From positions 1 to 35,913 of IMG/VR virus record IMGVR_UViG_3300036770_001498: DNA of 35,913 bases, one strand, 5' to 3'. The position numbers and the translations under genes are program-made. The stretch is from a virus. The notes beneath the pieces are model-generated. The model did no database searches. It was not told the DNA's origin and worked only from the letters and a program-made list of their open reading frames with translations. Of the stretch, positions 1 to 35,913 are shown one piece after another (the stretch's first letter is position 1; each line of letters starts with the position of its first letter).

Positions 1-2
1 AG

Positions 3-92
3 TTGATTGTTCTGGAATGTATTCCGTTTGTAGGCGATCCTGATAGCGTCAAGGTCAAACAAATGTTAGAACATTTCGGAGTTGACCCATGA
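3..92 (+). CDS. Partial HFGVE-family small protein (3' end only)
   Basis: The window opens inside a gene whose last 29 codons are visible. They carry the family core LIVxEC and end in EHFGVDP. This is the C-terminal half of the small-protein family repeated through the first 8.5 kb. The stop overlaps the next ATG (ATGA). The codons for FGV contain GGAG at 78-81, 7 nt before that ATG, so the conserved C-terminus doubles as its ribosome-binding site. Function unknown. Confidence 0.8.
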   Translation: MIVLECIPFVGDPDSVKVKQMLEHFGVDP

Positions 93-298
93 ACGAACGA
101 ATCCGTGAATTTGCCATACAATCTGGGATACTTGATGTTGCCGATAGAAAGTATATGACTGATGCCGAAAAGTTCGCCGAATTGATTGTCAAGGAATGCG
201 CCAAACTTACTCGCTGGCAAGAGTATGATATGTCAGTTGAACAGCGTATTCGTCTTGGAATCTATCAAGAGATCAAAGAACATTTCGGAGTGGAATAG
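89..298 (+). CDS. HFGVE-family small protein (69 aa)
   Basis: Complete family member in the order MNERIREFA, KFAELIVKEC, then EHFGVE at the C-terminus. It is soluble, acidic and helix-rich, with no recognised catalytic motif. About the first 34 codons are almost base-for-base identical to those of the gene at 6349, while the C-terminal halves differ, which implies recent segment duplication or gene conversion. The start is fixed by GGAG at 78-81 and the ATGA overlap. It is the last gene before a promoter, and no gene follows its own embedded GGAG. Function unknown. Confidence 0.85.
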   Translation: MNERIREFAIQSGILDVADRKYMTDAEKFAELIVKECAKLTRWQEYDMSVEQRIRLGIYQEIKEHFGVE

Positions 299-306
299 CC
301 CACCAC

Positions 307-335
307 TTGACAGGGTCTTTGTTTGAGCACATAAT
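307..335 (+). promoter_or_regulatory. Sigma70-type early promoter
   Basis: TTGACA (307-312), a 17-nt spacer, then CATAAT (330-335): close to the bacterial consensus. The predicted transcript starts near 342 and has a short leader containing CATAGACAG. That element is shared with the two promoters near 3300 and 3790. The leader then has AAGGAG before the ATG at 368. Confidence 0.75.
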
Positions 336-367
336 ACACACATAGACAGCAACAAGGAGTAAACGAA

Positions 368-721
368 ATGAGCATGAACATCTTCATCACCGCAAACCGT
401 AAGATCACCTTCAAGAAGAAGAACGGTAAGCGTGGTGGTGGCATCCAGACTGTTGAGTTCCGTGCGTTCCAAACTCCTACCCGTGTCACACACGAAATCC
501 TCGCTAGCAAAGATCCTGCGCAAACCTACATTGATTGGGTCCTTGCTGAATGTAGTCGTGATGAGATTGAACCGGTCTTCCACGAAGATGACATCTGGCA
601 AGAAGGCGAACCCATTGGCACCACTACCTGGAATGCCGGCAAGGAGCATGTGGAAGAGTTCAAGGCATGGATTGCCCAAGTGGAAGAGGATGGCTTTACT
701 CTCAATTTTGAAATGATTTAA
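368..721 (+). CDS. Conserved hypothetical phage protein (117 aa)
   Basis: First gene behind the promoter at 307-335, with GGAG 8 nt before the ATG. The N-terminus is basic (KKKNGKRGGG) and the remainder acidic and Trp-containing, with no signal peptide, membrane segment or known motif. A strong promoter and strong ribosome-binding site suggest high early expression. It may act on host functions, but that is inference only. Confidence 0.8.
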   Translation: MSMNIFITANRKITFKKKNGKRGGGIQTVEFRAFQTPTRVTHEILASKDPAQTYIDWVLAECSRDEIEPVFHEDDIWQEGEPIGTTTWNAGKEHVEEFKAWIAQVEEDGFTLNFEMI

Positions 722-732
722 GGAAACAAATC

Positions 733-1257
733 ATGAATCGTAGGTCTACTGATGTTGATGGCTGGGTCAACTTTCCAGTCAATGATCCTCGCTGGGTCAA
801 CAGTAATCAAGGCGGCATGTTCGTCAAGCTGGTTGTCGTTGATCCTCGCGAGTTTGACGACCAGTTCGGCGTATGCACTGGCGTCGGTGTCTATGATATG
901 CTGCAAGAATGTCTAGTCGGTGATGATCTTCGTCCGAAGCCTGTGAGTCCTTCAGCGGAAGACTGCACCCAAGAAGATTGGGAAGAGTATGATCGCAAGA
1001 TGCGTAAGTGGGAAGAGTATCACTTTCCTCACATCAATGCACACCTTGACGGCGATCAGGACGAATACTTTTCTCGTGTGTATCTTTGCTCTATGGTGTT
1101 GGGATCTACTGGTTGGAGCGGATGGTCTGAAGAACACTCTGAAAACTGGACTTGCAAGTACGATGACTTGACAGAACAAGGCAAAGCGCTGTACAATCAA
1201 ATCAAGCAACTGTACCCAGGTTGTGATCTTCATCTTTTGACTTTTCTGGATACCTGA
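733..1257 (+). CDS. Hypothetical protein (174 aa)
   Basis: Acidic, Trp-rich protein that follows the previous gene by 11 nt in the same transcript. The middle has a charged helical stretch (EDWEEYDRKMRKWEEY). The C-terminal part has a GSTGWSGWSEEHSENW segment. No membrane segment or family is recognised. The reading frame is long and uninterrupted, and codon use matches its neighbours. Confidence 0.8.
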   Translation: MNRRSTDVDGWVNFPVNDPRWVNSNQGGMFVKLVVVDPREFDDQFGVCTGVGVYDMLQECLVGDDLRPKPVSPSAEDCTQEDWEEYDRKMRKWEEYHFPHINAHLDGDQDEYFSRVYLCSMVLGSTGWSGWSEEHSENWTCKYDDLTEQGKALYNQIKQLYPGCDLHLLTFLDT

Positions 1258-1259
1258 TT

Positions 1260-1652
1260 ATGACGAAAATTCTTGTTGATGTGACTGTGTTGGAGCAGGC
1301 TCTGGAGGCTCTGGAAAGCCTGTTCACGTTGCAGGTGGACTATAACCGTCCCAAGCAATGCGGAGACGCCATCACCGCCCTCCGCGCCGCGCTGGAGCAG
1401 CCGGAGCAGGAGCCGGTGGCTTGGTTTGTTGAAGGATCGACATATCACTCACATGAGGTTGCGCTCAAGATGAATGGCAATGTCCAGCAAGGGATCTTGC
1501 CTCTCTACGCCCACCCACCCCGCCGCGAGTGGCGCGGGCTGACGGATGAGGAAGCCAAAGACATAGCCTACGAGGTAGATGCGAATGGCGGTTACGTAAT
1601 TGATTTTTACCGCGCCGTCGAGGCCAAGCTGAAGGAGCTAAATCATGATTGA
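1260..1652 (+). CDS. Hypothetical protein, AALEQPEQEPVAW family (130 aa)
   Basis: It has an N-terminal helical EQALEALE segment, then ITALRAALEQPEQEPVAW, a YAHPPRREWRGLTDEE linker and a C-terminal helix AVEAKLKELN. This pattern is familiar from phages of Gram-negative hosts, but no function is known. Its centre is clearly more GC-rich than the surrounding DNA, suggesting acquisition from a higher-GC genome. It overlaps the next gene by 8 nt. Confidence 0.8.
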   Translation: MTKILVDVTVLEQALEALESLFTLQVDYNRPKQCGDAITALRAALEQPEQEPVAWFVEGSTYHSHEVALKMNGNVQQGILPLYAHPPRREWRGLTDEEAKDIAYEVDANGGYVIDFYRAVEAKLKELNHD

Positions 1653-1908
1653 ACAACCAGAAGAAGCCTTGCGGCTGGCTGGCGTGCTTGAACTGCTTTG
1701 GCTAGACGGACAAACACCGAGAAAAGCCGCCGCCGAACTGCGCCGCCTGCACGCGGCGAATGCGGAACTGCTGGAGGCGTTGAAAGAGGCAGCCTTTGCT
1801 ATTGAATATTGGGGCAGCTATGCCTCTAAGTACTTCCAAGAAAAACACGACCTGCAAAGTGACATCAATTCGGCCCGCTCCGCCATAGCCAAAGCAGAAG
1901 GAAAATAA
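1645..1908 (+). CDS. Coiled-coil AAELRRL-family protein (87 aa)
   Basis: Helical protein with a KAAAELRRLHAANAELLEAL segment. The spacing of Leu and Ala suggests a short coiled coil. A paralogue lies at 2313-2555 with the same AAAELRRL core. It sits in the same GC-rich patch as the previous gene. Function unknown; oligomerisation or adaptor roles are possible but not shown. Confidence 0.8.
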   Translation: MIEQPEEALRLAGVLELLWLDGQTPRKAAAELRRLHAANAELLEALKEAAFAIEYWGSYASKYFQEKHDLQSDINSARSAIAKAEGK

Positions 1909-1911
1909 CCT

Positions 1912-2103
1912 ATGAATAAGCTCAATTTTTATCTTGGTCTACTTCTATTTTTGCTAGGGCTATGGGGAGGATCGTACCTCTTGAGTTTGTTTCACGACAC
2001 ATGGGCAGGCTTTCCTATATTAATAACGTCTTTTGTTATGGGTGCGATGGGCGCAGCAGGCATGGGTATGGGTATTGCGACTAAGGAGAAGAATCATGAG
2101 TAA
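1912..2103 (+). CDS. Small membrane protein, two predicted TM helices (63 aa)
   Basis: Residues about 6-28 and 34-56 are hydrophobic and Gly/Leu/Met-rich, separated by a short polar turn (FHDTWAG). The C-terminus is short and charged (TKEKNHE). This fits a two-pass inner-membrane protein. The spacing to the previous gene is 3 nt. Function unknown; phage small membrane proteins often act in exclusion or lysis timing, but nothing here shows that. Confidence 0.75.
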   Translation: MNKLNFYLGLLLFLLGLWGGSYLLSLFHDTWAGFPILITSFVMGAMGAAGMGMGIATKEKNHE

Positions 2104-2320
2104 CAATACAGGCGGGCCAGCGTTCCCTGCATGGGAGCAAGACGAATATGGCTCAAAATTTTTCAACGAAGGCATCACCCTGCGCGACTACTTTGCTGCA
2201 AAGGCATTGCAAGGTCTTTTAGCAAATCAAAACCTAAACGCATATTGCGAAGATGCTAAAATAGCTAAGAGCGCATATATTATTGCTGATGCGATGTTGA
2301 ATGAGAAGAATCATGAATGA
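2096..2320 (+). CDS. GGxAFP/LRDYFAAKAL family phage protein (74 aa)
   Basis: It carries two motifs often seen together in small phage and prophage proteins: GGPAFP near the N-terminus and GITLRDYFAAKALQGLL in the middle. The start at 2096 was chosen because AAGGAG (2083-2088) lies 7 nt upstream; a longer frame from 2033 overlaps the preceding gene. The C-terminal NEKNHE repeats the end of the previous protein. Function unknown. Confidence 0.8.
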   Translation: MSNNTGGPAFPAWEQDEYGSKFFNEGITLRDYFAAKALQGLLANQNLNAYCEDAKIAKSAYIIADAMLNEKNHE

Positions 2321-2555
2321 AAAATCTGAAACCGTGAAACTGGCTGACGTGCTTGAACAAGGCAATTACAATCACTATGACGTCATGAAAGCAGCAGCCG
2401 AACTGCGCCGCCTGAGTGCTGAGAATCAAGTTCTTCAAAGTGCATTAGATGCTGTACTTGACTTTGCAGGGACAATCGGTGGAGGATCTTCATGGTGGGA
2501 AGATGTTTGGTCAGAGCATCAAGCAGCAATTGATAAAGTGGAGAAGCAACCATGA
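2313..2555 (+). CDS. Coiled-coil AAELRRL-family protein, paralogue (80 aa)
   Basis: Shares ADVLE and AAAELRRLSAENQVLQSAL with the protein at 1645-1908, so the two are paralogues. The C-terminal half is Trp-containing (GGGSSWWEDVW). It overlaps the previous gene by 8 nt. Its last codons include GGAG 8 nt before the next ATG, so translation is probably coupled. Function unknown. Confidence 0.8.
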   Translation: MNEKSETVKLADVLEQGNYNHYDVMKAAAELRRLSAENQVLQSALDAVLDFAGTIGGGSSWWEDVWSEHQAAIDKVEKQP

Positions 2556-2776
2556 ACCGTGATGACATCATTCGCATGGCGCGGGAGGCTGACCAATACG
2601 CTGACGATCACGCTCCAGCGTGGACTCAAATTCCGCAAGAATGGCAGCAATTGCGTGATTATCGATTTGCCACTCTTGTCGCCGCTGCTGAGCGCGAGGC
2701 GTGTCTTGCGCTCGTTAAGCAGTACGGCAAAGGCTACATCATAACCGCAGCCATCCTCGCAAGGAGCCAACCATGA
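2552..2776 (+). CDS. MNRDDIIR...RARSQ-family small protein (74 aa)
   Basis: Begins MNRDDIIRMAREAD, has a central FATLVAAAEREAC helix and ends ILARSQP. The next gene is a paralogue with the same first eight residues and the same C-terminus. The terminal ARS codons (GCA AGG AGC) form AAGGAG, the ribosome-binding site for the ATG at 2773. The family is common in phages of Gram-negative hosts; function unknown. Confidence 0.85.
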   Translation: MNRDDIIRMAREADQYADDHAPAWTQIPQEWQQLRDYRFATLVAAAEREACLALVKQYGKGYIITAAILARSQP

Positions 2777-3012
2777 ACCGCGATGACATCATCCGCACAA
2801 TAGACTGGATTTTAGATTTGTGTCCAGAAATTCAGCAATGGCAAGCTGAGATCATTGCTGAGTATGCCAGTAATCTAGTCAAGAATGAGCGTGAAGAGTG
2901 TGCGATGGAATGCATAAAACTCGCACACAATTGGACACGTTTGGGTACTTGGGGTGAGAACAACGACTTTCACGAATGCGCCGCAGCCATCCGCGCAAGG
3001 AGTCAACAATGA
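2773..3012 (+). CDS. MNRDDIIR...RARSQ-family small protein, paralogue (79 aa)
   Basis: Tandem paralogue of the gene at 2552: the same MNRDDIIR start, an EREECAMECIKLA helix and the CAAAIRARSQ end. It starts by ATGA overlap, 7 nt after AAGGAG. It again ends with AGG-AGT, giving the AAGGAG for the ATG at 3009. Two Cys in the EREECAMEC segment might bind metal, but the spacing fits no known site. Function unknown. Confidence 0.85.
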   Translation: MNRDDIIRTIDWILDLCPEIQQWQAEIIAEYASNLVKNEREECAMECIKLAHNWTRLGTWGENNDFHECAAAIRARSQQ

Positions 3013-3278
3013 CTGACATCTGGAGCCGTCGCAGCGAAATTGATCGTGATCGTCGCAATAAAATGAAAGAACTCATGGATGAGTATGATCGAACTGTCTA
3101 CTATCCAGCAAGAAAAGCACTGGTGCGAGAATGTTTTCTTGAAGGTCATCGTGGAGGCAAGTACCACGACAATGGCTTTGGATGGAGCTGGTTCTACTGC
3201 GGCAAGTGCGGCGGAAGATATGACATCACTGGACCAGACGGCAAAAAGAATACATCAGACGGCGAAGTAGTTGACTAA
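3009..3278 (+). CDS. Small protein with a CxxC knuckle (89 aa)
   Basis: The N-terminus is highly charged and helical (RRSEIDRDRRNKMKELMDEYDR). The C-terminal half has a C-x7-H pair (ECFLEGHRGGKYH) followed by WFYCGKCGGRYD, which looks like a small zinc-ribbon or knuckle. The start at 3009 is set by AAGGAG (2998-3003) in the end of the previous gene. A longer frame from 2976 is less likely. The stop codon lies inside the hairpin before the next promoter. It may bind nucleic acid, by motif only. Confidence 0.75.
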   Translation: MTDIWSRRSEIDRDRRNKMKELMDEYDRTVYYPARKALVRECFLEGHRGGKYHDNGFGWSWFYCGKCGGRYDITGPDGKKNTSDGEVVD

Positions 3279-3291
3279 AACAGTCAACTGC
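3267..3291 (+). promoter_or_regulatory. Inverted repeat upstream of early promoter (copy 1)
   Basis: AGTTGACT (3269-3276), loop AAAAC, AGTCAACT (3282-3289): a perfect 8-bp inverted repeat, extendable by a G-T and a G-C pair. It overlaps the stop codon of the preceding gene and ends just before the -35 box. There is no T run, so it is more likely an operator or transcript-end structure than a classical terminator. A degenerate copy occupies the same place at 3756-3772. Confidence 0.55.
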
Positions 3292-3340
3292 TAGTTTACA
3301 CAAATTCCTTCCTAGTATATAATGTCTACATAGACAGTAA
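3271..3340 (+). repeat. Promoter-hairpin direct repeat, copy 1
   Basis: A 70-bp unit (hairpin core TTGACTAAAACAGTCA, -35, -10 and leader to AGACAGTAA) is repeated at 3756-3825. The spacing is identical. All differences lie in the few bases between hairpin and -35. The duplication gives two adjacent transcription units the same promoter. Confidence 0.85.
3295..3323 (+). promoter_or_regulatory. Sigma70-type early promoter, duplicated copy 1
   Basis: TTTACA (3295-3300), a 17-nt spacer, TATAAT (3318-3323). The -35 to leader segment matches the promoter at 3780-3808 over 50 nt without a mismatch. The leader contains ACATAGACAG, then AAGGAG, before the ATG at 3357. Confidence 0.85.
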
Positions 3341-3356
3341 AGAAGGAGTAAACGAA

Positions 3357-3509
3357 ATGCGCAACAAGACCTACAGCATCCAATTCACCAGCCCTACACA
3401 TTATGGTGCCATATGTGTGACAGCCCGCTCTGCTCGTGAGGCCCTTGCTTATGTGCGAAAGAACTATCCTGGTGCTGTGATTGATTCATTTGCCGTTGAA
3501 GTTGAATAA
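3357..3509 (+). CDS. Hypothetical small protein (50 aa)
   Basis: First gene after the promoter at 3295, with AAGGAG (3343-3348) 8 nt before the ATG and the same leader as the gene at 368. It encodes a compact protein beginning MRNKTYSIQFTS and ending FAVEVE. A central helix (SAREALAYVRKN) between short strands suggests a small alpha/beta domain. No family recognised. Confidence 0.7.
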   Translation: MRNKTYSIQFTSPTHYGAICVTARSAREALAYVRKNYPGAVIDSFAVEVE

Positions 3510-3519
3510 GGAGCACATG

Positions 3520-3759
3520 ATGACCTATCAAGAAGCACTCTGGCAAGGCAAGTATGTGTGGATCGTCAGCCTGATGAGCAAGTCTGGCAAGATGCATCGC
3601 TATGTTCGCAAGTATGTTGGACGCGGTGGCAAGGTCATCAGTGAAGCCAAGAACGGTATGCTCTTGATCGAGTTCAAGAATCACACTCGTGCGATCCCAG
3701 CAGGCTGTGTAGTTGACTACGCAGTGCCAAAGTCTGGTGTTCCTGTGAAGAATGGTTGA
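3520..3759 (+). CDS. Hypothetical basic protein (79 aa)
   Basis: Lys/Arg-rich in the middle (KSGKMHRYVRKYVGRGGK), followed by a beta-like segment GMLLIEFKNHTRAIPAGCVVDY. It could be a small nucleic-acid-binding beta-barrel, but no family is recognised. The start at 3520 is preferred because GGAG is 6 nt upstream; the adjacent ATG at 3517 leaves only 3 nt. The stop lies in the second promoter hairpin. Confidence 0.75.
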   Translation: MTYQEALWQGKYVWIVSLMSKSGKMHRYVRKYVGRGGKVISEAKNGMLLIEFKNHTRAIPAGCVVDYAVPKSGVPVKNG

Positions 3760-3825
3760 CTAAAACAGTCAGGTACTAGTTTACACAAATTCCTTCCTAG
3801 TATATAATGTCTACATAGACAGTAA
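3756..3825 (+). repeat. Promoter-hairpin direct repeat, copy 2
   Basis: Second copy of the unit at 3271-3340. The hairpin core TTGACTAAAACAGTCA and the AAAAC loop are kept, but the outer stem is weakened (TCAG instead of TCAACT). From CTAG at 3776 onward 50 nt are identical to copy 1. Confidence 0.85.
3780..3808 (+). promoter_or_regulatory. Sigma70-type early promoter, duplicated copy 2
   Basis: TTTACA (3780-3785), a 17-nt spacer, TATAAT (3803-3808), identical to the promoter at 3295-3323. It drives the gene at 3836 through a leader with ACATAGACAG and AAGGAG. Confidence 0.85.
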
Positions 3826-3835
3826 GGAGCAAGAG

Positions 3836-3982
3836 ATGAAGAAATGGAAGCCTTCGAGTCAAAAACGAGCAGACAACCGGCTACTCAAAAAACTCAAGCG
3901 CGAACGCAACAAGATCAACACTGAAGCAGAAAAGAAGAAGCAAGAAAAGAAGAATGTTGACACAATAGTAAGCGAATCATGA
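3836..3982 (+). CDS. Very basic small protein (48 aa)
   Basis: About 40 percent Lys plus Arg, for example KKLKRERNK and EKKKQEKKN, probably one long helix, with a C-terminal VDTIVSES. It is first behind the duplicated strong promoter, with AAGGAG 6-7 nt upstream. Such composition suggests nucleic-acid or ribosome binding, by composition only. It overlaps the next gene at ATGATG. Confidence 0.65.
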   Translation: MKKWKPSSQKRADNRLLKKLKRERNKINTEAEKKKQEKKNVDTIVSES

Positions 3983-4170
3983 TGCAAAACTGGATCGTCT
4001 CAGTCTACAAAGCAGACAAGCGTTACTCTAGCGGTGAGCGGTTTGTTGCTAAGTATCCGTTCTTAGGTGCTGATCGTGATGCGATTGAGCGTCAGCTTCT
4101 TGAACTCACATACGAACTGTATCCCAAGAAAGATGGCTGGCGCTTTGATGTGCAGGAGCTAACGAAATGA
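3979..4170 (+). CDS. Hypothetical protein (63 aa)
   Basis: Short alpha/beta-like protein with WIVSVYKADKRYSSGERFVAKYPF followed by a helix RDAIERQLLELTYELYPKK. Two adjacent ATGs (3979 and 3982) both overlap the previous stop and either could be used; no clear ribosome-binding site separates them, so translation is probably coupled. No family recognised. Confidence 0.75.
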   Translation: MMQNWIVSVYKADKRYSSGERFVAKYPFLGADRDAIERQLLELTYELYPKKDGWRFDVQELTK

Positions 4171-4406
4171 CTAACGGAATGAACGAACGAATTAAGGAAC
4201 TCGCGGCACAAGTTGAAAAGTATATTTCAACGACCAATTTTGAGGGCATGCCGGAAGACGAAATGACCTATGACGAAATCTTCCAAAAGAAATTCGCCGA
4301 GTTGATTGTGCGGGAATGTACTAACATGTTGCCGCCGGATAGTATTCGTGATAAAAACGGCGTACATATGTTCTATGTGATCCGTAAACATTTCGGAGTT
4401 GAATGA
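4167..4406 (+). CDS. HFGVE-family small protein (79 aa)
   Basis: Family member with MNERIKELAAQVEKY, KKFAELIVRECTNM and RKHFGVE. It starts at 4167 (MTNGMNERI), 8 nt after GGAG (4155-4158); the family's usual start would be the internal ATG at 4179. The C-terminal codons carry GGAG at 4395-4398, exactly 7 nt before the ATG at 4406. Function unknown. Confidence 0.85.
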   Translation: MTNGMNERIKELAAQVEKYISTTNFEGMPEDEMTYDEIFQKKFAELIVRECTNMLPPDSIRDKNGVHMFYVIRKHFGVE

Positions 4407-4672
4407 TGGCTCTTACCGTACACTACTATAATCGTAATGGTGAACAGATAATTGATTGCAAAAATGTTTGCCCAAATGACGTTGAGTTCTTCCGTAAGAA
4501 CGATATCAAAGTAAGCATGGAAGAACTGAATGGAGAAATTATTGTTTATGGATGCCCTTACAGTGATGTTTCGGAAGAAAGTGAAGTAATCGTATTTGCT
4601 AAAAACAGACCATGTGAAGAAACACTTTCGGAATTGGTTTCAGAGTGTAAGAAACATTTCGGAGTCAAGTAA
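4406..4672 (+). CDS. Hypothetical protein with HFGVK tail (88 aa)
   Basis: The N-terminal part (LTVHYYNRNGEQIIDCKNV...) is unlike the family, but the last 14 residues (SELVSECKKHFGVK) repeat the family C-terminus. The terminal module has therefore been joined to a different protein. The ATG at 4406 has the standard 7-nt distance from GGAG; 4403 is also possible. Its own GGAG at 4661-4664 is 7 nt before the ATG at 4672. Function unknown. Confidence 0.8.
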   Translation: MALTVHYYNRNGEQIIDCKNVCPNDVEFFRKNDIKVSMEELNGEIIVYGCPYSDVSEESEVIVFAKNRPCEETLSELVSECKKHFGVK

Positions 4673-4857
4673 TGAACGAAGTTTTTGTAGTCTATTACGA
4701 TGAATCTTATTGGGGCGTAGGTGAGCGTGGTCCAAGTCAGCGTAGAATCGACGGTGTGTTCGCCAGTGCTGAAGCAGCAAGAGCAAGAATTCGAGAGTTA
4801 GAATCAATGACTCATGTAGATTATGCTGACTTTGAATCTTTTGTGGTTGAATCATGA
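4672..4857 (+). CDS. Hypothetical protein (61 aa)
   Basis: Begins MNEVFVVYYDESYWGVGERGPSQRR, then a helix SAEAARARIRELESM and an acidic end. The pattern suggests a small strand-helix-strand domain that modifies or binds, but no family is recognised. It starts 7 nt after the GGAG in the preceding C-terminus and overlaps the next gene by ATGA. Confidence 0.75.
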   Translation: MNEVFVVYYDESYWGVGERGPSQRRIDGVFASAEAARARIRELESMTHVDYADFESFVVES

Positions 4858-4943
4858 AAGAAAAACTAGGACCTTATTTTTTAGAAATTATAATGGCGGT
4901 GGCTATTGTGTATCTTGTTGTTTTATTTGCTTTTTGGAGTTGA
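4854..4943 (+). CDS. Single-pass membrane micropeptide (29 aa)
   Basis: Charged MKEKLGPYFLE, then a hydrophobic stretch of about 17 residues (IIMAVAIVYLVVLFAFW) and the stop. It starts by ATGA overlap with the upstream gene. Its last codons TGG AGT TGA give GGAG at 4936-4939, 7 nt before the ATG at 4947, the same layout as the HFGVE genes. The frame fits exactly between its neighbours, which supports a real gene. Confidence 0.65.
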   Translation: MKEKLGPYFLEIIMAVAIVYLVVLFAFWS

Positions 4944-4946
4944 ATG

Positions 4947-5135
4947 ATGTTTCTATACAAAGTATTTTATGGACAAGTTCCATTTAAAAACAAGACGTTT
5001 AAGTCCTGGAAAGACGCAAGCACATTCATAAAAGAACAACTGGATACTGATGGTATTGTGCGATCAATATCTAAAGAGCATATTGATGTTGAAAATCGTC
5101 GTGATGATATTGAATCTTTCGAAACTGAATCATGA
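4947..5135 (+). CDS. Hypothetical protein (62 aa)
   Basis: Short protein MFLYKVFYGQVPFKNKTFKSWKDASTFIKEQLDTDG with a C-terminal VENRRDDIESFETES. The ATG at 4947 is 7 nt from GGAG; the ATG at 4944 is 4 nt away. It resembles the gene at 4672 in length and in the end ESF.VES, so the two may be distant paralogues. Function unknown. Confidence 0.7.
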   Translation: MFLYKVFYGQVPFKNKTFKSWKDASTFIKEQLDTDGIVRSISKEHIDVENRRDDIESFETES

Positions 5136-5455
5136 CTAACGTTCTTGATGAGTATGGATATCCCACTGACGAAGCTCTGACAATGATCGCAGAGTGGTCA
5201 TTGGACGATTCTCGTGGGTGGTTCAACTTCATTGAATCTCTTTGGTATCTCAGCGGATGGGGATGGCTAGAGGAAGAAGCCACACACGATTTGTTTGACG
5301 ACAAAAAAGTTATTCGTTATAATATCTCTACTGCGGGTTGGAGTGGCAACGAGAGCATCATTGCAGCTATGCAGAAGAATCGCATCCTTTGGTCTACTAC
5401 GTGGGTTCAGAGTCGGCGCGGCGGGCACTATATCTTTGAGGATGCTATAGAATGA
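5132..5455 (+). CDS. Conserved phage protein, GWSGNE/WVQSRRGGHY family (107 aa)
   Basis: Carries three blocks that I recognise from many unrelated phages: SLWYLSGWGW, ISTAGWSGNESIIAAMQKN and WVQSRRGGHYIFE. The conservation implies a defined fold, but I know of no function. Trp-rich and acidic. It overlaps both neighbours by ATGA-type junctions. Confidence 0.8.
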   Translation: MTNVLDEYGYPTDEALTMIAEWSLDDSRGWFNFIESLWYLSGWGWLEEEATHDLFDDKKVIRYNISTAGWSGNESIIAAMQKNRILWSTTWVQSRRGGHYIFEDAIE

Positions 5456-6123
5456 AATACCTTTTACAGAAAGGTGATTTTATGATGAAGGAGAAACGAA
5501 GCATAAAAATGCTGAACCTCTCCTTTGATCTTGTTGCCTATGAAGATTTAGAAAAATACACTGAACCATATGTTCCTGTCGGCACAGTTGAATTCACTAA
5601 TCACTACTGCGCACTGAACAAAATCTCACTGCCCGAAAACATTTCATATCCACCTGAATTGACAAAATATCTTGGTAGAAATATTAGACAGGATATTTTT
5701 GAAAATGTCAAAGATGAAGAATTTGTAAAACCAATTCAAACTAAACTATTCACTGGTGCCATTAAGCGTGACCTCACTGAACGAGTAGAAAACAATACTA
5801 AAGTTTGGGTATCTGATCCAGTGGAATTTGCGGCTGAATATCGTTGCTATGTTATTGATGGCAAAGTTGTAGCACATTCACGATATGATGATGGCGATGA
5901 TGAGATACTTTTTGACTACTATGTAGTTGACGAGATGACGAAATCGTATTATAATCAACCTATAGGCTACAGCATTGATGTAGGAGTAAGTAATGGGAAA
6001 ACCGTTCTCGTGGAAGTCAATGATGGTTGGTCGCTTGGTTTATATCGTTGGGGTAATATGACCGATTCTTTGTATGTTGAATTGATTAGCCGAAGATGGC
6101 AGCAGATTATGGAGACTCAATAA
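5452..6123 (+). CDS. ATP-grasp-like protein (R2K/DUF4343 type), 223 aa
   Basis: The middle and C-terminal parts resemble the short ATP-grasp domains of the R2K group. The blocks are FVKP.QTKLFTGAI, WVSDPVEFAAEYRCYVIDGKVVAHSRYD, a YSIDVGVSNGKTVLVEVNDGWSLGLYRW strand-loop and a C-terminal helix. The acidic DVGV..LVEVND stretch is where ATP-grasp enzymes bind Mg-ATP. Family members are predicted carboxylate-amine ligases that modify proteins or peptides; the substrate here is unknown. The long N-terminus before MLNLSFD makes a later ATG possible. Confidence 0.6.
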   Translation: MKYLLQKGDFMMKEKRSIKMLNLSFDLVAYEDLEKYTEPYVPVGTVEFTNHYCALNKISLPENISYPPELTKYLGRNIRQDIFENVKDEEFVKPIQTKLFTGAIKRDLTERVENNTKVWVSDPVEFAAEYRCYVIDGKVVAHSRYDDGDDEILFDYYVVDEMTKSYYNQPIGYSIDVGVSNGKTVLVEVNDGWSLGLYRWGNMTDSLYVELISRRWQQIMETQ

Positions 6124-6124
6124 T

Positions 6125-6352
6125 ATGAACGAACGAATTCGAGAACTTGCTGAACAGACTAATTGGTGGAAACCTCTTGGATTGCCAAGTAACTGGAACG
6201 AGGGTGATTATGTTGTTAGTCCAGAACAGATGAAAAAGTTTGCCGAGTTGATTGTAAAGGAAACCATGCGGGTTGTAGCAAATAATGTCGCATGGAATAG
6301 TTATCTAAATGCTGCGGAAGCAGTAATTGAACATTTCGGAGTGGAAGAATGA
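6125..6352 (+). CDS. HFGVE-family small protein (75 aa)
   Basis: Has MNERIRELAEQ, an insert NWWKPLGLPSNWNEGDYVVSPEQMKKFAELIVKE and the end IEHFGVEE. The N-terminal 40 residues are nearly identical to those of the gene at 6774 while the C-terminal halves differ. GGAG at 6338-6341 lies 7 nt before the next ATG. Function unknown. Confidence 0.85.
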   Translation: MNERIRELAEQTNWWKPLGLPSNWNEGDYVVSPEQMKKFAELIVKETMRVVANNVAWNSYLNAAEAVIEHFGVEE

Positions 6353-6579
6353 ACGAACGAATCCGTGAATTTGCCATACAATCTGGGATTCTTGATGTTG
6401 CCGATAGAAAGTATATGACTGATGCCGAAAAGTTCGCCGAATTGATTGTTCGGGAATGTATCAATATCGCATGCGAGTATGATAAACCTAAACTGTCTGG
6501 ACCAGGACTTGCAATTGCCCTCAATATTGAATCACATTTTGATATTTACATTGAAGAAGACGGTAGATTTGTAAAATGA
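6349..6579 (+). CDS. HFGVE-family member with a replaced C-terminus (76 aa)
   Basis: The first 34 residues match the gene at 89 almost exactly at DNA level, through KFAELIV. After RECINIACEYDKPKL it diverges and ends SHFDIYIEEDGRFVK, so the usual HFGVE end is extended or lost. It shows how the family evolves by exchange of halves. It starts 7 nt after the GGAG of the upstream gene. Confidence 0.85.
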   Translation: MNERIREFAIQSGILDVADRKYMTDAEKFAELIVRECINIACEYDKPKLSGPGLAIALNIESHFDIYIEEDGRFVK

Positions 6580-6770
6580 ACTCACAAATAAAGACTATGT
6601 TAAGTAAAGGCTATTCACCAGCAGCAATTGCTATGGAGTGTGGCGGTCCTGTTGGTACCCAAGAATACTATAGTGTGCTTAACGAGTTAGATCCCAATCG
6701 TCCTATAGGATGCCCCTATTGTGGAGAACTTTGTTTTGGTACTGGTGATTGTAATTGTAGGGATGATTAA
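6576..6770 (+). CDS. Small zinc-ribbon-like protein (64 aa)
   Basis: The N-terminal part looks helical, with GYSPAAIAMECGGPVGTQEYYSVL. The C-terminal part has CPYCGELC followed by a second Cys pair (GTGDCNC), spaced like a small zinc-binding ribbon. It may bind nucleic acid, by motif only. It overlaps the preceding stop by ATGA and is followed 3 nt later by another family gene. Confidence 0.7.
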   Translation: MNSQIKTMLSKGYSPAAIAMECGGPVGTQEYYSVLNELDPNRPIGCPYCGELCFGTGDCNCRDD

Positions 6771-6773
6771 ACA

Positions 6774-7061
6774 ATGAACGAACTAATTAAAGAACTTGCT
6801 GAACAGGCTAATTGGTGGAAACCTCTTGGATTGCCAAGTGACTGGAACGAAGGCGACTATGTTGTTAGCCCAGAACAGATGGAAAAGTTTGCCGAGTTGA
6901 TCAAACAGGCAATCTATGATATAGTTAAGGAAGAACTTATTCCAGATGATATCATTGCTGAAGAAACTCCTCAATTACAAGAATACCTTAAGGGCTGTAA
7001 TGGTGGTACGGTAGACGCTCTATGTCATATTAAAAACTTTGGAGTTGATCGTGATGAATGA
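6774..7061 (+). CDS. HFGVE-family protein, longer paralogue (95 aa)
   Basis: N-terminus MNELIKELAEQANWWKPLGL...MEKFAELI repeats the gene at 6125. It has a longer acidic insert (EELIPDDIIAEETPQLQEYL) and ends KNFGVDRDE, a variant of HFGVE. GGAG at 7041-7044 lies before the overlapping start of the next gene. Function unknown. Confidence 0.85.
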   Translation: MNELIKELAEQANWWKPLGLPSDWNEGDYVVSPEQMEKFAELIKQAIYDIVKEELIPDDIIAEETPQLQEYLKGCNGGTVDALCHIKNFGVDRDE

Positions 7062-7266
7062 ACGCATTAAAGAGTTAATAGCAGAGTGCCAGGAATACAG
7101 GCCGGGTTTTGATGGGCAAGAGGATTGGTACACCGTGTTTAACAAACAAAAGTTCGCCGAGTTGATTGTTCGGGAATGTGCCCATATTGCCGAAGTGAAT
7201 CAAGCAGAAAACATGGGCTGGAATATTGGTGAGATTATCAAAGAACATTTCGGAGTTGAACAATGA
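7054..7266 (+). CDS. HFGVE-family small protein (70 aa)
   Basis: MNERIKELIAECQEYRPGFDG, KQKFAELIVRECAHIAEV and IKEHFGVEQ: a full family member. The start at 7054 restores the MNERI beginning; GTG at 7051 is an alternative closer to the GGAG. It overlaps the previous gene by 8 nt. Its own GGAG at 7252-7255 is 7 nt before the next ATG. Confidence 0.85.
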   Translation: MNERIKELIAECQEYRPGFDGQEDWYTVFNKQKFAELIVRECAHIAEVNQAENMGWNIGEIIKEHFGVEQ

Positions 7267-7424
7267 AAGAAATTAATATTGAGCAATACTATGACGGATG
7301 GTCAGTAAAAGTGGATGGCAAAAGTTTCTCGTGGAACCACAATGACGAAGACATGGGAACAGAATCTATCAAAGCACTATTAGATTATCTTGGGCATGAT
7401 GTGGAAATTGAGGATTGTTATTAA
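7263..7424 (+). CDS. Hypothetical acidic protein (53 aa)
   Basis: MKEINIEQYYDGWSVKVDGKSFSWNHNDEDMG followed by a helix ESIKALLDYLGHDVEIEDCY. It exactly fills the space between two family genes, starts 7 nt after GGAG and its stop overlaps the next ATG by one base. These junctions strongly support a real gene. Function unknown. Confidence 0.75.
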   Translation: MKEINIEQYYDGWSVKVDGKSFSWNHNDEDMGTESIKALLDYLGHDVEIEDCY

Positions 7425-7630
7425 TGACCGAACAAATTCGAACATTGGCTGAACAAGCAGGTATGAACAAAATGAACCAGCGTAGTGATGGTTTCTTTGT
7501 TGTGGATGAAAAGGTATTTGAAAAGTTCGCCCTGTTGATTGTCAAGGAAGTATTGGATGTAATTGATCGTGAAAGATTTGAAATATATCCGCCTGTATTA
7601 CAACGGGTCCGAGAACATTTCGGAGGTTGA
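7424..7630 (+). CDS. HFGVE-family small protein (68 aa)
   Basis: MTEQIRTLAEQAGMNKMNQ, FEKFALLIVKEVLDVIDRE and VREHFGG. The terminal V is lost and the end reads GG, yet the base pattern GGAGG is kept at 7622-7626, 7 nt before a GTG start. This favours pressure on the nucleotides rather than on the peptide end. The start at 7424 follows the family pattern. Confidence 0.85.
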   Translation: MTEQIRTLAEQAGMNKMNQRSDGFFVVDEKVFEKFALLIVKEVLDVIDRERFEIYPPVLQRVREHFGG

Positions 7631-7633
7631 ATC

Positions 7634-7909
7634 GTGAGTAAAAACCTATTCATATTCCACACCTACGAAAACGCAAAGCGAAAGTTCAAAGAGTTCTTGA
7701 CATTACACGATCCAAATGCTATAGTAGCAAGCGTTAGTCCCCAACAACTAAAGATTGAAATGAATGGAGATACTTACGAATTTACTTGGATAGGCGATGT
7801 TCCAAATAAGATTTTGGGAAGAACATTTACTGATATCGTTATCGATGAATATGCGACGATATCTCCAGAACAATGGTCACTTATACAATCACGCAAAAGG
7901 GCAGAATGA
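7634..7909 (+). CDS. Hypothetical protein, GTG start (91 aa)
   Basis: Begins at GTG, 7 nt after GGAGG. Sequence VSKNLFIFHTYENAKRKFKEFLTLHDP..., with an alternating strand segment DTYEFTWIGDVPNKILGRTFTDIVIDEY. It has the feel of an ATPase-like or terminase-like fragment (FTDIVIDEYATISPEQW resembles a Walker B-type strand), but it lacks a Walker A motif and is too short for an enzyme. Function unknown. Confidence 0.75.
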   Translation: MSKNLFIFHTYENAKRKFKEFLTLHDPNAIVASVSPQQLKIEMNGDTYEFTWIGDVPNKILGRTFTDIVIDEYATISPEQWSLIQSRKRAE

Positions 7910-8136
7910 TGAACGAACGAATTCAATCACTCTACAAGCAAGTTTGTGGCAAAGAGTGGGCTTATGACTTTGATATAGACAAGGCTGAACAGTTTGCTCT
8001 GCTGATTGTTCAAGAGTGTATCGGTATTGTAGACATCTTGCCTAATGGGTACAAGGACTATCGCAATACCGTTGAAAATGAATTTCGTGAAGATTGTATC
8101 AATACAATGAAGAAACATTTCGGAGTTGAATCGTGA
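7909..8136 (+). CDS. HFGVE-family small protein (75 aa)
   Basis: MNERIQSLYKQVCGKEWAYDF, EQFALLIVQECIGIVDILPNG and MKKHFGVES. The start at 7909 is 7 nt after AAGGG, while the adjacent ATG at 7906 is only 4 nt away. GGAG at 8122-8125 stands 7 nt before the GTG of the next gene. Function unknown. Confidence 0.85.
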   Translation: MNERIQSLYKQVCGKEWAYDFDIDKAEQFALLIVQECIGIVDILPNGYKDYRNTVENEFREDCINTMKKHFGVES

Positions 8137-8282
8137 GTTTTAGAACAGCATACCATAGCGTCAAGAGTGGGCGTGGAGCAAGTAAGCCACAAGGTTCCTT
8201 TCGTGATCCAACGCCTGAAGAATGGAAACGGCGTATGGACGAATACTATATTCAACAACAGCGTAGAAAGAATGGCGGTTAA
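8133..8282 (+). CDS. Basic small protein, GTG start (49 aa)
   Basis: VSFRTAYHSVKSGRGASKPQGSFRDPTPEEWKRRMDEYYIQQQRRKNGG read from GTG at 8133, in pieces: a basic N-terminus, a PTPEEW turn, then a charged helix. It begins 7 nt after the family GGAG and ends 3 nt before the next ATG, so it fills the gap exactly. Function unknown. Confidence 0.7.
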   Translation: MSFRTAYHSVKSGRGASKPQGSFRDPTPEEWKRRMDEYYIQQQRRKNGG

Positions 8283-8285
8283 ACA

Positions 8286-8513
8286 ATGAACGAAAGACTT
8301 CTAAACATTTGCAAGAAACTTGAGGCTGAGTCAAAGTTATACTGCGTTGATGGAACTGAATTTGACTTGCAGAAAGACTCGCACAAATTTTTTGCTGAAT
8401 TCTTCTACGAAGAGATTGTAAATGAGTGCGTTAATGTTATAATGAATAGCACAGATAGGCATAGGAAAGAATACTTCGCTGGTCTGCTGAGAAAAGAACT
8501 AGGAGAAACTTGA
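8286..8513 (+). CDS. Divergent HFGVE-family relative (75 aa)
   Basis: Keeps MNERLLNICKKLEAE, a FFAEFFYEEIVNECVNVI core matching KFAELIVREC in position, and a C-terminal RKELGET in place of HFGVE. It still has AGGAG at 8501-8505 in its last codons, ahead of the overlapping next gene. Function unknown. Confidence 0.75.
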   Translation: MNERLLNICKKLEAESKLYCVDGTEFDLQKDSHKFFAEFFYEEIVNECVNVIMNSTDRHRKEYFAGLLRKELGET

Positions 8514-9367
8514 TTGAAAGAACTGTTATGTTTAAGCTAAAAGAATACCACAAAGATCAACATTGGAACCGCTATGCATTCAATGTGTCCAATCCATATG
8601 AATACTATGAGGGTCGCGATGGTGAACGCGGCACTAATTGGTGTATGCTAAACATCGCCTTTGGTAAACACTCTTGGTGGTGGCAGATTCCCGAAATCTT
8701 CAAGCCACGCAAGAAGTGGGTAGATACCAGCAAATATGAGTGGTCAAAGAATCCTCGTGGTGGATATTGGGAACACATTCGCCGTGAGTACGGGTTCACT
8801 ATCTCAGAAGATAACATCCATCTGCACTACGGCATTCAACCTGGATGCTGGTCTTCAAGAGACAAGAAGAACTCCGACCATACCAAGCTGTTTGGTATTC
8901 CTTGGTTGCAAAAGCGATACATCCATGAGAAGTTCTACACACCAGACTGGAGAGTATTTGGTGTCTGCACGCCTCTGAAGAGTGGCGGACTGGACTTTGA
9001 TTTGCTCCATAAGATCAAAGACATGGTTCCGAAGATCAAGTTTCGGTTCAATGACTTTGACGGTGAAGAAATCATCGCCACTTGCTACATCAGCGAGATG
9101 CGGCACGAACACGGAACTAGTTGGTTCAAGTGGTTGAAATATTTCGTAAAGCCTCTAATTACTCGCCGACTTGATCTTGAGTTCAGCAAAGAGATTGGAT
9201 ACGAAAAAGGTAGCTGGAAGGGCGGCACTATGGGCCACTCTGTTGAGATTGAATATGGAGAAGATCCAATGCAAGCATTCATTCGATATGGAACATCTGA
9301 AGATAGTTACAAGAATCATGGAACGAAGAATCGTGGATTCACTAACATTATGAGGATTGAGTTATGA
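8510..9367 (+). CDS. Hypothetical protein (285 aa)
   Basis: Large for this region, aromatic-rich (Trp, Tyr, Phe) and beta-looking, with HSWWWQIPEIFKPRKKW, IHLHYGIQPGCW and repeated His/Asp/Arg residues. No known catalytic motif could be assigned. The start is uncertain: TTG at 8510 is 4 nt after AGGAG, while ATG at 8528 (MFKLKEYHK) lacks a good site. It overlaps the preceding gene (if the TTG start is used) and the following one. Confidence 0.75.
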   Translation: MIERTVMFKLKEYHKDQHWNRYAFNVSNPYEYYEGRDGERGTNWCMLNIAFGKHSWWWQIPEIFKPRKKWVDTSKYEWSKNPRGGYWEHIRREYGFTISEDNIHLHYGIQPGCWSSRDKKNSDHTKLFGIPWLQKRYIHEKFYTPDWRVFGVCTPLKSGGLDFDLLHKIKDMVPKIKFRFNDFDGEEIIATCYISEMRHEHGTSWFKWLKYFVKPLITRRLDLEFSKEIGYEKGSWKGGTMGHSVEIEYGEDPMQAFIRYGTSEDSYKNHGTKNRGFTNIMRIEL

Positions 9368-9558
9368 GCAGTGAAATATATGCATTCTGCGCTGGCATAT
9401 TTGCTGGTGTAATGTTATTTGTTGGAGTGTCTTCTGCCATGTATGATAGAACATCATTCTATAAGCAAGGGCAGATTGATGCGCTATCAGGTAAAGTTGT
9501 CTTTGAGCTAAAGAAGCAAGAAGATGGATCTACAAAATGGCAAAGGATTGAAAAATGA
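9364..9558 (+). CDS. Small N-terminally anchored protein (64 aa)
   Basis: Residues about 5-26 (IYAFCAGIFAGVMLFVGVSSAM) form a hydrophobic segment that could be a signal anchor. A polar tail follows (YDRTSFYKQGQIDALSGKVVFELKKQEDG). The YKQGQIDALSG stretch resembles the short periplasmic or cytoplasmic tails of other small phage membrane proteins. ATGA overlaps on both sides. Function unknown. Confidence 0.75.
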   Translation: MSSEIYAFCAGIFAGVMLFVGVSSAMYDRTSFYKQGQIDALSGKVVFELKKQEDGSTKWQRIEK

Positions 9559-9965
9559 GTCAAGTAGTAAGAGCAATTGAAGCGCACGATACGGGTAATC
9601 GTAAAGTTATCAGAGATGGGTTTTCTCCATTGTTTCAAGATGTCTTTAGTGTAAAATCAGAAATTCGCGAAGATCCAATGCCCTTGGCTACGGAGTATCG
9701 TATCGGTGTGACTATTGGTTCTAAGGTGATGGTTGAACAATCGTCAATGCGTGAACATCGTAATGAGTTGGTGCCGAACAATAAAAACTTCAACTGGGAA
9801 CTTCATGAAGCAATCTTACGAACAAAGAGACAAGTTATTGAAGCAATCTTTGGTGAGTTTCGCACAGACTTCAAGATGATTGAACGTGCCCTCTATGATC
9901 GTGATTATCAGAAAGCACGAGATTATCTTCGTGTTTTTGAAGACAAAATGTATAATGGAGTATAA
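9555..9965 (+). CDS. Hypothetical protein (136 aa)
   Basis: Soluble. The N-terminal half is beta-like (LATEYRIGVTIGSKVMVEQ). The C-terminal half is helical and charged (EAILRTKRQVIEAIFGEFRTDFKMIERALYDRDYQKARDYLRV). No family recognised. It overlaps the gene at 9364 by ATGA and ends next to the following start. Confidence 0.75.
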   Translation: MSQVVRAIEAHDTGNRKVIRDGFSPLFQDVFSVKSEIREDPMPLATEYRIGVTIGSKVMVEQSSMREHRNELVPNNKNFNWELHEAILRTKRQVIEAIFGEFRTDFKMIERALYDRDYQKARDYLRVFEDKMYNGV

Positions 9966-9966
9966 T

Positions 9967-10488
9967 ATGAGTAACTACAAATTTCACGCTATCAACGAGT
10001 TCAAGGCTTGCGGCTGGACTGAAGACGGCGTAACATTCAAAGACGAAATGCAAGGAGCAATCTGCGCCCATGTTCTTGATCTACTAGATACATTTGCCAG
10101 TGAAGGACATTCGGGTAGCAGCGCACCGTATGCAATCAATCTGTTCAAGAAACTGGCGATGTTTGAGCCGCTTGCGCCGTTGACTGGTGAAGACTGGGAA
10201 TGGAACGAAATCGCAGATGATCGTACTAACGGCGTGACAGTCTATCAGAACAATCGCCTGAGTTCAGTGTTCAAGCAATCTGATCGATTTGATGGTAAGC
10301 CTTACTGGCTAGATGCAAAAGTCTTTTGGAGCTGGGTGGCATATCCCGACGTTGATGAAGGTAAGCCGTACAAAAGCTACTACACGAGTTATGCCTCCAG
10401 TCAAGTTATTGAGTTTCCGTGGATCAAGCCAGAACATCCAGAATATGTATTTGTGCCTACAGATGAATTTCCTAATGAGGTGTTATAA
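9967..10488 (+). CDS. Conserved phage hypothetical protein (173 aa)
   Basis: Contains LDLLDTFASEGHSGSSAPYAINLFKKLAMFEPLAPLTGEDWEW, a set of motifs I know from phages with small-gene arrays, without known function. The C-terminal half is aromatic (WSWVAYPDVDEGKPYKSYYTSY). The start at 9967 was chosen over a longer frame from 9880, because that frame overlaps the previous gene and GGAG at 9956-9959 lies 7 nt upstream. Confidence 0.8.
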   Translation: MSNYKFHAINEFKACGWTEDGVTFKDEMQGAICAHVLDLLDTFASEGHSGSSAPYAINLFKKLAMFEPLAPLTGEDWEWNEIADDRTNGVTVYQNNRLSSVFKQSDRFDGKPYWLDAKVFWSWVAYPDVDEGKPYKSYYTSYASSQVIEFPWIKPEHPEYVFVPTDEFPNEVL

Positions 10489-10802
10489 TGAACGTAAGAC
10501 GTAATTTTCTAAAGAACTTTGGTCTGCTGGGCGCCCTTGTTGGCGGTGCTGCATCAGCTAAGATTGTCATTGAAGAGCAAAAGAAGCCGGCAGAAGACAT
10601 CAGTCATCTTGCGCCCGAGGATACAACTGCTTTCATTCTGCAAGGAAATCGAAAGCCGAGACCGCAAGAGTCACAATATCCGGGCGGATATTATATTGAT
10701 TACTCACCAGAATATCAGAACAAAGTAAGTCTATCGGTCGGCAAAGATGATCGACTGTGGATCAAAGTCGGTGATCAGTGGAAGCGAGTTTCAGTAGAGT
10801 AA
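10488..10802 (+). CDS. Tat-type signal peptide protein (104 aa)
   Basis: The N-terminus MNVRRNFLKNFGLLGALVGGAASA has a twin-arginine motif (RRNFLK), a moderately hydrophobic core and an ASA cleavage-like end. It would be exported folded through the host Tat system. The mature part is Pro-rich, then beta-like (GYYIDYSPEYQNKVSLSVGKDDRLWIKVGDQW). No lipobox Cys is present. Function in the periplasm unknown. The preceding stop overlaps the ATG region. Confidence 0.75.
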   Translation: MNVRRNFLKNFGLLGALVGGAASAKIVIEEQKKPAEDISHLAPEDTTAFILQGNRKPRPQESQYPGGYYIDYSPEYQNKVSLSVGKDDRLWIKVGDQWKRVSVE

Positions 10803-10806
10803 TATC

Positions 10807-11151
10807 ATGAAAAACACATACACGCCCGACATCTGGCGAGTTGTCAGTGTCACTAACGAAGCTGGAGAATCTCATCATCGTGTTCTCGCTGGATGGTACG
10901 GTGGATTTGCACATGGAGACTCATGGAAACTCTCCTCCGGCATCGAACAGATCATCAACAAGAATACATACTGGGAGATGCCTCAGACAAGTGGTAGCGT
11001 CTATTTTTGCTACAAAGGCAACGAAAGACTGTCTAGCTATACACAAAGTGTTCTAAATAACTTGACACAGAACACAAAAGATGTTACCATAGAGATGGTA
11101 GAGATTGAAACACTTCTGGAGCAATACAAGCATGAGCGACAAACTGTCTGA
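10807..11151 (+). CDS. Hypothetical protein (114 aa)
   Basis: The N-terminal domain (DIWRVVSVTNEAGESHHRVLAGWYGGFAHGDSWKLSSGIE) is common in phages with small-gene regions and probably forms a small beta domain. A C-terminal helix follows (IEMVEIETLLEQYKHE). No known motif. It overlaps the next gene by 20 nt. Confidence 0.75.
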   Translation: MKNTYTPDIWRVVSVTNEAGESHHRVLAGWYGGFAHGDSWKLSSGIEQIINKNTYWEMPQTSGSVYFCYKGNERLSSYTQSVLNNLTQNTKDVTIEMVEIETLLEQYKHERQTV

Positions 11152-11545
11152 TGAAGAAATCGAAAAGCGAAAAAGCGCACTAGACGCACTTCACGAGTTC
11201 GGTAATATGTTTCAAGATGCAATGGAGCAGATTGAGAAAGAAGAAGAATCCTGGTGGTCTTCTCTAACTGAAGATCAGCAGATTTCTGCACTTTGCTGCG
11301 TTTCTCGGCGCATTCACAAAGGAGACATTGAAGAAAATGGTTCATATCGCTATGTTCTCTATAATGTATTTGGTTTCGGTCCTGAAGCATACGCCCGTGC
11401 GCAGATGGCAGGATACCTTGCAATTCACAACGCAATCGTGACAGCCAGCACAGAACGTGTTATACTAGAACGGTTCTGCAAGATGCATGGCATTGATAAT
11501 GCAACAGAAAAGATTGACTCTTACATAGAGAAGACATACCTATGA
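11132..11545 (+). CDS. Hypothetical acidic helical protein (137 aa)
   Basis: Starts MSDKLSDEEIEKRKSALDALHEFG. The middle is mostly helical with a CC pair (ISALCCVSRRI), followed by YRYVLYNVFGFGPEAYARAQMAGYLAIHNAI. Start 11132 is preferred; a longer frame from 11105 has no ribosome-binding site. Function unknown. Confidence 0.75.
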   Translation: MSDKLSDEEIEKRKSALDALHEFGNMFQDAMEQIEKEEESWWSSLTEDQQISALCCVSRRIHKGDIEENGSYRYVLYNVFGFGPEAYARAQMAGYLAIHNAIVTASTERVILERFCKMHGIDNATEKIDSYIEKTYL

Positions 11546-11751
11546 GATACTACTCTTACGATGAATACGTTGAAAACGGCGACACAACAATAACCGTTTC
11601 TGAAGATGAGATTCGTAAAGAGTTTTTTCCTTATTGGTATAAGAAAATGTGCATCAAGTATGAACAAGCATATGTCGATGAACATTATTGTTTTGAAGAC
11701 TGCCTCGAAGACTGGATGATAATTCACTACGCACGAGAAGTAAAATCATGA
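11542..11751 (+). CDS. Hypothetical acidic protein (69 aa)
   Basis: Tyr- and Glu-rich: MRYYSYDEYVENGDTTITVSEDEIRKEFFPYWYKKM, with two Cys near the C-terminus (YCFEDCLEDW). ATGA-type overlaps with both neighbours indicate coupled translation. No family recognised. Confidence 0.75.
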   Translation: MRYYSYDEYVENGDTTITVSEDEIRKEFFPYWYKKMCIKYEQAYVDEHYCFEDCLEDWMIIHYAREVKS

Positions 11752-12347
11752 ACATCTTTTATCTGCATGAAGCCCCAAAAACCTGCGCACAAATGCACTG
11801 CGACAAACACGTGGTGAAGATGATTGTCGAATATGCCCAACTTCTTTCTACTGCCCATCGTATGCTTGATGGTCATCTCACTGTTGGTTTGTCTAAAACT
11901 GGCAGAAAACAAACGCGATATGTTCTTCCTGACAGCCGTGAATCTATTTTGTATCATGCTACTCACGCTAATCATCCATCGACAAAGTGGGTGAGGGATT
12001 CTTACGAAAATTACGTTTGGCTCTATCGCATGTGGTTTTGTCTTCTTCGCGAATACACGCATCGCTATGGCAAGATCCACAAATCACAAGCTCTTGCTGA
12101 TGAACTATACGTTCCGCCAGGAAACCTTCAGCGTAAAGCGTTCGAACAACCTTGGCGCGCAATGCCCGACGAGTTCAAAGTTGGCAAAGACAGTCTTGCA
12201 TCGTATCGTAACTACTACGTTGGCGCTAAAGCACGATTCGCGAAGTGGACCAAGCGTGAAACTCCAGCATGGTTCACAGAGATGCTACATACAAAAGACA
12301 GCACTCTAAACAACGAGGAGGTGAAAACACAATATGCCGAAGTATGA
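11748..12347 (+). CDS. Conserved phage protein, DKHVVKM/LLSTAHR family (199 aa)
   Basis: Strong family blocks: MNIFYLHEAPKTCAQMHCDKHVVKM, AQLLSTAHRMLDG, HPSTKWVRDSYENYVWL and YRNYYVGAKARFAKWTKRETPAWF. The family is widespread in T4-like and other phages. The C-terminal block loosely recalls pyrimidine-dimer glycosylases (T4 DenV ends WYKYYGKA), and some relatives carry that label. I do not consider the link proven. Its two conserved His-rich blocks suggest a catalytic or metal site. Confidence 0.7.
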   Translation: MNIFYLHEAPKTCAQMHCDKHVVKMIVEYAQLLSTAHRMLDGHLTVGLSKTGRKQTRYVLPDSRESILYHATHANHPSTKWVRDSYENYVWLYRMWFCLLREYTHRYGKIHKSQALADELYVPPGNLQRKAFEQPWRAMPDEFKVGKDSLASYRNYYVGAKARFAKWTKRETPAWFTEMLHTKDSTLNNEEVKTQYAEV

Positions 12348-12570
12348 CTTTAGACACAAAGAGACTGGTGAAATCTTAGAGAAGACACTTAGAATCAGTG
12401 AAAAACAAGAATGGTTAGATGCTAATCCCGAGTATGAAGCTGTGATTCTAGGTGCACCGTCACTTGGTGATCCAGTCCGCTTGGGTTTACGCAAGCCAGA
12501 TCAAGGATTCCGCGAAGTTTTGCAGAAAGCAAAAGCAGCGCATCCTCTGGGTAACATCAACACATTCTAA
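12334..12570 (+). CDS. T4-like conserved hypothetical protein (78 aa)
   Basis: MPKYDFRHKETGEILEKTLRISEKQEWLDANPEYE followed by GAPSLGDPVRLGLRKPDQGFREVLQKAKAAHPLG. The first half has the strand-turn-strand layout of FmdB-type zinc ribbons but lacks the cysteines. The second half matches a small protein usually found in T4-like aquatic phages. A GAGGAG precedes the ATG within the upstream gene. Function unknown. Confidence 0.75.
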   Translation: MPKYDFRHKETGEILEKTLRISEKQEWLDANPEYEAVILGAPSLGDPVRLGLRKPDQGFREVLQKAKAAHPLGNINTF

Positions 12571-12578
12571 TAAATGTT

Positions 12579-13355
12579 ATGGCACGAAAAGCAGCAGCAA
12601 AAACATCAGACATACACGGAGAATCACACGAAAATCAACAGCGCGGGCAGACAACAAACGCACTCAAGCTGAGAATTGACAATCTGAAAACTTTTGATCC
12701 ACTCACAGACAATCAGAAGTTATTCTTTGAGTCATACAAGCGTGGAGATTACTTCATCGCACTACACGGCGTAGCAGGCACAGGTAAAACATTCTGCGCA
12801 CTCTACAAAGCACTAGAAGAAGTTCTAGACAAAGCAAATCCATTCAATAAGATCATCGTAGTTCGCTCTGCGGTACAGTCACGAGAGATCGGTCACTTGC
12901 CTGGTGACGCATCTGAGAAGATGGAGATTTATCAACAGCCATACAGACAAATTTGTCATACACTCTTTGATCGCAAAGATGCATGGGATCGCTTAGAAGA
13001 GCAAGGGCACATTGAATTCATCTCAACATCATTCATTCGTGGCATGTCATTTGACGACGCAATCATCATCGTGGACGAATGTCAGAATTGCAATTATCAA
13101 GAACTTCAAACTGTTATAACACGAGTTGGATATAGATCAAAAATCATATTCTGTGGAGATTACAGACAAACTGATTTGAATAGAAATAAGAACGATGTAT
13201 CTGGAATAAAAAAATTCTTAGAAATAGCATCCACGATGAGTTCTCACACTAGAATTGAATTTGGAATTGAAGACATTATCAGATCAAGTTTAGTTAGAGA
13301 TTGGATTATCGCAGAAACTATGTATGATGATAAAGAGTATTTCAATAAAAAATGA
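12579..13355 (+). CDS. phoH: PhoH-like P-loop ATPase (258 aa)
   Basis: ATPase of the PhoH family, frequent in aquatic phages. Walker A is GVAGTGKT at residues 64-71. The VRSAVQSREIGHLPGD block (about 95-110) is typical of PhoH. Walker B is AIIIVDECQN at 161-170. A sensor-like FCGDYRQTD lies near 192-200. The N-terminal 35 residues are a polar, likely disordered extension. The family's role in phages is unsettled; RNA-helicase or phosphate-stress roles have been proposed. An A/T-rich hairpin (13360-13379) follows the stop. Confidence 0.9.
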   Translation: MARKAAAKTSDIHGESHENQQRGQTTNALKLRIDNLKTFDPLTDNQKLFFESYKRGDYFIALHGVAGTGKTFCALYKALEEVLDKANPFNKIIVVRSAVQSREIGHLPGDASEKMEIYQQPYRQICHTLFDRKDAWDRLEEQGHIEFISTSFIRGMSFDDAIIIVDECQNCNYQELQTVITRVGYRSKIIFCGDYRQTDLNRNKNDVSGIKKFLEIASTMSSHTRIEFGIEDIIRSSLVRDWIIAETMYDDKEYFNKK

Positions 13356-13409
13356 TCTCATCAAAAGTTAGATTTTGATATATAGTAGTGTATAATAAAG
13401 GAGATTTTT

Positions 13410-14129
13410 ATGCACTACACAATATACGAAACAACAAATATCATAACTGGTAAAAAATACATTGGAAAACATGTAACCAAAGATATTGATGATGATTATT
13501 TGGGATCCGGAATGATCTTAGTCAAAGCAATAGAAAAGTATGGAAAAGAGAATTTTTATAAAAAAATACTATTTGTATTTGACAATGAACATGACATGAA
13601 TCAAAAAGAAATAGAGTTGGTAAACGAAGATGTTGTAAATAGCAACGAGTATTACAACATCGCATATGGTGGTCATGGCGGAAATATAGTATTACGCCAT
13701 GACCACGAGCTATATGAATCAACAAGAAAAAAAATTTCAGAAGCTCAAAAGGCAAGATCATCTCATATGAGTGAGATAACTAAAGAAAATCACAAGTCTA
13801 AAAAAGTTGGAATGTATGGCAAATCTCAAAGTGAATATCAAAAAATGAGAGTTAGTGAGAGTATGAGAGGAAAGAAGAAGAAAAGAGAGTCTGTAGAGAA
13901 ACAAATAAAATCTCTTTTAGAAAAACTCAATTCTCCTGACTATATACATCCAAACAAAAATAAGAAGCGAACAGATGAGATGATAGAAAAAATGAGAGAG
14001 ATAACAAAAAACAGACCTCGCAAAATTTGCCCACATTGTGGTAAAGACATGGATGAAAGAAATTATGCGAGATATCACGGTGAAAAATGCAAGTTGAAAT
14101 ACGAAGATCATGTACCTCACCCACAATAA
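13410..14129 (+). CDS. GIY-YIG homing endonuclease (239 aa)
   Basis: The N-terminal GIY-YIG nuclease domain is visible as YTIYETTN (3-10), KKYIGKH (15-21), DYLGSG (29-34) and the EIELVN...YYNIAYGGHGGN block (67-92). NUMOD-like basic repeats (KKISEAQKARSS, GMYGKSQSEYQKMRVSESMRGKK) follow, for DNA contact. A C-terminal CCHC zinc finger is formed by C207, C210, H223 and C227. It is a free-standing selfish nuclease like the T4 Seg proteins, inserted between phoH and the next gene, in AT-richer DNA than its neighbours. It has its own AAGGAG and a TATAATAAAG box just upstream. Its 3' end overlaps the next gene. Confidence 0.9.
   Translation: MHYTIYETTNIITGKKYIGKHVTKDIDDDYLGSGMILVKAIEKYGKENFYKKILFVFDNEHDMNQKEIELVNEDVVNSNEYYNIAYGGHGGNIVLRHDHELYESTRKKISEAQKARSSHMSEITKENHKSKKVGMYGKSQSEYQKMRVSESMRGKKKKRESVEKQIKSLLEKLNSPDYIHPNKNKKRTDEMIEKMREITKNRPRKICPHCGKDMDERNYARYHGEKCKLKYEDHVPHPQ
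13629..13706 (+). other. Two tandem long inverted repeats inside the GIY-YIG gene
   Basis: GATGTTGTAA (13629-13638) pairs perfectly with TTACAACATC (13652-13661). Seven bases later GTGGTCATGGCG (13669-13680) pairs perfectly with CGCCATGACCAC (13695-13706). These are stems of 10 and 12 bp with loops of 13 and 14 nt, adjacent within the coding sequence for the end of the nuclease domain. Confidence 0.6.
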
Positions 14130-14892
14130 TTTCAAGAAACTGAATGAAAAGATAAACTCAAACGAGCACGTAAAGTCTTTCTTTCAGAATCTAAAAAATT
14201 ATAAGTTTGATTTCATAGAAAATTCTGTGAAAGTAACTAAAGACAGAGTGTATACTGATAGACATTTGATTGGTCAGAATAAATCTGATCATGCAAAAAA
14301 TGATATGTTGACTGTATTGTCTAGAATAACTACAAATTCTAATCTAATACAGAAATGCAAAAGTCAGTATTCACTCTGCGATAGATACGGATTTGCTATT
14401 GAAGTCGGCGATAAAGTAAATTACAGAATCTATTTTGAAACTGAAATGACTCCTTACAGAAAAGAAGTTGTCGCAAAAGACGGAAGAGATAGAACTGTAA
14501 CTATTACTGGATATAGATGGGACTCAGGAGAAGATCACAACTATGTGACAACAGAATATAGTCATTTACTTGACATAAGCAAGAGTAATATAAAGAGCGA
14601 ACTATCTAAGCTGGAATTGAAATATGTTCCAGCTTATTTTGACAAGCACGAGCTACTGAGATTCTATACAGTAAAAGAAGACAAGACAAAGCGCAATTCA
14701 CTGTGCTTTCAATTGAGAAATTTTACTGTAGATTCTTTGCGCGAAGAAATGACAAGTTTGAATAAAGATGCTACAATACACATTGACGAATACGGAAAAA
14801 CAAAGACAAGCAACATCTCATACGGTATAGACAAAAACGGAAATCTATTCTACACACACTACTTCCTATTATATAATGCAGTTTACTCATAA
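14110..14892 (+). CDS. Hypothetical protein (260 aa)
   Basis: No recognised family. The N-terminal part is helical and Asn/Lys-rich (NNFKKLNEKINSNEHVKSFFQNL). The middle is beta-like (YGFAIEVGDKVNYRIYFETEM, RTVTITGYRWDSG). It overlaps the end of the homing endonuclease by 20 nt and has no clear ribosome-binding site. The endonuclease insertion may therefore have replaced its original start, or translation is coupled. Its last codons contain a sequence resembling the early promoters. Confidence 0.7.
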   Translation: MYLTHNNFKKLNEKINSNEHVKSFFQNLKNYKFDFIENSVKVTKDRVYTDRHLIGQNKSDHAKNDMLTVLSRITTNSNLIQKCKSQYSLCDRYGFAIEVGDKVNYRIYFETEMTPYRKEVVAKDGRDRTVTITGYRWDSGEDHNYVTTEYSHLLDISKSNIKSELSKLELKYVPAYFDKHELLRFYTVKEDKTKRNSLCFQLRNFTVDSLREEMTSLNKDATIHIDEYGKTKTSNISYGIDKNGNLFYTHYFLLYNAVYS

Positions 14893-15535
14893 AGAAATAG
14901 CTCTGTCTGAACTCAGCACAAAGTCGCTTGACGGAAAGCGCTTTTATCAAACACCAGATGGAAAGCTCTATCCGTCAGTGACTACAGTAATGTCTTTATA
15001 CAACAAGAAAGAGATCATGGAGTGGCGGCAGCGAGTTGGTGCTGAAGAAGCAAATAAGATTGCAAGCAAAGCCGCGCGAAGAGGAACGAATCTACACACT
15101 GTCTGCGAGAACTATCTGCGCAACAACGTAGACATGAGCAAAGTAATGCCAACAACTTTGCAATTGTTCAAATCAATTCAGCCTTGGATTGATAAATATA
15201 TCAACAACGTGTATGCAATTGAAGCTCCACTGTATTCGGATCATCTTCGCGTCGGTGGGCGCGTCGATTGCGTCGCAGAGTTTGATGGTCAGATGGCTAT
15301 CATAGATTACAAGACCTCAAGCCGACAAAAAGAAGAAAGCAAGATTCAGAATTACTTTATGCAGTGCGCAGCGTATGCTGTGATGTTTGAAGAACGAACT
15401 GGAATTGCAGTGCCACGCATCGCAATCGTCATGGCAGTAGAGAACTCAGAGCCTTTGCTGTTCGTGAAGAAGCGAGACGATTACATTGAAAAATTCATCT
15501 CCTTGAGGAACAAATACGCAAAACTCAATCCGTAA
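14876..15535 (+). CDS. PD-(D/E)XK exonuclease, RecB/Cas4-like (219 aa)
   Basis: Single-domain nuclease found in T4-like aquatic phages. Catalytic signatures are RGTNLHTVCENYL (70-82), E117 (AIEAPLYS), GRVDC (129-132, D131) and IIDYKTS (142-148, D144 and K146), with the QxxxY helix at Q163-Y167. The LYPSVTTV segment near residue 32 is typical. It likely degrades or trims DNA during recombination or host genome breakdown. It overlaps the previous gene by 17 nt, and its ATG lies inside a TATAAT box. Confidence 0.85.
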   Translation: MQFTHKEIALSELSTKSLDGKRFYQTPDGKLYPSVTTVMSLYNKKEIMEWRQRVGAEEANKIASKAARRGTNLHTVCENYLRNNVDMSKVMPTTLQLFKSIQPWIDKYINNVYAIEAPLYSDHLRVGGRVDCVAEFDGQMAIIDYKTSSRQKEESKIQNYFMQCAAYAVMFEERTGIAVPRIAIVMAVENSEPLLFVKKRDDYIEKFISLRNKYAKLNP

Positions 15536-15548
15536 AGGAGAAACATCA

Positions 15549-15869
15549 ATGAACATAAACAGAATAGCCGTCGCAATCATTGTCACTATCACGTTGACAA
15601 TGATGTTCTATATGAAAAATGCTAAGGCCGAGCCTATGCAGTTGCAAAAGATTGTTTTTTGTGATAAACTAGAGAAAGTGGTATCAACTTTATCAAAAGA
15701 GTATGATGAAAAACCACTGTGGGCAGGCAAAGATGATGCGACTCAGTATGCTATTACATATAATGAAAAAACAAAATCTTGGACTATCATTCAATTTGAC
15801 AAAGACATAGCATGCATTCTAGGTACAGGTGAAGCTGGTCATCTGATATATTTTCCAAACTCAGTTTGA
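15549..15869 (+). CDS. Secreted or anchored small protein (106 aa)
   Basis: The N-terminal IAVAIIVTITLTMMFYM segment (6-22) followed by KNAKAEP looks like a Sec signal peptide with an AKA-like cleavage site near residue 27. The mature part has two Cys (FCDKLEK and IACILG) that could form a disulfide in the periplasm. Similar small exported proteins are common in aquatic T4-like phages; function unknown. AAAGGAG precedes the start. Its stop overlaps a late-promoter-like box. Confidence 0.75.
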   Translation: MNINRIAVAIIVTITLTMMFYMKNAKAEPMQLQKIVFCDKLEKVVSTLSKEYDEKPLWAGKDDATQYAITYNEKTKSWTIIQFDKDIACILGTGEAGHLIYFPNSV

Positions 15870-15875
15870 TAAATA
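15868..15875 (+). promoter_or_regulatory. Candidate late promoter box (GATAAATA) before tmRNA
   Basis: One base different from the T4 late consensus TATAAATA. By T4 spacing the transcript would start near 15881, about 15-20 nt before the predicted tmRNA. It is placed as expected for a dedicated promoter but is otherwise unsupported. Confidence 0.35.
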
Positions 15876-15895
15876 GTCACTTATGATCGTATGAA

Positions 15896-16182
15896 GCGAA
15901 GAGAAAAGTGTTGCGGACGGCGGTTCGATTCCGCCCAGCTCCACCAAAAGCATTCTATCTCAACCTGACGAGGAAGGATCGAAAGAACTAAAAAGAATGC
16001 TTCTGATGGGGCTGACCTGGTTTCGACGTGGCAAAGAGTAACAGAGTGGACGATCCGGTAGATGACGACCGTAAATCGCATAAAACTATAAATGCAAATG
16101 ATGCATATTTTGGAGACCTTCGCCTAGCGGCGTAAACTCCATGGGGTTTCGCTGGCTGTCCTTATTATCCAATCAGCCAGCA
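15896..16182 (+). ncRNA. ssrA: Circularly permuted (two-piece) tmRNA
   Basis: Transfer-messenger RNA, which with SmpB rescues stalled ribosomes and tags the nascent protein. The two halves are in reversed order. The acceptor piece comes first: GGAC, then the T-arm (GGCGG, loop TTCGATT, CCGCC; 15919-15935), CAGCTCC (15936-15942), A, CCA (15944-15946). After a 61-nt intervening segment comes the coding piece from GGGGCTGACCTGG (16008). GGGGCTG pairs with CAGCTCC and includes the G3-U wobble that alanyl-tRNA synthetase recognises. GCAA (16031-16034) can pair with TTGC (15911-15914) as the start of P2. The resume codon is GCA at 16094 and the tag is ANDAYFGDLRLAA, ending at TAA 16133-16135 inside a P5-like GGAG/CTCC hairpin. 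An 8-bp GC-rich hairpin (16151-16181) probably closes the coding piece. The exact 5' and 3' ends are estimates. Confidence 0.93.
15947..16007 (+). other. tmRNA intervening segment removed from the precursor
   Basis: It joins the CCA end to the GGGG 5' end. Its edges are complementary: AAGCATTCT (15948-15956) and AGAATGCTT (15994-16002), extending the acceptor stem by 9 perfect pairs. This is the layout expected for a permuted tmRNA precursor cut by tRNA-processing nucleases such as RNase P on the 5' side. Confidence 0.8.
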
Positions 16183-16208
16183 CTAACAACGAATGAGAGA
16201 ATATCAAA

Positions 16209-16751
16209 ATGGCACATCCTGAACAAAGACAATTTCTCAGAGAAATTAGGCAAAAGTTTCCTCAAGCATTCAAAACAAACTCTGTTCTTGAAGTGGGAAG
16301 TCTAAACATTAACGGAACTGTTCGCGACTTCATCATTGCAAACAAATACATTGGTATTGATGTTGGCGCTGGCAGAGACGTTGACGTCGTGTGTGAGGGT
16401 CACAGATACGATGATCCAGACGACAGTTTTGACACAGTAATCTCATGTGAATGCTTTGAACACAATCCGCACTGGAAAGAAACGTTCTCCAACATGCACA
16501 GATTGTGCAAGTCATCTGGATATGTTATAATGACATGTGCGACAGACGGAAGAAAAGAACACGGCACAACAGCATCACATCCGAACGATTCTCCACTGAC
16601 AATCGCGAACGGATGGAATTACTACAAGAATTTGAATGAAGCAGATTTTCGTGAAGCATTTCAGTTAGATGAGATGTTCTCTGAGTATGAATTTTCAGTC
16701 AACACAAAGAGTCATGACCTTTACTTTTGGGGCATTAAAAAGCCTGTTTAG
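16209..16751 (+). CDS. SAM-dependent methyltransferase, class I (180 aa)
   Basis: Motif I is SVLEVGSLNINGTVR, an EVG variant of the usual ExGxGxG. YIGIDVGAGRDVDVV gives the acidic residue after strand 2. FDTVISCECFEHNPHWKETFSNMHRLCKSSGYVIMTC covers motifs IV to VI of Methyltransf_11-type enzymes. The substrate is unknown; phage copies may act on sugars, tail glycans or small molecules. It starts just after the tmRNA and its end overlaps the next gene. Confidence 0.8.
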   Translation: MAHPEQRQFLREIRQKFPQAFKTNSVLEVGSLNINGTVRDFIIANKYIGIDVGAGRDVDVVCEGHRYDDPDDSFDTVISCECFEHNPHWKETFSNMHRLCKSSGYVIMTCATDGRKEHGTTASHPNDSPLTIANGWNYYKNLNEADFREAFQLDEMFSEYEFSVNTKSHDLYFWGIKKPV

Positions 16752-17244
16752 GGCAACGTTCATTTGCGCAGCAATTGCATTACCAACACTACTGGATTAT
16801 GAAGAAACTGAGTTTTACTCATATGATTTTATCCAGAGAGAAGTAAAAGTTGCGCAAAATGATTTGTATTGGCTTGCACTCAACATCTATCACGAAGCGC
16901 GAAATCAACACTTTTTTGGCAAGCTAGCAGTCGGCATAGTCACACTGAATCGAGTGCATAGTCCAAGATATGAAGACACAATTGAAAAAGTTGTCAAAGA
17001 GCATAAGCAATTTTCTTGGTATCACACGAAGAAAAAACATGCTCCAAAAGACATGGCTGCATGGAAAGACTGTCTTCGTATCGCAAAGCTGATATTGACA
17101 AGAAGTTCAGAGATTGATATAATGAAACATCATCTCAAATCGGTGACACACTATCATGCAACTTATGTGAGGCCAAAATGGAGCAAATCTTATCAGCGCG
17201 TAATTCAGATCGGAGATCACATCTTCTACAGGCAGAAAAAGTGA
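16714..17244 (+). CDS. Cell-wall hydrolase, SleB/CwlJ type (176 aa)
   Basis: The N-terminal hydrophobic segment (LFRATFICAAIALPTLL, about 10-26) fits a signal or signal-anchor sequence. The hydrolase domain follows: WLALNIYHEARNQHFFGKLAVGIVTLNRV with the catalytic Glu of the YHEARNQ motif, then KQFSWYHTKKKHAP and a C-terminal YHATYVRPKWSKSY...GDHIFYR. The family cleaves peptidoglycan as a lytic transglycosylase-like enzyme, so this may be the phage endolysin (signal-arrest type). The start at 16714 leaves the signal at the N-terminus; a longer frame from 16669 exists. Confidence 0.85.
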   Translation: MTFTFGALKSLFRATFICAAIALPTLLDYEETEFYSYDFIQREVKVAQNDLYWLALNIYHEARNQHFFGKLAVGIVTLNRVHSPRYEDTIEKVVKEHKQFSWYHTKKKHAPKDMAAWKDCLRIAKLILTRSSEIDIMKHHLKSVTHYHATYVRPKWSKSYQRVIQIGDHIFYRQKK

Positions 17245-17492
17245 TGACGACACAAAAAGAATTCACCGGCTTATCAATCATCACATCAAATGAGTTTGAG
17301 ACACGAATCAAAACTATAATGAAAGACAGATCATCAACAATGATCGAGTCTATCGTGATGTATTGTGAGATGAACAATATTGAAATAGAGACTGCTGCTG
17401 CGCTGATTTCGCCTAGAATGAAGAGTGAGATTGAATCTGAAGCAATCAGTTCACGAATGATTATCAGTAAGAAGGCAAGACTACCAATCTAA
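17244..17492 (+). CDS. 33: Late transcription co-activator gp33-like (82 aa)
   Basis: Matches T4-like gp33 in length, position and the core SIVMYCEMNNIEIETAAALISPRMKSEIESEA. In T4, gp33 bridges RNA polymerase and the sliding clamp to activate late promoters together with gp55. The order gp33-gp59-gp32 is as in T4. The start at 17244 is set by TGATG overlap with the hydrolase stop; a longer frame from 17178 lies inside that gene. Confidence 0.8.
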   Translation: MTTQKEFTGLSIITSNEFETRIKTIMKDRSSTMIESIVMYCEMNNIEIETAAALISPRMKSEIESEAISSRMIISKKARLPI

Positions 17493-17503
17493 CGCATCAG
17501 CAC

Positions 17504-18103
17504 ATGGAAGCACTTGACGCATACAAAACATATGTCGCACTGAAAAATCACTTTACACTTGACACATACGATTACTTCAAGTATAATAAGAAAGCGAGAG
17601 TAAGTCATGACTCTTTCATGAAGAGACGAGACAAAATCTTCTTCGCTAAGCTAGGTTCAAAGAAGTCAGATAATCTAGAATCGTTTCTAGTCGCAAACCT
17701 TGTTCAGAATCCAAAAGTTTGGATCGGAGAACTTCTCTCAGAAGATGCTGAGTCGCGATACTTAGATTGGAAACGCAAGCAAGAGTCACTGACGTATTTG
17801 TTCAAGAGCGAGATTGATTTTCTTTCTGAGTATGACACTGAAGAAAAGTTGAATGAGTTCTTCTCTGTACCCAAAGATGGTTCACATCCACGCATCTTTG
17901 TCATGCTAATGAGAAATGAAATCTCAGTAGAAACTTTTATAATTCTTGATAGAATATTGAATTTCTGCAAGAAGTATGATAGAATCTACAGTGATCCACT
18001 ATACAAAGAGATAAGGAATAAATGCAAAAAGTACCAGCCATTCTTAGAAGTAGATATGCAGAAGATGAAGACTCATCTGAAGCAAGTGATAGGAATAAGC
18101 TAA
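17504..18103 (+). CDS. 59: Loader of DNA helicase gp59-like (199 aa)
   Basis: N-terminus DAYKTYVALKNHFTLDTYDYFKYNKKARVSHDSFMKRRDKIFFAKL is typical of T4 gp59. The C-terminal helical domain (PRIFVMLMRNEISVETFIILDRIL) also fits, and the length is close to T4's 217 aa. The protein loads gp41 helicase onto gp32-coated DNA at forks and recombination intermediates. It lies directly before gp32, as in T4. Confidence 0.85.
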   Translation: MEALDAYKTYVALKNHFTLDTYDYFKYNKKARVSHDSFMKRRDKIFFAKLGSKKSDNLESFLVANLVQNPKVWIGELLSEDAESRYLDWKRKQESLTYLFKSEIDFLSEYDTEEKLNEFFSVPKDGSHPRIFVMLMRNEISVETFIILDRILNFCKKYDRIYSDPLYKEIRNKCKKYQPFLEVDMQKMKTHLKQVIGIS

Positions 18104-18121
18104 ATAATAGCACACAGAGTA

Positions 18122-18176
18122 GCAAATCTAAGATTTGCGCACTTCTCTTACCAAAAAAGAGTGAAGATAAGAGAAG
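18122..18176 (+). promoter_or_regulatory. Gene 32 leader with two hairpins
   Basis: In the 149-nt gap before gp32, GCAAAT (18122-18127) pairs with ATTTGC (18133-18138). Then CTTCTCTTA (18142-18150) pairs perfectly with TAAGAGAAG (18168-18176) around an A-rich loop. T4 gp32 represses its own translation by binding a leader pseudoknot; this structured leader could serve the same purpose. Confidence 0.45.
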
Positions 18177-18252
18177 CATACATAATGAATCATATGATGC
18201 AGTAAGTGGATAAGTCGTTTCATACATCGTAACATATAAAGGAAATACACAA

Positions 18253-19173
18253 ATGGCAATAAATTTCTCAGAACTAAAACGCGCACGTAATCGTGATCTA
18301 GAAAAACTAACCGCTCAAGTGACTAAACTTCAAGAGGGCGGTAACGAAAAGAAGAGCTACGAAGACACGCGATTCTGGAAGCCACAAGTAGACAAAGCTG
18401 GCAATGGCTTCGCTACAATTCGATTCCTACCCGCAGCGGGTGGCGAAGACATGCCTTGGGTTCAAGTCTTTTCCCATGGCTTTCAAGGTCCCACTGGGAA
18501 GTGGTACATTGAGAACTCTCTCACAACACTAAACAAGAAAGATCCAGTCTCTGAGTACAACTCAAAGCTCTGGAATTCTGGTCTAGATTCAGACAAAGAG
18601 ATTGCGCGAAAGCAAAAGCGCAAGCTCCAGTATATCTCTAACGTCTATGTTGTGAAGGATCCAGCTAACCCATCAAATGAGGGTAAAGTCTTTCTCTTCA
18701 AGTTTGGTAAGAAAATCTTTGATAAACTTAATGATCTAATGAATCCAGAGTTTGAAGATGAGACTCCAATCAATCCATTTGACATGTGGGAAGGCGCAAA
18801 CTTCAAGCTAAAGATTCGTAAAGTAGAAGGTTATCCTAACTACGATAAGTCAGAGTTTGATAAGCAAGCAGCGCTATCAGATGACGACGAAGAACTAGAG
18901 CGTATTTGGAAGAGCCAACACGCACTCAGCGAGTTCATCAGCGAATCTAACTTCAAGTCATATGACGAATTGAAGCAGAAGCTGTATGATGTTCTTGAGC
19001 TAGAAAATGATGACGTTGCTACAGTCAAGCCAACTGAGTCAATTTCACGCAAGCCTGACATTCAGAAGCCTGCGCCAGCTCAGAAAAAGAAGACAGTAGA
19101 AGACGAGAAGCCTTGGAAAGATGACGATGACGACGAAAGTCTGAGTTACTTCGAAAAGCTAGCTGAAGAGTAA
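18253..19173 (+). CDS. 32: Single-stranded DNA-binding protein gp32 (306 aa)
   Basis: The basic N-terminus (FSELKRARNRDLEKL) serves cooperative binding. The OB-type core has WYIENSLTTLNKKDPVSEYNSKLWNSG and LQYISNVYVVKDPANPSNEGKVFLFKFGKKIFDKL. An acidic tail (KDDDDDESLSYFEKLAEE) recruits partner proteins. The T4 zinc-knuckle cysteines are absent: the CPVC-like position reads DPVS (97-100) and the protein has no Cys at all. AAAGGA precedes the start and a shared terminator follows. Confidence 0.92.
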   Translation: MAINFSELKRARNRDLEKLTAQVTKLQEGGNEKKSYEDTRFWKPQVDKAGNGFATIRFLPAAGGEDMPWVQVFSHGFQGPTGKWYIENSLTTLNKKDPVSEYNSKLWNSGLDSDKEIARKQKRKLQYISNVYVVKDPANPSNEGKVFLFKFGKKIFDKLNDLMNPEFEDETPINPFDMWEGANFKLKIRKVEGYPNYDKSEFDKQAALSDDDEELERIWKSQHALSEFISESNFKSYDELKQKLYDVLELENDDVATVKPTESISRKPDIQKPAPAQKKKTVEDEKPWKDDDDDESLSYFEKLAEE

Positions 19174-19176
19174 GCA

Positions 19177-19200
19177 AAAGGGGATCGCAAGATCTCCTTT
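19177..19200 (+). terminator. Shared hairpin terminator between convergent units
   Basis: AAAGGGGATC (19177-19186), a GCAA tetraloop (GNRA type), then GATCTCCTTT (19191-19200), with one G-T pair. A short T-rich run follows on the + strand and AAAA precedes the stem, which reads TTTT on the - strand. It can therefore stop both gp32 and tape-measure transcription. Confidence 0.75.
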
Positions 19201-19211
19201 CTCTTTGTGCA

Positions 19212-22200
19212 TCAGAACATTCTAGGTCTAGTCACTGAGCGAGTAAACGCACCTGTGATTGGATTGTCACTGCGAACACCACCAGAAGACTGATTGACGA
19301 TGTTAGTCTGTGGGCTTGACACATTGTTCACTGTCTGATTGATCATAGAATTGTTGACTGAAGTCACAATTTCTTTCTCAGCTTGCAGAACTCGGTTCAT
19401 CTCTTGTTGTTGCATGTATGCGCTTGAGACTGGAGATGAAGATGCTTGTACGTTCTGTATCACAACTTCAGGTTTCTTTGTCGCGACGACAGCCTCAATT
19501 GCATTGCGTGCCATAGAATCATATGGAGAAGCATTCTTTAGTGCTTCAAAAATCTTGTGTGTTGGTATGACAGTTCCGCCTTGATTTGGAACAACGATTT
19601 CTGGTCCAGCTTCACCGACGAGCATAGGATGATTGCCAGCAAACTTACCGCCAGAAGCCCAACCTCCACCGTCACCGCCACCACCACCTCCTCCTGTATC
19701 TGATATTCCTTCCATTCCTGCGATGCCGCCGCCGTCAGATATTCCAACTCCAGCGGCAGCCGCAGCAGCCGAGTCAGCCGCGGCTTGTCCACCAGCATCA
19801 GCAGAAGCAGCAGCTAGCGCTGCGTCCATAGACGCAACTGAAATTCCAGCGGTAGTTTCTGCCGCAGTTACTGAAACAGTTCCATCTGCGGCTACAGCAA
19901 CAGATCCTCCAATAGCAGCAGCCGCTTCTGCCATAGACGATATGGCTTCAGCTTGAGCACTAATAGCATCCATTTGAGCATCGACAACAGCTTGTCCAGC
20001 AAGACCGATGACGGCACCAGTAACTCCGCCGAGAATACCTAAGCTCTCAGATATTCCCATCATGCCGAGACCCATTGATATTGCGGCTTCGCTGACAGCG
20101 GTAGAAACACCATCAGTTCCGGCAGAAACTGCATCACCGAGGCCACCTTCACCACCAATAACTTCATATACAGTATTAGCTAAACTAGACGCAGCATTAT
20201 TGACAAGCAGTGTAGTTTGCTCTGTTGTCAAATTCATTGCCGTGGCATAAGATGCAATAGCAGTTCCTGTCGCAGCAGTCAAAGCGTCAATAGAATTTGA
20301 TGTAAAATCTTCGACTGTGTATAGAGCAGAAGTTACAGTGTTTGCGGATGTAGTTAGACCGTCGATAACGCCTGAAGAAGATGATGTGACTGCATTGGTA
20401 ACAACTTGACTTGTATATTCAGCAGCATTAGACAATGAATTTATGTTATCTGCGAGAATTGCTTCTGGAGTATCTATATTAGAATATGCAGGATCAAAAC
20501 TTAGTTCTCCAGCAGGACCAGCTCCAATTCCACGCTCTCTCTGAGTAAATACAATTTCAACTGGTTCAGTGTTTGCGCCAGATGCAGTAATTTGATCCTG
20601 CACTACTCCAGCTTGCAAGAATTTGGTAGCAGCAATCATCACATCTGACAATGTTTCAGCAGCTTCTGCGGTTTGTCCAGAAGCATTATACTGTTCTCTA
20701 GCAGTAGCTACCATTTGCTGCGCAATATCTTGACGCTCTTCTAAACTCATCTTGAACATGTCTTCACTGAAAGCAACGCCAGAATCTTTGAGTTCCATCT
20801 GAGCAACTCTGAGATCCTGTTTCAAATTATCAAGACGAATTTGATTTCTTTCTTCTTCACTAAAAGCTAGTTGCTCAAATGTTCCCATCGTCTGCTGAAA
20901 CATTTCAGCACCACCGAAGCCTTCAACTAACTTGTCCATCAAATCAGATGTATAAACTTTCAAATAGTCGGCAGACATTCCCTCAATACTCTCTGGCAAT
21001 GCGAAGAATGTCTTAGGATCAATGAATCCCAATGCACGAATTGATGGTTCGGCAATCGTAAATGCATTACCAAGTCTTGCTAGTGCATCTGACGCACCCT
21101 CTCCGTCTTTCACGAATTGATCCATGAAAGGTAAAACCTTCTTGATCATGTTATCACTAAAGCCCTCAAATGCTTTAGTGATGATGTCCATTCTTTCCTG
21201 TTCAGTTTCTTTTCCAGTGAAACTTATCTTGATCGCTTCGGCGAATTCTGTAATGTCTTTTTTTCTATTGAATAATCCGAATATTCCTTTACCGCCGCCA
21301 CCATAAGTGGTACTCAATCCCAAATTCTGAAGTAGCTTCTTATTTGATTCACCAATATCTTTTGTTATATCACTAAATGCTTTTGCTGTTTCAGCATCAA
21401 GTGCTGAAACATTTACTCCACTCTTGTCGCTTCTGAGCCAACCGCCTTTTTGTGACCATTCTTCAAACTGCTGTATATTATTTTGACCTGTTCCAGAAAG
21501 TGTTCCCTCAAATCCTCTAGCGCCAATCTTCTTCTCTCCCATGCCAAAAACACGATTTGCGATACCTTTGATTCCTCCGGCAATTGCGCCGCCGATAGGA
21601 CCAAATACAGCAGAAGCGACAGCAACACCAGCATCACCCAGTTTATCCACAAAGTTATTCATCTTATATTCACCACCAATAAGACCTTCGGCCATTTTGC
21701 CATACTGATAGCCCTGAAGAACATTTCCTGCTATTCCAGCAGCCGTTCCGAACATGTGTGAAGTATTGCCAGATTGGAAAGCAGCGCTGATACCGTCCCA
21801 GCCCTGACCAGCAGCAGTTATACCTGTGCCAAAGTCCATGACTCCTTGTCTTGCGAAATTTGGCATCCAGTTACTCATTGCCATATTTGAGAACATGCCG
21901 CCGAGTTTATTCGGCAACGCTGACGCAGAAGAGCTAAAGAGTTGCCCCCATGACATGACGTCGCCTAAACCGAACTGTTTTCCTATGCTGCCTGGTAGAC
22001 TGAATCCTTTGCCTGTGACTAGAGACTGAATTAGATTGCCAGCTACGCCACTGAGTGCACCACCCATTAGATTGCCGCGTGATCTACCTCCAGTTAGTGC
22101 AGAAACAAGTGCAGCGCCAGCTAGATTACTTCCGATGCCAACAAGTCTTCCTCCAGCACCTGGTATTCCTCCGCCAGCTTGACTTTGTGCAAATGCAGGA

Positions 22201-25200
22201 CCGCTGAATGGATCGTTTACTCCACCACCATACTGAGGTGCAGCAACAAGATTTCCGTTCTGATCGTAAACAACAGTGCCGCCTCCCGGCGTCGTTGTTG
22301 GTCTCTGAGAATCAAATCCTCGTTGAATTCCAGTTGTGACTGCGTTTTCTATTGCTGGAGTGATTGTCTTATCATATGCACTAGTAATAGCGTCAGCAGA
22401 CATCTTAGCTTCTAGCTCACGCATTCTGACGACATCGCCAGCTTTCATCGCATAAGACTGTTTGTTCGTGCCAAACAGAGGATCAAACGGCGCTCCGAAA
22501 ACTGAAGCAAGATCCTTAGTGAGAAGATCAGCGCCACCGTACTGGTCGATCATGTTTCTTGGCGTCAGTGCGATGCCAGTCATTCCGTAGAGAAGATCGC
22601 CTAGAGCAGATTGGTTGTATTGCTTCTTTAGATCAGCTAGCTGTCTTTTCTGCGCTTCTTGTTGCTCAACTGTAGCTTTTAGTTGATTGTATTGTTGAAT
22701 GCGAGATAGTTGATCACCAGTAAAACCGCCCTTGCCCGCTGCGCGAATTATGTCAGCTTCAGTTACTTTGCCTTCTTTTTCAAACTTCTGAAGCTCTTCT
22801 CTTGATTGTGTCAACGATGCATTGATTTGCTTCAACTGAGGATCAACAACTTCAATTCCCTTCATGTATGTGTTGATTGAGCGATTGAGTATGTCAGCTT
22901 TCATGCCCAATGTTGGAGCTAACGTCTCATTGATAAACTCATTTAGATACACGCCGGCTAGTTGTTGGAATGTCTGACCAATGCCAGCTCCGTATTGCTT
23001 GCCGAAAATGAATGTCCCTAGCTGTGTAAAATTCTTTTGCAGTGTGTTAGTGAGTGTTGTTCCTGCATTGATCATTGCTTCAGGACCGAACGTACCTGCG
23101 GGTCCAGACAAAGCATCGACAATTGGCCTGAAAATTCCTTGCATCTGAGAGTGAAATTGCTCCTGAAGACGTCTTCTTTCATTTTCATATTCAGTTAATC
23201 TATTCAAACTCTCTTGATGATTTTTATTTTGATTTTCAATGTGTTTTCTGCTAAATTCTTCATCATTCCTTAGCTGCATTTCCAATTTTTTATTTTCAAT
23301 ATCAACTATAGTTCTCTGATACTTCTCGCTTTCCCTTTCTAAATTGATAAGTCTTTCTAGCTCTTCTGAGCTTAATTTTTCTTCATTCGCAGCAAGATAT
23401 GCGATCTCATTAGTTATATTTGTTAAATCATTCGTTAAACTTTCAATTGCAGATTCGTATGACGAGAATATTGAAATATCAACTAAACTTGTGTCAGCAG
23501 CTTCTTTAGGTAGTTTTTTACCAGTTACAGTAACGATTTGTTTAGCAGATGATGGCGCTGAAGATGAACTCGTCGGCATCGATGAAGATAATGCACTTTG
23601 TGACGATGCATTTTTTCCACCGAATGTTCCTTTTCCTAAATCTACTCCAGTCGATCCATCAAGACTAACGTGAAAGTGCCCACCAGTTGAATTTGCAGAT
23701 GGATTTGCATACTCATCTATAACTTTGCCGCCAGTTATGTTAGCTACAGCAGTCGCTATCGATTTTCTCACATCGTCATTCATCGCCATGTTTTGCGGAA
23801 TGACGAAATCAAATGCTAAGCCCTTAGTATGTAAACTTGCTGGAGCTTTTTCTTCGTGGTATTTGTCATTAAATCCAGTGAAACTTGCATAAGGAAATGC
23901 AGCTTGAACGCTCTTTGCGCCCTCAATCGTTTGTGGTGCAATAAATGCGCCCGCCTTTTGAGCTTGTTCTGGACCTCTCTTTGGAACATTTATTCCTAAA
24001 TCTCTCAAATCAGTTTCAGTATATCCTTTATTGCCTGATCTTGAAAGTCTTGCAGTTTCAGCAGCCGATTGATTATCGGCTTTGCCCATGACACTTGGCG
24101 TAGTGTCAGCTTTCATCGAAGACAAATCGGTTTTGCTTATGGAAAGTCTTTCTTTCCATCCAGCTTTCATCTCATCACTGATAAACTCTATAGTTCCAAA
24201 TCTAGTCTCAAATCTGCTCGGTATTGAATCGATGGCGGCGGCAATCATTCCATTGACGCCCTCTGTCATCCAATTAGCTATGCCCTCAATAAATGTTATT
24301 GCCGCATTATAAATTTTCTTCGCTGGATCTGAAATATATCTACTCAAAACATCAGTCAAATCACCTATCATACTGCTAAACGTGTTGCTCAGATCAACAC
24401 CAGCTCTGTCTATTGTGCCTTTATCAAAGGTGATTAATCCCTTCAATAGTGTGAATGTGCTTCCAATTATAGAGAATATGTCATTGAAGAAATTTGTCAT
24501 GTATGCAGTCATTCTAGACTGCATACTCTCTTGACCATCAACTTTGAAATCGGTTCCGAATACTGAATTTATTATCCATTTAACTGCATCTATTAATCCA
24601 CCAATGACAGAACCAATCAATCCGCCGAAGAACGCAGAGAGTCTATCCATCCAAGAAACATCTTCTTTTACTTTATTCAAATCTTTAGCAATTTGATCAG
24701 TATCAAATGAAGCAAAAATGCCTTCTACAGCAGATATGATCCATCCAATAAATGGTAGCTTTTTCAATACATTACTAAAGAGTGGTTTAGCTTTTTCTAA
24801 AATTACCATCAACTCTGGTATATCAAACAAAAACTTAAACACATCAGTTATTTTAGTAAATACTCCAGAAACAACTCCCCATGATTTACTGATATAAGCT
24901 AAAGCTCCGCCAGCGGCTGTAAATACTTTACCTAAGAATCCAGTTTCTCCAAACAGATATTTGAGTTCGTCAAATCCTTGAATTTGTTTACCTAAGTCAA
25001 ACATCATTCCCAACTCAGCAAAGTTGGGCAATTTGATCAATCCCATCAAGTCTGTAGCTATAAGTTTAAATCCAACAAAAAACTCATCAGCTATTAGAGT
25101 AAATTTGCTCGTTCTAAAAGCAGCAAATAACTCAGTGAATGAAGTTGATACTTTTGTAGAAAACTCATCAGCAAGAGTAGCTAATTTAGATTCGCGTAAT

Positions 25201-26204
25201 GATTTAAATATATCATCAAAAAAAGTTGATGTCTTACTTGCTACATCCGAAGATGCGCCAGCGACTTTAGTTGCATCTGTCAGTGCTGTTAGTCTATTCG
25301 ATATAGATTCATTTAGACTCTTAAACGAAGATCCCACTTTGCTAAAACCAGCAGAAATATCATCCAATATTAATGAAAATGCTTTCGCTAAATTTGATTC
25401 GGAAAATACTTTAATAGCGTCAGATACTGTTCCAAAAATCTTAGTTTTTAGTTCATTAAATCCTAGCTTCATCAGATCACGAACAAAATCTAATCCTTCA
25501 CCAAACATGCGAATGAAGCTACGAATTCCATCTCCTATTTGATCAAATTTGAGTAACTTACTCAACCCATCGAATTTAAAAAGTTTCTTTAGATTATCAA
25601 TCCAACCACCCAAAAGGTCACTCAGTTTGGGGAATTTAATTTTTTGAAAATACTTGAGAATATCATCAAATATGTTTCCAAATTTACTTGGAATCTTCTT
25701 CAAAAAGTCTGGTATAGCTTTCAGAAAGTCTGGAATTTTCTTCAAAAAATCTGGTATCGCTTTGACGAGATCAACAACTTTACCCAGACCACCTTTCAAA
25801 AAGTCCTTTACTGCTTGTAGCATTTTTCCTAGAGGAGAAAGCATATCAAACAAAGAACTCTTCTTAGTGAGTGCTTCTAGAATCTTAGCTACATCTTTTT
25901 GAATGAGTTCGAGATTAGACGCCATCGACTGAAATAGATCACGCACTGAGTCGTCATACTTTTTCTTTTCATTCTGACGCTCTTCTTCAAAGCCGCGAGT
26001 TCTTTGCTCTCTTTGCTGCTCACTTTTTTCAGATGTTTGTTGACGCTTCTCTAATCGTCTAAATCCACGCTCAAGTGCACCAACCATAGGAGTGAATCCA
26101 ACAGCACCAGACATAGAAGATTTGATGCCGCTGGATACACTCTTGAGTGATGACTTGATTGACGATGAGATTGCTTCGCCTAGAGATTTTGCTTGATCAG
26201 CCAT
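19212..26204 (-). CDS. Tail tape measure protein with M15-like peptidase motif (2330 aa)
   Basis: Largest gene of the window. The N-terminal region has short amphipathic repeats AIPDFLKKIPDFLKAIPDFLKK (149-170, repeat IPDFLKK/A), then long helical and hydrophobic stretches. Residues about 735-855 contain ASLHTKGLAFDF (H792, D799) and GGHFHVS (H843, H845), the zinc-ligand layout of M15-type peptidoglycan peptidases. A coiled coil follows at about 911-1020 (EELERLINLERESEKYQRT). The C-terminus is Gly/Ala-rich with the VGEAGPEIVVP motif common in tape measures. It sets tail length and enters the cell first at infection; the peptidase would help cross the wall. Far larger than T4 gp29 (about 590 aa). 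Transcribed after the gp26/51-like gene. Confidence 0.9.
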   Translation of the reverse strand: MADQAKSLGEAISSSIKSSLKSVSSGIKSSMSGAVGFTPMVGALERGFRRLEKRQQTSEKSEQQREQRTRGFEEERQNEKKKYDDSVRDLFQSMASNLELIQKDVAKILEALTKKSSLFDMLSPLGKMLQAVKDFLKGGLGKVVDLVKAIPDFLKKIPDFLKAIPDFLKKIPSKFGNIFDDILKYFQKIKFPKLSDLLGGWIDNLKKLFKFDGLSKLLKFDQIGDGIRSFIRMFGEGLDFVRDLMKLGFNELKTKIFGTVSDAIKVFSESNLAKAFSLILDDISAGFSKVGSSFKSLNESISNRLTALTDATKVAGASSDVASKTSTFFDDIFKSLRESKLATLADEFSTKVSTSFTELFAAFRTSKFTLIADEFFVGFKLIATDLMGLIKLPNFAELGMMFDLGKQIQGFDELKYLFGETGFLGKVFTAAGGALAYISKSWGVVSGVFTKITDVFKFLFDIPELMVILEKAKPLFSNVLKKLPFIGWIISAVEGIFASFDTDQIAKDLNKVKEDVSWMDRLSAFFGGLIGSVIGGLIDAVKWIINSVFGTDFKVDGQESMQSRMTAYMTNFFNDIFSIIGSTFTLLKGLITFDKGTIDRAGVDLSNTFSSMIGDLTDVLSRYISDPAKKIYNAAITFIEGIANWMTEGVNGMIAAAIDSIPSRFETRFGTIEFISDEMKAGWKERLSISKTDLSSMKADTTPSVMGKADNQSAAETARLSRSGNKGYTETDLRDLGINVPKRGPEQAQKAGAFIAPQTIEGAKSVQAAFPYASFTGFNDKYHEEKAPASLHTKGLAFDFVIPQNMAMNDDVRKSIATAVANITGGKVIDEYANPSANSTGGHFHVSLDGSTGVDLGKGTFGGKNASSQSALSSSMPTSSSSAPSSAKQIVTVTGKKLPKEAADTSLVDISIFSSYESAIESLTNDLTNITNEIAYLAANEEKLSSEELERLINLERESEKYQRTIVDIENKKLEMQLRNDEEFSRKHIENQNKNHQESLNRLTEYENERRRLQEQFHSQMQGIFRPIVDALSGPAGTFGPEAMINAGTTLTNTLQKNFTQLGTFIFGKQYGAGIGQTFQQLAGVYLNEFINETLAPTLGMKADILNRSINTYMKGIEVVDPQLKQINASLTQSREELQKFEKEGKVTEADIIRAAGKGGFTGDQLSRIQQYNQLKATVEQQEAQKRQLADLKKQYNQSALGDLLYGMTGIALTPRNMIDQYGGADLLTKDLASVFGAPFDPLFGTNKQSYAMKAGDVVRMRELEAKMSADAITSAYDKTITPAIENAVTTGIQRGFDSQRPTTTPGGGTVVYDQNGNLVAAPQYGGGVNDPFSGPAFAQSQAGGGIPGAGGRLVGIGSNLAGAALVSALTGGRSRGNLMGGALSGVAGNLIQSLVTGKGFSLPGSIGKQFGLGDVMSWGQLFSSSASALPNKLGGMFSNMAMSNWMPNFARQGVMDFGTGITAAGQGWDGISAAFQSGNTSHMFGTAAGIAGNVLQGYQYGKMAEGLIGGEYKMNNFVDKLGDAGVAVASAVFGPIGGAIAGGIKGIANRVFGMGEKKIGARGFEGTLSGTGQNNIQQFEEWSQKGGWLRSDKSGVNVSALDAETAKAFSDITKDIGESNKKLLQNLGLSTTYGGGGKGIFGLFNRKKDITEFAEAIKISFTGKETEQERMDIITKAFEGFSDNMIKKVLPFMDQFVKDGEGASDALARLGNAFTIAEPSIRALGFIDPKTFFALPESIEGMSADYLKVYTSDLMDKLVEGFGGAEMFQQTMGTFEQLAFSEEERNQIRLDNLKQDLRVAQMELKDSGVAFSEDMFKMSLEERQDIAQQMVATAREQYNASGQTAEAAETLSDVMIAATKFLQAGVVQDQITASGANTEPVEIVFTQRERGIGAGPAGELSFDPAYSNIDTPEAILADNINSLSNAAEYTSQVVTNAVTSSSSGVIDGLTTSANTVTSALYTVEDFTSNSIDALTAATGTAIASYATAMNLTTEQTTLLVNNAASSLANTVYEVIGGEGGLGDAVSAGTDGVSTAVSEAAISMGLGMMGISESLGILGGVTGAVIGLAGQAVVDAQMDAISAQAEAISSMAEAAAAIGGSVAVAADGTVSVTAAETTAGISVASMDAALAAASADAGGQAAADSAAAAAAGVGISDGGGIAGMEGISDTGGGGGGGDGGGWASGGKFAGNHPMLVGEAGPEIVVPNQGGTVIPTHKIFEALKNASPYDSMARNAIEAVVATKKPEVVIQNVQASSSPVSSAYMQQQEMNRVLQAEKEIVTSVNNSMINQTVNNVSSPQTNIVNQSSGGVRSDNPITGAFTRSVTRPRMF

Positions 26205-26229
26205 GTTGCTTTGCTACGCCTATGTGAGT

Positions 26230-26442
26230 TTATCTTCGTCTAGCTGAAGAACGCATTCTCGCTTCTTGTTCGCGAATTCGTTCATTCTCTTCTTTGATAT
26301 GTTGAGCTAGAAGAGTCACGTAGATGTCTCTTTCAAATGGGATCATTTCTTCCAGTTCAGTCAGACTGTATTTATGATGCTGAACTAATGCGAAGTTCGT
26401 CTTGTAATGATTTATGATGTTCTCATGAGAGAGAATCAGCCG
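26230..26442 (-). CDS. -1 frame extension (T-like) of the tail assembly protein
   Basis: Seventy codons open in the -1 frame, beginning RLILSHENIINHYKTNF and containing TELEEMIPFERDIYVTLLAQHIKEENERIREQEARMR. The first ATG is about 40 codons in. The frame is closed by TGA only six codons before the slip site, so the segment lacks a usual start of its own over the conserved part. The heptamer T TTT TTC (26448-26442) at the end of the upstream gene allows a -1 slip, giving a 315-aa fusion. This mirrors the lambda G/GT layout before a tape measure gene. The frameshift is inferred. Confidence 0.65.
   Translation of the reverse strand, partial: RLILSHENIINHYKTNFALVQHHKYSLTELEEMIPFERDIYVTLLAQHIKEENERIREQEARMRSSARRR
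26369..26376 (-). promoter_or_regulatory. Candidate late promoter box (CATAAATA)
   Basis: On the - strand, 1 base from TATAAATA, about 165 bp before the tape measure start and inside the -1 frame extension. It could give the tape measure its own late transcript. Weak evidence. Confidence 0.25.
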
Positions 26443-27176
26443 AAAAAATTCGCCATGCCTTCAATCGTTACAGATTCATCACATCCGCACTCTGCGCAGC
26501 GCCATTTCAGCGTATGCTTTAGCTTTGGCATGTCATTGAAGAATTCTGTCAACTTCTTGAATTGATCTTGAGATAGATCATTGACAAACTCTAGAAGTTC
26601 TTTCTTTGATGAATCTTTAGCTGGATATACATTCTCTGCGTCATAGATGTAATCAATGCTATCTGAAACTAGATCAAGCACAGACTCAATTTGAGTTTTC
26701 TGACTAGCAATTTGCATTTTGTCTGCTAAACCCATCGTTGGATACTTGAGACAAACGCCTACACCAGTCTTCTCATCTAGTGTGATCTTGTTAGTATGAT
26801 TCTCAGGCTTTTCAACTTCAACGCTCATTAGATTGAGCTTGAATTTAGTCACATGAGAGCATTCTTGAGATTCAGAATTTACACCGCCTGGATGCATTAG
26901 TTGAAGATCAATCTCTTCACCAACAGACTTTGCGCGAAGTTTGATGAAGAAATACTCCAAGTCAAACATTGGCATCGCATCGACATCAACTTTGTCTAGT
27001 GCGCAGTTATTGATGATTTGCTTCATCGCGCGAAGCATTTCTTTTTGTTCTTTGCTTTCTAGTGCCATCAGCAAAAGTTTCTGCTCTTTCACTAGAAACG
27101 GTCTGTATTTGACTTCTTTACCGCTTGATGGTAGCGTCAATTCAAAAATTGGTGAACTTAGTTTTGGTAAAGCCAT
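26436..27176 (-). CDS. T4 gp26/gp51-family baseplate/tail assembly protein (246 aa)
   Basis: N-terminus LPKLSSPIFELTLPSSGKEVKYRPFLVKEQKLLLMALESK is the signature of the T4_baseplate family (gp26 and gp51). The C-terminal part has CxxC-like pairs (WRCAECGC) and ends EGMANFFG. In T4, gp51 is a catalyst of hub assembly. Position directly before the tape measure plus the slippery end suggest that it acts like a lambda G-type tail chaperone here. AAAGGAG precedes the start. Confidence 0.8.
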   Translation of the reverse strand: MALPKLSSPIFELTLPSSGKEVKYRPFLVKEQKLLLMALESKEQKEMLRAMKQIINNCALDKVDVDAMPMFDLEYFFIKLRAKSVGEEIDLQLMHPGGVNSESQECSHVTKFKLNLMSVEVEKPENHTNKITLDEKTGVGVCLKYPTMGLADKMQIASQKTQIESVLDLVSDSIDYIYDAENVYPAKDSSKKELLEFVNDLSQDQFKKLTEFFNDMPKLKHTLKWRCAECGCDESVTIEGMANFFG

Positions 27177-27210
27177 GATTTTATCACTCCTTTATTATGT
27201 TGATGCGTTT

Positions 27211-27762
27211 TCAAAAGAAAACATACGTGTAGTATCTATACGTCATTGTTACTGCAAATCTTTGATATGTGTCAAATTCAGCCCAGCTTAGATTCATTGG
27301 GCTAACTTGAATTGGATATGCGCTGTGCATCGTGTATTCTGCAATAACTTTATCGCCATTGCTATTTAGATGAGAAATTGTTAGAACGCCTTTTGCGTAG
27401 TCATCGTAGTATTTGACAAGACCACCGCTGCCGTTTGGACTATTATGTGAACTCGGATTGACTATGTTGTTTATCCACTTCTCAAATATTCTTCTCTCTT
27501 TCATGTCTTCAGATGCAATAATAGTCAAATTGATATCATTGTAAGTGACATCATATGCTAGTTTCTTAGTAGTGCCAGTTGACTGATCATCATATGTCGC
27601 GACAGTTCTGCCAGGCAACTCAGTAGTTTCGCATCTAAATTCTAACTTAGATATATCATCGCTTCTACTAAAAATTGCGCTTGGCAAAGTCAATCTAGCA
27701 TAGAAGAGATTTGGTCTTAGAACATTGATATTAGTTCTGAATGAATCTATGTTTAGTGACAT
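27211..27762 (-). CDS. Tail tube-fold protein, gp54/gp19-like (183 aa)
   Basis: RPNLFYARLTLPS, FRCETTELPGRTVATYDDQ, LAYDVTYNDINLTIIASEDMKERRIFEKWINNI and a C-terminal MNLSWAEFDTYQRFAVTMTYRYYTY form the beta-barrel pattern of T4-like tube proteins. The length is near gp19 (163 aa), but the location next to gp26/51, tape measure and gp48 suggests the baseplate tube initiator gp54. It follows the upstream gene without a gap. Confidence 0.65.
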   Translation of the reverse strand: MSLNIDSFRTNINVLRPNLFYARLTLPSAIFSRSDDISKLEFRCETTELPGRTVATYDDQSTGTTKKLAYDVTYNDINLTIIASEDMKERRIFEKWINNIVNPSSHNSPNGSGGLVKYYDDYAKGVLTISHLNSNGDKVIAEYTMHSAYPIQVSPMNLSWAEFDTYQRFAVTMTYRYYTYVFF

Positions 27763-28365
27763 TTATTTTACTTTCAGTAGAGAATCTACCCAAACGTCTT
27801 GCGCAGAAGCCTTCTTGAAATTTTCTGTTGGTAAAAAGATTGCAATATCCCACTCTCTTGAAGTAATCTCTAGATAAGGCGATCTTACATGTTGCTTTAA
27901 GTATCTTTTCACGGTTGGTCTGAAGAACTTAAACTTAGATGATGCTGACAGCACTTTGTATGTAGCTAGAACTTTTGTCTTCTCGTCAAATCGTTTATCT
28001 GTAGATATTGTATAAAGAGCATTCATCAGCTTAGCTCTACCCATAGGCGGAAGATAGTGAAAATTTATACCCAAGAAACTGTCGCTATCAATGTCTATGG
28101 GAAATATTAACGGAAACGTGTCATAATAAGGAAGCGTCTTTTTATGCTTCGGATCATATCTGAACATATACATCATGCCTGGTTCCATCTGAGAAACTTT
28201 TCTCTTTGGTTCCCATTGTTTCTCAGCAGCGCTCGGACTCAAGCCTCGAGTGCCGCTGAGAACTTGACTCGCAGCATTTCTATACCATTCCCTGGCAAAT
28301 TTTGTTTTAGCTGGTATCTGAGCCGTCGCTAGTCCGTTGCGAATTATTTCCTTGAAAATAAGCAT
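27763..28365 (-). CDS. Conserved T4-like virion protein, function unassigned (200 aa)
   Basis: The core MYMFRYDPKHKKTLPYYDTFPLIFPIDIDSDSFLGINFHYLPPMGRAKLMNALY occurs in many T4-like phages of aquatic bacteria. Basic N-terminal part (KTKFAREWYRNAAS). In T4 the gene beside gene 4 is gene 2 (DNA end protector), so a gp2-like role is possible from position alone. No catalytic motif seen. Confidence 0.65.
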   Translation of the reverse strand: MLIFKEIIRNGLATAQIPAKTKFAREWYRNAASQVLSGTRGLSPSAAEKQWEPKRKVSQMEPGMMYMFRYDPKHKKTLPYYDTFPLIFPIDIDSDSFLGINFHYLPPMGRAKLMNALYTISTDKRFDEKTKVLATYKVLSASSKFKFFRPTVKRYLKQHVRSPYLEITSREWDIAIFLPTENFKKASAQDVWVDSLLKVK

Positions 28366-28397
28366 AGATGCATTTTCCTAGTTGTGCGTTGATTGTA

Positions 28398-28405
28398 TAT
28401 TTATG
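28398..28405 (-). promoter_or_regulatory. Candidate late promoter box (CATAAATA)
   Basis: On the - strand in the 35-nt gap between gp4 and the following gene, 1 base from the T4 late consensus. The predicted start is near 28392, 27 nt before the next ATG. Suggestive only. Confidence 0.3.
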
Positions 28406-28835
28406 TCAGTTCTTTCTCAGTGATGATCTTGAATTCCCATTTTCTGTCTGTGCAATATTCGTTAGCTGCTTTCCACTTTGCGCTGTTGACGCCCCACGTT
28501 TTGACTTCGTTGATAAAACGGCGCGTAGGCTTGCCCTCAGGTCGTTTGGGTGGTGCAGTCTGACTCTTCGGCTTTACTTCAATCAGCACTGTTCTGAGCG
28601 CTCCTGAAGCGTCTCTGTATTGAATCATGAAGTCAACAAAGTAGCGATGCACTCTGTTATCTAGCGGCGACACGTACGGTATGACAACTTCTTCTGAAGA
28701 CCACTTGATGATGTTGGCGTGTGTGTCACAATACACCATGAAGCGGCGTTCGAGTAGACTGCGATATATGATGTTCGTTGGATCTCCATCATACTTTTGT
28801 GGATTCTGTGGTTTGTATTTTCCTTTATAAGACAT
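28401..28835 (-). CDS. 4: Head completion protein gp4-like (144 aa)
   Basis: SYKGKYKPQNPQKYDGDPTNIIYRSLLERRFMVYCD is the gp4 (gp50/65) signature. The RYFVDFMIQY and VLIEVKPKSQ strands carry the D and ExK of a TnsA-like PD-(D/E)XK fold. T4 gp4 acts after packaging, possibly trimming DNA ends, so that tails can join heads. It starts divergently from gp48, with the + strand late promoter overlapping its start. No obvious ribosome-binding site. Confidence 0.85.
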   Translation of the reverse strand: MSYKGKYKPQNPQKYDGDPTNIIYRSLLERRFMVYCDTHANIIKWSSEEVVIPYVSPLDNRVHRYFVDFMIQYRDASGALRTVLIEVKPKSQTAPPKRPEGKPTRRFINEVKTWGVNSAKWKAANEYCTDRKWEFKIITEKELT

Positions 28836-28842
28836 ATAAATA
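28835..28842 (+). promoter_or_regulatory. T4-type late promoter (TATAAATA)
   Basis: Exact T4 late consensus, in the 30-nt gap between divergent gp4 and gp48. The predicted transcript start is near 28848, followed by CAGGAG (28856-28860) and the gp48 ATG at 28866. gp33 in this window fits late transcription of this kind. Confidence 0.7.
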
Positions 28843-28865
28843 GCTAAAGTAAAACAGGAGAAGAA

Positions 28866-29897
28866 ATGGCTACAACAAGCATATTTGGTCTAACATCTAA
28901 TTCAAACTCAGCAATACCCGGTGACGTAAGTCTTAGTGGATGGCCATCTAGTAGATACGAACCACACTCAGCAAGTGATAGATATGCCCGTGCAGGCTTG
29001 ACTGGAAGATATTCATATCCACACGAAGCATGGGATGAAGGATTCAACATTCCATCTATTTATTTCAAATTCACAGATGCATTTGGCGGTAGAATATCAA
29101 CAGCGCCAAAGTTAGCATTGAAAATGCCACCTAATTTCAACTTGACTGGATTCTCAGACTATGCAAGAACAGAGAACATATTTGCTACTAGTAGTGAAGT
29201 TTACAACAACATACTAGATACGGCAATCAAGTCAAAGCAACAAGAAATCAAAGACACTAATACAGGAGGCGACGCTACTGGAGTTCAAAAGCTAGTCGAT
29301 CAAGTTGCTAAAGTCGGACTATCTGCTGCTGAAGCATTCAAGTATTCGTGGCAAAAAGCATTTGCAAATCTTGAAGGCTGGGGAGCATCTGCTGGTTTGT
29401 CTAATCTAAATCAGTATGAGTTCATGAATAGACAAGCTGTCAATCCAATGGCTCAGTTATTGTATCGTGGTCCTCAAATGCGCAGATATCAACTTCCATT
29501 CGTAATGCATCCGAAAAGTAGTATAGAAAGCAACAATATTCAAAAAATATTATCTGTGTTTAGATTAGCATCTTCGCCGTCAGTTCCTAGCACTAGTGGA
29601 ACATCTATCGCTGGCATCAACATCGGCGCGGGCAATGCATTCACTTTCGGTTATCCGCACCTCACACAGTTTGACGTATTGTTCACTAATAGAAACAATA
29701 ACGTCACTACAATTTATAGAAGCAAACTATGTGCAATTGAATCTGTATCTATAGATTACGGATCACAGAAAATGACATTCTTTGAAGATGGTCGACCAAC
29801 AGAAGTAACGCTAACAGTTCAATTGACTGAAGTCACGCCACGCACACTCGGTGACGAATACGGCACAGCAATGAACTCTCAGATAACACTCAAGTAA
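28866..29897 (+). CDS. 48: Baseplate tail-tube cap gp48-like (343 aa)
   Basis: Length is close to T4 gp48 (364 aa). The N-terminus is Ser/Gly-rich (GWPSSRYEPHSASDRYARAGLTGRY). The C-terminal half has NPMAQLLYRGPQMRRYQLPFVMHPKSS, then FGYPHLTQFDVLFTNRNNN and VESVSIDYGSQKMTFFEDGRPTEVTLTVQLTEV-like strands, the tube-cap fold of the family. It caps the central baseplate hub and nucleates tube growth with gp54. First gene after the late promoter. Confidence 0.75.
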   Translation: MATTSIFGLTSNSNSAIPGDVSLSGWPSSRYEPHSASDRYARAGLTGRYSYPHEAWDEGFNIPSIYFKFTDAFGGRISTAPKLALKMPPNFNLTGFSDYARTENIFATSSEVYNNILDTAIKSKQQEIKDTNTGGDATGVQKLVDQVAKVGLSAAEAFKYSWQKAFANLEGWGASAGLSNLNQYEFMNRQAVNPMAQLLYRGPQMRRYQLPFVMHPKSSIESNNIQKILSVFRLASSPSVPSTSGTSIAGINIGAGNAFTFGYPHLTQFDVLFTNRNNNVTTIYRSKLCAIESVSIDYGSQKMTFFEDGRPTEVTLTVQLTEVTPRTLGDEYGTAMNSQITLK

Positions 29898-29904
29898 AAC
29901 TAAA

Positions 29905-30453
29905 ATGCTGAAATTTTATCCTAAGATTCTGTACAAAATAAATGATTATGATTATTTGAAAGTCTCAGACATTTCATTTTATGCAAAGATAAGAGACTTC
30001 GTTCGCACGTTCGGTCTGTCTAACGGTCGACCATACACCGTAGAAGATGGTGATGCTCCAGCTATAGTTTCAAATAAAATTTACGATACTCCTAGATTTG
30101 ATTATTCTATACTTGTTCTGAACAACATTAGAAACATATACGATGAATGGCCGCGCAGCGACTTAGCGTTCAAAGAATACATAGAAGCTAAGTACGGAAG
30201 CGTCGATACAGCTAAAAACACTCAGTTAAATTTCTACAGATCAGACAGAAAACAAGTTTCACGCGAAACTTGGTTTCAACTCACAGATAGCGGTAAATAC
30301 TTCGAAACTATCTATGACTATGAATTGAAACTAAACGATCAAAAAGCTAAGATAAGATTGTTAGACTACACAACAATTCTTTCATTTGAAGTAGAGCTAC
30401 GTCAACTCACTTCTAAACTAATTGCAGAAGAAATTCAGAGAGATCAGAGTTAA
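29905..30453 (+). CDS. 53: Baseplate wedge protein gp53-like (182 aa)
   Basis: FYPKILYKINDYDYLKVSDISFYAKI is followed by the wedge motif YDTPRFDYSILVLNNIRNIYDEWP and FKEYIEAKYGS. Length matches T4 gp53 (196 aa). It completes baseplate wedges and contacts gp6 and gp25. It lies 7 nt after gp48. Confidence 0.8.
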   Translation: MLKFYPKILYKINDYDYLKVSDISFYAKIRDFVRTFGLSNGRPYTVEDGDAPAIVSNKIYDTPRFDYSILVLNNIRNIYDEWPRSDLAFKEYIEAKYGSVDTAKNTQLNFYRSDRKQVSRETWFQLTDSGKYFETIYDYELKLNDQKAKIRLLDYTTILSFEVELRQLTSKLIAEEIQRDQS

Positions 30454-30458
30454 AAATT

Positions 30459-31838
30459 ATGGCAACTACAATATTTGATCTAATTGATCGTCAAGGCGGC
30501 TTAGGTGGTTCTGGATACATACCCAATGACGATGATTACACTAATGCTAGACAGATATCAAATTCATATTTTCTGTCGAACTTAGCGATCAAAATCAAAG
30601 ATGGAACTTGGATTTCTATGACTGAAGTATTTCAAGACATGGAAATCTTTGAAGACATTTACTCTTCAGCAGTTCACGGTTCTATCAGCATTCTAGATAT
30701 GAGCGGTGGTTTCTCGAAGTTCATGATCACTGGCGGTGAGTCAATCAAAATGACAATCTGCAAGACTGTAGAAGATCCAGATGTGATCATAAGCAGAGAT
30801 GACTTTATAGTATATCAGATTACAGATATGCGAGTGACAGAAAGTAAAGTTATGCAGTTTAGAATGAATTTTATTTCTAAGAGTGCAATTGAAGCTCAGA
30901 AAAAACGATTGTATAGAACTTATCAAAATGAAAGAGTTATATCTAATTTAGTAAAGATGATATACAAAGAGATTGCGGGTGAAAGTGAACTATATTTGAA
31001 AATAGATGACAATAAGTGTAAAATTGATCGCGATTTCGTTTCTGTTGGATATAATCCACTTCAGTCGATTGATGCTCTAGCAAAACGCGCATGCGCTTCT
31101 GGAGACTATTATCTTTTCTTTGAGCGATTATCTCAGTTGCAGGGCAAGAAGCACGTCTTCACTTCAATGAAAAACATGAAGGATAAAGTCGATGCATTCA
31201 ACACAGGTAAGATTTACTTAGCTCACAATATCACGACAACAAATTTTACTGCATTATCTGGCTCAGCATTCAAAGTGCATTCAGTATCTTTCGTAGATAA
31301 CTACAATCATCTACAAAACATGATGGCTGGTCTGTATAATTCTGGTATAAAAATTCTAGACATAACATCTAGAAGCTATACTGACATGAGAATTAGTTAC
31401 AAAGATCAAACTTCATCGACAGAACAAGCGATAGAATCAAATAATTACTTTAATCAGTATCAGAATTTTTTTCCAGAACAGCCGGGCGAGAGAATTGTAG
31501 CTCGCGGCACTAATGATATCACATCAAACGCTGGAACTTGGCTCAAAATAGATACTGTAAACTCTGTCATCATCAGTATGTTCAGACTTTTAGTCGATAT
31601 GCCAGGGAACAATCGACTCGGCGTAGGTAATTACGTCACTCTAGTTCTACCTAGCTACGAAGCGATGAATCTAAATATAAATGCTGGCGCAGTAGAGTCT
31701 GACGCACTCTATACTGGCGATTATCTCATAACAGCAGTTAGACATAACTTCACAAATAAAGAATATACAAAGAAAGTTGAAGTGTCTAGAATCGATGCGC
31801 CTATAAAAATAGACACAACAATTGTAAATGGATTCTAA
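30459..31838 (+). CDS. 27: Baseplate hub protein gp27-like (459 aa)
   Basis: ISMTEVFQDMEIFEDIYSSAVHGSISILDMSGGFSKF and an ITGGESIKMTICKTV strand-turn resemble the first gp27-type tube domain. A C-terminal segment (LLVDMPGNNRLGVGNYVTLVLPSYEAMNL...YTGDYLITAVRHNFTNKEYTKKVEVSR) is typical of hub proteins. gp27 forms a trimeric torus under the tube and holds the gp5 spike. It is longer than T4's 391 aa. It lies 5 nt after gp53. Confidence 0.7.
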   Translation: MATTIFDLIDRQGGLGGSGYIPNDDDYTNARQISNSYFLSNLAIKIKDGTWISMTEVFQDMEIFEDIYSSAVHGSISILDMSGGFSKFMITGGESIKMTICKTVEDPDVIISRDDFIVYQITDMRVTESKVMQFRMNFISKSAIEAQKKRLYRTYQNERVISNLVKMIYKEIAGESELYLKIDDNKCKIDRDFVSVGYNPLQSIDALAKRACASGDYYLFFERLSQLQGKKHVFTSMKNMKDKVDAFNTGKIYLAHNITTTNFTALSGSAFKVHSVSFVDNYNHLQNMMAGLYNSGIKILDITSRSYTDMRISYKDQTSSTEQAIESNNYFNQYQNFFPEQPGERIVARGTNDITSNAGTWLKIDTVNSVIISMFRLLVDMPGNNRLGVGNYVTLVLPSYEAMNLNINAGAVESDALYTGDYLITAVRHNFTNKEYTKKVEVSRIDAPIKIDTTIVNGF

Positions 31839-31873
31839 TATAATCTCAATATAAAAAAAGGAAAGCTCCAGTC

Positions 31874-32941
31874 ATGTTACTCTCATTCTCAGAATTCATG
31901 GATGTCAGAAAATTAGAAATTAGCACAGACATTCAAGAAAAATTAATTGTATACGGTGGCGGTAAGAAGTATGGGCAGATTGTGTTCATGGCTGGTGGTG
32001 CTGGATCAGGAAAAGGTTTCGCAATCTCCAACTTCGTGAACAGCAGCGACTTCAAGATCAGAGACGTTGATGAGTTGAAGCTAGCTTTTCAGAAACTTGA
32101 CGATTTGAGAATCTTTTCAACAGAAGAACTTTTGTTGAAGTATAAAGACAAGTTGTCTGAGAAAGACATCAAGCACATTGAAGACCATGTTTTGTCTAAA
32201 GGTTACTCACTGCGCGATTTGAACTTGAAGACGCCAGAACATGTCTATGCGCTGCATGTTCTCGTCGCAGCGACTGGTGTAAAGAACAAAACTCTTGACT
32301 TGATGTTGCAGAATGCAAAGCCGGGAACACTACCAAACATCATCTTTGACACAACATTCAAAGACATGGATGAGATGAATGAGTTAGTTCCTCGGCTGTT
32401 GAGTATTGGTTACGAAGCAAAAGACATTCACATCACTTGGGTGTTGACAAACTACGAAATCGCTATCAAGAACAATGCAAAGAGAAGTAGAGTAGTTCCT
32501 GCTGACATCATGCTAAAGACTCACGTTGGCGCTGCATCTACAGTCATGCAGCTAGCGCATCAAGGTGTTCCTAGCACAGTAGACGGCGGTTTCTACGTTA
32601 TTTTAAACAATCCAAAAAATACTTTGTTTGCAATTGATCCAGATGAATATCGAAATAAATTTAAATTATTTCTAGCGAAAAAAGGCATTGCATCTTTTAA
32701 CGATTTAAGCACTAAAGAAAAGAAAAAAATATTTAGCGAATTTGAAGCAAAACACAAAAAAGAAAAAGCATACGAAAGTACCAAAGGCAAAAAAGTTGTC
32801 AGCAATTTCTTGTATTTGACACTCAAGAAGCCAGGAAAAGCGATGACAGACGACACTGATATCAAAAAGCAGCTTTACGATTGGGTTACGAAGAACGTTC
32901 CCAAACAAGCGCTGGACAAGATCGCAATGGACAAGTTATGA
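31874..32941 (+). CDS. P-loop kinase-like protein between hub genes (355 aa)
   Basis: Walker A GGAGSGKG at residues 41-48 follows a hydrophobic strand (GQIVFMA). Later there are the strand IIFDTTFKDMDEM and a basic helix KNNAKRSRVVPADIM, a layout like zeta-toxin or polynucleotide-kinase folds. The C-terminus is Lys-rich (AKHKKEKAYESTKGKKVV). Substrate unknown. AAAAGGAAAG precedes the start. It overlaps the next gene (ATGA). Confidence 0.7.
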   Translation: MLLSFSEFMDVRKLEISTDIQEKLIVYGGGKKYGQIVFMAGGAGSGKGFAISNFVNSSDFKIRDVDELKLAFQKLDDLRIFSTEELLLKYKDKLSEKDIKHIEDHVLSKGYSLRDLNLKTPEHVYALHVLVAATGVKNKTLDLMLQNAKPGTLPNIIFDTTFKDMDEMNELVPRLLSIGYEAKDIHITWVLTNYEIAIKNNAKRSRVVPADIMLKTHVGAASTVMQLAHQGVPSTVDGGFYVILNNPKNTLFAIDPDEYRNKFKLFLAKKGIASFNDLSTKEKKKIFSEFEAKHKKEKAYESTKGKKVVSNFLYLTLKKPGKAMTDDTDIKKQLYDWVTKNVPKQALDKIAMDKL

Positions 32942-33171
32942 TGGGTTTCAAAAAATACTTCGCATCAGTAGAACTCTCTCAAGATGAGTGGGAAGAAGAA
33001 GTCTACGGACCAGAACTCGTCGAGATGCTCAAGCAAGTTGACGGACGCTGGGCAGTTGTCTCAAAAAAGACTGGCAAAGTTCTAGTCTATTACAAAGGCG
33101 AAGGCAAGCCCTCAGATGAGTGGTTTGCTGCGCAAGAGCGTCGCATTCAGTATTTCAAGCATAGAGGATAA
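32938..33171 (+). CDS. Hypothetical protein (77 aa)
   Basis: MMGFKKYFASVELSQDEWEEEVYGPELVEMLKQVDGRWAVVSKKTGKVLVYY, then GKPSDEWFAAQERRIQYFKH. The Asp/Lys/Val pattern suggests a small alpha/beta protein. It sits between the P-loop protein and gp5 in the tail operon. It begins at ATG 32938 by ATGA overlap (or 32941). Function unknown. Confidence 0.75.
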   Translation: MMGFKKYFASVELSQDEWEEEVYGPELVEMLKQVDGRWAVVSKKTGKVLVYYKGEGKPSDEWFAAQERRIQYFKHRG

Positions 33172-33179
33172 AACATACT

Positions 33180-34670
33180 ATGTTCATTGGTCAGGATGGA
33201 TTTATTTGGTGGATCGGCGTCGTTGAAGATAACAATGATCCTCTACTGATTGGTAGAGCGCGTGTTCGCATTTTTGGATATCATCCAAAAGCAAAGCGAG
33301 ATGAAACTTATACTAAAACTGCAAACAATAATGTTCCTACTGCGTATTTGCCTTGGGCAATACCACTGATGCCATTGAACTTGCCAAATGCATACGGAAA
33401 GATATCTATCGGAGAATGGGTTTGCGGCTTCTTTCTTGACGGCGAGAATGCGCAAGAACCAGTCATGATGGGTTATTTACCAGCAGCGAGAAAACAATCA
33501 GAATTTACTTACAGTAAAAGAGAGACGCAAAGAAACTTTCAAGACTTAGAAGGTCCAATTGCTGACGGCGAATACTTCGGTTTAGAATTTGAAAACAAGT
33601 CAAATAGATTTGAGTGGCATACTCCTTCAAATCATCATATAAGAATAACTGAAGTCGCTAATGACTACGGCAATAAAGATTTCGTTCTAGCACATGCTAC
33701 TGGAAATCTTTTCGTAGCTATGCAGACAGACAAAAATGGAATATCTAGATTAGCACTTTCACATCCATCTGGAACAAGTATCATACTAGCTGAAGATGAT
33801 ATTTACGTGAATAGTCCAAAATGGGGCAATTTTCCACTTGTAAATCAAATAAATTGGGTAGCATATAATCAACACACCACTCAAGGCGGAAGCAAGCGTG
33901 GTCCTAGAAATTTCACAATCGGAACTCGCGCAAATCCACCAGCACCACCGCCACCAAGAAGAGGTGGAGGCGGATGCTTCATAGAGTCTTCACTCATTGC
34001 GATGGCAGATGGGTCTAAGAAAATGATTTGTGAAGTTCAAATCGGAGATTACGTTCTCGCTAGAGATGGAAAAACTATCAACAAAGTTAGATTTATTGAA
34101 GTAAATGATTCAAAGTATCACAATGAACTATACACTCCAAATCCAGAGATCGAGGCGTTTGCAACTACAGATCATCCGATCTACGTAGAAGATGAACTTG
34201 TATCTGCTGATTTAAAATTGACTCAATCATGCTATCCTTGGCTCAGAGTAACTCGCGAATTCAATAGCATAGATGTCACGTTTGATGAAAATAAATATGA
34301 CTACGTGTATAATCTATGGGTAGATGGAGATGGAACTTACATCGTCAATGGATGTGGAACAACATCAATCATCTTTGACGGCGGAATGCTCTCGGACTTT
34401 GTTGAGATGGGATACTTTGACGTCAGCAAAGTCAGACATCTATACGAAGAATACACAAAGAATGGAAACACTCTTCTTCACGGAGCATTCATTCTAAATT
34501 ATGCTCTAGGCAAGCTCAAATCACGCATTCTATATAGATTAGTAGCATACGCTGCTAGTAAAGACTTTAAGAGTTTGACTAGAAAACTTATTGTTACTCT
34601 TCCAATGTTAGCGTGTGCGAAGTTAGCACACTTAACTGAAAAATTACATAAATGGAGATTCTTCAAATGA
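33180..34670 (+). CDS. 5: Baseplate spike/hub gp5-like with C-terminal Hint domain (496 aa)
   Basis: Residues 1-110 match the gp5 OB-fold (FIWWIGVVEDNNDPLLIGRARVRIFGYH, LPWAIPLMPLN, GEWVCGFFLDGENAQEPVMMGYLP). A beta middle and a Pro-rich linker (PPAPPPPRR) follow. At C266 a Hint domain begins: GCFIESSLIAMADGS, TTDHPIY with H332, and YNLWVDGDGTYIVNGCGTTS (N390-C392). There is no lysozyme domain or long beta-helix as in T4 gp5. The usual C-terminal His-Asn of inteins is missing, so cleavage at C266 is likelier than splicing. A helical tail of about 95 residues follows. Confidence 0.8.
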   Translation: MFIGQDGFIWWIGVVEDNNDPLLIGRARVRIFGYHPKAKRDETYTKTANNNVPTAYLPWAIPLMPLNLPNAYGKISIGEWVCGFFLDGENAQEPVMMGYLPAARKQSEFTYSKRETQRNFQDLEGPIADGEYFGLEFENKSNRFEWHTPSNHHIRITEVANDYGNKDFVLAHATGNLFVAMQTDKNGISRLALSHPSGTSIILAEDDIYVNSPKWGNFPLVNQINWVAYNQHTTQGGSKRGPRNFTIGTRANPPAPPPPRRGGGGCFIESSLIAMADGSKKMICEVQIGDYVLARDGKTINKVRFIEVNDSKYHNELYTPNPEIEAFATTDHPIYVEDELVSADLKLTQSCYPWLRVTREFNSIDVTFDENKYDYVYNLWVDGDGTYIVNGCGTTSIIFDGGMLSDFVEMGYFDVSKVRHLYEEYTKNGNTLLHGAFILNYALGKLKSRILYRLVAYAASKDFKSLTRKLIVTLPMLACAKLAHLTEKLHKWRFFK

Positions 34671-34894
34671 GCGATGAAGTTAGTGAAAACAAACCAATAG
34701 TAACTGAACCATGCCCTAAACCAGTAGAGGTTGAACTCAACTTTATGGATCATGCACTCAATTGGCTTGAGACAATCTCTGAAGATGATGCTAATAAGTT
34801 TTTGAATGGGATCACTATTGATGCTGCGTTAGTGCTGTTCAAGCACTTTCCTGATAATCAACTAGTGAAAGAAGTCTTACATTCTAAAGTATAG
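34667..34894 (+). CDS. Hypothetical acidic protein (75 aa)
   Basis: MSDEVSENKPIVTEPCPKPVEVELNFMDHALNWLETISEDDANKFLNGITIDAALVLFKHFPDNQ, read in pieces: a polar Pro-rich start and two helices. The start at 34667 overlaps the gp5 stop (ATGA); the upstream ATG at 34652 lies inside gp5. Function unknown; coupling to gp5 hints at a role in the baseplate. Confidence 0.75.
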   Translation: MSDEVSENKPIVTEPCPKPVEVELNFMDHALNWLETISEDDANKFLNGITIDAALVLFKHFPDNQLVKEVLHSKV

Positions 34895-34917
34895 TTACTA
34901 TATCGTATTGTCATAGT

Positions 34918-34934
34918 CTACACACTCAGTGTAG
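34918..34934 (+). other. Small hairpin in the gap after the baseplate operon
   Basis: CTACAC (34918-34923), loop ACTCA, GTGTAG (34929-34934): a perfect 6-bp stem without a T run. It lies in an 85-nt gap before the histone-like gene. It may stabilise or weakly terminate the upstream transcript. Confidence 0.35.
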
Positions 34935-34979
34935 CACTCTGTCAAGCATTTGTCAATAGAAAAAAAGGAAAATATAACC

Positions 34980-35162
34980 ATGACTCCAACAACACATGAA
35001 ACACTAGTCAGTCTTTTTGAAACTTACATGAAAGACAATGAAAAGTTCACAGCCAAAGGCAACAAAGCAGCAGGCACTCGCGCACGAAAAGCGCTGTCTG
35101 AGTTTGCGAAGCTGACTAAAGAGCGTAGACGCGAGATTCAAGACGCTAAGACGGCAGAGTAA
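34980..35162 (+). CDS. Histone H1-like basic protein (60 aa)
   Basis: MTPTTHETLVSLFETYMKDNEKFTAKGNKAAGTRARKALSEFAKLTKERRREIQDAK shows the KFxAKGNKAAGxRARKALxELxKLxKxRRxEI pattern of Hc1-like histone H1 proteins, written here as shorthand. It likely binds and compacts DNA. The start at 34980 is chosen because AAGGA lies 10-14 nt upstream; a longer frame starts at 34950. Confidence 0.7.
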   Translation: MTPTTHETLVSLFETYMKDNEKFTAKGNKAAGTRARKALSEFAKLTKERRREIQDAKTAE

Positions 35163-35171
35163 ATATTCCAT

Positions 35172-35179
35172 TATAAATA
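35172..35179 (+). promoter_or_regulatory. T4-type late promoter (TATAAATA)
   Basis: Exact consensus 6 nt before the gp25 ATG. By T4 spacing transcription would begin at about 35185, giving a leaderless gp25 message, or the promoter mainly serves gp6 and later genes. Confidence 0.6.
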
Positions 35180-35185
35180 CAGGCT

Positions 35186-35563
35186 ATGGCAACAGAATCA
35201 TACTTTTCAGACTTTTCTCTGTCTTTTATTCCACATCCAGTCACTGGAGACATAGTTTCGATAAAAGAAGAAACAGCAGTAAAGAATGCTCTGATCAATT
35301 TGTTGCGTAGCCCTGTTGGAAATAGACCATTTGATCCAGATTATGGTGTAAATCTACAACGATATCTTTTTGAGCCAGCAGATGCTTTGACAGAAAACGA
35401 AATAAATGAAGACATCGCATATGCAATAAAAACATTTGAACCTCGCGTTGAATTGGTTTCAATTACTAGTGAAATGGTAGAATATGGTGTTAACATTACT
35501 ATCACATATTTTGTGAAGAATGTTCCAGAATTACAAACGCTAGAAACAACAATAACTAGGTAA
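35186..35563 (+). CDS. 25: Baseplate wedge gp25-like (GPW/gp25 family), 125 aa
   Basis: Signature DFSLSFIPHPVTGDIVSIKEETAVKNALINLLRSPVGNRPFDPDYGVNLQRYLFEP matches gp25 (T4 132 aa), which lines the inner baseplate and starts sheath assembly. It sits directly before gp6, as in many T4-like phages. Only a weak AGG is seen before the start, and a late promoter box lies immediately upstream. Confidence 0.9.
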   Translation: MATESYFSDFSLSFIPHPVTGDIVSIKEETAVKNALINLLRSPVGNRPFDPDYGVNLQRYLFEPADALTENEINEDIAYAIKTFEPRVELVSITSEMVEYGVNITITYFVKNVPELQTLETTITR

Positions 35564-35583
35564 AAAACAGATCAGAGAATCAA

Positions 35584-35913
35584 ATGGCAACACCAACAAA
35601 TCTAAAAATTGATGGTCTAGATTTCCAGTCTATCAAAGATAATTTCAAAACTTTTCTAAAAGCTCAAGACAAGTTCAAAGACTACAACTTCGACGCTGCT
35701 GGTCTAAATGTATTAGTAGACTTACTTTCATACAACACGTATTACAATTCGTTCTACGTGAATATGGTGTCTAATGAAGCATTCTTATCTACAGCGCAGA
35801 GAAGAAATTCAATTGTAGCAGCAGCCAAGTCTTTGAACTATGTTCCAAGATCACGCACTTCTGCTAGAGTAGTCGCAACGTTGACTGTTGAGCCGGTTGG
35901 CACTCCAGCTAAC
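35584..35913 (+). CDS. 6: Baseplate wedge gp6-like, N-terminal part (cut by window end)
   Basis: First 110 codons of a gp6 homologue: FKTFLKAQDKFKDYNFDAAGLNVLVDLLSYNTYYNSFYVNMVSNEAFLSTAQRRNSIVAAAKSLNY is the typical gp6 start. gp6 forms the continuous inner ring of the baseplate. The gene runs past the end of the window. Confidence 0.9.
   Translation, partial: MATPTNLKIDGLDFQSIKDNFKTFLKAQDKFKDYNFDAAGLNVLVDLLSYNTYYNSFYVNMVSNEAFLSTAQRRNSIVAAAKSLNYVPRSRTSARVVATLTVEPVGTPAN

Follow-up and report, generated by a model that had tools for sequence, protein, structure and literature searches.

A circularly permuted tmRNA gene at a conserved locus of T4-like phages

Introduction

Does a T4-like phage carry its own ribosome-rescue RNA in two pieces and, if so, is such a gene a curiosity or a regular part of the genomes of its relatives? 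The window studied here, by which we mean the whole stretch of 35,913 nucleotides of viral DNA, had been credited in a preliminary description with a circularly permuted, two-piece tmRNA in a T4-like phage at 15896-16182, a form that was held there to be rare or not well described in phages and that might, it was suggested, supplant or compete with the host tmRNA when translation of the phage's overlapping genes stalls. The arrangement itself is borne out by ARAGORN, by the Rfam model RF04321, by the PHROG and Pfam context and by covariation, as detailed below; its presumed rarity does not withstand the literature. The two-piece tmRNA of the Methylophilales phage Melnitz was described in 2022 and its roles in infection discussed, in a study that lists 133 unique phage tmRNAs, 53 of them two-piece and 50 of these 53 from marine or aquatic phages (PMC9004378); a 2025 study assembled 79 unique bacteriophage tmRNA sequences and introduced RF04321 (PMC11915505), so that a dedicated Rfam model exists, and tmRNAs annotated in Stenotrophomonas phages score as permuted.

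Results

Anatomy of the gene

A permuted tmRNA with the tag ANDAYFGDLRLAA, spanning 15854-16226 (+), is the sole gene called by ARAGORN in the window. In cmscan, RF04321 (tmRNA_permuted) matches over its full length at 15885-16135 with 143.5 bits (gathering cut-off 47, E 1.7e-28), and RF01850 (beta_tmRNA) also exceeds its cut-off, with 102.7 bits against 84 (E 2.2e-30); both the ARAGORN run and the covariance models proposed in the preliminary description thus favor the permuted form. These E-values, together with the cross-piece covariation in 193 distinct phage copies described below, exclude a chance origin of the match. The parts of the gene are as follows.

15885-15946, plus strand: acceptor piece, with the 5' strands of the joining helices, the T-arm (15919-15935), CAGCTCC and the encoded ACCA (RF04321, ARAGORN, covariation)
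15947-16007, plus strand: intervening segment, predicted to be removed on processing (fold; end-to-end pairing in phage copies)
16008-16182, plus strand, 3' end approximate: coding piece, with GGGGCTG, a D-arm-like region, the 3' strands of the joining helices, the tag frame and a 3' hairpin (RF04321, beta_tmRNA, ARAGORN)
16094-16135, plus strand: tag reading frame ANDAYFGDLRLAA with stop codon TAA (ARAGORN, translation)
16151-16181, plus strand: 3' hairpin of the coding piece, GCTGGCTG...CAGCCAGC (fold, coordinates)

The acceptor half lies upstream of the coding half, and the two are paired through the acceptor stem and the joining helices. The stem is of the alanine type that had been claimed, with seven pairs between CAGCTCC and GGGGCTG and a G-U at the third (G3-U70), and together with the encoded CCA it occupies 15936-15946 and 16008-16014; the piece ends are likewise those first proposed, ACCA ending at 15946 and GGGGCTG starting at 16008. 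The outer limits need one amendment: the first cross-piece helix starts at 15885, so that a 5' limit of 15896 is slightly short, and the 3' hairpin does fall inside the limits given. The tag frame has a resume codon, and the 61-nt intervening segment folds into a perfect 9-bp hairpin (15948-15956 with 15994-16002). Among the lineage models, that of the bacterial beta-type two-piece tmRNA scores best and has the same piece order, but the window gene scores lower than would be expected of bacterial members, has a divergent tag and lies in a phage locus.

Pairing between the two pieces

Viral contigs were scanned with four patterns for the permuted gene order, and further relatives came from neighbour searches and phage records; the 193 distinct phage copies of sufficient length among the matches listed were compared. 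Most acceptor bases are fixed by the search patterns, only pair 5:68 being free on both sides in all scans; this pair is standard in 193 of these 193 copies, as against 57% when partners are shuffled, and it occurs in five types (C-G, T-A, G-C, T-G and G-T). That five pair types are found at one site argues against simple inheritance, even though the related sequences are not independent. The joining helices are unconstrained by the patterns except at the last inner pair, whose coding-side base is the invariant final C of the fixed GGTTTCGAC. Among the same copies the inner helix is paired at 98.2% (79.5% shuffled), with 234 cells changed on both sides, and the outer at 92.5% (77.0% shuffled), with 170 such cells; sliding either helix by 1 or 2 nt lowers pairing to about 53% or less. 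Of 180 phage intervening segments among the matches listed, 93% pair end to end over 7 bp or more, as opposed to 30% when ends are swapped between sequences. Covariation across the pieces and end-to-end pairing of the segment between them speak strongly for the two pieces acting jointly as a single RNA.

A separate observation concerns permuted tmRNAs of the cyano type in which a full tRNA-Asn(GTT) gene makes up the intervening segment, a tRNA thus being nested between the pieces, as at about 6834-7095 of IMGVR_UViG_3300026321_000236 (L181) and about 2177-2569 of IMGVR_UViG_3300020472_000928 (L221); in a distant search, cyanophage S-SSM7 showed flanking pieces similar to those of the nested-tRNA forms.

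Gene neighbourhood

PHROG and Pfam matches place the gene in a T4-like block with the order PhoH, homing endonuclease, exonuclease, tmRNA, methyltransferase, endolysin, gp33-like, gp59 and gp32, after which tail and head genes follow. The conserved neighbours, recognized by synteny and by the matches given, are:

12579-13355, plus strand: PhoH-like gene, upstream (PHROG 170, Pfam PhoH)
14876-15535, plus strand: exonuclease gene, upstream (PHROG 298)
17178-17492, plus strand: gp33-like late promoter regulator, downstream (PHROG 254)
17504-18103, plus strand: gp59 helicase loader, downstream (PHROG 269, Pfam T4_Gp59)
18253-19173, plus strand: gp32 single-strand DNA binding protein, downstream (PHROG 224)

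At least 204 permuted genes remained after removal of identical copies, one of them bacterial; most of the loci were found by the tmRNA motif rather than by their neighbours, a few coming from gp59 or methyltransferase searches. Among the matches listed, 129 loci had, on the same strand and no more than 7 kb away, two or more of six marker genes taken from the window, and in 127 of these PhoH or exonuclease precedes the tmRNA and endolysin, gp33, gp59 or gp32 follows it. Many gp59 relatives have no permuted tmRNA within the stretch examined.

The closest described case is Melnitz (MZ577097), a T4-like phage with a permuted tmRNA and the order PhoH, nuclease, tmRNA, gp33, gp59, gp32; it differs in its tag (ANDNYVPVDYALAA rather than that of the window), in a glutamine riboswitch accompanying ssrA (PMC9004378), for which the window gives no Rfam match, and in that the window has the methyltransferase and endolysin between tmRNA and gp33. 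At the nucleotide level, similarity of the window to named phages goes no further than about 72%, with gp32 of marine cyanophages; at the protein level, the named relatives closest to its gp32 are from Melnitz and a marine single-cell virus, with about 55%.

The conservation of the locus bears on whether the gene might be a non-functional remnant taken from a host by recombination. Gene exchange was indeed suggested by the Melnitz authors as the source of that phage's tmRNA (PMC9004378), but neither piece of the window gene is damaged, its tag frame is whole and its halves still pair, and the covariation together with the fixed locus points to long-term selection in phages, which makes a remnant extremely unlikely.

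Elsewhere in the window, 8510-9367 and 9880-10488 have strong Pfam matches to anti-defence proteins, the CBASS inhibitor Acb3 (163.7 bits) and the type I Thoeris inhibitor Tad3 (111.9 bits), respectively. An open frame of 2330 residues at 19212-26204 (minus strand) has zero PHROG matches, and other T4-like contigs contain weak relatives of some stretches of it.

Upstream motifs

One further element lies just before the gene:

15868-15875, plus strand: putative T4-late-promoter-like element GATAAATA, whose end lies about 10 nt upstream of the first paired tmRNA base (sequence)

Among 190 phage copies in the matches listed, the 30-nt bin adjoining the first joining helix on its 5' side contains TAAATA in 52 and TATAAT in 47, as compared with 4-9 and 3-6 copies, respectively, in the other three 30-nt bins, and TTGACA peaks 30-60 nt upstream (27 copies versus 0-6 in the other bins). 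From this enrichment, phage transcripts seem to start right at the tmRNA, some from host-type and some from T4-late-type promoters. The window's own motif, a single match to a short consensus, suggests late expression of its tmRNA.

Degradation tags

In the window tag the usual final ALAA is replaced by RLAA, the last three residues, LAA, being unchanged; ALAA prevails among related phages, nearly all of which have a tag of the AN... form ending in xAA. Arginine or lysine stands at position -4 in 19 of 78 distinct phage tags among the matches listed (the window's included; five of the 78 were read by eye), as against 1 of 28 in a sample of distinct gammaproteobacterial tags (beta included) drawn from one-piece and permuted genes alike. 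Fisher's test gives p 0.02 by tag and 0.003 by locus, values that overstate independence because the tags are related by descent, and we regard the apparent excess as a lead rather than a result. Arginine at -4 also occurs in isolated Stenotrophomonas (Menderavirus) and Pseudomonas (Samunavirus SM1) phages, with the tags ANDDSYTVRIAA and ANDTSFDVRLAA; like the window, these carry permuted tmRNAs above the cut-offs of both RF04321 and beta_tmRNA, but in Menderavirus the gene adjoins tRNA genes and in SM1 it lies near PhoH in an otherwise different neighbourhood.

It could be argued from these tags that the main role of the RNA is altered tagging, the basic residue steering products to another protease or changing their decay relative to that of the host tag. 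The phage excess and the recurrence of arginine in window and isolates speak for this, as does a Mycoplasma ssrA tag reported to have switched protease (Gur and Sauer 2008, as cited in the review PMC9382460). The view is nevertheless unlikely: related phages mostly have ALAA, the window tag retains LAA, kinship among tags inflates the p-value, and a bacterial tag, ANDSFYGESRLAA, has the same form with a basic residue at -4. The complete tag frame bears on the idea of a decoy, by which the tRNA-like domain would titrate SmpB or otherwise inhibit the host tmRNA. That role was proposed for the tag-less tmRNA of mycobacteriophage DS6A, and a DS6A-like molecule expressed in E. coli does inhibit tmRNA (PMC11915505, PMC4131195); unlike DS6A, however, the window gene has a tag frame, resume codon and stop, and nearly all relatives keep a tag that a decoy would not need. 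A decoy is very unlikely here.

Two observations on individual genes may be recorded. In some phage permuted tmRNAs ARAGORN calls unusually long tags of about 28-29 residues, e.g. ANADTFDFSAMSFTGNSVTGKSKVALAA (contigs L231, L284, L253, L262, L270, L320, L341 and L289, with near-identical versions in more than one contig). The permuted tmRNA of Pseudomonas phage SM1 (L154, KU245542), at about 2480-2779 (RF04321, 118.6 bits), falls where the record has no feature.

Bacterial genomes

The Stenotrophomonas and Pseudomonas hosts of such phages would be expected to have a one-piece tmRNA. Permuted forms were rare in the bacteria sampled, exceeding the cut-off in 5 of 120 genomes from the order of Aquabacterium and in 3 of 185 from its class, in contrast to their presence in the isolated Stenotrophomonas and Pseudomonas phages. 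Bacterial contigs that share the 24-nt start of the gene did not point to a host for the window phage, most being one-piece by ARAGORN; one, from Aquabacterium terrae (L158, the bacterial member of the locus set), is permuted. A prophage origin of the permuted tmRNAs of Aquabacterium terrae and Cupriavidus sp. found no support, Pfam searches of ten nearby ORFs giving no phage families. An Aquabacterium terrae genome (G002) has both a permuted tmRNA with the tag ANQDVYHVEQMPLAA and a one-piece tmRNA with the tag ANDTSYALAA, on different contigs (L400 and L402), which may reflect assembly contamination.

Discussion

We consider it very probable that the circularly permuted tmRNA (ssrA) gene of this T4-like phage is functional and that its RNA would be cut, charged with alanine, bound by SmpB and used to rescue ribosomes and tag their products; ordinary trans-translation with host SmpB is the most likely mode of action. 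This reading starts from direct observations, namely the gene, its fold, the cross-piece covariation, the open tag frame and the conserved locus, and in its steps after transcription it draws on established knowledge of two-piece tmRNA. A single precursor would be transcribed from about 15881. The intervening hairpin, which prolongs the acceptor stem, would be excised by host tRNA-processing enzymes, presumably with RNase P cutting at 16008 and a 3' end made just after the encoded CCA (15946); the acceptor stem and two more helices would hold the two pieces together. Charged with alanine by virtue of G3-U70, the paired RNA would associate with host SmpB, release ribosomes halted on broken mRNA and supply their products with ANDAYFGDLRLAA as a degradation signal. 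On the simplest view, the phage would benefit because ribosomes are kept free during infection while host mRNAs are broken down.

Points against this account are the single promoter match, the RLAA tag end and the lack of an SmpB gene in the 35.9-kb window contig, which is possibly a fragment of a phage that may still encode one; host SmpB would also serve.

Given Melnitz, with its tmRNA in the same gene order, and the two-piece forms already counted, the window gene is not the first of its sort; it is a well-supported addition to the permuted phage tmRNAs already described, and, so far as this window is concerned, the outcome is one of confirmation. Novelty may lie in the description: the locus that is fixed in many phages, the promoter-like motifs just upstream of the gene and the class of tags with arginine or lysine at -4. 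A bolder proposal, that a large T4-like group has a near-fixed permuted tmRNA with its own promoter, part of it bearing the changed tag so that products are handled differently from those of the host tmRNA, strikes us as rather improbable. Be that as it may, a two-piece ribosome-rescue RNA of their own seems to belong to the regular gene set of many T4-like phages and not to be a rarity. The reason for which a phage should need such an RNA, and any effect of the altered tag on the fate of tagged proteins, therefore deserve to be tested.
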